Assembly: GCA_002946415.1 (NCBI GenBank)
Contig: NJPS01000058.1
Location: 248,001-312,000, forward strand
Direction: 5' to 3'
Origin: Rutstroemia sp. NJR-2017a BVV2
Lineage: Eukaryota; Ascomycota; Leotiomycetes; Helotiales; Rutstroemiaceae
DNA length: 64,000 bases
Shown: positions 1-64,000 of the stretch, piece by piece
Layout: each line of letters begins with the position of its first letter
Numbering within the stretch: position 1 is the stretch's first letter
The notes under the pieces: generated by a model
What the model was told of the DNA's origin: nothing
Database searches by the model: none
Seen by the model: only the letters and a program-made list of their open reading frames with translations
Program-made: the position numbers and the translations under genes

Positions 1-584
1 GCATTAGCGTGCTTTCCTAGGAAAAGCCGTAGCTGCTCAAAGTTATCTACGAAGTATTATACCCTCAAAGACAGAGACTTCTTGAGGCTGCAGATAACGC
101 TGCACCACGTGCCGCATAAATTTCCTCTGACTGCATAGTTAAGTTACCCTTTCTGTCTGAAAATCTATCTTCTTCTATGTGAACGGCAAAAACAATGCCC
201 GCTCCTTCCAGTATCTATCAATCTCCCAATGGCCCCTAATCCCAAACTCCGCAGAGAGAGAAGACTGGAAAGCAGATCTCTCGATCCCCCATCCCGTTTG
301 AGTACTGCGGAGCATTCCAATGCCTTATCTAGATGTAATGCAGTGTCCAGCCTGCAAACCCAATACCTATACCATGTTCCCGGCGTCTCCATTCGTCAAT
401 CGAAACTTTCTACAACAATGGACTGATTGACAGAGATTGAAGGGGTCTTTTCGAGTGAATTTGTAATTGTATGCACAGGAGATGAGGGGTACGGGGACTT
501 GGCTGGGTATATATATATACATAGATATTGCACCATTTTGTTGCAAAAGTTCGTCATTCGTGTTTGTGTTCGCATTGAGAAACT
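1..584. other. Intergenic, left edge
   Basis: No gene is supported here. The short open frames on both strands have no domain or splice support. The last 100 bases lie directly upstream of the first transporter and include a TA-dinucleotide run near 510-521 that could be a promoter element; this is inference only. Confidence 0.4.
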
Positions 585-3283
585 ATGATGTCGCATTATG
601 CAGATGAGGGGATTGAGCCTTCTGATTGTGGCGCTGAGAGTGATGAATTTACCCCACTATTGGGTGGGAAGGACGCTTCGATTGAGGTGGTGGGGGTTAC
701 GCTGAAATCTTCGTGTGGGAAAGGAGATGAGGAATCTGCTCTTGGTGGCTCACTGCTGGGCGATAAGCAGTCGCCTGCCGATGTTTCGTCTGGTATCGCG
801 GGGATTATTTCGATTCTTCTTTTAGGTATGTTGGCTTGCTCTTCAACTAAAATCACATCCTCGGTTCCCCTGTTGTCGAACTCCTTTTGTATTTCACCCT
901 TTTTCACTTTATTCGCTTCTTCCCCGTTCCTCTGATCCCCCCCTCTCTTCTTCCAAGAATCCAATACACTTTCTTCTCCTCTCCCAGACTCAACCTTCCC
1001 TAACCACACATCCAACCCCAGGTGTATTCATAGCCAGCCTCGATGGCTCCCTCGTCCTCGCTACTAGCGGCACTATCAGTAGCGAGTTCAACGATCTGGG
1101 AAATGCAGGATGGCTTGTTTCGTCATACACGCTAGCGATGTGTGCTACGCAGTCTTTGGTTCGTTTCTCCTTTCTGTTCTTTTCTGCATTTCTTCTTTCT
1201 TTTATCTTAGGCGAGGTTAGATATTTGGAGATGTGAGATGTGAGATTAGGGGGAGGGGCTTAGGCGAGAGAAGGAGCCGGGAAGTTTGTACAGGTTGGTG
1301 ACAAAGTTGGGAAGTTGGGGTGGGGGAAGCTGGTTATGAAAGGCGAACTTCGGTTTGGCTAGGACAGAGGAAGTTCGATTAAGATATTGGCTAATATGGG
1401 TTTATGAGCGATAGTATGGAAAACTGAGTGATATTTACGGGAGAAAGGGGACGATTTTGGTGTCGTATGGGTTCTTCACGGTTGGCTGTGCGATTTGGTA
1501 CGTTTTTTTCCCTGTTTGACTTGTTGTGGGTTCATTGGGAAGACAGTCATTGAAAGATTATCTTCTTTGACTAAGTGACAGAATCAGGGAGGTGGTCCTC
1601 ACACAAGAGGTCAATCATTTATGACTGCGACATCCTTGGGAGCAGATGAGCAACCATGAAGATATCTTTCTTTCTCCCAACATGAATACGTATTGGTAGG
1701 ATAGACTTGCTGAATTTCGACACAGTGGCCTAGGACAGAGTCTCCCCTCGGTTGTCTTTGGAAGGCTAATCGCAGGAATCGGCGGTGCAGGAATCAACTG
1801 TCTGGTTGCCATCGTTATTGCAGGTATATTCCTCCCAGTCTAAACAACCCGTACACGCGCTAATTCACAAAGACATGGTCCCCATCCGAGAAGTCGCCAA
1901 ATGGCGTAGCTACGTCAATATAGCCGCCACAACCGGCAGAAGCCTAGGCGGTCCTATCGGAGGTTTTCTCGCAGACACAATCGGCTGGCGATGGTAACTT
2001 CCCCTCCCATTTATATATTTAACTAGCATTGTACTTACACATTCAACACAGGTCCTTCCTAATCCAATGCCCTCCCACTCTCCTTGCCCTCATTCTCGTA
2101 TCCCAAAAACTCCACATCGTCATCAACGATCCTCCATGCAAACAATCCCACCTCTCCAAACTCAGACGCATCGACTTCCTCGGCTCCATCACTCTGTGCA
2201 TCTGCATAGTCTGTAGTCTTCTGGTCCTCGATCTTGGGGGAACGCGTATGTCGTGGACTGAACCGCTTTTGTTAACATTGTTAGGTGTTGCTGTAGCAGG
2301 CGGGGTTTGTTTTATTTTGGTAGAGGCGTATTGGGCTAAAGAGCCGGTTTTTCCATTGAGGTTGCTGAGGAATAGAGATGTGCTTACTAGCTATGTGGGG
2401 TTGGGATGTCAGTCGGGGGCCCAGATGGCTGTATGTTTTGCTCCTTCCTATCTCCTAGAAATTGGGTAGGCAGAATTATGCTGACTATGCGGTTAGATGA
2501 TGTTGTTGGTGCCTATATACTTTCAGATAACTGATCACGCGAGCGTTACGGCGGCTGGTGCACATCTGATGCCGTCTGTTATGGGAAATGCACTTGGTGG
2601 GCTCTTGACTGGCCATATCATTCATCGGTATCTCCCCCTTTTCCTTTCCTCTTCCTCCTTCCTCACTTTCACAATCTAACCCTACCCCCCAGAACAGGGC
2701 ACTACCATCCCCTCCTCCTCCTCTCCGCCCTCTCCTCCCTCACAGCCTACACCCTCCTCCTCCTCCGCTGGCACGGACACACCACATTCCTGGAATCCCT
2801 ATACATAATCCCCGGGGGCTTCGGCAACGGGATTGCACTGTCCGCGTTCTTCGTGTCGCTCACATCAGGAGTGGAGACCGAAGAGATGGCTATTGCGTCC
2901 TCGGGATTGTATCTTAGTTCAAATGTAGGTATGTTAGTCGGGCTGAGTGTAGCGGATTGTATCATGCGGAGAGGACTGGATACGGGGTTGAGGGTTGCGT
3001 TGGAGGGGTGGCATGGTGGTGGGGGGATGGATATGGGGAGGAGGGAGATTATTAGGAGGGCGGGGAGTGATGTGGAGTTTGTGAGGGGGTTGGAGGGGGA
3101 GTTGGGGATGGTGGTGAGGAGGGTTTGGGTGGGGTCTTTGGGGAAGACGCATGGTATGTTTGGATTCCAGTTCTTATGTGCTAATGGGACGTTGATGAGC
3201 TAACGTTAGATTCAGTGGTATCGATAGTGGGCGCATTAATGGCGTTGGTTGCTGCTTGTTGCATGAGAGAACATCGTCTCTAG
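585..3283 (+). CDS. MFS transporter, DHA2/VBA-like (drug or basic amino acid)
   Basis: Integral membrane transporter of the major facilitator superfamily, DHA2-type 14-helix group. The first exon encodes a soluble acidic N-terminus. Exon 2 begins after an intron at 826-1021 and reads VFIASLDGSLVLATSGTISS, the helix-1 motif (D-G-S/T followed by ATxxTISSEF) of fungal multidrug and vacuolar basic amino acid (VBA) transporters. The loop 2-3 signature YGKLSDIYGRKG follows near 1415, then GRLIAGIGGAG, and a motif-C-like segment GGPIGGFLADTIGWRW near 1951-1997. At least eight exons are needed, and the last begins just after 3210. Substrate cannot be decided: efflux of toxic compounds and vacuolar uptake of lysine, arginine or histidine are both known for this group. 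It lies about 9.5 kb from the RiPP candidate, too far to assign it as the exporter. Internal exon borders are approximate. Confidence 0.85.
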
Positions 3284-4028
3284 ACAGCATAGAGGATATG
3301 TTTAAAGATGGAATTAGATTGTACTGAATAAGAAAAGTTGTAACTGTTCATTTAATATCATTTTAAATATTTAGCAAGCTTCGTTTATATTTCCTGTTAA
3401 AGGCATCCTCCTGGTGAATAAGGAAACTGTATGAGATGAATAAGAACATCGGAATCAATCAGCAGTAACTGTCAGCTGTAGAAACAACATGGGCCATTCT
3501 CAAGTGAACGAATGAAAGAATGATTTTTGCTCGAGGGAGTTTCCAACGACTAGTAGAAATGTAGATACCACGCCGTTTGGGGCTTGCAGGGAATCAAAAA
3601 TCATGAAGGCACACATTTCCCCTCATAGGGTAGCTTTAGGACGTCAGAGAGACTGCGAGAAATTCACTCACCCACGGGATGAATTTTACTTATTGCCTGG
3701 CAGTGATCACTTGGTAGGAAGTGTGTATATAGAATACGTGGTAGCGATTCAGTTGCTTAAGTAGAGATAATGGTGACTCATAATATTGCTCTCTGAAGAC
3801 TACATCGAACGGAAACGAAAGCAAATTACTCTGGTAAATATGTAATAGCAGTAAAATTGCGGGGTATAAAGCATTGTCGTCTCTCATAAAACCCAAAACA
3901 TGCCACAAACAGGTCAAAGAAAGCAAGTTCTAATATAACAGATCCAAAAGACACCAAAGCCTCCCAAATACATGCACGAATCCCAAAAATGCAGCACCTC
4001 AACTCCTTGAATCTCGGCTAACTTCCAC
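3284..4028. other. Intergenic between two convergent genes
   Basis: AT-rich 3' flanks of the MFS gene and of the minus-strand gene that follows. I see no domain-bearing frame, repeat or RNA gene. Confidence 0.4.
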
Positions 4029-4781
4029 TCAAGATTCCTCGTACTCATATTCGTGGACGGATTCTGACCAAGAGCGACGTCGAGGAAAGCGGACTTCCCT
4101 TGCCCCAGGTGTCTTGACCCTAATTCTTCTCCTCCTACTTTCCCAAACTTCCTGTACGGGCGTTTCGACCACAACTGGCATTGGGGGAATAGGGCGATAT
4201 ATTTCCAAACTCTCTCGTTCGATATATCGCAACGGCAATGCACGATCGTCCCTTCGTTCGATTTGTGGGCAGACCGGCAAGCAAGCCTTCTCAACTTTCG
4301 AAGCACACACTTCTGGTTCTTTCTCGGGTGCCGATCCATGAGTCTTCGATCCCTCGATCGCAATAGTCTCTGTCTTGTCACCTTTATTCATGTGAAGCTG
4401 TATATCCAAGTGCGCCTTCTCATATTCCTTTTCCATCATCCTCCTCTTATGCTTCTGATGATGAAGCTCATGTCTAACCTCGAGCCCCGCAAGAATCAAG
4501 GGAGCAGCCCAGAGGAGAACCTTTCCGAGCTTCCTCACTGGTTCCTCCACCTTCTCCACCGTTTTGGATACACGCTTGCCGAGTTTCATCCCTTTCTTTT
4601 CATCAGAAGATTCTTGACTATCTCTTCCCGCGCGGTTATGATGACGTCGAGCTTTTCGCGAAGATCGGCGAGATTGTCTGCGGCGCACAGAAGACCGAGA
4701 AGAGCTTGATAGAGAGGACGTCTGCTCGGAAAGAGAGGGGTGTCGATTTGATTCCTTGCGCGCTCTGCGTGAGTGGGGCAT
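4029..4781 (-). CDS. Hypothetical basic/Ser-Arg-rich protein with one hydrophobic segment
   Basis: Single-exon frame of 250 codons that I do not recognise. Residues 1-60 are dense in Arg and Ser, including runs such as SLSSSSRSSVRRRQSRRSSR. A short hydrophobic stretch (KVLLWAAPLILAGLEV, about residues 87-102) follows and could be a single membrane anchor. Then comes a charged, likely helical stretch rich in His, Lys and Glu (residues 103-130). The C-terminus is Arg-rich and ends in an acidic Tyr/Glu tail. The mixture suggests a membrane- or nucleus-associated small protein, but no function can be assigned. It is convergent with the MFS gene. Overlapping plus-strand frames are shadows. Confidence 0.55.
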   Translation of the reverse strand: MPHSRRARKESNRHPSLSEQTSSLSSSSRSSVRRRQSRRSSRKARRHHNRAGRDSQESSDEKKGMKLGKRVSKTVEKVEEPVRKLGKVLLWAAPLILAGLEVRHELHHQKHKRRMMEKEYEKAHLDIQLHMNKGDKTETIAIEGSKTHGSAPEKEPEVCASKVEKACLPVCPQIERRDDRALPLRYIERESLEIYRPIPPMPVVVETPVQEVWESRRRRIRVKTPGAREVRFPRRRSWSESVHEYEYEES

Positions 4782-5739
4782 TTGGGTGAAAGACGCCTCT
4801 GTAGGTCAACGTCTTCTGATTTGCTTGAGAGAGGTAGGAGTGTTGAGTAGCAGAGTTGAAGAATATCGTAGCTGGGCTGTAGGTCTAGATGGTAAGAGCT
4901 GGGATGTTATTCTTAGGTAGCAAATATCCATCAAGAAAGGACTTTCTATGAAATTAGAATGCGCGCGCTCCTGACTATATACCATACCTGCATGCACGCA
5001 CTGTGGTGAGCTTTGTGGCAGTAATATCCAGCAGACAATGTCAGGCGTAGTTTGCCTCGAAGACCAGCTGACCTACCGCGTGAGTTGCTTTTCGACTCAT
5101 AATCTCATAGTGCGAAGTAAGACTTCACAGAGTGACTCGTTCAGTCATTCCTAAGAATAGGCAGGCGATGTAGGAAGCTTCATGACTTGCATGTTGAACC
5201 ATAATCGAAAGGGCAGACAAATATACATTTGTTGTTAGAGAAACAGATTATTGTTCAGAAGTTGAGTGTGACGACACAGAGTATCTATTACTAAGCGATA
5301 ATGTTCACGGTTAGATATAAGTATATTAGCGCAAATTAGTCAGCTGATAGATCATTTTCTTCAAGTGAAAGAGATGAGACTATTTCTCGCAATTTACCCG
5401 ATCAAGTAATGCAGATTCATCTCATCAAAGGACTAAAGTTAGCGGCCATGGCTATTTCAGCAGACGCGTGGAACAATGCTGAAACACTCATTATAATTGT
5501 ATTACTTATTTCCTCACGAGTTTCTACTATCTCTAAACTTCAATTCAGGTGCTCAAAGCGAGAACGAATCTGTCCCAGCAGTACATCCAGTAGCAAGAGA
5601 TCTAGGTGTATAGTTATATCATTCCAGGTATCAAATAAAAGGAAATAAATAGTCATTACCTTTCTAATTTCGCTGTGAATAACGGCTTCTTATCCATAAC
5701 CACATCTCTCATACCATAATTCCGATTATTCAAGTCGGA
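4782..5739. other. Intergenic
   Basis: Divergent spacer between the minus-strand basic protein and the plus-strand Ser/Arg-rich protein. It should hold both promoters. I see no gene or recognisable element. Confidence 0.4.
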
Positions 5740-6708
5740 ATGTCATACTATACCGGATATGGCGCCGGGGAGAGGGTACCGGAATACTACGACCAAGCCC
5801 CAAATGTTGATGGATGGAATTATGATGTTGCAGATGCAGTGGGAAACCTCTCTATTTCTGAGATAAGTGAAGAGGTATACACTCCAGCTGGCCGAGATGA
5901 TCGTAGCAGTCGACACGGCCATAGCACCCGGCACTACATCAGTAGTCGAGACAACCGTGGGAGCCGAGACGATCGTAGTAGCCGCCACACCCATAGCAGC
6001 CGACACTACATTAGCAGTCGAGACGATCGTGGCAGTCGACACGGCCATAGTGCCCGACACTACATTAGCAGTCGAGACAACGGTAGCTACAGGGATGATA
6101 ACTACAGAGATAGCTACAGAGATAGGAGAGGTACTAGACGCTCAGAATATGATAACACCTCTAGGATCGATGCCCCTTCTCTGCGATCTACTGCTACTTC
6201 GGATAAAGCAGGAAGATATGATATGACATATTATACCCCGATCTATGGGGCGGCTTCTTCTTCTGCGGATACGTCCCGAAGGAGCGCTCAAACAATGCCA
6301 GTCGTCGATAACCGCACCCAAAGAGTCATCGATCAGTATCAGGTAAGAAAATTACCAAGTTCGCCGGAGTACAAACGGAGTGATGTAGATTATAGAGGAC
6401 TTACAGATGCCCACTATATCCGGGTTGCACGATTGCAGCAAGATGTATGCGCTAACAGGTTATCTGGGAGATGGCAGAACAAGGCACCCTTGCGTAGGCT
6501 ATGTGCTGATTACTACAATAGAGCAGTAGAGAAAGGTTCTTGGCAGATGCTGCAGCTATTAGATCAAGTCGTGACGGAAGATGATAGAGACCTAAGCAGA
6601 GGTTGTCGCGATGACATTCCATTCAGCCGTAACCTCAGCTGGTCGTTCGACCGGGAGGGAGGGGTCATTGAAACCACTGACTTTGCGCTGGATTCTCAAC
6701 GAGCTTGA
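5740..6708 (+). CDS. Unknown protein, Ser/Arg/His repeat region plus conserved C-terminal domain
   Basis: Intronless, 322 aa. The start at 5740 is the first ATG and follows an in-frame non-coding leader. Residues about 52-117 form an imperfect repeat: 18-residue units of the type RDDRSSRHGHSTRHYISS start at 5893, 5965 and 6019, the first followed by an extra RDNRGS. After a disordered linker, residues about 215-320 form a compact domain with the line HYIRVARLQQDVC, then GRW, then LLDQVVTEDDRDLSRG. The same domain closes the gene at 9610-10818, so the two are paralogues. There is no signal peptide or membrane helix. Function unknown; the repeat resembles RS/RD-rich nuclear proteins in composition only. 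Confidence 0.7.
   Translation: MSYYTGYGAGERVPEYYDQAPNVDGWNYDVADAVGNLSISEISEEVYTPAGRDDRSSRHGHSTRHYISSRDNRGSRDDRSSRHTHSSRHYISSRDDRGSRHGHSARHYISSRDNGSYRDDNYRDSYRDRRGTRRSEYDNTSRIDAPSLRSTATSDKAGRYDMTYYTPIYGAASSSADTSRRSAQTMPVVDNRTQRVIDQYQVRKLPSSPEYKRSDVDYRGLTDAHYIRVARLQQDVCANRLSGRWQNKAPLRRLCADYYNRAVEKGSWQMLQLLDQVVTEDDRDLSRGCRDDIPFSRNLSWSFDREGGVIETTDFALDSQRA
5893..6090 (+). repeat. 54-bp coding tandem repeat (RDDRxSRHxHSxRHYISS)
   Basis: Three units starting at 5893, 5965 and 6019. The spacing is 72 then 54 bases because the first unit carries an additional 18-base insertion. The repeat is open in several frames on both strands, which explains the overlapping spurious frames here. Confidence 0.8.
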
Positions 6709-7872
6709 AGGAAAAATCTTTTAGTTTCATTATTCAAGCAGATATCTCATTTCAGTAAAGTCAATTTCTTATATCTACGCGTTGATTTGGAAATAGCAAG
6801 ACAAGAAGCAAAACAAAAACAGAAAACTAAAATAAAAAAAGCGTTGATTTAAATGATACTTCCATTATAGCCTTTCACAACCTGACCTTCAGCATTCTTC
6901 ATTTCTCGTGATCCGTTTCAAATTTTTACTATTTTACAATTGTCTCTTACCTGTAGGCTGTAGGACAGAACGCTTCTCCCCGAAGAAGCATCTGCAAGAC
7001 TGCAAGAGTCAACTATCTCGTAGAACGGGATCTTGCTAGTTTCCTAAGGACCTGAGGCTTCGCATTTACTCAAAGTGATGAATAAATACGGATCGCATTC
7101 AGTGATACCTGAATCAATATTATATTACTTTACTACCAACTAATCAATGCTTTATTCGTGCTTTATTCGCCAACTCCTCCCAAATATTCCTCTACTATAT
7201 TGACTGTTTACTACCTGAAGTTTCTCAACTCAAAGACAAAGTTACAAGTACAAGAGTCTCTGTTGCGGAGCATTCGTAGCAACAACCAAAAATACGCTGT
7301 TTCCATTTTACCATTCAATCCGATACTTCAGTGGATGGGTCAGCCTTCACGAGAAGAATCGAATTGTTCTTGGCCAACGTGTACAAAGAAATCACGAATA
7401 AAATATACTCCTATCCCTTTGTTTTACAAATCAGTGGTGCTCTAGAGTCTGACCTACATCACGGCATCTTCAATTTCAGTCAATCCTTTTCTCAATGAAA
7501 AACAAGTTATAATATTCAAACCTTAGAACAGCCTGAACAGGATCCTAGGATGCTTTGTATCATAATTGACTTGAAAAGAATCGTGTCACAAACCTTTATC
7601 TATAGACGTAATTGTTTACCTCAAACTAATATCTTTTCTTTAAGATAGAGAACCTTCAAAGAAAATATATCAATGCTTCAACAATCGTGAAACAGTCATG
7701 ATTATTGATTTATTAAACTGGGGTCTTTTACCTTCCAGAATTCGAATCTTCACTACACTCAACATCGCTCTCATATCTACAGTACAATCTACTCAACTTT
7801 AGAGGAAGCAGCATAACTCTGAACTCATCTTTTATACAATTGATACGTGCAAGACGAGCCAATTATATCAGA
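6709..7872. other. Intergenic, AT-rich
   Basis: Contains the 3' flank of the preceding gene and the promoter of the next. The only frames are short and lysine/asparagine-rich. No gene is supported. Confidence 0.4.
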
Positions 7873-8649
7873 ATGTCTCAATACTATGGAAGTTCTAGGG
7901 GCGACAGGGCGAAAGCAAATAGTATTCTATCATGGAGTGCCGATGTTTCAGGGGCTCCAGGAGCGTTTGCCCCTAATGGCGGAGCTGCTAGCGTGCGTGG
8001 TAGCGTATATGCACCTTCTCAAGCTGCTGCACGCAGCGAATTGCGTGGTCTAGCTCCGAGCATGCGGGGTCCACCTAGTGTGCGTGAAGGCTATGCTTCT
8101 TCTCAAGCTGCTGCACACAGCGAACTGGGTGGATCTAGGGCTTCATCTAGATACGCACCTAGCGAGGTAGAAAGCGTCTCTAGCCATCGCACTAGCCGTA
8201 CCAGCCGCACTAACCGTACCCATAAATCTGGCGCCTTAATTGCCTACGATGATTCCAGAAGCCGGTATGAGAACGACAGTACTGCTGATTCAATTGTGTC
8301 CTGTTTTGATGCAATGCCTCTTACTTCGGATCGACCCACCTCAACTTACAGCAGTAGATTAACGTTTGACACTATGGACGGACCAAGGGAAATTTTGACT
8401 GATAGTAAGACTTATGGTAGAGCTCATGATCGCGTCACTATGACAGCGACGATTGACAGGCCGGTCAGCAGTTCTTACGGGCGTTCGAGCTATGCAGCTT
8501 TAACTGCTGCTGCAAGAAATCCATTACTAGTAGCTGCCCCATCCACGTACGGTGATTCGCGGTCTCGCCGAGGCGATGACGATCGTGGCAGTGTCATTAG
8601 CAGCAGCTCACGCCGCAGTGCAAGAATTTCTAGAACTGCATTGTATTAG
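7873..8649 (+). CDS. Unknown Ser/Ala/Arg-rich low-complexity protein
   Basis: Intronless, 258 aa from the ATG at 7873; the open frame extends upstream but contains no earlier ATG. Residues about 40-105 contain a loose duplication around YAPSQAAARSELRG and YASSQAAAHSELGG. A run SHRTSRTSRTNRTHKSG follows, and the C-terminus is rich in Ser and Arg. The N-terminus (MSQYYGSSRGDR) loosely recalls that of the gene at 5740 (MSYYTGYGAGER). It lacks the C-terminal domain shared by its two neighbours. Composition and position suggest it belongs to the same local family in a shortened form, but this is inference. There is no signal peptide and no recognised domain. Confidence 0.6.
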   Translation: MSQYYGSSRGDRAKANSILSWSADVSGAPGAFAPNGGAASVRGSVYAPSQAAARSELRGLAPSMRGPPSVREGYASSQAAAHSELGGSRASSRYAPSEVESVSSHRTSRTSRTNRTHKSGALIAYDDSRSRYENDSTADSIVSCFDAMPLTSDRPTSTYSSRLTFDTMDGPREILTDSKTYGRAHDRVTMTATIDRPVSSSYGRSSYAALTAAARNPLLVAAPSTYGDSRSRRGDDDRGSVISSSSRRSARISRTALY

Positions 8650-9609
8650 ACATTATCGGTGTTCTGTAGCGTGGCAACCAAACTTTTCGTTACCTATACT
8701 CTGATTTGAACTTGATGTACACATCTACAAATAAGAAAAAAAAACCCTTCCTTGAACCCTCCAAATGTGTTCAATTTAATCAAAAATTTATCAATTATTA
8801 TCCTTCATTATTACTTTGCCTCTCGTTCCGTTTTATGGTGTATCAATATGTTAATGCTAGTGTACTAAGTATCTGTCCCGACTCTCTATCCCTTTTATAT
8901 ACTTCTCTATCCCCTTCCCTATATGTCTAGCTCACATTGCTGTCTAATTCTGCAAAACAGTGCTGCGTATCACATCTAGCTGTAGATCCTTTAGCCTATC
9001 CAAGCGAAAGAACAAATGGTATCATATTTTGTTCATATTCTCCGCTTAACTTGATCCATATAGCATATTATAGCCTTAAAAGTAGCTGGTTGGATTTGAC
9101 TTATCCGGTGTAAGATTTGCAGCCGCCATCCACTTTTCGATCCAGGTTATACTACCTTGTTTTTGGCTTGTCGACGCTTTCTTTCGTAGTCACTATTTTC
9201 TGGCTCTCAGTAAAATCCCTCAGCTCAATTGGGTTAGTCGGTAGTAAGAGCGTGTTGTTCAGGTAATCGATGAGAGATGATTCAATTGTTCCAGCCATAT
9301 GAGCGTACGCAAAACGTCAATAAAGCTGTGCTGTCTTTGCCAACACAAAGCAATGTCTGTTCCTTGTGTCAGAACAACGCCATAAGTTCACAACAAACAT
9401 AAAGTATCAATTCTTTGGTTCAGCAGATTTCAAGAACAGCACCTCAACAAAGTTGCGGTCGTCCATTTATTGGAACGTCTTCCACCCTTAAATCATACCT
9501 CCCAACCAGTATCTCAAATCTTGCTCTTAAGGCCTTGAAAAAATACATGAAGTTGTCATCACCAACTGAATCATAAGCATATTTGCAGAGTAAAACTTTG
9601 AACCTAGAC
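8650..9609. other. Intergenic, AT-rich
   Basis: Spacer between two co-directional unknown genes. Several poly-A and poly-T tracts (for example near 8740) occur. No gene is supported. Confidence 0.4.
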
Positions 9610-10818
9610 ATGCCGCGTAGACCCCGAAATACCGATGGCACTGCGCCCAGTCTGCGTAGGTCAAAAAGAATCAGAGCCCAGAGTGATGCCGGCAGCGTCC
9701 AAAATTTATCGCCTGAATCTGTTGGCAACAGAGAATATTCTCCAGCAGTCAGCCTTCAGGACACCAGTAGCGGCCAAATTCCATCGCCCGAGCCTGTAAT
9801 CAAGAGAGAAGACTCTCTAGAAGTCAACTTTCAGGATGCCAGCAGCGGCCAAATTTCATTGCCCGAACCTGTAGTCAAGAGGGAAGGGTATCCAGAAGTC
9901 AACCTTCAGGACTTCCCTGAAGTAGCTCCTTCTGCTCCATCCACAAGCCTTCTTGCTTTCCCTGAACCAGTTCCTTCCACTCCATCCAGGCCATCATCTA
10001 GGATGCCACTTTCAAGTACTCGACCTAGAATAGGAGTGACAGACGCAGGTAGTCCGGTACGATTGAGTGAACCAGCTTCTTCCCCTCCATCTAGAAACTT
10101 TCAGGCCTTGCCTGAACTTGCTCCTTCCACTCCATCCAGACCATCATCCAGGAGGCAACTTTCAAGTACTCGACCTAGATTCGGAGTGACAGAAACAGGT
10201 AGTCCGGTACGATTGAGCAACCAGCTTGATACACCAATGTCACCGCACCACAGAGACTTATCCCACAACGCAGGGCTCTTCGCAAGAGCTGAACCTCGTG
10301 CAGTCAGATCAGCTCCAGTCCAAGCAGTCGGGAATACTCCACATTACCAGTCTTCACGATATGGAGACGCATTTGGAGCCACTTTTGGCTTCGAGGAAAG
10401 ATCATCTCGATTGATGAAACAGTTGGTGAGTCATACAGCGCCCACTGATCCGAATTACAGACCGGATGTGATTGATGGTAGTGGATACACTGGAGGCCAC
10501 TATATGCGCGTAACTAGATTGCAAGAAGATGTCTGTTCCGGGAATGTACGTGGCAGATGGCTCCGTAATGAACGGTTGGGTCACTTGATTCGCGATTATG
10601 AAACGGGCAAGACAGCGAAGGGTTCTACTGCGATGCTGTTCCTCTTAGATCATATTGTTATGGAGGATGATCGGGACTTTAGCTGTGGTAGCAATAAGCC
10701 ATGCCCTCCCGGTCTTACTTATGCAATAAATGAGGTGGGGAGGATGGCAGAAACGACAGACTGGGATGCTCTTGAACTTGAGGAAGAACGCCGCAACTTA
10801 AGACAAGGAATTGCATAA
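9610..10818 (+). CDS. Unknown Pro/Ser-rich repeat protein, paralogue of the gene at 5740-6708
   Basis: Intronless, 402 aa from the ATG at 9610. The first quarter has three copies of a 25-residue repeat built around SSGQIPSPEPVIKRE. The next part has two 50-residue repeats containing PSTPSRPSSR and the line GSPVRLS. The C-terminal domain (about residues 285-395) reads HYMRVTRLQEDVC, GRW, then KGSTAMLFLLDHIVMEDDRD. It aligns without large gaps to the last 105 residues of the protein at 5740-6708. The variable repeat-rich front joined to a conserved tail suggests a rapidly evolving family. There is no signal peptide, and localisation and role are unknown. Two PEPVxKRE motifs resemble sumoylation-type psi-K-x-E sites, which is only suggestive. 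Confidence 0.7.
   Translation: MPRRPRNTDGTAPSLRRSKRIRAQSDAGSVQNLSPESVGNREYSPAVSLQDTSSGQIPSPEPVIKREDSLEVNFQDASSGQISLPEPVVKREGYPEVNLQDFPEVAPSAPSTSLLAFPEPVPSTPSRPSSRMPLSSTRPRIGVTDAGSPVRLSEPASSPPSRNFQALPELAPSTPSRPSSRRQLSSTRPRFGVTETGSPVRLSNQLDTPMSPHHRDLSHNAGLFARAEPRAVRSAPVQAVGNTPHYQSSRYGDAFGATFGFEERSSRLMKQLVSHTAPTDPNYRPDVIDGSGYTGGHYMRVTRLQEDVCSGNVRGRWLRNERLGHLIRDYETGKTAKGSTAMLFLLDHIVMEDDRDFSCGSNKPCPPGLTYAINEVGRMAETTDWDALELEEERRNLRQGIA
9748..9915 (+). repeat. 75-bp coding tandem repeat (25 aa)
   Basis: Units start at 9748, 9823 and 9898 (the third is partial). They encode VxxQDxSSGQI followed by PEPVxKRE. Confidence 0.8.
9961..10218 (+). repeat. 150-bp coding duplication (50 aa)
   Basis: Two copies starting at 9961 and 10111 share long identical runs encoding PSTPSRPSSR and GSPVRLS. 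Confidence 0.8.
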
Positions 10819-12761
10819 ATTCCGGTTTATTTGTTCCCTTCTATAATAGCTCAACCTATGCAGGTTCGACATATCTTGATACAGAGAAATATTAATAGTT
10901 TCGTTCGTTTCTGTTCGGGTTTCAATAAAATACCACAAAAGAACAAAAATACATTTCTTCGATTCGATTTTGCTCAGAGCACTTTTATCATCACCCTATG
11001 GATCAATAATCCCCTCTCACAATTTACTCTTTTATCTCACGATTCACATTACTCTCCACTTCAACTATCACCATTGACCACCAGAAATCCGTGCATGACT
11101 ACAATCTCCAACTGACTTCAACCGACCGTGAAAAGCAATTCAGGACAACTAACCGCCATCTGCCGTCATATCTGGACCACAAGAGAATGTGCAGACCTAC
11201 TTGATGTTTGATCCGCAACCTAGGAAAAATACACTGTGTGTGGAACTCTCTATTCTACGCAAGTTCGTGAAAACGCTCATCCCAGAATGTTTGTAAAACG
11301 TAATCAACCATCTCCTTGTTGCTGTTCGCTATATATAGCAATCTGCGCCACGTATCCCAATTCACTCTCTCACCACTGGCGCCCATGAAAAAGCAGTATT
11401 ATATCAGCAAGGACTAAACGAGTATAAATAGTGTGTGCATTTCTGATACAAGTAGGATAACGATCAGGCTATGACACCGATGACGCTGATGACGAAGATT
11501 CCGAAGACTGTGAGGATCTCTCCCACATTAAGTTCTTGCTGAACTCTCTGTTGATATATTGATCTAGTCCACAATGCGTCTCTGCTTGGGTAGTTTGATA
11601 CTTAAGAGTCAAGACAGAGTGGCAGCGAAATATGTAAATGACAGTGGAGCTTGTGTAGCGACGAAAAGCATCGGTAACAAAAATTTCAAGTGACAGCAAT
11701 GAGAGCAATGACATTAATAACAGCAATCATCATGATAGTATATGGAATACAATAATCCAACGCGAATGCCAGAGTCTATGGCTGAAATCTTACAGCTTGG
11801 ATCACGGTGAGTGCTTGGTAACTACCAAGGAAGTGATTTAACAACAGCATAATTGTATCTCCCAAAAACTGGTAACTGATAACTGCGAGACAAACCAAAT
11901 AGCAAGAGAGTAGGAGTTTAAATACCCGTTCTTTCTAACCGAAGCCTTCGTATTAAGATCTGGAGAGGTGAGGGATTGCAGTGAATCATGCATGACAGAA
12001 CAGTGCAGGTCAGGCCCAGCCGCCCAGCCCCGATGACTTCCAGCCCGTTGTCCTGATTAACCGATTGGAGCCAGATTACTTTTCGAGTGTATAAAATGGA
12101 AGTTTCTAACATGAATTGATGATGTATACAGTATACTTTACATATCGCAGAGACATCTTATCGTCTCCACTGCTGGATGAGGTAGATATGACGGGCTCTC
12201 TTCTACCTAGATTAACGTTGGAAGTGGAATGATTTGAGAATCAAACGGTGAAAATAGAAGTAATGATAGCAAGGATGATTGTTCCTACCTATTGATGATA
12301 TAGATCTGGAAACGACAGTGAACGAATAAGATGATAACAACTGCATAAACCCCTTATACTTTGATCAAAGAGTCTCTGGATCGACCTCTGCAATATTTAA
12401 AACACCAGTTGAAATTCTGGTCCATTCAATTCATGCGAGGCTGAATGACACATAAATCATCTCAATAGAACTCTACTTTGAGTTCTGTGTTCCTTGTGGC
12501 AGTGGGGAGGATAGACTGGAATTTCCCAGTGTCCATATTTTAAATCAAACGTGCTGACTTGATTGGGAGCCTAGCAGCCTGCGCAAACTTTCAAAAAAGT
12601 GAATGAGCATGCTGTGTGATTGAGATTCACTTAGTAGGGGGCTGTGACAGAGCAAGCAGATGCACTTGATATCATGGCAACAAAATTATCTAGCGTCTTA
12701 CTGAACGATAGCTTCCCAACTCCTATGAATAACACTGAATTCAAAAGCAAACAGACCCCCA
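10819..12761. other. Intergenic, about 1.9 kb
   Basis: Spacer between converging genes. A minus-strand frame at 11469-11726 begins with a Leu/Ser-rich stretch resembling a signal anchor, but the nucleotide sequence there is a simple TCATTG-like repeat and no further coding support is seen. Nothing else is recognised. Confidence 0.4.
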
Positions 12762-13692
12762 TCAAGGAATATCCTCACCCCTCACCGCCCCCTCCGGCGC
12801 CACCCACTCAAACCCCTCCGGCATCTCCACCACTCTCTCCTTCAACCAGTCCTGCAGTGCATCCCAGTCCACACACTTATGCCAAGTGCCACCATTCGGA
12901 ACCGGCTTATCATTCCCTTTAACCCAATACAGCGGGATGATCGTCGGATCGAATTTGCACATCAGATACTGTCTTGTGTAATCGACGCAATGCTCGAAGT
13001 GCTGTTCGTAGACTTGTGGTAGATTGGTTTTGAGCGCTGATGCGGAGGGAATGGTGTCGACATAGTGGTCTTGCCATAGGAAATGGAGACAGTGGAGGGC
13101 GTGGGTGCCGGAGGCGATTGCCGGGTAGCCGCCTCCGATTGAAGGGGGGTATTGGGCGGCGGTGAGGTTGTGCCTGATACGCAGGATTTCGGAACCAGGG
13201 ACGCGGATTTCGCCGTCTGTGTGAAGGGGGGTTAGGAAATGGAGGAAATTATGAGGGTATCAGCATTCGTACATTTCATTATGTCGTACCATGCTGCATC
13301 GACTTCGGGTGTAGGGGGACCCTTCCATGGAGATTTATACCAGACAGAGTATTTGAACCGCACATCTTTAAAAGAGTCCTCGTCGATCGCGTCTAAAATG
13401 GGTGCTTCTAGCTGTTAGCCTGGTTATGTTTGTAAACATTAGACACAGGGAGTAGCTTGCAATATGAGTTGAACTTCTCAAGGCAGTTTTTCGGATGCCT
13501 TCCAGTAGAATAAACGAGTAGACCAACCCACGCGAGAAATGATATTATATGGATGATCCAGTGAGTCGAAAAGATATTAATTGATGAACGCTTCGGCACG
13601 ATCTTCTCATCGTCGGTGATGAACCTCGATGACTCGGACGGAGATTCAGTTTCCAGAGACGACCGTTCAAGAGAGACAGTTGAGAATGCCAT
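12762..13692 (-). CDS. UstYa-like (DUF3328) oxidase, RiPP-modifying candidate
   Basis: Member of the UstYa/DUF3328 family, membrane-anchored oxidases that cyclise or halogenate fungal RiPPs such as ustiloxin, phomopsin and asperipin. From the ATG at 13692 the protein has a short cytosolic N-terminus and one membrane helix (IIHIISFLAWVGLLVY). It then shows the family core: GPPTPEVDAAWYDIM, GGYPAIASGTHALHCLHFL and YEQHFEHCVDYTRQYLMC, carrying both HxxHC motifs (HALHC and HFEHC) that define the family. The C-terminal TWHKCVDWDALQDWLKER is also typical. A good 56-bp intron lies at 13217-13272. The first junction is weak: the only in-frame solution I find is a 35-bp GT..AG intron at 13412-13446, which gives 279 aa. 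It diverges from the KR-repeat precursor gene with about 810 bp between start codons, so shared regulation is plausible. Confidence 0.9.
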
Positions 13693-14502
13693 GGTGAATT
13701 TGAATGCACATAAACGTCTCAAGGATAAGTGAAAACGTATCCTGAGGTATGAAGCTATCAGTGAAGGAGACACATTCAACAGATCTCGAAGCGTCCTCGA
13801 AAAGAACGAAGAGGATGAAATTTGAGTCGGAGTGGGCACTTGCTACTCCCTGAAAACCTTTCCTACAGCGTCGCAACGATACACCACAATGGTGGGGTAG
13901 AGAAGGCAGAAATCATATGTTATCGTGGCTACCAATCGTGAAGTTTGGGTAGTTTCGATAAGGTTTGTCGCGTTACACTGGTGCTGCAATGGTTGGTCCG
14001 GGGGATTAATTTCATTATCAGCCCTAGGACCGGATGACCCACTCGGTCTTTGAGTATCACAACATTCAAGCAGAAATTTGCGATGTCACTGTGATTGCAA
14101 ATGTCGTAAGACGGCAGTTCCCCCTCTCGAACGGGATGTAACATAAGACGGCTAACCCAAATTATGGGTTGCAATGTGTCTAATCTTTAATTTGGGCTTC
14201 GACTGCATGTTTTGATTCGCTTCATGCATGTGATTATCAGTGTTCATTGTTTGAGTATCATTCACTGGTACGTGGGACATTAGAATTTGTGTTTGTGGAA
14301 GGTTGCCTAGAGAAATTGTAATAGCGGCTATTTCAACGATGAGAAGTGAACAAGGCTCTGTCGCAGGAGGTGGCAGGTATATAAGGAAAGGCTTGAACTT
14401 CTCGAACACCCCTCAGTTACACCCACAGTTCTCCTCAAACGCCCTCATTCCACAAGATCGTATAAATTTTTAAATTTCAGTCGCGACGATTAAAATATCA
14501 AT
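13693..14502. promoter_or_regulatory. Divergent intergenic promoter of the RiPP candidate pair
   Basis: 810 bp between the start codons of the UstYa-like oxidase (minus) and the precursor (plus). A TATA-type element TATATAAG sits at 14378-14385, about 120 bases before the precursor ATG. No binding site of a known cluster regulator could be assigned. Confidence 0.5.
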
Positions 14503-14965
14503 ATGAATCTCCGGGCACTTCTTCTTGCAGGTTTAGTTACTCTAGCGATGGCAGCACCACTTAGTACGTCAGGCCGTATATCATACTGCAGCACACTCCG
14601 GAGTTAGCTGACTTCGTGTAGATTTTGAAACGGATGATGAAATCGGCGTCGAAGTTTATGCCTCCTCCGCCAAGCGCAACAACTTCGAGGTCGATAGTGA
14701 AATCGGTGCGAACCGCTACGCAACTGCTAAGCGCAACAACTTTGAAGTGGACAGTGAAATCGGTGCGAACCGCTATGCAACTGCCAAGCGGGAGAACTTC
14801 CAGGTCGATGGCGAAATCGGTGTCGATCGTTATGCCACCGCCAAGCGCAACAACTTCGAAGTTGACAGCGAAATCGGTGCAAACCGCTATGCAACTGCCA
14901 AGCGGGAGAACTTCCAGGTCGATGGCGAAATCGGCGTCGATCGTTATGTGGCACAGAAACAGTAG
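14503..14965 (+). CDS. Secreted Lys-Arg-repeat precursor, candidate ustiloxin-like RiPP precursor
   Basis: Two exons, 14503-14563 and 14622-14965, joined across a 58-bp intron (GTACGT donor, CTGAC branch point, TAG acceptor), encode 134 aa. Residues 1-18 are a clear signal peptide (MNLRALLLAGLVTLAMA, cut probably after an Ala). The rest is six units of 17 residues, each followed by Lys-Arg except the last (Lys-Gln then stop). The main unit is NNFEVDSEIGANRYATA; the variant is ENFQVDGEIGVDRYATA. KR codons start at 14672, 14729, 14786, 14843 and 14900. Signal peptide, Kex2-type KR spacing, near-identical repeats and a conserved Tyr close to the cut site match precursors of the UstA/PhomA/AprA class. 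The UstYa-like gene next door strengthens this. The Tyr-containing C-terminal end of each unit (YATA) is my candidate core, by analogy with YAIG in ustiloxin; the true core is unknown. A plain Kex2-processed pheromone-like or cell-wall repeat peptide is the alternative. Confidence 0.9.
14622..14965 (+). repeat. 57-bp tandem repeat within the RiPP precursor
   Basis: Six 57-base units. The first is diverged. Units 3+4 and 5+6 are nearly identical as a 114-base pair, showing that an A-B dimer was duplicated. Confidence 0.9.
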
Positions 14966-17947
14966 ATATAGTTCGTTCCGCCGTCACGGCAAAACGATGC
15001 TAGTGCTATGGTAGATGCTGAATGGAGCGCCCTTGGGCTTGACGTGGAGAGCTAATTTTATGATGTATGGGGTATTTGTTTCTCGATTGTGGCCTGAGTT
15101 ATGTCTCTGTTAACCATTTGATGGCTGTATCCGTCGTCTAGGCTTGTTGCGGGGCTTCGGAAGGTTTGCCAGCTTGTGTGTATCGTCAGTCTAGTTCGCC
15201 GGAAGCTGTAGTAAATTTGATGATAATGCATCTCTATACTAGCGCATGATATCCTGTTTGCTATGTTGAACTCTTTTGATAGCAGTGCATTAGAAAGCAT
15301 AGTAGTATCCAACTATCCAGTGGCTCCCCGTTAGTCATAAAAAGCCTCAACTAGTCTTAGGATTCCATGTGCGTAGTATGCACCTTGATACCGCGTTATC
15401 GTGTGACTGATTCTATCCAATATCCTCATCTTGGGGATAGTCGAAACTATGCAGTTACCCCTCAGAGCATGGAAGCATACACTTGTGTGACTGCTACATG
15501 ACCATGATGCACAGTTCTGTAGCGATCCATTATCATATCTGAGCACCGAATGTGGAAGGTTGCCCGCCTCAATGAAACATACTTTTGCAAACTCCTGGCT
15601 CATCACGGAAGGTAGGATTGATGGCTTCTCTGTCTACTAGCGTCATAGCAGGATTATTTTCATCACTTGAGAGTCAAGCAGCTACCCATGACGGTACGGC
15701 TGAGATGCAGTTAGGGACTTTATCCGGCAGTTGACTGCAACGGTGCCAAGAACCCCGTTAGGGCCCACCGCAAATACTCCACTTTGAGGAAGATGCCTCC
15801 TTACCACCAATTGTCAACCTAATTTAACTGCCTGGGCATGTTGGTGCGGTTGTAAAATCCTACCTCGGTATTGTTACAATGCAAACAATGCAAACATTGC
15901 ACAGATGACTAGCACCTTGTATGGAAAGCTCGTATTTGCTTCAAATCATTTGTGCCCACTGTGCAAGAAGTGTGTGAGGGGTGTGACACAACAGCAATGT
16001 GGGGAACAAATCGCACGACAATGTGCTGCTGGAGCCCAGATTGTACCGCCAAGCTTTGGCATTCGAATCAATCGATTCCGAAAGAACTGAAAGGAAAGCC
16101 TCATCGTGAACTTTGCCAAATCGAGGACACAGAGCATATGGCTTCCTTCGATCTCGAGATGGGAGCACATCATCGCGGGAGATAGCCCATGATCCAAGCT
16201 GCTTCGACTCTTTTCCAACACAAAATCGGTCAGTCTCATCCAGACACTTCCAAGTATGGCGTCGGTGGGTTGTGGTTGTGGTTGTTGCTGTTGACTAATG
16301 AACAATCAATCATATGAACGGAATTCCTCCTCCTTCAATTGTAATGCACCTTGCATCAACTTCCCAAGACTGCAGCAGGCAGTGGAGTGGAATGCGTTTT
16401 AATTATTTCGTTCACAGTATGAACGAGCCGAGCCCATCACTTCAAAATGCATTCAATTGATAGTCTTATTTCGCAAATACGAATTCTGTGCGAATTGAAG
16501 TATGATGTATGCCGTGAAAAGTGGTGCGAGAAATCCAGGATGGATTGGAAATGCTCAAAAGGCGCCTCGGTTACAGTACGACAGGCCCCGAAGCGATAGG
16601 CGCACAGGCTTCTCAGCGTGTCGGTCGCAAACCACATCTTCACCAACAAATAATCTTTACATTTGCCATAATATTCACTTATCGAAGAGAATAGCTGATT
16701 CGACATGTGTTGAATGGCAATACTGTATGCAAGTGCTGCGGTATTCCATTCTTTTAAAATTTCACGAACTTTCGCGATTCAAGGTGAAGTGGTTTTCGGC
16801 CTTCCCTCGAAGTACTGCTCCTTGAATGTCCTGGTGGACAAACACCATGAGCTCAAGATCGTGGTTCGGAAGACTTCAATGATTTGCTATTCCTTCATCG
16901 CGCATCGGAAACAATTCTTGGTCTCTGCTATGTCACTGCACCAAGCGGAAATTTATCATAGCATGGACTATTGTGACACTGATCCTCAGTCGTCTCACTG
17001 GAGAACACGACAGGAACAAACAAATATGAGCCAAAAATGGGTCCCAGACTTTCATTCTACGTCGTCTCAAGCTCATATTTGTACCAACCGGAGAGCATCT
17101 GCCAGTGGATAACAAGGAGGACCATTCCCGAAATACCTTCAGGAATGGATTGGCGTGTTAAGTGGGAAGTGAGAATATCGAAGGTAAAATTTTGGGAACA
17201 GAGCTTTCCGTTGGGTATGTGCTTGAGACACTCTTATTACTGTATCTCCAATATAATGGAGTTGAGGATATGTGACGCCCTGATCTCCGCGTCGAAAAGA
17301 GCTGAAACTATGGATGCTAACCCTCCTCCAGACAGCGGTTAGTTATCTATTCATACATCTGATAAGACTGTGCTCTTTCTCGTCCTTCGTACTGCTAGTA
17401 TCCATACAGCCTCGCCTTGGCATTCGCAGCTGTGGCTGCTGCGCAAGCTTATTGTTACACAAACGAGCACCAGCAGTGTCCAATCACTTCAGAGTTAATC
17501 CCCTCCGCTCTCCTGATTGGTATCAAGCATCTTTAGATACACACGACAAAGGCTTCAAAATCCAGCTGCATCTGACAGCTACAGGGCTCCTGGAACATTA
17601 GCTGTAACATCTCACCTCAGCTAAAACGGTGTAGGATCTGTATGAGAAGATGATGCTTAAATGGACTTTCTTTATATTACTTGAAAACAAACCCACAATC
17701 CGCAACCCACAACCCACAACCCACATCACCCACATTCCAAACAACTTTTCTCATTAACCTGCTACAATTCTTATTCACTAATGCACAAGTACTGAGTAGC
17801 TGCCATTGAATTGACGTCCATGCCACGAAGCTACCCCACCACGCCAACCTTATGCATAGCCACTAAACCCCACTACGCCCTATATAAGTAAATTTGTACT
17901 CGTACACCGGCATTCTTCTCCCTGCCATTTCAATATCGCTATTCAAC
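14966..17947. other. Intergenic, about 3 kb, no supported gene
   Basis: Longest empty stretch beside the RiPP candidate. A Cys-rich frame (15905-16185) and two overlapping frames near 16440-17110 show no family motif, and I could not join any exons into a UstYa, tyrosinase or methyltransferase. A run of AACCCAC repeats lies at 17689-17735. TATATAAG at 17881-17888 is a probable TATA box 60-67 bases before the phospholipase D start codon. Confidence 0.45.
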
Positions 17948-20809
17948 ATGTCATTTTTGGACAAAGCTACTTCGGCCTTCAACCACTTCGTGAACGATGT
18001 GCAGGAGGAACTCTCCCACATTGAAGAAAAAGTGGAGGGAGAGCGTCACTCCCATGGCCATCAGCAGGAAGAAGGTGGTCAAGCCTTGCACATTCAAGGA
18101 AATGAGAATCGTTTCCAGAGCTTTGCTCCTCCTAGAGCTGGCAATAAGGTGAAATGGCACGTCGACGGATGCGAATACATGTGGGCTGTGTCAGTTGCTC
18201 TAGAAGAGGCACGGGAGAGTATCTGGTAGCCATGTTCTTTCACCGTTTATTGGTGATCCGATTTAACGTATGCTAGGATTCTCGATTGGTGGCTATCTCC
18301 GGAACTTTATCTCAGAAGACCACCATCCGCGAACGAAGATTACAGAGTCGATCGTATGCTTCTCGCCGCTGCCGAAAGAGGCGTTCAGGTCAATATCATT
18401 GTCTACAAGGAAGTCACGAAAGTCTTAACACGTATGTAATCCTCGTGATATCCATAGTCATGTGACATTGGCCGCTACTGACTCGTTTGCAGTTTGCTCG
18501 AAGCATACAAAGGAAGCTATAGAGAAGCATCCTAATATTTCAGTCTTTAGACATCCGGATCATTTACCCAGTGGGGTTCATGTAGAATCAGAGCTGTTTG
18601 CGGATCTCAAGAATTTCTCATTCAAGACTATAGACCTTGCAAAACTTCCTGAAGATGGCATCAAGGCTCTTTATGGTGTTAATAATGATATTATTCTCTA
18701 CTGGGCCCATCACGAGAAGTTGTGCTTGGTCGATGGACACCTAGCGTTTATGGGTACGTTAATCCTCGTTCATTTTCTAGCTCATGAACTAATAATCGCA
18801 CAGGTGGTCTTGATCTTTGCTTCGGCAGATGGGATGTCAACCAACATCCTATTTCAGATGCTCATCCTAGTGACTTGGATAATATCGTCTTCCCCGGTCA
18901 AGATTTCAATAATGCAAGAATTTACGATTTCCAAGATGTTACCCAATGGGAGAACAACAAGCTTGATCGTACCCAGTATTCTAGAATGGGTTGGTCGGTG
19001 AGTACTCGCATTACCATGCTTGTCGAATTATGATTATAACATGCATCAGGATCTATCAATGTCTATCACTGGGCCAGTTGTTGAAGATCTGAAAGCTCAC
19101 TTCGTTCAACGATGGAATTTCATCTACAGGGAGAAATATGACACTCCAGAGTCTAGGTATAAGTCTTTGTCTTTGACGTATGATGATATCCCCGATGGAT
19201 ATTACGATGAGGAAGGTAAGGCTACGGGAAAAAGCATGACGAGAGAATTGACGGACACATTCCACCGCGCAGGGTCATACTTGCATGGAGATCGCTCAAG
19301 AGGAGAAGAACGTGGAGGGGAAGGCAATGGAGTGAAGATCCAACTTGTTCGAAGTTGTACCGAATGGAGCAATGGATGTCCTACTGAGGTAAACTCTCCC
19401 ACTAGGATCCTCTTATCTTAACTAACGGTTTGTAGCATTCCATCGCCAACGCTTACATTGAAGTCATTCGCAATAGTCAGCACTTCATCTACATTGAGAA
19501 TCAGTTCTTCATCACAGCATGTAAGGATGAACAATACCCAGTTCAGAACAAGATCGGCGCCGCCATTGCAGAAAGAATTATTCGTGCCTACCAAAATGGT
19601 GAAGCATTCAAGGCTATCGTATGCATGCCTTCAGTTCCTGCCTTCGCCGGCGACCTCCACGATGACGACGCTCTTGGCACTCGGGCGATCATGGAGTACC
19701 AATACAACTCCATCTGCCGCGGAGGACACAGTATCATGGAGACGGTCGCCAATGCAGGAGTACCTGATCCCACCGAATACATCCGCTTCTACAACCTCCG
19801 CAACTACGACCGCATCAACGACAACGCCACCATGGCCCGCGCCGAAGAAGACAGCGGCGTAAGCTACGAAGCCGCCCGCAAAGAACACGACGACATCGTC
19901 GGCGCCGGGTACGGCGGACCCGGCGAAGAAACCGGCGCCCGCTGGGGCCGCGAGAACTACGACTACGAACAATACCAACGCGCGGCCCCGCGCGATTCCG
20001 ACGGCGAAAAAAACGACACCGTCTCCGCCTGCATCCTCGACAACCAAGCCCCCCTCTCCTCCATCCCGTGGACCGGCGCCCCCGAAGCTGAAATCGACGC
20101 CTTCGTCAGCGAGGAGCTGTACATCCACACCAAGCTCCTCATCGCCGACGACCGGGTCGTAGTCTGCGGCTCCGCAAATCTGAACGATCGCTCACAGCTC
20201 GGAACTCATGACTCGGAGATCGCTGTCGTTATCGAAGATACCGATATGGTGGATTCGTATATGAACGGGCGGGAATTCCCCGTCGCTAATTACGCGACTA
20301 CGCTCCGTCGACAACTGTTCCGTAAACATCTCGGCATGCTCCCTCCACAGGATTACCGCCGTCCCGACGCGAATTTCGCGCCCGTGAATCAGCAGCCTAA
20401 TGAGTATGACTGGGGCTCGGACTACGATAACGCGGTGCAAGATCCTTTCTCCCCCGAATTCTCAGATCTCTGGAACGGGCGCGCGCGCACGAATACGGAG
20501 GTTTATGAGAGAGTGTTCCACTGCGTGCCGACTGACCGAGTAAGGAATTGGGACGAGTATCATGAGTATTATGAGCAGTTCTTCCTGAGCCCGAGTCCGA
20601 AGGAGACAAAGGAGGAGGAGAAGGAGCCGGCGCGGTATCGGTATGGACATGTGGTTAGGGAGGAGTTTGGGGGTGTGGAGGAGGTGAAGGAGGAGTTGGG
20701 ACGGGTGAGGGGGAGCTTGGTGGAGATGAGTTTGAGGTTTATGGATGGGGTGGATTTTGCGAAGGAGGGGTTGAGTTTTAATGCGTTGACGGACGAGATT
20801 TATACTTAG
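17948..20809 (+). CDS. Phospholipase D (two HKD motifs)
   Basis: Hydrolyses phosphatidylcholine to phosphatidic acid and choline; eukaryotic-type PLD superfamily. The ATG at 17948 follows a TATA box by 60-67 bases. After a short charged N-terminus the catalytic half begins (WHVDGCEYMWAVSVALEEAR, then ILDWWLSPELYLRRP after an intron). The first HKD motif reads HHEKLCLVDG near 18708 (H-x-K-x4-D), continuing after an intron as GGLDLCFGRWD. The second is IHTKLLIADDRVVVCGSANL near 20125. NSQHFIYIENQFF near 19473 is the conserved linker. There are about six exons, with introns near 18230, 18434, 18752, 18997 and 19388. No PX or PH domain is evident, so it is shorter than Spo14-type PLD1 and resembles the shorter fungal PLDs. 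The last exon is notably GC-rich at 19800-20200. Probable roles are membrane signalling and vesicle traffic. Confidence 0.92.
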
Positions 20810-22090
20810 GCGTGGGGATGTGGTGGATGTGCCACTTTTGGATACAGTACGACAAACGATTCTACATATAGGTTTGAATATAGTCCGTTTTCAAGGCACT
20901 TTCTCTCTTGGAATATAGAATCAGAAGAGCGACGAAAAAAAGAAGTTAGAATAAGCAATAGAAGCTCACTGTGTTTCATCATGCAACTCAAACCTGCTCT
21001 ACTTCATATCAACTCACCGATTCAGCCTTACCATCTGTTTATAGCACAGCGACCGGATGAACTGGGTTCTAATTCTCATCGATCTACACTCGTATATATA
21101 GCCTTCCTGTCTTGTCATTTCGTTTCCATCGAGTTGCTCTTAGAGACAGAAAAGGCGAAACTCCATCCTATCTATTTCCTCCTCTCCACTCTACCCTCCT
21201 ATCCAAAGAAACTGCCCATGATCTGAATCCCGACACCAATTTGCCGATGGGAAGAACATCAACCTCCCAACCCTACCAACACAGAACCTCAACTCCTTAT
21301 TCTTTTCTTTTTCCGCCGCAAAACATGCGTTCGGATTCGAATTCGAAGAGTCAATCTTACCCCCCATCTCTCCTTTCAGTTCCGGAACCCCGTATGGGGG
21401 CATGGCGATGGTACAAACTTCTGATTCCCTCTTGCCTTTTGTTCAGGGATTCGAGCATTTTTGGATCGAAAACAAGCATAGGCTAGACAGCCCGTGATTT
21501 TAAGGTAAAGGGAGGTAGAAATACATCGGGATATTTACTGAAAACAATACAGGCATTTCAACTTCAACAGTATTTCTATATAGTTCCGCTCAGAACAATT
21601 CTCTCCTACACCCGGATAACAAATTGGAAGATTAAATTCCAGATGGCTGAACTAGTACTGTACAGCGAATTTTTCGTCGTATACAGGCAAGCCATCTCAC
21701 TCAAACGGCAGCTTATATAATTTCAGGAAGAAATAGAGTAATAAACCATCATACCGCAAACTCTCATTCGCCAGCCATACTGCAGCCAAATGCACACCTG
21801 GGGCTGTATATGGATATGCCCAGCTATTCGGAGGAGCTGAGAAGGTTACACGACGGTAAAAAAGAAATGAGGGGTAAGTAAGTGCCAAGGGCGGGACGGA
21901 AAGTACTGTACTGTACTTCGTATTGATGCATTGAGTTGAGGAAATGTGACTCTGGTGTTATGTATATATTGTTGGATGCTGTGAGGTGATATATAATCGG
22001 TTTACTTTGTTGTTAATTGAGGCTAGTTTTACACCTGTTGATAGAAAAGAGCTCAAGTACAGTAACGAACGACGACAGATAACCGGAATC
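20810..22090. other. Intergenic, about 1.3 kb
   Basis: 3' flank of the PLD gene and promoter of the alpha-galactosidase gene. Frames at 20981-21486 carry no recognised domain. Nothing else is supported. Confidence 0.4.
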
Positions 22091-23496
22091 ATGCATTTTC
22101 TCGGAATAACAATACTCATGCTACGCATCACCAGTGTCTGGAGCTACACCTCAACCAGCAGCTCCTTTTCCGCAACCTACACCTCCCCCACCGCTAGCGA
22201 GTGCCCCTCCACACCCGACCCATCAACCCCCTCCCTAAGCAACGGCCTCGCGCTAACTCCACCCATGGGCTGGAGCAGCTGGAACCAATTCGGCGACCTA
22301 ATCGACGAGGCTCTGATCAAAAGCACCATCGACTACCTCGCACAAAGCGGTCTCCAGGACGCCGGTTTCGAGTACGTGAATCTAGACGACGGATGGCAGC
22401 GCTACAAGGGCAATCGCTCGGCGAATCCGCTGGAGCCGGATCCAGTCAAGTTCCCGAGTGGGATGAAGGCGCTGGCGGATTATGCGCATTCGAAGGGGCT
22501 TAAGCTGGGGATTTATTCGGGGCCGGGAGAGATGACTTGTGCGGGGTATACGGGTAGTGGGGGGCATGAAGAGGAGGATGCGAGGATGTTTGCTGAGTGG
22601 GGGATTGATCACCTTAAATATGATAGGTATGTGTGGCTTTGCCGTCTCAGGTGTCTGACGCGAAAGACTGACGCGAAGATTGTAGTTGTTGCTCGCATGG
22701 CGATGCTCCCAAGTCTGTAGTTCAGCAAATAGTCCTGGAAATGTCCAAAGCATTGCTCGCGACGGGCAGACCCATCGTATATCATGCTTGCCATTGTGGC
22801 TGGGCCGATATTTGGGAATGGGCAGCGGGCGAAGGAGCCAATCAATGGCGCATCGGGCAGGATATATCTGACGAGTTCAATTATCCCGGTAATCGAGAGA
22901 AGTACTACTTTGACGTGTTAGACATGATCGACAGAGGAAACGACCTGGTGCAATTCTCTGGCCCGGGACACTGGAATGATTATGATATGCTGATCATTGG
23001 TCTCAACGGCAAAAGCACACAATTGGTGGGAACTGGAGCGTCCAATATTGAATATCGTACGCACTTTAGCATGTGGGCAATGGTAGCATCGCCATTACTC
23101 ATAGGTTCGGATGTAAGGACGCTTGATGCATATGAGCTGGAGACTCTTACAAACAAAGAGATTATCGCGATCAATCAGGATCCGTTAGGTATCCCGGCGC
23201 AGACTGTGGGTGTTGGATATGAAGATGGTGGTGACCTTCAAGTCTATGCGAAGGAGATGTCTGATGGAAGTTATGCTGTGGCGTTGCTCAATCGAGGGAG
23301 TACCACTGCGGAAATGAGCTTGAGTCCCAGGCGGGATTTGCTGGCTACTTGGGATCATTACCGCGTCCGAGACTTGTGGAAGAAGAAGGAGGGTTTGTAC
23401 GATGTGCCGTATACGGTCGAGGTTATGCCTCACGAGGCTAAAGTATTGCGGATTTGGCAAGTTCAAGCTAATGCATCCATGTATTTCTTTCAATAA
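22091..23496 (+). CDS. Alpha-galactosidase, glycoside hydrolase family 27
   Basis: Secreted enzyme releasing terminal alpha-1,6-galactose from raffinose-type sugars and galactomannan. Two exons (22091-22626 and 22686-23496) give 448 aa. The N-terminus (MHFLGITILMLRITSVWS) is a signal peptide, followed by a Ser/Thr/Pro-rich linker. The GH27 barrel starts with LALTPPMGWSSWNQFG, then YVNLDDGWQ and GLKLGIYSGPGEMTCAGYTG. The nucleophile is the Asp of LKYD just before the intron, and the acid/base Asp lies in GPGHWNDYDML. MWAMVASPLLIGSDVRTL and IAINQDPLGIPA are further family lines, and a small beta domain closes the protein. The length is usual for fungal GH27. It is convergent with GNA1, only about 165 bases away. 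Expected regulation by carbon source is inference. Confidence 0.95.
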
Positions 23497-23660
23497 TAAA
23501 TGCGTGGTATGAAGTAAGCATGGAATATAATCATGGAAGGAAATCCCAATTTCCAACACAACCATCTTCGTTCAAGGGGCGTGGGACGCGTCTCTTTTGA
23601 GGCGTGAAAAACACACAAAAAAACAAAAACAAAAACGATGTTAAATCTAAACTTTTTCTC

Positions 23661-24331
23661 TTAAACGTGATGTTTGGCGGCCTCCGAATTGAGATCATGA
23701 TAACGGTGCATCTCCAGACCAGCTCTCTCGTAGCCGCACTTCTCATAGAATCCTTTAGTTCTATCACTACAATCCAAAATTGACTGTTTTGAGTCAGCAG
23801 CTGGCTATTTCACAACTGGAGCGAGCCAGAGAACAAACCTTGTAGCATTCTAGTTGTGCAGCGATATGATCCAGAGCTTTGATAAGTTTCATACCGAACT
23901 TCATTCCATGATAGTCCTTCGCGATAGCGATGTCCTCGATATGTCCCTGTACCCCCAGGTTTCCTAGACTAGAGCAATAAATTAGTTAGTAATGTGCCGT
24001 TTTCATGCAAATATCACATCGGGGTGATTAAATCTTACAATTTCAACTCAACAACTAACGTGCCCGTTCCAATGATTACCTCGCCACTTTCGGTCTTCTT
24101 CACGATGACCAGTACGAAATAGGTGTCCTCGCGCTTCTTCATAGCATCGAACCTCTCGATCCACTTCTCCTCTGTAACATCACCTACATATGCGAGGTCT
24201 TTCAATACAGTGACATGGCCACGACTGAAATCCGAGCGCTGAAGAGCTCGAAAACTGTAGCCTTCTGGCAGCGATGCGCTGGACTCCGAAGATATCAAGC
24301 TGTTCGAGAAAAGGCTGCTCTCAGAAGCCAT
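23661..24331 (-). CDS. GNA1: Glucosamine 6-phosphate N-acetyltransferase
   Basis: Acetyl-CoA-dependent acetylation of glucosamine-6-phosphate, the second step of the hexosamine pathway to UDP-GlcNAc for chitin, N-glycans and GPI anchors; cytosolic. Three exons on the minus strand; introns lie at about 23786-23839 and 23967-24038. After a Ser-rich N-terminus, LPEGYSFRALQRSDF opens the GNAT fold. The acetyl-CoA-binding core GVQGHIEDIAIAKDYHGMKF, then ILDCSDRTKGFYEKCGYERA, match yeast Gna1 closely (HIEDIAV, FYEKCGF). It is slightly longer than the yeast enzyme because of the N-terminus, and the stop follows AAKHHV. It is a single-function housekeeping gene. Confidence 0.95.
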
Positions 24332-24780
24332 AGTTTAGCTAAGAATATAGATGATTTTGCTTTGGGTACCGACGTGTTATCGGAATAGCTTTTACATGTT
24401 TTGTTCCGGACGAGGAACTCGAAACCCCGCATATGGGTGTGATTCGGCTAATTGCGTGAGGTAGGTACCTATTGTCGTGGCTGCCAACCATGAGATTCAT
24501 TCTCCCACCTCTATGTGGGACAAACATTCATACCATTATTGAAGATGAGGGGAAGTCATACAAACAGGAGTGAAAGTGGGATGGGTCTTATTGGCGAATC
24601 ACCGGTCTCCACTCTGGCTATGCTGCTGTGCCGCCGTGCTGATATTATGTCGGGGCTGATGTTCTTAGAAGAAAGAAAATCTCTATTTCACACATAACTA
24701 TCCAACTATGCTGTCAATTCTCTGTCTCATACCTGAACTCCTTACTTCCATTGCTTCATGATAGCTAACTTCTCCTCAAA
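24332..24780. other. Intergenic, divergent spacer GNA1 / terpene cyclase
   Basis: 449 bp holding both promoters. No recognisable element. Confidence 0.4.
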
Positions 24781-25615
24781 ATGAAGTTCCCCAAACATCT
24801 ACCCCTCAACGAAATAGACCTCGTCAATCAACCACCGCTTCACTTCCTTCAAGTGCAGGATGCTTTGATATTGTTGACCGTCATACCATGGAGTATTGCG
24901 TACGTGCTGTATATCAAACAAGCCTACCGCGACAAATCCTACGGCATGCCCCTCTTTGCACTGTAAGGCGCGTCCCGTCAGGCGACCACGCGACGAAGCT
25001 GATACGAGATACTAGCTGTTCTAACATTGCATGGGAATTGGTATACGCATTTCGATTCCCTTGGAACTTGACACAATTCATAATCTTCGTTCCTTGGGTT
25101 GTGATAGATGTATACCTCGTCTACACCACCATCAAATTCGGACCTAATCAATGGAAACATGCTCCACTAGTCGCTCAGAACCTGACTGCGATCACGTTGT
25201 TTGGGATCGTGTTCATGATAGGGGCGCATTGGACTTTTGCGGAGACTTACGGATCGAATGTGCAAGCGATTGTTTGGTCGGCGTTCGTGTGCCAGATGGT
25301 GTTGGGATGGGCGTCAATTGCGCAGCTTGTGACGAGGAATAATACGTCGGGCCATTCTATGAGTATCTGGTAAGTGATGGCAAGTGCAATGTCAGAGTTG
25401 CGTAGGTTTATTGATTATGGGCTAGGTTTTGCCGGTTCGCTGGTTCTACGGCCGCAGTTGTAGTGTACTGTTGGCGTTATGCTTATTATCCCAAGGACTA
25501 CTGGATGGCGGGCACTCCAGTTGGGATATTCTTGTTTGTTATGGGCGAAGCGGCAGATGTCTGCTATCCGATGGTATTTAGTTATTGTAGCAAGAGTAAG
25601 CACAAGACAGGATAG
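24781..25615 (+). CDS. Pyr4/PaxB-family membrane terpene cyclase
   Basis: Small polytopic membrane protein of the Pyr4 class (PaxB, AtmB, AusL, Trt1, AndB), which cyclises epoxidised prenyl chains of meroterpenoids and indole diterpenes by protonating the epoxide. Three exons (24781-24962, 25016 to about 25370, then the remainder to a stop at 25615). The family line YGMPLFALCSNIAWELVYAF spans the first intron and includes the conserved Glu of the WE motif. Further helices are FIIFVPWVVIDVYLVYTTI, LFGIVFMIGAHWTFAETYG and VGIFLFVMGEAADVCYPMVF, the last with the conserved late Asp. About seven helices are expected. No prenyltransferase or FAD epoxidase of the usual cluster is adjacent. It is either an orphan cyclase or one of the widespread family members of unproven substrate. 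Confidence 0.85.
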
Positions 25616-26072
25616 GAGGGAGAGAAGTGGTTGGTAGAGAGAAGTGGTTGATAGAGAGAAGTAGATATCAACATAGAACAAACCCACTGTGGCTTGAGGA
25701 TGCCAAGACTTGTGCTTGATAATTTTGTTGGTGGATGACAGAGACCAACGGTTCGCTTACAAAATGCATTATTGGATGTGCACGGACCACGCTCGCACCC
25801 CCAGAAGTTCAATCCGTGGAGGGTCCCCGCGGACATAAACATCGGACTGCCCCAGCTCGACATTAGATTGATTTGCATGTCTCTGCACCTCTCATCCATC
25901 CAACCATCTTGCGTCCACCGTCAACAGTCAACCGTCCCGTCCACCTCAAGGCTTAAATTAAAGCCTCTTACACATCCAAGTACAGTACTTGTACCTTTTC
26001 TTGCCTGTCGCCATATTCATTAATTATCATCACCGCCAACATCATTATTACCCTCAACATCAATGCTTCACA
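25616..26072. other. Intergenic
   Basis: 457 bp between the terpene cyclase stop and the FAD oxidoreductase start. A direct repeat of the type GAGAGAAGTGGTTG occurs at about 25619-25660. Otherwise nothing. Confidence 0.4.
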
Positions 26073-27326
26073 ATGTCTTCCAATAATCACGAGATCCTCA
26101 TCCTGGGTGGTAACTTCGGTGGTGTGAATGCTGCACACAATCTCCTCCGAAGCACAATTCCCACACTCAAGCGTCTCAGCCCATCCAAGTCATACCACGT
26201 CACACTCGTCACCCCGAACACAGATTTTTTCTTCAAGATAGGAAGTCCCAGAGCCCTCGTTAATGCCACCGCACTACCCTACTCCAAATTATTCCGCCCA
26301 TTGTCCGAAGCCTTCTCGCAGTATGATGCTTCCCAATTCACCTTGGTTCAAGGTGTAGCTTCGTCTTTAGATGCATCCACGAGAACTGTTACCGTAACCA
26401 CTGGGACAGAAGACAAGCAAATTCAATACGATTCTCTCATTATCTCCACCGGCACCACCTCCAAATCCCCCCTATGGACTCTTCACAACGACCAATCCCT
26501 CACAACCAAAGCTCTCGAGTCCATGCACACGGAGCTTCCCAAAGCCAAGACAGTTGTCGTAGCAGGCGGAGGAGCAGTTGGCGTTGAAACCGCAGGCGAA
26601 ATTGCTGCAGCTCATCCTTCATGCAAGGTTACGCTTCTCTCCGGCTCGCACCGAGTTCTCGATCGTGTCAAGGAAGCAACCAGTATCCGCGCACAAGACT
26701 ACCTCGAGAAAGTCGTGCACGTCGAAGTCGTTCACAACGTCCGGGTCGATAGTGTCAGCGGCGAGCATCCTGCCACACTCAAGTTGAGCGACGGCAGTAC
26801 GCGAGAAGTCGACCTCTATATCGATGCAACTGGTGGGAAGGCAAACTCCGAATTCCTCCCAAAGTCTTGGCTCGATGAGACGGGACGAGTGATCACGCGC
26901 GATGTATATTTCCGTGTCAAAGGAAACGGCACAGATGATGTGAAGCAGGTGTATGTGTTGGGAGATATCGTGGCGGGAAGTTCGAACGCAGCATTGGAGC
27001 TCGATCCTATGGTCACGACACTCTGCTCTTCTCTCGCAGTAGACGTTGCTTCTAGTCTTGAAGGGGCGAAGAAGGAAGAGCCAAGCCCTGGATTCATCGG
27101 ATCGTTGTTCGCGAAGTTCTTCGGCGGAGCGGGGGGATACCCCAAACAACTCGAGTTTAAACCCTTGAAGGATACGCTAGTTGTTCCCATTGGACCTTCG
27201 GGCGGAGTGGGGCAGATCATGGGATGGCGGATGCCGAGCTTGATGGTGTATATGGGGAAGGCGAAATCGTATTTGATTGAGCTTATTGAACCTACTATTA
27301 CGGGGTCGAAGTGGAAGAAGGTGTAA
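26073..27326 (+). CDS. FAD/NAD(P)-dependent oxidoreductase, AMID/NDH-2-like
   Basis: Flavoprotein of the pyridine nucleotide-disulphide oxidoreductase superfamily, in the branch with apoptosis-inducing factor homologues (AMID) and type II NADH dehydrogenases. Intronless, 417 aa from the ATG in CACAATGTC. The N-terminal FAD-binding motif is ILILGGNFGGVNAAHNLL. The NAD-binding motif VVVAGGGAVGVETAGEIAA is near residue 160, the line DLYIDATGGKANSEFLP follows, and YVLGDIVAGSSN is the second FAD contact. The C-terminus is amphipathic and may touch membranes. Substrate unknown; transfer of electrons from NAD(P)H to a quinone is the usual activity. It follows the terpene cyclase by 457 bases in the same direction. 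It is not the FAD epoxidase that normally partners Pyr4-type cyclases. Confidence 0.85.
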   Translation: MSSNNHEILILGGNFGGVNAAHNLLRSTIPTLKRLSPSKSYHVTLVTPNTDFFFKIGSPRALVNATALPYSKLFRPLSEAFSQYDASQFTLVQGVASSLDASTRTVTVTTGTEDKQIQYDSLIISTGTTSKSPLWTLHNDQSLTTKALESMHTELPKAKTVVVAGGGAVGVETAGEIAAAHPSCKVTLLSGSHRVLDRVKEATSIRAQDYLEKVVHVEVVHNVRVDSVSGEHPATLKLSDGSTREVDLYIDATGGKANSEFLPKSWLDETGRVITRDVYFRVKGNGTDDVKQVYVLGDIVAGSSNAALELDPMVTTLCSSLAVDVASSLEGAKKEEPSPGFIGSLFAKFFGGAGGYPKQLEFKPLKDTLVVPIGPSGGVGQIMGWRMPSLMVYMGKAKSYLIELIEPTITGSKWKKV

Positions 27327-27860
27327 GGCGGAGTTTGGCGTGTTGTTGTGTCAGGTATATAATCTTCGTCATGGACTTCAAGAACTAGTGTAACCTTCCT
27401 TACCTGGCGGTTACCCCTCATATTTATACTCCTTTTGGGCACATCCGCATCAATTGAAGAGCATACAGCATGGTGGGTCAATTATATTTTTAGAGCCTGC
27501 TACATGATAAGATAGCTCATTATGTACTTTAATATTCTTGACGTATTCTGCTGTATAAGGTGCCATTCGAGTGACCTGGTTTGCACACAACGGAACAAAA
27601 CGATAAGCTTTTTATACTAACCCAACAACCTCGGCGTCTCAAATTCGCCTTTCGAAATATTTTCTGGGCGGATCGAGTGGGTGGAAGGAGGGGTACAGTA
27701 TGCCTGCACCATATAGGAATATCACCGAAGTCGAAATACATGGGTTTCTTCAGCATCTCGATATATATTTAAACCTCTCCTTCGGCCCAAGATTGTAGCC
27801 TGTCCAATATGTGCTTTCGATTTCCAGCTTTGTCTGGAGCAATAACTATTTATCCCAAAT
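27327..27860. other. Intergenic
   Basis: 534 bp between co-directional genes. TATATATTT near 27763 lies about 100 bases before the next ATG and may be a core promoter element. No gene. Confidence 0.4.
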
Positions 27861-30001
27861 ATGTCTGAACCTCTGAAAAGAAGCAAGCTGGATTCCAAAG
27901 TTTCTACCACCCCGGCCACCCCAGCTACCAGTTTCTCGGAACCGGGAGACCTAGATGGCGTACTACTGCCTTCGAACGCTCCTATTACAACAACAAGAAA
28001 GAGCCCCGAGTTGACCACGAGCGAGAGCTTAAGCTCTTATCCTGCCAGCGTCGGCTGGTCCATATTCTTCTCCATCGGCATCATATTAACAGGTGTTAAC
28101 GCCCAGATCATCGGCGGTCTATTCGCCACGCCCGCCTTCCAGCGCGATTTCGGGTACTTCTACGAAGACTCGTACATCATCAGCGCACCATGGCAGTCCG
28201 GAATCATCGTGGGTCTCCCTCTAGGCATGTTCTTCGGTGCGTCCAGCATTGGATATTTCATGGACAAGTACGGTCGAAAAAAGGCATGTATATTTGCCTT
28301 TTACTCAAGCCCTGTGATCATGAAACTAAGAAAGCATCATCCAGGCCTTTTTGATCTCCGCTGTCGTCTCGGCTACTTTTATATTCTTCCAATTTTTCGC
28401 CCGCGCCTTAGCGGTTTTGCTCATTGGCGAACTCATCGCCGGACTCGTGGGCGGCATGTTCTTGGCGTTGGTGCCGACTTATACTTCGGAGATATGCCCC
28501 GCTGCGCTTCGTGGCTATATGACTTCTTGCATCAACCTCGCTCTGGTGGTAGGTGATCTTATCGGGAACGGAATCATTGCAGGAACGCACGGCATCGACA
28601 GCCACTGGGCGTACCGCGCACCGCTTGCGATGCAGTGGGTGTTTCCGCTGGTGATGATCCCGGGGGCGCTTTTTGCACCGGAGTCTCCGTGGTGGTTGGT
28701 TAGGAATAGCAAGTTCGATGAAGCGGAGAGAACTCTGGTTCGTCTTTCGTCGCCGGGGGTGGATAATAAATCTGTGTTGGCGGGCATGATTGAGACGGAT
28801 AGGTTGGAGTTTGAGATGCAGGTTGGATCTACTTATGCGAGTATTTTCAGCAGATTGAATATCCGTCGCACGGAAATCTCCCTGGCGGTTGGGTTCGGCG
28901 CGGTTCTTTCTGGGCTGTATCTTGGGGCTTGGACGAGTTATTTCTTTGAGTGTAAGTCAGGACTTCTGTCTCAAACGCCGCCGCATCCGTGGAAGATACT
29001 TACTTACTTACCCATTCTCCCAACTCCAGTAGCAGGGCTCCCTCAATCCCAAGTATTCAATATGAGCGTGGTATTCACGGCTGTGGGTGTAATAGGGAAT
29101 CTCCTCTCCTGGCCCTTGTCGGCTCATGTGGGGCGTCGCCGCATGTATAATGTCGGGATCGGGTTTATTGCTGTCTTGATGTTTATCGTCGGGATTCTGG
29201 ATTGTGTGCCGAATTACGAAAATAGGCCGGATGTTATTTGGGGACAGTCTGCTTTGTTGGTATGTTTGAGTTTGTTGTTTTTATTGCTATTTATATGTTA
29301 TCTCTCCTGTTATCATATGGTCTGCTTTGTATTTTTCTTCCTGTTTTCTTCTTCTTACTTCTCCTTTTATCCTTTCCTCAACTACTACCTTCTACTTCCT
29401 AATCTACTCTCTACCCTCCCCCTTTCCTTACTTCTCCCCTCTTCACCCAGCCCCTAATCCCCCATTCCCAAACCCATCTCATCCTTCTTCCCTAACACCC
29501 CCCACCCCAACAGATCCTCTTCTTCGGCATCTACAACCTCACAGTCGGTCCCGTGAGCATAACCATCTACAGCGAAATCTCCGCCACCAAAACCCGCACC
29601 AAAACCATTGCCGTCGCCACCGCGTTGCAGTCGCTTCTTGGGCTCGTCATGACGGTTGTGATTCCGTTTATGATCAATCCTGATCAGGGGGGTTGGGGGG
29701 GTAAGGTTGGGTTTTTTTTTGGTGAGTGTGAGGTTTTTATGTTATGCTGGGAAGAAAAATCATCTCATTCCGTTCGCTGGAAAGGGTTCTAGGCAGGTTT
29801 AAGTAAAGAGGTGGAATGGTGGTGTTTAAAATGGGAAGGGAAGGATTGGCTAACAGATGATAAATAGGGGGGCTGTCAACTTTGTGTTGGGTGTGGGGCT
29901 GGTATAAGGTTCCGGAGACGAAGGGGAGGTCGTATGAGGAGTTGGATGTTATGTTTGCGAGGGGGGTTAAGACGAGGGAGTTTAAGGGGTATAGGATATA
30001 G
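27861..30001 (+). CDS. MFS sugar transporter (maltose/hexose porter type)
   Basis: Twelve-helix sugar porter of the MFS, probably in the plasma membrane. A Ser/Thr/Pro-rich cytosolic N-terminus of about 60 residues precedes helix 1 (IFFSIGIILTGVNAQIIGGL). Signatures seen in order are IGYFMDKYGRKKA (loop 2-3, before an intron near 28286), GELIAGLVGGMFLALVPTYT with SEICPAALRG, APESPWWLVRN, the second-half repeat LSAHVGRRRMYNVG, and PETKGRSYEELDVMF near the C-terminus. Six exons are needed. The fourth intron (29260-29513) is about 254 bases and strongly pyrimidine-rich, and the stop is at 29999-30001. The APESPWWLV and PETKGRSYEELD lines fit the alpha-glucoside/hexose branch, but the substrate is undetermined. 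Confidence 0.88.
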
Positions 30002-30563
30002 ATAGGAGAGTGCAAGAGCAAGGAAGGGAAGGTAAATTGGAGGGTGTAAGAGCTAGAATCAAGTGACTGAAACAAGAGAGAAAGGTTCGTTTAGACAAGA
30101 GAAGGTACAACAGGAAGCTGTAAGAGCATTTCAGAGCGTGAAATATACCGGATTGAAAGTTACTAGGAAATATGAAAGATGGTCGAGATTGCGGAGGCAT
30201 ACATTAGTCAAAGCGATCTCGCAAAGATTATCACCGTACCGTGTCTCAAGCAATTATACTGCCCGCTATTTCCATGCAATCAGAATTTGAGTTGGCGGAC
30301 GGTTTGCACTCACAGTGCTGATTTAGGGCTGAGTGATACCCCTCCCATTGGTGCCCTCACTCCCATCTTCAGCCTCAGTCAGAAGATAAGAATAAGAGAC
30401 CCCCTAATTGGTATAGACGAGCCCAGTGGCTCTTTTTGTCTCAGCCATGTATGAAGGGAGGGAAGAGAAAGAAATCGCTCAGTGATGATAATATATTGCC
30501 CCGCTCATCGTGAAAAGCATTTCATTTTCTCCTCACACACATCGACGCTACTCACAAGCAATC
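30002..30563. other. Intergenic
   Basis: 562 bp spacer between the sugar porter and the reductase. No recognisable element. Confidence 0.4.
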
Positions 30564-31978
30564 ATGAAAGGCGTAATAATCACCTCTCCCGGCTCAACCT
30601 GGTCTCTCGTCAACGACCTCGAGCGGCCTAAACCAGATAAACACCAAGTCCTGGTGAGATCGCTCGTCACGGGAATCAATCCCATGTACGTGTTGTACAT
30701 ACTCACCCTCATTCTTCTCCATCAAACTGACATGCATACTTCAAGGGACGAACTCATGCACACGACGGGTCTTCTCGTTAAAGACTGGCCTGTAGTCCTG
30801 GGCTGCGATGCCTCGGGTGAAATAGTTGAAATCGGGGACGAGGTCACAAAATTTAAGGTCGGGGATGGGGTTTTTGGTTGCACGAGGTTGGGGTACAGAG
30901 GGTACGGGACGTTTCAGGAATTTTTAGGGTTCATTTTTTCTATGTTTTTGGCTTTTGTATGGATGTTGAGCGCGAGGCTGATTAAGTGAAAAGCATTTGA
31001 TGGATGAGGAGTTGGCGTTTAAGAGGCCGGGGAATATCTCGGTGGGGGAGGCGGCGACGGTGGGGGTGGGGTTGTTGGTAAGTTAGCAAGTTGTTATTGC
31101 TTGTGGTGTTGGTGGTTGGATGATTAATAGTTCCTAGACTGCGGCGGTATGCTTTGCTGAGGGGAATCACACCTCATTTCCATCGTCGCCGGCGAATGAG
31201 GGAGCTGATGCAGAATGGTTTATTGTTCTGGGTGGGACGTCTTCAGTTGGTCAATACGGGATCAAGGTAGGTTAGCATTTGCTGGATACCACCATCCTAA
31301 TAACCTAACGAATCTGACCAAACCCAGCTTGCAAAACATTGCGGATACAAAGTCCTAGCTTCATGTTCTTCTGCAAGTCACACGGTGTGTGAAGCTCCTT
31401 AAGATCCTCTTACATGTCCTAGCCGCGCAGACTCACCGAACTAAACTGTGCAGATCGTGCTAGCAGCCGGCGCAGATGAAACATTCGACTACAAACTGTC
31501 TGAAGACCGACAACTGAACGCCATCCAATCCACCACTCAAGGCAAATTCGCAGCTGTTTTCGATGCATCGGCCGCCAATACCAATATCGGCCTCAAGGCA
31601 CTAGGAGAAGCATCGTTGGCCTCATCCACGAAGACATTCTCGACAACAAATGACTGGTAAGCTAACTCCAAAAATTGCACTTCTCCTGAACTCACTCGAG
31701 ATAGGGACACAATCCCAACACCTCCAGAAGGATCTATAGAAATCTACCGCGTTCATCTCGGAGAACTAGGAAGATATGGAGAGGTCAAGGGCGATGAGAT
31801 TAATCGTGCAGTGAAGAAGTATATTCCTGTTCTTGAAGACTTACTTGCGAATGGGTATTTGGTGCCGGTTGAAGGGGAGGTGGCTGCTGTGGGGTTTGAG
31901 CAGATTCGGAATGGGATTGAGGCTTTGGGGAAAGGGAGATCGGGAAAGAAGGTTTTGGTGCAGTTGCAGGCGTATTAG
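30564..31978 (+). CDS. Zinc-independent enoyl/quinone reductase of the MDR superfamily (LovC-like)
   Basis: Medium-chain dehydrogenase/reductase lacking obvious zinc ligands, similar to fungal trans-acting enoyl reductases (LovC type) and toxin-reducing quinone oxidoreductases. The ATG at 30564 gives MKGVIITSPGSTWSLVND. Exon 2 carries WPVVLGCDASGEIVEIGDEV, where the Cys and Asp align with the usual fold, and KVGDGVFG. After a poorly defined intron in 30930-31000, ELAFKRPGNISVGEAATVGV follows. The NADPH loop is WFIVLGGTSSVGQYGIKLAK near 31220. The C-terminal part ends with GKKVLVQLQAY. At least six exons. No PKS is nearby, so a partner for trans-enoyl reduction is absent from this window. Detoxifying enone reductase is the alternative. 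Confidence 0.8.
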
Positions 31979-32674
31979 CAGATTCGTCTCTAAGGGTCTG
32001 TTAGTTGTCGCATGCACTTTTTCGGCAGTGAGTAAAGACTTAAGGATACTTAAAGACTACGTCAAGAAATCAGTATTAGGCGTATAGCATCTAGCCAGCA
32101 CGCACACTATGCTGACCTTAGAAACTGGTACAGTGGTGAATGAAAAGTTTCATGCTTATAAGGCCAAGAATCTAATGGTTGTCACCCCTTGCATAATTCC
32201 CATTTCAACCAGACGAGATTGCCAAGCTTCTGTATATGCAATGCAGACTGAAAAAGCGGCAGATCAGAATACTAGATCGAGGGTCTAGATTCCAAGGGAT
32301 ATTGATTACATACAACCAATATTATTCCTTTTTGATTAAAAACGGCAAATGATTCCTTACTGCAAATTGACTTGCATCCTCTCTTCACGATGTACTCAGC
32401 TGAGTAAGACGGCAGGCAGGCGAATGACCCCGCATTGTGTTTATGCGTACCTTTTCCCAGGAAATCTGCCCACCAATCGGACGTGATTTCCGTGATCACT
32501 ACATAAGCAAGGACTGTGATAGGTAAACTTTGGATGGTTCGCGATGTAACCCAAGAACGCGGCAGTAATGAGGAGGGGATATAGAACTCTCAACAATATA
32601 TATGTCCAAGTTTTCCCCTAGATGGGATGTGAATATTTTCTGCTTACAGTGCTCGCAAACTGTTGCTCAAGGTT
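31979..32674. other. Intergenic
   Basis: About 700 bp. A TATATATG stretch near 32597 lies roughly 75 bases before the next start codon. No gene. Confidence 0.4.
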
Positions 32675-34971
<2,297 letters not shown>

Positions 34972-35251
34972 AAGGGGTCGAATGGCTGCTAGGGGTGTCT
35001 GATGTGAGAGTTAGTTTCTTGTGCGTCAGATCGGAGAATAGAGGCAATAGAACCCACTTTGCTTGCTCTTCACTTCTGAAAGACCGCATTATGACAACTA
35101 GATACTTTCATAAGTAGATTTATTATATAACAACTGGGATATTACAAATATACTTCTAGTCTGGAAGTCCAACATGAGAGAAGCGTCACTATGATTAGAT
35201 ATGAAGAGCCATTCCACATCATATTTTCTATTCTTCATCCCATAGTAGAAA

Positions 35252-37527
35252 TCACTGTCCTTTCTCCCCACTGCTCTTCCTATTCCCACTTATGCCATCA
35301 CTTTCTTCTCCCACACTTCTCCCACCCTCAACCCTCTGCCCCAAAACATCATGTTCCCTATCCCAGCTCTCCAACTCTGCCAACTTCACCTTAACCAACC
35401 TATGCGTCTTTGCCTGTTCCCCTTCCAAAACCACCAATTCTTGCCTAATCCTATAGCCCCCCCATTTCGGCAATACAAAAATCCAAGCCGCATAATACAG
35501 CCCACAAATCCCCATAATTCCCACCCCCACCGCACAATACGTCGCATACCAAAAACTCACATCTCCACCATACCTCCCCTTCGGCGGGGGATACCACGGC
35601 ATCACCAACAAAAACACATTCACCGCGGCCGAGAAATAGATCGCTATATCCCAGGTCCTAAAATCCGCTTCAGCGTTCACCAAACCAAGCTTCTTGCGAT
35701 TGCGACGGATGAGCAATAACCCGATCGTTAAAGCGAAGAGGAATATATTGCTTGGATAGCTCTGCAAGTCGACGATGAAGTTAAATGCATCGCCTGCGGG
35801 CGGGGCGAGGATCATGAGGATGGTGAGTGCCCATTTGAGGAGGTAGGCAGCGAGGGGTGTGCCGAAGGGACGGGTGGAGGCCCAGATTCGCGGGTAGGGG
35901 AGAACGCCTTGACGGCCGCATTCGCGGATTATGCGGGAGGAGCCGATGATGACGGAGACGATGTTTCCGAAGGCGGAGACGGCGATGAGGAAGTTGAGGG
36001 CGCGGACGGAGTTTTTGGAGCCGAAGACGGTGGTGAAGAAGAGGGAGGCGGCGAGTTGGGTGGAGCTTTTGAGGGTTTGTTTGGGGACTGTCAGGGTTGT
36101 TAGATTTTGGGTTTGAGAGGACTTGAGATGCAAGTGTGGTGCTGAAGAGGAAAAGGAGGAAGAGGGGCAAATGATGGAGTAGGAAGAGGGGCAGTGACTA
36201 ACTTGCAGCGAAATATGCAACATTGCAAAGGATATACAATACCGCTACAACAAGAAGCGACGCCGGTCCTGTGCGTTTGATTGTGCGAATAGGGTTCTGG
36301 CAATGTTCCATCAGTTACCTGCCTCGGATAGTTAAGCAAATTTACCACATACCTTTACTTCAGCAACGACATTGAATGCATTTGTATACCCCGTATAAGC
36401 GAAATTAACCTTAACTAACGCATTGGAAAGACCATATCCATTACTTGTCGTTCCGGAAAATGCGTCGTTGAAGTTGGCACCGGGGTCTTTGACTGATGTA
36501 TGACCACCAAGGACAACGAGACCCGTGATGCTGATTCTGAAAGGGCAAGTTAGTCTTGCCAATATGGCTATGGGAGGAGACTTACAGGACTAGTGTGAGC
36601 AGCTTAATTACTCCAACTACGTTTGAAATTCGGAGGGAATGTTTCGTGCTGAAAATTACCACTGACATGTTGTCAGTTACTTCCATGCCAGTGCCTTGGG
36701 GGTGAATCATCTACTCACGTAAAATAATGAATGTCATACATCCTACAGCCAGACCTTTCTTCTCCCAGTTACTCGGTGTATATCCACCCATTGCAAAAAG
36801 GTAATCCGCCATAACTAGATAATGCCCGAATAATCAGCAACTGAAATATCACACCACATCTCACTATCACTTCCATGAATAACTCCAACTCCTCACACAC
36901 ATAGGACTCACCAATAGCATTACTGCTGCTAAAAGACAGTAGAACCGATTGAACGGCAAAAGTCGTCGGAAGCAAGTATCTCGGTCTTGGATACGCTTGT
37001 TCGAGATAGACGACTTCGGCTCCCGAACGATTAGGGAAGTAGCTAGCTAACTCGGTGTATATTGCGAACTGGCAGCCTGCTATGAGGAGACCGAGTGCCC
37101 AATATATCATAGCGAGACCGACGGACCCGACATTAGTGAGAATACTGGCGGCTGGATTGGGAGAGTCTGGGTTAGTTTATAGGATAGGAGAATCACTGGT
37201 TGATAGGAAAACTCACGGGTAGAGAAGACACCTGTAGTTTAGTGCCAGATTAGTAGATGTTTGAAAGAGAAAGAACGGGGAGATAAATCGTAGATACAGA
37301 CCTGTGCCAATCATCTGTCCTATGTTAAGAAAGACGGTGGTGAGAGAGGTGACCTCGAGTCCAAGAGGAGAGATGTTCTCTACTGGAGCACCGGAAGCTT
37401 CCTGATATGAGGGTTTCGAGCCATTGTCTCCGTATTCATGGACGAACTCAAGTGATCCAAGTTCTTTGACTTCGACTCCAGAGATATTGTGGCGCTCTTC
37501 GACGTGCGAGTTCTTATCATCTGACAT
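35252..37527 (-). CDS. High-affinity methionine permease-like amino acid transporter (Mup1 type)
   Basis: APC-superfamily (LAT branch) permease of the plasma membrane, importing methionine and possibly cysteine by family resemblance. The start at 37527 gives an acidic N-terminal tail, which in yeast Mup1 controls ubiquitin-driven endocytosis. The first helix reads LGLEVTSLTTVFLNIGQMIG, interrupted by an intron just after TG, the substrate-binding unwound region of the family. Further lines are CQFAIYTELASYFPNRSGAE and NFAYTGYTNAFNVVAEVK, continuing into NPIRTIKRTGPASLLVVAVL. The last large exon (to 35252) holds several helices from IVSVIIGSSRIIRECGRQG onward, including YAAWIFVLPKWGGYRIRQEL, followed by a hydrophilic C-terminal tail. 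At least eight small introns. It is convergent with the GMC gene, with about 280 bases between their stops. Confidence 0.85.
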
Positions 37528-38386
37528 GGCGTTGGATAACAGTGTTCAAGTCATAAGAGGGTAATTGATGTTGATGAAGTAAGGTAAGGTGAGGTAAGGT
37601 AAGGTACGAATAGCTTTACTTTTGTGTTCGATCGCTCTTATAACTTTTACCATCGATATGAGACTGAAGGAGAGGAGTATTCAATACGTCTTTCTACAAA
37701 TATTTTGTAGAAAGCTTACACTGATAAGCCGTTTATACCATCCATTCGCATATCTTGCGACATATTGCACCACAAGCAGGAAGTCTTGGTGGATGCACAA
37801 TGTAACGTATGTAGCCATGGCAATGCATGATGCTAGATAACCCATATCATGTTCTCGTCCACAAGGGGTATCATTGGGTGTTTTCAGAAATGCCGAAGCA
37901 TGCCAAAGCTCGTCATACGTTCCCTACATTTCGTTATCCGTCGCGAACGCTCCCTGCAGGACGATACCAACAAGCAGATGATTGGATTGGACAAACTGAT
38001 TTGATTTAAATTTTGTTCAATTCCCACTTGGGCAAGAGTGTGCTCCGAAACTTCTTTATCGTTGTCGACGGTTCTGGAGCTAAGGGTGGTGATCCTTTTC
38101 GACGTGCGGGGGTTCGGCGCACCTTGGCGGGAATTTGCCGTGGGGGTGGTGTGCAGTGTCTCATTAGGAGGACGATAAATGTGAAGAGGATTACCTCAGC
38201 TGTTTGAAGATTGTATCTCCGAAACGACTAGAGCTGGTATCAAATTGGTTCGGTGGTGATTTCGCGTTGAATTCTTGACCACTTAGGTAAGCAGTAAGTG
38301 CACACTATATTGGGAAGTCTGCAACCACGACAGAAGAAATCAATTTAACTCATACATTCACAGGAGATATTATTGTACAAGAAGAT
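37528..38386. other. Intergenic with a short GGTAA repeat
   Basis: Upstream of the permease. A run of GGTAA/GGTGA pentamers occupies about 37579-37606, close to the permease start. No gene is supported in the rest. Confidence 0.45.
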
Positions 38387-39076
38387 CTACAACACGATTT
38401 TGTACGTCTTCCCAAAAGCTGCGAAAACATTAGGAGGCGGTCCACCAAGAACCGACTCTCGGTCAGGGTCTCCTTTCGCCATAGCCGTCCTGTAAGCCGA
38501 TCTGTTTGCAACTCGTTCCATATATGCCAAAATATTGGGATAACCAGAAAGGTCTATAGGTGCGAATACTCGCATACCGGTCAGCGACCAAAAACTCATC
38601 ACATCCGCCGCTGTGAAATCATCCCCCGCCAACCAAGTCGCCTGACCTAGGTTCTGCTCCAGGAGTCCGAGGATTTTCCTCACACCGCCAGCAGCCATCT
38701 GGTAGGCAAGATGGTCGACTCCGAGGCCATAATACGCCGCCCTGAAAAGTCCACTCACGGCCGGTTGCAGATTGGCGTTGGAGAAGTGGAACCAATATAG
38801 GTAATTGGCGTAATTTGGATGAGAAGGAGGCAGGGCAAGTCGTCCTGATCCATACTTTTGGATGATATATTCCACTACAGCGCCGCTTTCACCGAGAGTA
38901 AGATCTCCATCGGTGATAACGGGGGCAGTTCCCATGGCTGTGAGGGACTTGTAGGAGGCGGGAGCGAAGATTGGATCGCGCTTGTAGAGCTTCAGGTCAT
39001 ATTCGATGCCGAGCTCTTCACAGAGCCAGGGAATGCGCTCGGACTGCGAGTCCTGCAGATGATGAACTGTGAGCAT
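38387..39076 (-). CDS. Glutathione S-transferase
   Basis: Cytosolic glutathione transferase, intronless, 229 aa from the ATG at 39076; the frame stays open upstream, but MLTVHHLQDSQSERIPWLCE is the usual fungal start. The N-terminal thioredoxin fold contains SQSERIPWL (with the Ser in the glutathione-activating region), the cis-Pro line MGTAPVITDGDLTLGESGAV and the ES motif that binds the gamma-glutamyl group. The all-helical C-terminal domain includes WLAGDDFTAADVMSFWSL, the N-capping box and hydrophobic staple of GSTs. It resembles yeast Gtt1-type and fungal stress GSTs. Conjugation of electrophiles or peroxidase activity is expected. It is flanked by large spacers, so no cluster assignment is possible. 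Confidence 0.92.
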   Translation of the reverse strand: MLTVHHLQDSQSERIPWLCEELGIEYDLKLYKRDPIFAPASYKSLTAMGTAPVITDGDLTLGESGAVVEYIIQKYGSGRLALPPSHPNYANYLYWFHFSNANLQPAVSGLFRAAYYGLGVDHLAYQMAAGGVRKILGLLEQNLGQATWLAGDDFTAADVMSFWSLTGMRVFAPIDLSGYPNILAYMERVANRSAYRTAMAKGDPDRESVLGGPPPNVFAAFGKTYKIVL

Positions 39077-40531
39077 GATGTTGATGAGAAGAAGAAGACG
39101 CTGTTGATGCGTGTGATTGCAAAACTTACAATGATTCATGACGTTGTTAACGTCTTTATATACTTTATACAAGTGCTGGTCCATTTTTCAACTAGTAGTA
39201 GTAGAAGTCAAATATCTACTTACTTTGGTGTATATTTGTAAGCTTATCCGTGTTTCCGTGTCTAGAATCATTTTCCGTGTCTTCTTTTCCGTGTCTGTTC
39301 TTCGCCTGTGAAATCCAGCTCCGCTTACATAAGCGGACCAAGGACTTCCAGTAACATAATGTGAAGTACCTAGGTAATTGAGATGGACAACAACAAATTG
39401 ATAGAAGACAACAGTAGCTTGAACCACTCGAGTTGAGTTGCTTCGTCTTACTAAATGCAATCAGATTTCGAAATCGGAATAATGCGATACGAAACCACGA
39501 GCACAAGTTGACGGGTGTCATCATTGAGGAACCCAAAGTTTGCCGGTAAATCAAGACTCTTGATCGATGAATCAGAGCAGCTTTTCCTGTCAAAACTTCG
39601 TCGCTATCTGGCCAGCTCGGGCATAGTCAGTCTGGCCAATACCTCTTGATGGTCTTAACTCATCTGTGGGACGTCAGTCGTCTTCGGCAATCTGGGCGGT
39701 TTCAAACGATGTCTTGGAAACTTAGGCTAAGATTTATTCCCATCCACGATCAGAAGCAACAGCAGCAATAGCCCGATTGTTTGTTGAAGCCACTGCTCCT
39801 CACTTTCTACTTATTCACGCCTTGAACGTTGGCTTGGCTGGTAGCTCGGCCATGGTCTCAAGTATGACTCTGGCGGAGCGTTAATGTGATATCCGCCGCG
39901 GTTTCTTGAGGTGCCATAGATCGCTACATTAGCTACAGGTAGATGTCGGGCTGTTGCTGCGTATATTCTACCCATGAGAACTCTTTTAGGTCAAATGAAG
40001 TGATGATCTGGATGGTCCTGCGCCCAGCCTCTTAAAAGATTTAAAGACCCGTTTTCCTGCTATTGTTTTCATGGCGGTCGTTCATGCTGGACCCTATTCG
40101 TTGCGCATAATAGACAGGAGACATATTGCAGATGTGTAGAGATGTAGAATTTCGCCTGTGCCTCGTTTTCCAAAGATAATTAGGATAATGAAGCTGACCA
40201 TGTCCCAAGATGAAAATAGTTGGTAGGCGTATTTCCACAGCTCCACTTCGCAGAAAATGGGACCGAACTACCAAATTCGAGGAAAAAGAAGAAGATAAAA
40301 GCAAGAAACCTGGCCGAATCATATTCATTCAACGTGTATAATGAAATAAATTAGCTGGGAGTCGAACTTGTCCCTCCCATATGGTTGGTGTTTGGCGATG
40401 CGTTTCCCCGCTATGGAGCACGCGAAAGCGCCAAAGGTGTCGCGAGGGCATTTTGCTGTGCCGCTTCTTGGGAATTCTTCCTCAAACTACCTCATATTTG
40501 CCTTTTCGGCCCGAGATACGGTCCAAATCCG
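39077..40531. other. Intergenic, about 1.45 kb
   Basis: Divergent spacer between the GST and the Zn2Cys6 gene. TTCCGTGT occurs four times at 39250-39298, probably in the 5' untranslated region of the GST. A frame open from 40385 runs into the transcription factor and may represent a longer N-terminus. Confidence 0.45.
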
Positions 40532-42956
40532 ATGCCGATCAATACTGGGCGGCCACGAACGGCCTGCAGTACATGTAAAATCCAGAAAGTAGTAATTCCG
40601 GACAACAATTTGCTACGGTTTATTGATGCTGACGATTCTCAGATACGCTGCACACGCGAGCAGCCAATGTGTAAGCGCTGCGTAAGATTGCGACACGCCT
40701 GTACATATGAAAGTGCTTCATTCATCAGACGAAAAAAATCTAAGACGTCGCGTGCGGTGAATATAGAAGCAAGCCGTTCACCACCGGTCACAGAAAATCA
40801 GGAAGAGGAAATAGTTGCTGAAAATGGTGCGAAGAAAGGTAGCCGTGATCTCCCTTCGGGCTCCAATATTCTCATTGACCGCCCGCGAGAAAACTATTAC
40901 GTTGGAATATCGGAGCCCTTACTCTTGACCCTTGTGGATGTCTACTTTGAGAATGTGTATCAGTCAGACCTGTTGCTGCACAAGCGTATGTTCCTCAAAT
41001 CGCTGGCAGAAGGCACAGCGCGTGAGCATGTGATTCTGAGTATATGCGCGTTTGCCGCAAAGTATGGGCTCATGTAACATCTTTTCGCTGCCACTATTAA
41101 CCATATAATTAGTTTCTATCGCGACAAAAATGGCGAAGCCACCTTGAAGGACCACGGTTTCATGACCACTTGGGCTAAGAGGGCAGGGAAGCTGGTGTTT
41201 CTAGAGGCGGAAGATCTCAACGAGAAAAACATCGTCACATTCTGTAATCTGGCTTTGTTTTGGCACGGACAGGGCGCATGGAGATTAAGTCATCTCCATA
41301 AAGGTACGATAGAGCTGACATCCGCTCGAGCGAACGCACATTGATTTGATGTCAGGAAATGCCTGTCAATTGGTCTCCCTAACAGGATTCGTCTCGGAAG
41401 CATGGCGGCAAGGCGATTCATGGGAAATCGAGCTACGGCGTCGTCGTGTTTGGGCTTGTTATCTTCTACATTGCTATAGTCCTGAAGCACTGTCGCACTT
41501 CCAATCTTTCGCGGACATGGAAAGATTGCCTCTTCCATGTCCTGAGAGAGAGTTTAGTTCTGGCAATTTGACGACACGGGGGATATGCTTGAGTTCTGAC
41601 CAAAGTAATGGGGGAGTATTCTCTGAAGTAATTAGAGCTCTAACCTTCTGGTGAGAGATTCTACGATTTGTGTCTGACGTTATGGGTATTAACTACTCAT
41701 GCAGGTCTTCCGTCGTGGCCCTCACGAAAGGTAACGAGTCCGCTGTTAACGATGAAAAGATAAGGGCAATTTGCGAACTCGACGAGAAAATATCAAGTTG
41801 GTGGCATGGAATTGGAGGTGATCTGAACTCGACGCCGTCGAACATGGCTAAAGTTCCATACAGTGAACTTCCAAAAGTTCTGCTCGTTAACATTGTCTAT
41901 CATCAGTGTCTCTGCGCTCTTCATGCATCGATCGTACCGCTTTTTTGTTTGACCTCGGGTGATGGAAGCTGGTCTTCCCAACGACAAATATCTGCCCAGG
42001 TAGCTTACGAGCATGCTTCCTTAGCATCTGACCTGATTGCCATCTCGGTATCGACATTCCCAAGACTTGGCGCAATGCCGAGCTTCATTGCCTATGCAGC
42101 ATACTGTGCTTGTGCAATCCAAATTCCCTTCGTTTCGTGCTCAAACGTGATTGTGAGGGAGAGTGCAGTGGCCAAACTTGCAGCAAATGTCAAAATGATC
42201 GAAATCATGGCAAATTACTGGAAATTCCCAGCTCTACTGGTATGCGGAACTATTCTCACTCATGGTTGTATTCACTGACAACCTTCTGTGCCAGAAAGTT
42301 TGGATTCAGTGTTTGTTGCGTGCTCACAAGAAACATGGGATGGTGCTTGAAAATGAGCCTAAGTATCTCAATGCTAGGAAGTTGACTGATATCGGGATGG
42401 TCACAACTTATGCTCGCACGTCTATCTTGGAGTTCACTGGAATTCTCCGGTCGGGAAATGGTGGGTATGCGAAAACTGGAGAGGAGAACATCCATCTTGG
42501 AATCGATGAAGAGGACTGCATAGCTGAACCGCAGTCGCACACGGCGTCCGAGACTATCCGCGATGGTAAGATTGTATGAAGCGTTGAATATGAAATCGAG
42601 ACTGATTTCATACAGGCGATTCTACGCAGCTTCCTGACCAAAACATCGCCCAGGGCTCCACTCGAATAACTCAGCCGTCTCTGGATACCACAGCACTACC
42701 TCCACCGAATCATAATGAAGAGCCCCATCTGCCCCTTGAAGAAATTCCTTGTTTACCATCAGATGAGAATCTAAACTTCCTCAGTACTGACGACCAATCA
42801 CTTGACATATTCTACCCGTTCGACGACCCAGAAATGCTGAACGTTTTCCCAGACGGTGAAATCCCCGACTTCTCACAATTTGAAACAGAATGGTTCGATA
42901 TGGACTGGTTCTTAACAAATAATGACGATAACTATTCCATGCAAAATACAGATTAA
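40532..42956 (+). CDS. Zn2Cys6 fungal transcription factor
   Basis: Nuclear DNA-binding regulator. From the ATG at 40532 the zinc cluster begins at once: RPRTACSTCKIQK, a 53-bp intron splitting the cluster, then IRCTREQPMCKRCVRLRHAC. This gives the six cysteines in the canonical C-x2-C-x6-C...C-x2-C-x6-C order. A basic linker (RRKKSKTSR) follows. The middle homology (fungal_trans) domain spans several exons with LLTLVDVYFENVYQSDLLLH, WGKR-like AWRLSHLH, and RRRRVWACYLLHCYSPEALS. The C-terminus is acidic (EIPDFSQFETEWFDMDWFL), resembling an activation domain. An open frame allows 49 additional N-terminal residues. There are about seven exons. It is next to an alpha/beta hydrolase in the same direction. 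Target genes cannot be inferred. Confidence 0.88.
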
Positions 42957-43707
42957 CCATGGGCCACTGGAGTTCATCGAATTGAGATCTCGTTTTCGTG
43001 CGAAGACCTTGTGGGATCTTGTATCGGCGAACATATTTAGCATGTAAATTGAAAGCGCTATTGATATACTTGCAACCCGTCAGAAGCTGTGGAACCCCAA
43101 GCTGACCGTTCACGTGAAGTGGCTTTATCCTGACGCATTTGGGAGGATGATTTGTAAAGACCTGCAGAAGAGCGTGGAGATGAGGGGTTAAGTCCGCGGG
43201 GTTAAAAGTGGGCGTGTTTTGAGGAGCCGGAAGGGACATCGAAAAATCTATACATTCATAAAATCCCGCCCAGATTTTATTTGTGTATGGCCAGAAGTAT
43301 TCGAGTACTACCTGTCGGATGAGACTCAATGAACTACGGGAGTAACTCCAGGGATCATTCGATTGTGCGGCGCAGGCCTACGTGGGGGCATTCAGAGATT
43401 TAGCTAGTTTCATGTACGGAAAGGCAGGTCTATTTAATGGCCACTTCCAACCCGTAGCTTAAAGGAATCTGACTTAATCGAACACTGCATTTAATCACCT
43501 ATTTGATGATTGTGATGCTTAGTTCAATCTAGTCAACCCACAGTACCTTTGCGCCGTTATCCCCACATCAAAAGTCATTATCATTACAGTATCGCATTTT
43601 CAACGTCGTAATCTATCCACTGAACCTCTTCCCGAAGTTGACCCGACTGACATTCTACATCACCACTCTCAGCCTCCTATTCTAAAACACCATACCAAGA
43701 GTTCGAA
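42957..43707. other. Intergenic
   Basis: Spacer between the regulator and the hydrolase. A minus-strand open frame (42781-43329) overlaps the regulator's 3' end and has no recognised domain. Confidence 0.4.
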
Positions 43708-44748
43708 ATGGCTGATCAAAAGTTCCCGCACTTCCATGTTCTCAGCACCCCCTACAAAACCATCGAGGGTCTTGAAATCCCCGCCCATATCCTGATCCCC
43801 AAATCCATCGCCGACAAACCCGGTAAATATCCCGTGCTCGTCAGATTCCATGGCGGCTTCTTGGTACGTTTTGCATACCCCAAATCCCATCTATGAATCT
43901 CCGTCCCTAACACCTAATAGGTAACTGGCGCGGCCCTCTTCTCCGACTGGCTTGCTCCCTGGTCCGTCAACCTCGTCCTCTCCACGCCATCCATCCTCGT
44001 CATGCCCGACTACCGGCTCCTCCCCGAAGCCAGCGGTCTCGAGATCCTGACCGATATACAAGACTTCTGGTCCTGGCTTCTGTCCCCGACTAACGGTCTC
44101 TCATCGTATCTCTCTTCTTCTCCCTACTCCGGCGTCCAGCTCGACCTTGCGAAAATCGGCACAATCGGCGACAGTGCAGGCGGCTTCCTCACTATCTGGA
44201 GCTCCCTTTCCCAAGGTAAAGATGTGGTAAAAGCAGCAGTTGCTTCGTATCCGATGATTGATCTCAGAGGGAAATGGTATGCTGAGAAGGATGAGAGGAA
44301 GAAGCCGTTTGGAGCGGAGATGGTTGGAGCGGAGATCATCCAGAAGTATGAGAGCGGGAAATGGGTGGTTGCTGCGACGCCGATGGACAGGGTGGCTTTG
44401 GCGGTGGCTTTGGTGCAGTGGGGGAAGTGGAGAGAAGTTTATGAGCGGGATGGTGCGGGGAAGGATGGGTTGAAGTTGTTTTTGGAGGATTTGATGGAGG
44501 GGAGAGGAAAGGGAGAGGTGGGGTGGTTGTTTTCGTTTCATGGGACGGGCGATTCTGCGGTGCCGTGGGAGGAGACGAGGGACTTGGTTGGGAGGTGGGA
44601 GGAGAAGTTTGGTGGGGATTCGGTGAAGGGGGTTTGGAAGGAAGGATTGGAGCATGGGTTTGATAATAGTGTGGATGAGGAGTCTGAGGAGGGCAAGTGG
44701 TTGAAGGACGGGTTGGTTAGATTCAAGAAGGAGTGGTTAGGAAATTAG
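43708..44748 (+). CDS. Alpha/beta hydrolase (carboxylesterase, HSL/abhydrolase-3 type)
   Basis: Serine hydrolase, 327 aa from two exons (43708-43863 and 43921-44748; 57-bp intron). The oxyanion-hole segment is VLVRFHGGFLVTGA, spanning the intron. VMPDYRLLPEA is the DYRLxPE line of hormone-sensitive-lipase-like esterases. The nucleophile elbow is GDSAGG, the acid is probably the Asp of FHGTGDSAVPWEE, and the base is the His of LEHGFDN. There is no signal peptide, so it is cytosolic. Similar proteins occur in fungal secondary-metabolite clusters and as general esterases; the substrate is unknown. The second half is unusually rich in GGA/GTG-type purine codons compared with its neighbours. Confidence 0.9.
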
Positions 44749-45103
44749 GTGATGTGTGATAAAAAAGATCAGAAGATCTGCTCATTATTAAGTGGGATGG
44801 TAGAAGAAGAATTAGACTTAATATCATCTGTCAATATGGGTCGACAGTAAGCGTTGCTTTATGAAGCTTTTGACCTGGGGATATTATGAAACTTGAGCTG
44901 TTAAGAAGATTGCAAATGGCGCATGTAGGATAGGCTGGTCATACAAGTGTCCCTATGGATCCTCTGTTCACAGCATTTGCTTGCGAATACCTGGGAATCT
45001 TTGGACGACGAATTCCCTCTCGGATCAAGATCGGGATAGAATGGTGCGTGAAAAAAAGACTTGAACGGAGAAGCAGATCGATACTTCTACCATTGGAATA
45101 TTT
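44749..45103. other. Intergenic, convergent
   Basis: 355 bp between the stops of the hydrolase and the GH18 gene. No gene or clear element. Confidence 0.4.
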
Positions 45104-46197
45104 TTATTCATCTTCATCTAAAAGTCCATCGGAGAAATACTCGAAGTCACCAGGGACAGTAGCTTCTCCTACAATCTTCTCATCCACATCTCTACTAATA
45201 ACCGGCGTTTGTTTTTCTTCTAGCACACTTGCAACCGGTTGTACATTCACGATCCCACCTCTAAGATGCTTCGTCATAAACGCCGCCCACTCCCATGGTC
45301 TATCTCTCTCCCCCGGCAACGAATTAAAATACTCCCAACCCATGACTCCCCCAAACCCCGGATATCTGTCCTTGAGCGTAAGCAGGACCTCCTGTAGCAG
45401 ATTGAGATCTACATAACCGCTTCCGTTCCCCGGGTTCGTAACCATACCCGCCACAATTTTCTGCGCGGGCCAGCCCCTCATCATCATAAAATCATAGCCC
45501 CTCGTAGAAGACATATCTCCCCACCCGCAATAAAACTGGGTATTATACCACGCAATACTACTTCCGCGCATCACTTCCAATGCCTCGTAGTTGAACCCGC
45601 TGAGATTATGTTCTTCCTTCTCCGATATCAGGGCCGCAGCGACGGGGGCCAGGGTTATAAGGAAGGAGGAACCAAAGTCGGCTTTCAGGCGGTCGATAAG
45701 TCGGATTATGCCGGCGAGCGACATCTTTTCTTCGACATCGAGATCGAGTCCGTCGAGAGCGCGTTCCCGGACCAAGTTGCGTAGGGGGATGTAGTATGCT
45801 TCGAATGTGGCTTCGTCTTTGTCGAGGCGGGTGAAGGAGCCTTTGGCGGCGCCGCCCAGCATACCTAGGACCTTGATACCGGAAGCTTGGAGAATGCGGA
45901 GCTCGGCCCAGATGGTAGTATGCCGTTCATGGTGAGGAGTGTGGTCGTTCTATCGTTCAGTGATCAATCAGTACCTGTATATTGACGTCTGATGTATTAA
46001 GACAAGTGTCGCAAACGAACCAGAGTTATATTCCCGGGCGGATCATTGAGATGGATCGCCGCGACATTTACATGCGTCACCGCGATGTTTGGCTGGGTGA
46101 TGATGGGTAAGATCGAACATGGCCTGCCATCGGGATGGTGCAGTGTTTGGTAGTATACCACGATTCGTGGGGTGGGAGACGCAGGTATAGGAGGCAT
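45104..46197 (-). CDS. GH18 family glycoside hydrolase (chitinase or endo-beta-N-acetylglucosaminidase)
   Basis: Two exons (46197-46021 and 45949-45104) encode 340 aa. The family 18 barrel starts with TPRIVVYYQTLHHPDG. Strand 4 has the catalytic signature LDGLDLDVEE (D-G-x-D-x-D-x-E), where the Glu is the acid/base. Also seen are KVLGMLGGAAKGSF (the SxGG-like strand 3 in modified form), QFYCGWGDMS and GGVMGWEYFNS. There is no signal peptide from the chosen start and no chitin-binding module, so an intracellular or non-classically exported enzyme is possible. The short single-domain form and the YNTQFYCGWG line resemble fungal Endo-T/ENGase-like proteins, which hydrolyse the chitobiose core of N-glycans, but chitinase remains open. 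An upstream ATG at 46359 is in frame but adds an unlikely leader. Confidence 0.85.
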
Positions 46198-46861
46198 TGA
46201 TGGAGGGGTCGTTGCGCGGGTTCGGTGTCGATGAGTTGCTATGGGGTTGGTTTTAGGCTGAGAGTCGCTAACGGAACCCTGCTGGTTCCTCTCACATTTT
46301 AAACCGCAACTGGACTGGTTCCTTCCCATCACGTAGCACGCACGAATTGCGGACAGCATATGCAGAGAACTAACTTTCGCCTACCCCCTTTGTAATACAG
46401 TAAGATCCTGCAAGCTCCAGATGCAGTTTCTCTTGGCTCGTTAAGCCCGGCAATTTCGACGTCAACGCTATACGGTATACAAATGAGCCTATGTTTCTTG
46501 TCACTAACGTTTAGGAGACGAATCGAGAGTACAAAGGCATTCAGGATACGCTTTTGCTCTCATTTTGAGTAGAAGTCAAAGTATAGGAATTTGGCCTGTC
46601 ACCCTTAGCGTCTTCATTCAGGCTTCCCTTTTAGCTAAAACGCAAAAACTGATCGAGGGAGCTGTTGGTTGACACCTCAGCCGTGGCACCAGAATGACTC
46701 AAAGTCCAGTGTTGATTCAGTGCGGTTGTTCAGGTAAGCCTGATTCAACTAAACTGCAGGGCTGGGTGGTAATTAAAAAAGACCTAATCTCCTGGACTAC
46801 ATAGATCTAACTAATCCTATTGAATGCCCTCTTCTAGGGCCATACCTCTAATTAGTCGTTT

Positions 46862-46945
46862 CCTGTAGTCTATCCTGTAGTCTTCACTGTAGTCTCCCCG
46901 TATTTTCTCTCGTAGTAGTCTCTCTTGTAGTGTCTTCCGTGAATC
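46862..46945. repeat. Short GTAGTCT direct repeats
   Basis: TGTAGTCT or GTAGTCT occurs at least four times with irregular 5-15 base spacers. Confidence 0.55.
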
Positions 46946-47013
46946 TCATTCCGGAAGGAGCTCCCCTTCTGGTTTTCAACCGTTTCTATGCATATCTCAA
47001 TAAGTGGGTACTG

Positions 47014-47034
47014 TTGGTTAGACTGACTAACCAA
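47014..47034. repeat. Perfect inverted repeat (8-bp stem, 5-bp loop)
   Basis: TTGGTTAG, loop ACTGA, CTAACCAA. It lies in a gene-free stretch. It could be a footprint of a small element or chance. Confidence 0.5.
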
Positions 47035-47519
47035 TTTTCTACGTGAGATTCAGCTCTTTAATCTGCAAGAAAGGACTGACAAACCTGGTCATAACGATCA
47101 GAAGACTTTTTGCGCAAGTACTTCCATGGTTGTCCTCTAATCTCCATCTCACAGTTCAAGATATTTCCATCTCCATAAAACCACAACAGCGAGTAAACTG
47201 GCTGCGACCTAAAGATTATTCCTGTACCTCAATGGCACTGCAAGTGGGTGATCAAAGCCTGGAGACTGGCAGACAGCCCTAAAACTGAGGGTCTCCAACA
47301 TGAGAGGGAACTTGTTAGCAGCTAGCGGTGGAAACACTGAAAAGCAAAACACACGAGAGAACACTATTGGAAATTTGGAATAAAGTCAAAGGTTTGATTC
47401 TACCTGGAAATATACAGTGGCTCATCATAGGATTTCATCAGCATCTTGGCGACCTTAGCTAGGCAACAGTCGCGATGTGAAGAAATATAACCCTAAGAAG
47501 CTAAAAGAGAATATCCAGA

Positions 47520-47695
47520 AAGAAGAGAATATGATATTCTGAATATCCTGTAGAACAGAGTATCCTGTAAAAGAGAATATCAAGTAAAAGGAAACATCCT
47601 GCAAAAAAGAATATCCTGTAAATAGAATATCCTGTAAAAGGGAATATCCAGTAAAATGGAATATCCAATGAAAGAGAATATCTAGCAAAAGAGAA
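47520..47695. repeat. Minisatellite, GAATATCCTGTAAAAG-like unit of about 17 bases
   Basis: About ten imperfect copies of GAATATCC(T/A)GTAAAAG in a row, with several base changes and length differences. The minus-strand open frames over it are artefacts of the repeat. Confidence 0.8.
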
Positions 47696-48011
47696 GGTCC
47701 AGCCTCCTGCGCGGCAACAGAAAAACAGCAATAAAAAATGCTGCAAAATCCGTCATGACGACCTCCCATGTTCTTCTCCCATGTTATAACCAGCCCAATA
47801 CTGCATATCCTATTGTAGTATTCGCTCTCTCCATAGTTTGAAGAATTCGGAAATTTGAAACTCGTGTCTATGTCCTCCTGTGCGATTCGACTTCATGATA
47901 ATCCAATCCATGCCTCGCACAGAAAGCTAAAAAACGTCCTCTAGCGCTGTACATTCAAATTGTTAGAGCAGAGCTCTGTCTAGTCTTAGGGGCTCCTCAA
48001 CTTACCGACTT

Positions 48012-49253
48012 CTAGACCTTTTGTCTCTTTGTTCCTTCCGCCGCAGACTCTCGCGAAGATCTGGTGCGTCTCTTGTGCAAAGCATTGGCTACACTATCGA
48101 CTGGAATATCCTTTGTTTTCTGATCCTTTTCCACCACGCTGTTCTTTTCCGAGGGAGCTTCAACTTCAGTAGCAGGGGTAGTCATAGTTTTATTTGCCTC
48201 TAAAACGTTGGATTTCTTGGGCTTTGAAACCTTGGGCGATTTGTTCCTCTGTTGGAGGACCCCAGGAATATGGATACGAAAGGGCTCCTTTCTAATTGGG
48301 GAATCCGGCAGTCTCGTGCGAGGTTTCGGAATGTCGTCTGCAGGGACAAGGGGTTTCAAAGGCTGCGATTGCGGAGGCTGCAGCTGCAGGGTGGATGGTT
48401 TTTCAGAACATGCGTTCTGCAGCCTATGCTGCCCAACCCACTTTGATAGTCTTTGTAATTTAACTACTTTTTGTAGGAACTTGTTAACCGTCTCGACTTC
48501 TTCGTCAGTGCAATCCGGGAAGTTTGGCGGCAATGTTTGGGGGCCTACTTCAGCTCCGGAAGCTACTTCAACTCCAATGTTGACAAATCGAAGCGTTTTT
48601 CCTCTGGTCGCGCTAATATAGCTTATCATGTTATTTGTGAGATGCCCTGTATCGTCTTCTTCGTTGAGCTTTAGGCGTTCTTTGGCACAGTCGCAGAGAA
48701 CTGTTCCCGTCTCAATATCATATTTCCCATTTTCAATTCCCACCACATATTCATGTGGATCTTCTCCGTAGGCTCTCCAGACTTTTCGCGAGCTCCAGTT
48801 ATCATATCCTGAAGGGTCTGCGGACTGACTACCGCGAGCTGCCCTGTTTCTTGTCTCAAACCAGCTTGTCAACTTCTGCTGGCCTACTCCCGTCGCGTGC
48901 ATCATCAAGATCTTCGTGCCAACCGACGCGAATGGTCTTTGAATCCATACCGCCATCATGAGAATAAGTTGCGAGTCCAGTAGTCTTGCCGGCAAGGGTT
49001 GGCCAAGATCAATTTTTACTCGTTGCGCCATGTGCCTGCACTCATGTTAGCCTTTACCTATAAATTCTACGCGCGCTGACTGTGCTTACCTCTTTACGAT
49101 ACCAACCGTAATAGCAGCTGCAGGGTTAGTAGTGTTGCATGCTTCATTGCACCGGTCCATAAGTTCTTTGAAGGATAACGAGGAGATATCCCCTGGAGGA
49201 CACTTGTCGTACTCGGCATTCAGCCACGCACGGTGAGCTGCTGTCTTAACCAT
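48012..49253 (-). CDS. Unknown protein, tandem paralogue A (WLNxxYD / KIDLxQP family)
   Basis: Two exons (49253-49090 and 49035-48012; 54-bp intron with GTAAGC donor) encode 395 aa. Exon 1 gives MVKTAAHRAWLNAEYDKCPP and a Cys-containing helix-like part (LMDRCNEAC). Exon 2 opens with HMAQRVKIDLGQPLPARL, then a conserved block TKILMMHATGVGQQKLTSWF, then WRAYGEDPHEYVVGIENGKY. The C-terminal half is Pro/Lys/Ser-rich and ends with basic clusters (KRRTRSSR, TKRQKV) that look like nuclear localisation signals. The gene at 51048-54051 has the same order of blocks and an intron at the same codon phase just before HM, so the two are tandem duplicates. The KLTSWFETRNR line loosely recalls helix 3 of a homeodomain, but the key Asn is absent. 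Function unknown; a DNA-associated nuclear protein is my guess. Confidence 0.75.
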
Positions 49254-51047
49254 TATGGCGATCTAATTTCTGGCTACAAAAGAGAGCGAGAATTTTCTAA
49301 CGCTTGAAGTTGGCGCTTAGTCGATACGGATGGGAACGCAGGCTGCAGCATTAATATCGAGGTAGCTTCTGGGAGGAGAGAATGGCTGTAAAAGAATTTT
49401 AGGAGAAAAGTAAGAGTGCGATCTGCGTGATCTTGAATCTCAATCAAGATATGAGAATTTCCCTTTCAAGTTTGATGGCTGTTGTCCGTTTTTCAGAAAT
49501 TTATGGCGCAGAATTTGTAGTACTGGAGAGAGTCTTACGGCTGGACTCTCAGCAGATGGTGCTGTCTCTGCAGGGCGGTAACAACGAGGCAAACTACCGT
49601 GAATCTTTGATGCAGCAAAGAATTCTTTCTCCGTAGTAGCGGAGCCTCATCGTGAATTTGCCAGCTGACTCATTTTTGTGAGATGGGACGACGGATCGGA
49701 TTACTTGGCGTGTAGAGCTTGTTGCTGTGACCAGATTAATTGATACTTTCTTGCAGCTTAAAGACCTATTTCATACGCAGTATGAATAACAAGAACCGCT
49801 TCAGTTCAACTCGTGGTTATTTTCACTTGATATCATACATATCGTTGATTCTACAGCAAGGTGGCAGTCTTAGTAGGTGGACATTTCTAATGACTTTGAA
49901 GAATAGGAAACTAGCAGCAGGCGGAAACCAAGTTAAGCCTCTGCTGTTAGGTTTTCTAGTGGAGTTATCATCGCAAGAGCTTGAATCGTTGGTACAAAAG
50001 TGCTCTATAATGTTTTCGATGGCCTTCTGAATCTCAATATCTTCCTGGCGGGGCTTGATGTGGATTCCTCGCAGAACGCAGCCAAATTCGAGGCTGGAGA
50101 TAATAAAGACCATACATGTGCGCTGTTTCCACCAATCATAGCCTATCGAAATCTGGTTGAAACTGTGTTCTATGCATTCTATACCTCACAAAATATTTGA
50201 CTGGTCCGTAGAGACCGAATTTTGTCTGCTCGCGAGGCGCTTTGCCTGCTCGCCTTGGATATGGTTGCATGATTACCCAGGGCCAAGGCGACATTATAGA
50301 CTGTCACCAACTTCAAGTTCGTGCCGTTCAAGTTCAACTCCACCACCTCTTTGACAATTAATTTCATATCACGATTTTGTTGTATATCACTTCTTCTTCA
50401 ATTCTGGATTCAAGGATTAAGACAACAAAATGGTAGATTTTCTATCCTAACAAGCAAAATTTCATAAAACACCGCAAAACAAATCTTTCCATGTCCTTTT
50501 CCACTTTTGTCCGGCCGCCAATGAAGTGCCTGCGCCATGTAAGAACGCCGGCATACAAGTTGCTCTGTTCCTGAAAACTCCGCGAACAATTGCTATCCAT
50601 GACATAACCTTGACACCGATTGCTCCTATCTAAAATCTATCATGTTCATAATCCTGTCATTGAAGCCGTTTTCCTCCGAGGTTCCTCGTATCCGATATCT
50701 CAATTTCTCCGAGTGCCAATAACCCACATTTAAAAACATGTCGCCTGCCAGAAAGGAAAATAGCTATCTAAAAAGGTAAAAACAATGGAAAAAAGAATCT
50801 CGACTAGTAAATGATATTGTCGAGTGCTCAAAAATGGAAAAGGGATATTCTCAAGCCCAGAGAAATTAACATGAGGCGGATGGCTTTTTTCCGGTTTTTC
50901 TTTCTTCTCTCAGTTTCTGGTACTAAACCGAGAGTTTTGTTGCTTTTTTCTTCACATGGGAGTAGCGCTTTAGCTTTTGAAGCTAGCTTCTCAGTAGCGA
51001 TGATGGTAGTCGTCTTTACCGTGACCGATACGGTGTCATTCTTCAGC
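49254..51047. other. Spacer between the two tandem paralogues
   Basis: About 1.8 kb. Minus-strand frames at 49823-50113 and 50179-50367 look weakly protein-like (for example KPRQEDIEIQKAIENIIEHF), but I could not join them into a gene with start, splice sites and stop. No domain is recognised. Confidence 0.4.
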
Positions 51048-54000
51048 TTAGAGCATATCATTCTGAAACATATGATCCGCATTGAAAGCAGGAGATGCTG
51101 GCATTGCTTCCATGGTCTGTTTTTGATCTGGATAGACCCATTCTGGATCCGTGTTTGAATTGAAAGCAGGAGATGCCCACATCGCTTCTGTGAATTGGTT
51201 TTGGTCTGGATTGACAAATACTGGATCCATTGTTGAATTGAAAGCAGGAGATGCCTGCACTGTTTCCGTGGACTGGTTTTGATCTGGATAGAAAGGTTGT
51301 GGACCCACATCTGAATAGAGGAGCTCGGAGTAGGAGATGGAGCCATAATTGTCCGGGGGGACTATTGAAGACTGGGAAGTATGTTGCCCACCATCTTCCG
51401 AGACCTCAGGAGCTGAATTGTAGTGAGCAGAGCCAAGATCGATATCATTTGACGTCGGCACTCCAACCTCGCCATTTTCAACAGTTGTTTCATTTGCAGG
51501 TTCATTGGCCCCGTACAGCAACCTACATTCATTCAATGGCAAAAATTCATCCATGTCGTTGTGAGCTGGCTCGCTCTGTTTCCTATTGGATGTCGAAGGT
51601 TGAGAAGAAGTAAAAGAGGGACCTTCCTGGGCGACGGGGTTCTGAACGCCCTGAGTACCGGGTACGTCGATGCTACTAGATACATTGCCATCCTGCTCCG
51701 AATTTGACAGATGTTCCTCTGGATCAGCTTTGAGAATAGGAGTCTCATCCAAAAACAGATTTGGATCGAAATTCTGTTCCAGATTTGCGTTGGAGGACTC
51801 GTCATACTCCCTAAAAATAGCCTCAAGAGCTTTTTGGTCATACGAGAAATCGTTATCTTGCGCTGTGGAATTGTAGGTTTGGTAAGTTTGAGATTGTAAG
51901 CCAGCAGCGGCCACGAGATCGTGATTGCAGTTTCCAGGCTGACCAATGTTTACATCAGTTCCTCGTGCCATGTCGATTGGGACATACTGTCCGGAGTGTG
52001 GCATCTGAGCTGGAATAACCTTTACAGGTTGCGTGCCCAAAGGAAAAGATGCTACTGGCATGCCTGTGAAATCTTCGGCACCAGAAGACGATTGAGTAGA
52101 AGTTGGTGGATCTGATGATAGACTCGGCATAGGAAGAGGTTCGTTGTAATGCCTGGGCGCAGAAGTTCTTCTCTCAGCCTCGCTAATTCGAGGCTCCACC
52201 ACAATAGTATCGGCATGACGTTGTCTTTTATTCCCTCGGTCAACTGTATTCTCGATAGGATCATGTCTTCGTTTGTTGGAAGAGACACGCTCTCCGCTGC
52301 GAGCATTAATGCCACTTCTTTCTTTGGTTTGACCATATCTATTGAGGTTGTTCTGGGACCTCAGTTGTTGTATGCGGAAGCCGTAGACGGGGGGAGTGTT
52401 TAGCTTGAGGTAGCTGGGTATTACATATAGAGGAATTTTACCCTTCATAGCCCGGGGGTTGTGAACCCGAGGAGATTCAGCAACTTTGTCGCGAGAATCT
52501 GATACAGAAGCTCCAGGATTCTTCGATTGGGTTCTTGGTGACTTTTCGAATGGAGGTACTGGCAGTGAATTATTCGATACTCCCAATGGAGCTGCGTACA
52601 ACGATGAGGAGGCATTGAATTCTGCGACGTCCCCAGAGCCCATCGCATGATTGTCGCGAGGTCTTCTCTGTACGTTCTGGTTTCCTGAATTTGCGCCTCG
52701 CTTGCTAAGAGGATGGTTCATGCGAGTTTCATGGCCTGTCATTTGATTTCCTGAAGGCTGGTCTGCCGGATACGACATGATTGATGGCTGTTGCGTATTA
52801 TTCAATCTTCTTTCGGGGTTGAGCGAATCAGAAGAGGGTCTCCGGGTTGTATTTTCGTTCATGCCGTACGGTAGTGAACTATAGTCAGTGCCATATTCGG
52901 CATCAGGCGATTGCTGACGTCGATGAATGCTAGCACCCTGCATGCTGCTATCTTTCATGCTGCCATGTTGCATGCTGGCACCTTGGATCCCAAAGTATCT
53001 CATTCCACCTGGAGGCATTCCACCAGAGCGCATGTCGTCCCACCATGAACCATCATCAACGCTTGTGTACGTCGGCAACTCATTCGATTCTTCATCAGAC
53101 CCCTGCGACAAGCCGTAGCGTCTAGCAGTGGCCATGTTTGATTGGGATCTTTGATCTGAGCGGTCGATATATTGGCTGGCGTTGGGATGCATGGCCTCGA
53201 GAGCAGCTCTGCGCCTGTTACCGCTACTAAGGTGTCTTTGGTTTGCTCCAGACTCCGCATTTCGATGCTGAAGGTTGGGGCGTCTGTGCACCGATGGAGC
53301 TTGCCTGTTGATGGGATCTTGTGAGGCCGGAGCTGGATGACAATGAGGCTGTGACCTTGGATACTTCATATACTCGGCAGAAGTGACTTTGTACAGGAAT
53401 CCGGGGCGTTGGACCCCACTGTCAAGCACTCGAGCTCGTTTCCAATTTGTATCCAAAACTGCACCATTCACCGGGTGAATAAGGCCTTGCTCTAACTTGG
53501 CAACGTAGCCTTCTGGATCGGCTGCGTATTCCCGCCACATTAACTTCGCGTGGTGCGTATGATTTTTTCTCACTGGATCCTGCTGTTTCTGTTCCTCCGT
53601 TAACTTTCGTGTCTGCTCCTCGAGCCAGCCGCTCAACCGCTTCTTGCCCATGCCACCTCTGTGCGCCAGAATTATTTTCGATCCAATGCATGGGTTTCTG
53701 CACACATTATAGACAGCCCGCATCAGATCATATTCTTTTTGGGTGAACTTCTTCTGCCTCGGTTGATTTAGATCAATCTTCTGCCGGTTTCTCATGTGTC
53801 TGCAACTCTTGTTAGCTATGATGTACTTGTGGGGGAAAAGGGGGTTACGGCTTCAATACATACCCGGCTACAACACTCGCTTCTATCATGTCTCCTTTGA
53901 TGCCCAATGCTTTGTTGGTTGGGATACTAGTCCCGCAGGCTTGATTGCATCGCTCGGCAAGAGATCCAGCGGACTCGGCAGGCATGACTCCTCGGGGAAA

Positions 54001-54051
54001 GAGGTCATATTGCTCGTTGAGCCATTTTAAGTGATCTGCGTTCTTAACCAT
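51048..54051 (-). CDS. Unknown large protein, tandem paralogue B (WLNxxYD / KIDLxQP family)
   Basis: Two exons (54051-53864 and 53799-51048; 64-bp intron) encode 979 aa. Exon 1: MVKNADHLKWLNEQYDLFPR with RCNQAC, matching paralogue A. Exon 2: HMRNRQKIDLNQPRQKKF, then GSKIILAHRGGMGKKRLSGW, then WREYAADPEGYVAKLEQG. The remaining 750 residues are low-complexity: Asn/Gln/Ser/Pro-rich, a Met-rich patch (GASMQHGSMKDSSMQGAS), a basic KRRHDP stretch, an acidic C-terminal half and, at the end, three 26-residue repeats ending in ASPAFN. A conserved small N-terminal module with a long disordered acidic/Gln-rich tail is the usual design of transcriptional regulators, so a nuclear role is inferred, not shown. 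It is more than twice the length of paralogue A; the difference is entirely in the tail. Confidence 0.75.
51081..51314 (-). repeat. 78-bp coding tandem repeat, three units (26 aa)
   Basis: Units start at 51081, 51159 and 51237 with exact 78-base spacing. They encode PDQxQxxEAMxASPAFN followed by a variable spacer with DP. Confidence 0.85.
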
Positions 54052-57000
54052 CTTGAATGAGTATCTATAATGTCGTGTTAGCTCTTAAATGATCGAGAAT
54101 CACGTGTATAAGGGGAATACTTACTGGCTTGGAAGTTACTTGAACTGTGAGATGAATTGGGTATGTGAAGAGGATTGTGATTATGTTTCGGTCTGTTTTG
54201 GATTCCTTCGAAGCTCACGTTTCTGCTCTTGTGTTTCCCTGTCGTTTATGAAGAAGGTATGGAGTTCGCTGACGGAGGAGTTATAACGCGAAGGTCGGAT
54301 GCCCGCTAAACGGTTATCTTTGTAAAGTAGGAAGTTGTTGGGGAAATAAATCGCTATTTAGAGGCTGTTGTTTTTCTCTCGCGAGAGCTGGTCAAAATAG
54401 TTCGACGCTGCCTCTCGGTTGTGACTGGAAGAGCCTGATGCTAACTGTCGAGTAGTTCTTGTGAGGTCGTAATTACTAAACAGCAGATTCGATATGAGAA
54501 TAAGGCGACGAGCAATCCTCGTCGCTTTGGTGAGTTGATAAAGGAAGTTCGGAGTTGCTCAAGCAAACTTTTCTTGATGATATATCATATGCTTTCCGAT
54601 CTTAGATGATGAATAGAGGATTGTTGTATACCTTAAATGATCTAAACGTACTAGCTGTCGATGTCGAAAGAGCTTTCCCGAGGCAATAGAGTGATGCTAG
54701 AGATAGTATATGGAAATATACCGACTGCCAAATCTCCAGCTTCAAAGTAGGTCGGATAGATAAAGTAAATGGAGATATCTTGAATTTTTAAAAAGTGAGA
54801 GGTACCGAGTAGCGAAAATGCAGTTGTATTTGTCCCTTGATAATAGAAAAATGTGGTGCAGAGAAAGTTACTGGAGTGGCAGGGGCTACCCCTATATATG
54901 CTCATTCTTACTGCGTTGTTTCGATGTTTGAATATTGTTCTGCTTAGCGTGGTCCTGCGGCGCTCTTCTCGTCGGACTCGGATGGTAAAAGTGAATCTAA
55001 CAGTACACGAAAAAAGTTGGGGGGAGGGGGGAGGAGGAGGGGCATTCCCTGTTGTAATAACCACTAAGCAGCTCTTATTGAGTGAATGAAGACAGTTCTT
55101 CACCAAAATTAGGCCTCAAATTTCATGCTGAGCCATTTTGGATATATTGTTAGCCATTCCAGTCTCGTGGGACTGGCTGGCCGCGTGAATAGAGCGTATC
55201 TCTGTTCACCTACAATCCGGGTAACTAAATCTAGCATTGAATTGCTGCTGTTGCCTAGAGCTGTCCCAAAAGTTCTCGATAAGTTTCTCTTTGAACTGTT
55301 CGTGCCTCGTTATTCACTCCGCGATCTAGAAACCAAACGCTGCTAAGGGAACATGATGGGGACGTTTACTTTAGGTTTAGTAGATATATGGTTACACGAG
55401 AAGTTGAGAACCCTTGCACAAACCGTTTTTCATCAGATTAGCCAGAGAACTACCCGTTCTAGTCATATAATAGGCTGTCCTGCTTCTGCGACTTGGCCGC
55501 GAGTCCAGTCGTCCAGCAAAAAGCAAAAGCCTAACAATTCCCCGCTGCGTATTCACTTCCTTTCAAGCCGCAGCTACTCGGTGAGGTACTCAGCGGATGT
55601 TTCCAGAGCCTTACCCGTCTGCTAGCCTCTAATCCTGCGTTAGCGAGACTACAACAGCTCACACTTAAGATTACCTCCCCACCTCCTCCTTTCGCTTGAG
55701 CCGCGTCTACTGTATACACTGCAGCTTGCTTACGCAACTTTCATACCTATGATAAGCGCGTTAAAACAGCCTCATGGAGTACAATGCACATTGTCCAATT
55801 TCTAGATACGGACTTCGGTAGGTCCTGGGGTTCTTGTGCCAGGATTAACGGGGACGCTGTTTTCGGCAGGCTTCTTATTCACCTGACAGAAATCATAGAA
55901 CGATACATCCTTAGCGTCAGCTGGGAAATTTGCGCGATTATTTCATGGGTTCATTTGAACCAACGTCACTCTCAGCAACTGGTGGTCTAAACTACCAATT
56001 CTACCCTTCAAAGATAGATTTACCGGGGTGCATGCAGATCCGGAGAGATTAACACTGGCATACAGATACCCGTGACGAAGAACAACCCTCTAGGCAGGAA
56101 CTTCCTTTACTTTCACAGCTCGGTGAGTCAAAATAAGCAATTAGAGGCATGCATTTCAAGAAAATTATTTTCCTTTCGTGCGGCACAGGAAAATGGGAAG
56201 AAAAAAAAAGAGACGGAAAAAAGGAAATTGTTGCTACACTCATACGTGTTAATGCTCGCTTATTTTATATTTCTACTTTGGGCTGGGCATGGATCGGCAC
56301 CCAGAAAGAGCATCGCCAAACCCTTGCCGCACAACAAATGGCCTGCGAGAACACCTATGATACAGCAAAAATGGACGCAAGCCCAGAAGACCATTTGTCT
56401 ACGACTCAGCTTCTGCCATCAAGACCAAGATCGCAATGCCTCAAACAGGCGCGACACTGCGATGCCTCGGAATGCGACACGCGACCGCATGTACACCGGT
56501 ATGAGCAGATCCGAGCACACGACGCGCGACTCTGCGCAGCGCCTCTCCGTACTCCCTGCTTGTCAAAGTGTATGCAAGACAGCGCTTTAAAATCCTCAAC
56601 CCCACCTCTCTTCGCAGACGGAGAATTAACACCTATTTAGTGTCATAAGCACCGACGTCTAGCTTCGCCAGAAGCGACGTAAAGCCCCCAAAAGGGCCAA
56701 GGAAATCTATCGCACTTCATTATACTATCGACTATACCACCGTGCAATCGAATAGAACTCTTTTCGTAGTGGTTAATCAAGGCTTTGAATACTCCCAGCT
56801 TCAAATTTAGTATCGACGTTCAAGCAAAGTTTATGATCTAATGATGTTGGCGAGCCCCTGAACTAGGTTCCCGCGCGGGCCAACACTAAACCTGTGTTAT
56901 TATCTGAAGTTCGTAGAGGAATATTATTATAGTTGAATGGATTCCTGCTTATCGCTTCTGCTGGGCTATCTCGATTGAAGTTAAATGGCTTTGATATAAA

Positions 57001-57753
57001 TGACGTAGATTTGTAATGTACAGGTACAAGAAGCCTAGACGTCGTTGCGCACCTTCCTGCCAACTAGGTGCTTTTCTCAGCGAAATTCGACTAACAACAA
57101 GAAATGCCCGATCCAGAGCAACGTGCTCGCGCGTTGTTTGTGCCAGAACTCGGCTTCGTCACTTCGTGAAGACCGATGCCGAGATCATAGAAAGGGAACA
57201 CACTAGACACCTGCATCACTAGTCGCATATTCAAAATCGCAATACAGTCTTATTGGTTCCTGAGCCTGAAGATGCTTTGCAGACAGACCTAGACGTCTCT
57301 TTGGAGACCAAATGGACAAAGAAGACTGGTCATCTAGATCGATTGATATTAAATGATAACCTACTCATGGCATTACCTGCATACGCGGCGCGAAGAGGTT
57401 CCATGCTAAACGAAGTTGCGGGCATATGGAAGTTTGAAATGTGAAAAGAAGGCTAGCGTCCTCAAGACAAGGTTAGTAATAACAAAAATCATAAATCCAT
57501 TCGAAAAAAATCCGTTTCGTGCTCGTAACCTGTGGGGATCATCCTCATTCACCAGGTGCCCGTGACCACAGGTCCACTTCTTCTTCCAAATGAGTCTCAA
57601 GGCCTCCCTCCTCTTTGGCGCTAGTGTAATTTTGGGAAAGAAAAGTATGTTACACAAATTGACTGATTAAGAATTGACGGAGCATCAGGGGTTGAAGTGC
57701 AAAGACGGAGGAGCAAGGGTTGAAGTGCAAAGACAGAGCGCGTGCACCTTTTT
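54052..57753. other. Gene-poor stretch of 3.7 kb
   Basis: No gene supported. All open frames are short, none shows a domain, and none is extended by convincing splice sites. A G-rich run (GGGGGGAGGGGGGAGGAGGAGG-like) lies near 55018-55042. The stretch separates the unknown paralogue pair from the conserved gene block on the right and may contain decayed repeats; I found no terminal repeats. Confidence 0.45.
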
Positions 57754-58797
57754 CTAAATCCCTGTAGGAGCCTGAGCGCCCGCATGCTTCCAGATCATCT
57801 CCTCCGGTGTCCTTCCTTCGTCAGTCAAGACCTTCGCTTTTTTCAGCGTATCCACCGTTTTCTGAATGACAGTAACATCGACTCCCTTGGTGCTCTGCGC
57901 GAACTGCACAGTCTTCAACCACTCTTTCGCATCTGCCTCGCTATAATCTAACGCCGTACTAATGTATCTGATAGCTTCCTCATGATTCTTATCAAAATGC
58001 CTGACTCCTTTGTCGATCTTCTCAAACATCTCATCTAACCTCTCATCCCCCTTATCCCCCAGCAACTTCGTGCTCGCGACGATCTTCCAGCTACTCCAAG
58101 GTGTATATATTTCTCCAATTCTTTTGATCTCTCCATTGTCGTAGTACTTTTTCGACGTGAAATGCTCCCACATGAAGAAATCGGCAGAACCGTCATTTAC
58201 TGCGTTACGCAGCTTCTCGAAGGTTTGGAGGGGTACTACTTCGAAAGGTTCGGGCGAGGAGGAATCAGCATTAAGCCAGCCTTGCTCGTCTGCGAGAACA
58301 AATCCCATTACGTAGCTTCCGCTACCTATGCGCGAGACGCCTATTTTGCCGTTCTTGAGGTGGGCGACACTGTTGAGAGGTCTGTTTGCGCCGGTTGAGA
58401 TGGCCCAGCCTATTGTTTGAGTTAGCCATCAGTGTCAATTACATTCTTGTAACTGCAATCCTATGCAAGAGAATTTTTCGGAGTGCACTTTGGCAGTGAA
58501 TGTTGAACACGAATGGGCGGGGCATATACATAGTGGTGTTTCGACATAAGTTCCAATAATTGAGTATCCGCCATCGCCCTCCACGTCAGATTTTCCCAGC
58601 CCAGCCACCCATCCCTCTGTTAGCCCAATCCCTACATCTATCTCGCCGGATCGTATCGAGGTGATCATATGCCCCGTGCCAGACGGGAATGGGATTAGCT
58701 CTGCATTAAGACCGAAATGCTTTTGAGCAAAGTGTAACGGGGTAGAGAAATGTTCTGGGACGTAGCCGACTTTGAGAGGTGTTTCTGGCCCTGCCAT
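57754..58797 (-). CDS. Ca3427-like periplasmic-binding-fold protein
   Basis: Substrate-binding-protein fold related to SsuA/NMT1-type proteins and to the Candida protein Ca3427, found in fungi without an ABC transporter partner. The ATG at 58797 gives MAGPETPLKVGYVPEHFSTP, the first strand-helix of the fold. PFPSGTGHMITSIRSGEIDV and GLTEGWVAGL are typical ligand-site lines. An intron (about 58410-58530) interrupts before CWAISTGANRPL. After it come KIGVSRIGSGSYVMGFVLAD and DGSADFFMWEHFTSKKYYDN, the hinge and second-lobe segments. No signal peptide, so it is cytosolic. The ligand is unknown; small sulphonates or pyrimidine precursors are bound by relatives. It is divergent from UBC7 with 317 bases between start codons. 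Confidence 0.8.
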
Positions 58798-59114
58798 TAT
58801 TATAATTGAATGTGAATATCTATTGTGGAATTGATATGGACAAATGAATATTTCGTAGAAGGGAGGAAAGGTGTCTGTCTTTAATTGCTTTCTCACTAGA
58901 CTTTCGCGAGCATGAGCAAATTAATAACATGATATCACTGCCAGTGTTTCATGGCGGGGTTCTGAAGTGGAGTGGGTGCGGCTCTATAAACTCGACCTAA
59001 ATTTTAATCCAGCCACTTGCTCGTTAGTGACAACACCTCTTAACTCTTCGTCCCATCGACAAATTGACTACCGCTCTACTTCCACACAAACAACGAAAGA
59101 CCTATAGAAACAAG
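58798..59114. promoter_or_regulatory. Divergent promoter, Ca3427-like gene / UBC7
   Basis: 317 bases between the two start codons. A possible TATA-like CTATAAA at 58983-58989 lies about 125 bases before the UBC7 ATG. Confidence 0.45.
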
Positions 59115-59743
59115 ATGGCAACTTTCAACGCACAGCGCCGTCTTCTCCAAGAATACCGAGCCCTCACCAATAATCCTCCGGAAGGCATCACCGCCGGTCC
59201 GGTTTCCGAAGATGATCTACTGTATTGGGAAGCGTTAATTCAAGGACCTGAAGGCACACCGTTTGAAGGAGGCGTATTCGCTGCGGAGTTGAAATTTCCA
59301 AAAGACTATCCACTTGCGCCGCCTAGTATGCGATTCCTTGGAGAGGTCTGGCATCCTAATGGTATGTTTAATTCGATCTGCTATTCTTTCTCGTAATCCT
59401 TAACCTCTCCTCAAACTCAAATTGTTTCAACTGAGCTCTTCACCCGCATATTATAGACAAGAAAGCAGACTGACATATCATCGGAATAGTGTACCCTAGC
59501 GGTCTCGTCTGCATATCAATTCTACACCCACCCGGAGACGACCCAAACCACTACGAACATGCATCGGAACGATGGTCACCGATTCAAAGCGTGGAGAAGA
59601 TATTGATCAGTGTGATGAGTATGCTTGCGGAGCCAAATGATGAAAGTCCGGCAAACGTCGAGGCGGCGAAGATGTGGCGGGAGCAGAGACCGGAGTACGA
59701 GCGGAAAGTTAGGGAAGGATGTAGGAGGATGTTAGGACTATAG
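59115..59743 (+). CDS. UBC7: Ubiquitin-conjugating enzyme E2, Ubc7 type
   Basis: E2 enzyme of ER-associated degradation, working with Hrd1/Doa10-type ligases and Cue1. Two exons (59115-59361 and 59490-59743; intron 59362-59489) encode 166 aa, the length of yeast Ubc7. The UBC fold starts with [20 protein letters not shown], and [20 protein letters not shown] precedes the conserved HPN at the exon border. The catalytic Cys is in [16 protein letters not shown]. The insertion that follows ([17 protein letters not shown]) is the acidic loop that marks the Ubc7/Cdc34/UBE2G class. [20 protein letters not shown] completes the core. It is an ordinary, well-conserved housekeeping gene. Confidence 0.95.
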
Positions 59744-60176
59744 GAGTGGATATGCTAATCTCTAATGAGGCGGAGAGGAGTGGGTATTTCTGAAGGGGCG
59801 TGCGTTACGGTATGGATAGGAGTTAAAAGTCGGGGATTGCACTTTACCGGTGTTCGGGGGGATACATACGGATTATACTTGTTAATTGCAAATATATAGG
59901 ATTATGCTTATATGTCTGTCTTTGGTTATTCTAGCCTCCAAGTATGTTCGCTGAGTCATTTTTCTTCTAGCCCACTGGTCGTCGATCGTGCATCTGGCTG
60001 TCTGTGGCAGCTGATCCCGTTTTAAATTTCACACTTGTGCTTCCATGTGAATTGGAAGAACCTCTAGCACCACAAAATACCAAAGATGAAAAGTGTCATC
60101 AAGGGATATAAATTTGCCTTTCAACGATTAAGAACAAACACTTGGCAATCAGGCATCGCGGGGTTCTCAAAAATAA
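59744..60176. other. Intergenic, convergent
   Basis: 433 bases of 3' flanks of UBC7 and SPO11. Nothing recognised. Confidence 0.4.
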
Positions 60177-61820
60177 TCATAATTTAGCCATGTCCATATG
60201 CTCCTGCAGCTTTCTATCAAGCCATTTCTCTAAGGCGCTACCGTGCCCCAAAATCTGTATCTCCGCCTTCCTATTCAGTACTAACATAACCTGGAGTTCT
60301 CTCCTCCATTCCGTCTCCTCTCCGCCATCACGATATAGATCTCTTTCAAGCATCTTCACTGCTAGTCTTCGATCACGCTCTGTCAACCTCATTACTCCTT
60401 CAGCCGTTTCTCCTGCCTCCACCATATCGGCACTTCGTACGCCAAGCCACTGTATTGATGGGACTGATAGATCCGCACTCTGGTGAGCAAGATTTTTGGA
60501 GCCGTATTTGTATGTTGACATGATACCAACTCCATCAGGATCGAAGTCTACGAAGGCAAAGATAGGAATCTGTGCATAACGCTTCGACACGAAATGTAAG
60601 AACTGGCGGCTTTGTACGTCAGGGTATCCTTTAGCCTGAAGGTAACATATAAGCCTGAGAAATTAGTTGATGGGGTTTCCATATATTACTGTGAGTATTA
60701 TTCCTTTTCCAGCGCCAGATGATGTGCAGTATTCGCTCGTCGCCAACGTCCGGAATGTTGCCTATTTCCTGGTCAATATCAATTATGGGAATCTCGTCTG
60801 GAAACAAACTTCTTTCTCAACTACTAAGATCCAGGCAATACTATTAAGCATGACTTTATCAATATGCATAACAGCTGGGACCAGTTGTGACTGTACGTAT
60901 TAGTCGCAGCTTGACCACGCAAAGTAGAGTGACTAACATCCACACCCGAGGAATAGTCTATCACCGAGCCATCCTTCTTCGTGACTGTTATGCAGCCAGT
61001 AAGCAAACCTTTCGCAGCTGCCACCTGCATTGAAGTCTTAGCAAGACAATAGGCATAGTCTACCATAGCCATACTACTCACTACATTGAGTGCATCCCTC
61101 TTCAAGCCCAAAGTATATGCTATATCATCGAGGTAACGATCGACAAATGTTTGCTCTGCAAAAAGCTCTGGGTCCCGATAATATAGATCTCTGAGAACTT
61201 CATGTCAGCAAGCCCACGTTTTAAGACGAATATTGGACAATCTAAACACCTAAATCCCGGGACGGTGGAGGAAATAGGATGTAAAAGAATTAGCGGACCT
61301 TTTCGTTATAAGATTGCCTGTTACTAAGGCTTCATGAGAGAGCTCAAGTATACGCAGTAATGTGACTATGCCGAAGTCAATGAGTGGCCCCTAAGAGAAT
61401 GGCGAACTCACTGAACTTCCATGCTTCTCTTGGTGAAGTGCTCGGAAAATTCACGCTTCGAGTATTCCGCTTAGAATTCTCCGTAGGATTAGCCCCACGA
61501 GACGCACGGCTTTTCAATTTGATTGTGAGCTTGCTCCGTTTGCCTAGGATGCAATCTGCCATTGCTTCGATCAATTCTTCAATTCGAGTAATTGCGAGTC
61601 CAGTTTGGTATAGCGATGGAGACGGCAGTCTGGGCTCAAAATGATCGTCCCCTGCAGCACCACAATTTGCAAGCTCGAGAAGGCTCCCAGACTTTCTCTT
61701 CTCGTCCTCGCTATTCAACGGAGTGCTACAATTTGTTAGTCTGCTGTCAGGTGAGTTTCTTAGCAATTGCGTCGATGCGGATGATTCTTCAGTCGGTTCA
61801 GACTGTATATCAAGGTCCAT
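60177..61820 (-). CDS. SPO11: Meiotic recombination protein Spo11 (topoisomerase VI A-like)
   Basis: Transesterase that makes programmed DNA double-strand breaks in meiosis; acts in the nucleus. The start at 61820 gives MDLDIQSEPTEESS and a diverged N-terminus. A 5Y-CAP domain follows: EAWKF, a short intron, then ITLLRILELSHEALVTGNLI. After another intron DLYYRDPELF carries the catalytic tyrosine region (YYR) and FVDRYLDDIAYTLGLKRDAL. The Toprim domain shows VAAAKGLLTGCITV, and the metal-binding FVDFDPDGVGIMSTYKYGS near 60540. It ends MAKL. At least five exons. It faces ERG7 with only 289 bases between start codons. Its presence implies a potentially sexual species. Confidence 0.93.
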
Positions 61821-62109
61821 GGCATTGAAAACAGAAAATTTGTTAAGAATGTAGTCATTTTCACTTTGACAAAATCCGCACAGTCTCATCTCTCGGCGTG
61901 AGACGACGATTAGAGCTCCAAAGCCAAAAGCTTCTGTGGGGCGCGCTAGAATCGGATATTCCCGGTCAGGTACAGTGTTCTGCCACCGCCTGCAAAACCC
62001 CTGAATTTGTTTGCTGTATCCTGTGTTCATGTCGGTGATGGGATTGCGGTGGTGTTCAGGAAATCGGCGAAAAATAACTTACGACCTGCAATATTGATCA
62101 GCGCCTACA
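61821..62109. promoter_or_regulatory. Compact divergent promoter, SPO11 / ERG7
   Basis: 289 bases separate the start codons of a meiosis gene and a constitutive sterol gene. An open frame on the SPO11 strand crosses most of it, so a longer SPO11 leader or an upstream start (62030) is possible. Confidence 0.45.
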
Positions 62110-64000
62110 ATGGGAAGTATTGCCGTGAACAGAGCTGCAGGCTCTAAACTAAACGACACGAAATCCGGAGAAAAACGGTCGTTCGATTCCTCAACAACTA
62201 CCACTGCACAATCTGCAAAACGCCCGAAGCTGCAAGAACGTACAGACTATTCGCGATGGCGTATGCTGGATGAAAAAGGAAGGCAGACATGGCATTATCT
62301 TGAAGATGACGAGGATGTCCAAGAATGGCCTCAATCCACTGCGGACAAGTACTTCCTAGGATTACCAACAGTATGTATATCTTCTTCGGCCGCCGCACAG
62401 CAAATTAATCGTAGGTTAGAATCTGCCGGATCTCCCTAAGGCCCAGACACCTCTCGAATCAGTCAACAATTGCCTCGAATTCTTCCAACACTTACAACTC
62501 CCTCCGGGTAACTGGGGATGCGAATATGGTGGACCTATGTTTTTGTTACCAGGCTTTGTTATAGCTTGGGTCGTTACAGAAACACCCATCCCAGACTACG
62601 TCGCAACTGAGCTCAAGAATTATCTATTTGCACGGGCACATCCTGAAGATGGAGGTTGGGGGCTCCACATCGAGGGAGAGAGTACAGTCTTTGGGACAGC
62701 AATGAACTACACTGCTCTACGTTTGATTGGGGTTAGTGAGGAGGATGAACGTATGATCAAGGCTAGGGGTACTTTACACAAGCTGGGGGGTGCTAAGAAC
62801 GGACCGCATTGGGCCAAATTCTGGCTAAGTGTCCTTGGAGTATGCCAGTGGGATATTGTGAACCCTGTGCCACCGGAGTTTTGGCTTCTGCCTGACTGGG
62901 TACCCTTTGCGCCATGGAGATGGTGGATTCATATGCGCCAAGTCTACATCCCCATGTCGTTTATATGGTCGAAGCGATTCACATACAAAACAACGCCTCT
63001 CATAGAGCAACTACGACAAGAACTTTTCGTGGAACCATATGAATCCATAAACTGGGTGGGCAACCGTAATAGCATTCACCCCAGGGATAATTATCATCCT
63101 AAGTCGTGGCTCCTCAATACCGCAAATTGGGCGCTCGTCAATATTTGGAACCCGTATCTCAGAACCCACTCTTTAGCAAAGAAAGCCGAAGATTGGGTTT
63201 ATAAATTGATCCAGATGGAAGACAAGAACACGGACTTCTCGTGTTTAGCGCCTGTCAATGCACCTCTGAATACGATTGCGCGCTACATACAAGATGGACC
63301 AAATTCCTATTCGGTACAGAGACATCGCGAACGAATGGCTGACTTCATGTGGGTCAAAGACGAAGGTATGCTGGTCAATGGAACAAACGGTGTTCAATGC
63401 TGGGATACGGCGTTTTTGATCCAATCGGTCATGGATGCTGGTCTGGCAGAGGATCCACGATGGAGACCAATGCTAACAAAGGCACTTGAGTTCCTTGACG
63501 ACCAGCAAATTCGAGATAACGTTGATGACCAAGCGATTTGCTACCGACAGCAGCGAAAAGGCGCATGGGCATTCAGCAATAAAGATCAAGGCTATGCTGT
63601 CAGTGACTGCATTTCAGAAGCCTTGAAAGCCGTCATACTTCTTCAAAGAACGCCTGGATATCCAACTCTATTGGAAGATCAACGTATCTTTGACGCGATT
63701 GATACCCTTCTCACATACCAGAATAAGTCCGGTGGTTGTGCATCGTATGAACCAACCAGAGGCTCTGAAAAACTTGAGATGCTGAATGCTGCCGAGGTTT
63801 TTGGTAGAATTATGATTGAGTATGATTACCCAGAATGTACAACGGCTGTGGTAACGGCTCTGTCGTTGTTCACCAAATACTATCCAGACTATCGAGCGGA
63901 CGAAATCAAGGCATTCAAGAATAGAGCCATCGCATACATCCGAAAGGCACAGTATCCGGATGGCAGCTGGTATGGTAGCTGGGGTATCTGTTTCACCTAT
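62110..64000 (+). CDS. ERG7: Lanosterol synthase (oxidosqualene cyclase), 3' end beyond the window
   Basis: Cyclises 2,3-oxidosqualene to lanosterol in ergosterol synthesis; ER and lipid droplets. Partial: the frame is still open at the right edge. The N-terminus has a Lys/Ser-rich leader of about 45 residues, then [20 protein letters not shown] and KYFLGLPT before an intron (donor at about 62371, acceptor ending 62428). Exon 2 continues [16 protein letters not shown]-type repeats are seen in [38 protein letters not shown] and [11 protein letters not shown]. The protonating Asp lies in [14 protein letters not shown] (the VSDCTAE motif of Erg7, with Ile-Ser in place of Thr-Ala). [14 protein letters not shown] ends the visible part; the full enzyme should have roughly 100-150 more residues. 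Confidence 0.95.

Follow-up and report, generated by a model that had tools for sequence, protein, structure and literature searches.

The systems closest to the locus described here are the dikaritins, or ust-RiPS, of which only five had been reported according to a 2022 review (PMC10512285). The survey of Umemura (2020, PMC7329392) counted 7,878 repeat precursors in 1,345 of 1,461 strains and sorted them into 838 precursor types and 2,560 stand-alone precursors, the latter without a homologue; most of the surveyed precursors were unique at the genus level or above. A DUF3328/UstYa gene lies within 15 genes of 22% of the surveyed precursors, and of 30% in Ascomycota, with the count peaking at the adjoining position, and tyrosine occurs in 65.6% of the repeats of DUF3328-associated precursors versus 38.2% of the others. 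A repeat precursor of novel sequence with a UstYa gene as its immediate neighbour is therefore the expected picture of the class. Rutstroemia itself appears in the same survey for several precursor types, and nine such clusters have been described in one Venturia genome (PMC9632046). In lichen fungi, two conserved groups of UstY-bearing clusters have candidate precursors without conserved repeated motifs (PMC12048977), which is a reason not to expect a repeat precursor next to each oxidase of this kind. In the narrow sense, the dikaritin gene set as defined by Ding et al. (quoted in PMC12048977) comprises a tyrosinase, a methyltransferase, several DUF3328 proteins, and a transporter or peptidase. 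Ustiloxin and phomopsin share the core pattern YXIX (PMC7329392). Asperipin-2a, with its bicyclic FYYTGY core, is encoded by a four-gene cluster that includes a reductase and a transporter next to AprA and AprY (PMC6514808). Epichloecyclins, the products of GigA, are cyclic nonapeptides cross-linked from the N-terminal isoleucine to an internal tyrosine (PMC9233826); their ring is given as heptapeptidic in PMC6514808.

The window analysed here is a stretch of 64,000 nucleotides (contig C54, 248001-312000) from Rutstroemia sp. NJR-2017a BVV2, in which a sequence-only reading had proposed an ustiloxin-like locus of two genes. The precursor gene (14503-14965, forward strand) starts with an ATG at 14503 and consists of two exons (14503-14563 and 14622-14965) around a predicted intron of 58 nt (14564-14621, GT-AG, GTACGT...GTAG); it encodes 134 amino acids with six units of about 19 residues. 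The N-terminus, MNLRALLLAGLVTLAMAAP, is signal-like as judged by eye (hydropathy 2.5 over LLLAGLVTLAM), and read unit by unit the protein is MNLRALLLAGLVTLAMAAPL-NFETDDEIGVEVYASSAKR-NNFEVDSEIGANRYATAKR-NNFEVDSEIGANRYATAKR-ENFQVDGEIGVDRYATAKR-NNFEVDSEIGANRYATAKR-ENFQVDGEIGVDRYVAQKQ (dashes added). Five Lys-Arg (Kex2-type) sites, with codon pairs starting at 14672, 14729, 14786, 14843, and 14900 (span 14672-14905), are spaced exactly 57 bp apart, just as had been read from the letters and as is confirmed by the codon positions. When the residues of exon 2 were shuffled, at least four evenly spaced Lys-Arg pairs appeared in none of 20,000 shuffles, the longest run being three (in two shuffles) against the five observed. 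With Tandem Repeats Finder, a 57-bp array is detected at 14669-14934 (score 334); a double period of 114 bp, at 14669-14948, scores higher (425) because two unit types alternate in part. Seven columns (N2, F3, D6, E8, I9, G10, and Y14) do not vary among the six units, and the motif EIGxxxY recurs in every unit (14639-14947; starts at 14639, 14699, 14756, 14813, 14870, and 14927). Every unit contains exactly one tyrosine, the precursor is devoid of tryptophan, and units following a Lys-Arg site start with NN or EN. With its highly similar repeats split by Kex2 sites, the protein is a predicted Kex2-processed repeat protein (KEP), present as a single copy in the genome. Pfam matches of the precursor to DUF905 (2.2e-5, 24.8 bits, above the cut-off of 22.3) and to Phage_Gp84 (3.2e-5, below its cut-off), neither of which had any stretch passing alone, were treated as repeat artefacts.

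Three of the units encode the same peptide and differ at synonymous sites (pN 0 in all three pairs, with pS 0.58, 0.66, and 0.32), which indicates that the peptide, not the DNA, has been kept. Over all 15 unit pairs, mean pS is 0.73 and mean pN 0.22, with unit 1 included despite a one-residue shift in its tail; these values are simple proportions uncorrected for multiple hits, and some pS exceed 1. Such a pattern is what selection on the peptide would leave, rather than recent duplication. Searches of the protein database brought up no homologue of the precursor, either among 1,449 candidates or among 7,997 sharing most words (E up to 1e-3 and 10; candidate length ranges of about 74-234 and 168-534 aa). 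Copies of the precursor carrying 50% random changes still score well, a control on the scoring step that follows the word filter, and the negative result may reflect the word filter, the length ranges, missing annotation, or real absence. As a claim of novelty, the expectation of a new product carries little weight, since the 2,560 stand-alone precursors of the survey (PMC7329392) are likewise without a homologue.

Head to head with the precursor gene and separated from it by a divergent intergenic region of 810 bp (13693-14502) lies the gene of a UstYa-family oxidase (12762-13692, reverse strand). It encodes 272 amino acids in three exons (13692-13461, 13404-13273, and 13216-12762, the last including the stop codon) separated by introns at 13460-13405 (56 nt, GC-AG) and 13272-13217 (GT-AG). 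The gene is intact, and its product matches PF11807 (UstYa/DUF3328) with 160.3 bits at a cut-off of 25. Both the divergent pairing and the assignment of the oxidase to the UstYa family, with its two HxxHC motifs, had been recognized in the sequence-only reading and hold; the length of 279 amino acids given there has been corrected. Since scripted choices for the first intron (GT-AG and GC-AG, 30-250 nt, frame open) left many possibilities, the choice of gene model rests on relatives: the 56-nt GC-AG intron gives '...NCLEKFNSYSPILDAID...', in keeping with the relatives, which read '...NCLEKFNSYSPILDAIG...' (P0001) and '...SCLEKFNAYSPILEAID...' (P0002). The earlier model with a 35-nt first intron (279 aa) was rejected, the homologue from Clarireedia jacksonii being 272 aa long and aligning without gaps to the 56-nt model. 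This C. jacksonii protein (P0001) is the closest relative found, with 90% identity (244 of 272 positions). Clarireedia belongs, like Rutstroemia, to the Rutstroemiaceae (Helotiales) and includes turfgrass dollar-spot pathogens. A literature search for Clarireedia together with UstYa returned nothing.

In the protein database, 40 relatives of the oxidase were found, in genera that include Clarireedia, Sclerotinia, Pleopsidium, Xanthoria, Lobaria, Stachybotrys, Daldinia, Ophiocordyceps, and Karstenula, whereas searches of the viral and prokaryote collections yielded none; within its own genome, the best other match reaches 40% identity over 89 residues. In an alignment of 32 of the 40 homologues, from which P0032-P0039 (149-205 aa) were left out, the motifs HALHC (residues 160-164, 13089-13103, reverse strand) and HFEHC (residues 194-198, 12987-13001, reverse strand) have their counterparts in all 32, and H160, H163, C164, H194, H197, and C198 are invariant. 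In a model of P0001 built with this alignment (mean pLDDT 72, pTM 0.51), the first motif falls on helix 157-172 and the second on helix 188-208. The model also predicts a long hydrophobic N-terminal helix at residues 44-63 (13504-13563, reverse strand), which may be a membrane anchor. A fold search of the PDB with this model found nothing at E <= 0.001; among PDB sequences, the single sequence had no match at E <= 1 and a profile reached E 0.75 at best.

A UstYa gene thus lies beside a KEP gene, 810 bp away and in divergent orientation, which is the arrangement of a dikaritin locus in the broad sense; the intervening region is possibly a shared promoter, and the two genes may be co-regulated. 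The narrow-sense gene set was not found at the locus. Of the 161 stop-to-stop ORFs of at least 90 aa, 30 were scanned against Pfam, and among these no tyrosinase or methyltransferase family was matched (methyltransferases were sought there only); on the contig (C54), there are none of the genome's 23 tyrosinase matches and none of its four S41-peptidase matches. The earlier remark that no tyrosinase, methyltransferase, or peptidase gene adjoins the pair agrees with this result. No family was matched by the scanned ORFs left of the pair or by those from the pair up to 19 kb, and the absence of any cluster tailoring enzyme, transporter, or regulator beside the pair among the 30 scanned ORFs is counted against the explanation favoured below. 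Further to the right, Pfam identifies a phospholipase D-like protein (19.4-20.8 kb), an alpha-galactosidase (22.7-23.5 kb), a Pyr4-type terpene cyclase (24.8-25.4 kb), an NAD/FAD oxidoreductase (26.0-27.3 kb), an MFS sugar-type transporter (28.3-29.5 kb, about 13 kb from the pair), an alcohol dehydrogenase-like ORF (30.5 kb), and a GMC oxidoreductase (32.9-34.9 kb); a peptidase-S9/alpha-beta-hydrolase ORF is found 29 kb from the pair. The row of ORFs from the Pyr4-type cyclase to the GMC oxidoreductase (24765-34920) is possibly a small metabolite cluster. Two long open frames on the reverse strand (51051-53852 and 48015-49046) are without a Pfam match and share, as judged by eye, a start-region motif CRHM...KIDL.QP; 78-bp repeats overlap the former.

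This genome (43.4 Mb, 79 contigs) has several precursor/oxidase pairs, of which the locus is one, and contains 79 exon-level UstYa matches, one of them on contig C54. Around these matches, 28 stretches were examined, the window's own locus (L009) among them; the stretches did not extend to C46 matches past 255 kb, to the matches at C55:385 kb, C58:590 kb, and C68:344 kb, or to the C74 matches, which are repeats of matches on C25 and C50. UstYa matches score alike on C25 and C74, where they also share coordinates, and on C50 and C74, which points to duplication or redundancy among these contigs. Further Kex2-type repeat precursors with dibasic sites, and with signal-like starts by eye, were found in six of the 28 stretches. 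L017 (7434-8594; G000:C28, about 704.7-705.9 kb), a large precursor, contains AVDADNAIVYPADAKR with 19 dibasic sites and has a UstYa match 2.1 kb off, head to head, and L035 (2381-2638) contains GTDADAANKVYKR units, with a tail-to-tail UstYa match nearer; by our assignment, both resemble the published DADAATXYV motif (PMC6339444). L031 (6773-7768), with EPHHTEAQIAAKKAKAAKGQRDVEER beside a UstYa match, is a di-histidine precursor that we liken to published di-histidine types (PMC7329392). In L022 (1657-1920), QDRGTDKR units without tyrosine lie in tandem with a UstYa match, and the precursor of L019 (7998-8375), with STSAAYVHGSYGYDKR, has three units ending in YGYDKR. The region L019-L020 (G000:C34, 1.021-1.032 Mb) has eight UstYa matches within 11 kb and looks like a multi-oxidase RiPP cluster. 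Finally, L014 (7346-8050; G000:C15, about 880 kb) carries Trp-rich, pheromone-like WADKR units and lies some 2.1 kb from a UstYa match; it is reminiscent of a Ccg-4 homologue described from Rutstroemia, which has a DUF3328 gene two genes off (PMC7329392). The scanner matches L010 1115-1312, L026 3661-3822, L031 7281-7691, L019 7933-8538, and window 19768-20088 were discarded on visual inspection as chance, Arg-rich, or overlapping frames. Counting the window's locus, five of the seven precursors are head to head with their nearest UstYa match, as measured to match ends. In 15 comparisons of the units in the window with the other repeat precursors of the genome, shuffle p values were 0.041-0.064 at best, which was taken as no relation. 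A single match to the Kex2-type P-domain exists in the genome; it lies on contig C5.

Compared with the known systems, the locus shares with dikaritins the signal-like start, the tandem Lys-Arg units, and the adjoining UstYa-family gene with both HxxHC motifs, and differs from them in that no other cluster genes were found adjoining and in a core unlike the published cores compared. Its precursor design is that of ustiloxin B and phomopsin, and in four units a Tyr-Ala tetrapeptide directly precedes Lys-Arg (YATA versus YAIG). In contrast to these systems, there is no isoleucine at core position 3, no tyrosinase match on the contig, and only one UstYa match. The residues after the tyrosine, YATA in four units, YASSA in the first, and YVAQ in the last, are not invariant and do not follow the YXIX pattern, so that of the supposed ustiloxin-like locus the arrangement stands, namely a Kex2-type repeat precursor with an intact UstYa gene, and the likeness of the core falls away. 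Asperipin-2a likewise combines one UstYa-type oxidase with one repeat precursor; however, the units here have one tyrosine each instead of a multi-Tyr core, and neither a reductase nor a transporter was found beside the pair, and the label "asperipin-like" is not supported, asperipin-2a being made by four genes. The order of residues is one described for epichloecyclins, a likeness drawn from published accounts of these products: an isoleucine precedes the internal tyrosine of the presumed core, both are invariant and five residues apart in six of six units, and IGANRYATA and IGVDRYATA count nine residues from isoleucine to Lys-Arg in the YATA units. Unlike the heptapeptidic ring given for epichloecyclins in PMC6514808, the stretch from isoleucine to tyrosine spans six residues here.

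The locus is most likely a two-gene dikaritin (ust-RiPS) in the broad sense; its anatomy is solid, its assignment to the class likely, and the kind of pathway already known. The precursor would enter the ER and the secretory route, where the Kex2-type protease of the genome would cut after each Lys-Arg. With Lys-Arg lost, this would yield mainly 17-residue units, NNFEVDSEIGANRYATA in three copies and ENFQVDGEIGVDRYATA in one, the first and last units being different. The UstYa oxidase encoded by the divergent neighbour would modify the units at their single tyrosine, most likely by forming a ring to a nearby side chain, and general peptidases would trim the unit ends; the proposed core region of the four YATA units is IG(A/V)(N/D)RYATA before Lys-Arg. 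That the oxidase modifies the precursor units, by whatever chemistry, has a probability of roughly three in four in our estimate, because of the repeats with their Lys-Arg spacing, the constraint on the units, the UstYa domain, the Kex2 match of the genome, the head-to-head trend, and the association of tyrosine with DUF3328 genes in the survey. Counted against it are the precursor without a database homologue, the wide distribution of the oxidase, and the lichen UstY clusters without repeats. As for the ring, a bond between the tyrosine and the invariant isoleucine five residues before it, in epichloecyclin order, is tentatively preferred over the ustiloxin order, because both residues are invariant in six repeats of one gene and the nonapeptide order is as in epichloecyclins; we hold this guess at clearly less than even odds, the rest being shared by other oxidations at or near the tyrosine.

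Ether macrocycles at tyrosine, as implied in the sequence-only reading, are an over-statement, the chemistry being inferred and members of the UstYa family taking other parts elsewhere: hydroxylation and chlorination in cyclochlorotine pathways (PMC12048977) and a role in residue desaturation in phomopsin (PMC10512285). An oxidase acting on the units by hydroxylation, desaturation, or chlorination without any tyrosine ring, which is included in the estimate above, is nevertheless a minority prospect, since the tyrosine is invariant in the units and the single-UstYa pathway of asperipin-2a makes tyrosine ether links (PMC6514808). The oxidase might instead have nothing to do with its neighbour. 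Its relatives occur in many genera, so that the true substrate could lie elsewhere, the precursor was not found elsewhere in the database searches, and from the counts in PMC7329392, 78% of Kex2-repeat precursors (about 69% in Ascomycota) are without a DUF3328 gene within 15 genes; the repeat peptides could then act unmodified, as signal, surface, or effector peptides. The divergent adjacency at 810 bp, the one tyrosine per unit, and the like arrangements at several other UstYa loci of the genome argue against such unmodified peptides, which we consider unlikely. The signal-like start, repeats, and Lys-Arg sites would equally suit an alpha-pheromone-type mating factor. However, the units start with NN or EN instead of the STE13-type XA/XP dipeptides after Lys-Arg (PMC7329392), the precursor is without tryptophan, a Trp-rich pheromone-like precursor exists elsewhere in the genome (L014), and 98.6% of annotated fungal pheromones are without a nearby DUF3328 gene (PMC7329392), which together make a pheromone highly improbable.

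Returning to the modified units, a more far-reaching proposal is that a group of stand-alone UstYa cyclases, common to many ascomycete genera, is combined here with a single fast-changing repeat precursor into a minimal, self-contained module that would make Ile-Tyr cross-linked IGANRYATA and IGVDRYATA, with the ring order of epichloecyclins and a different spacing; in this full form, the proposal is speculative and rather doubtful. Precursor/oxidase pairs of this kind are well surveyed in print, and the locus contributes a further uncharacterised example, from a fungus related to Clarireedia. With two genes and one tyrosine per unit, it would be an easy test case for the action of a single UstYa protein on a peptide.
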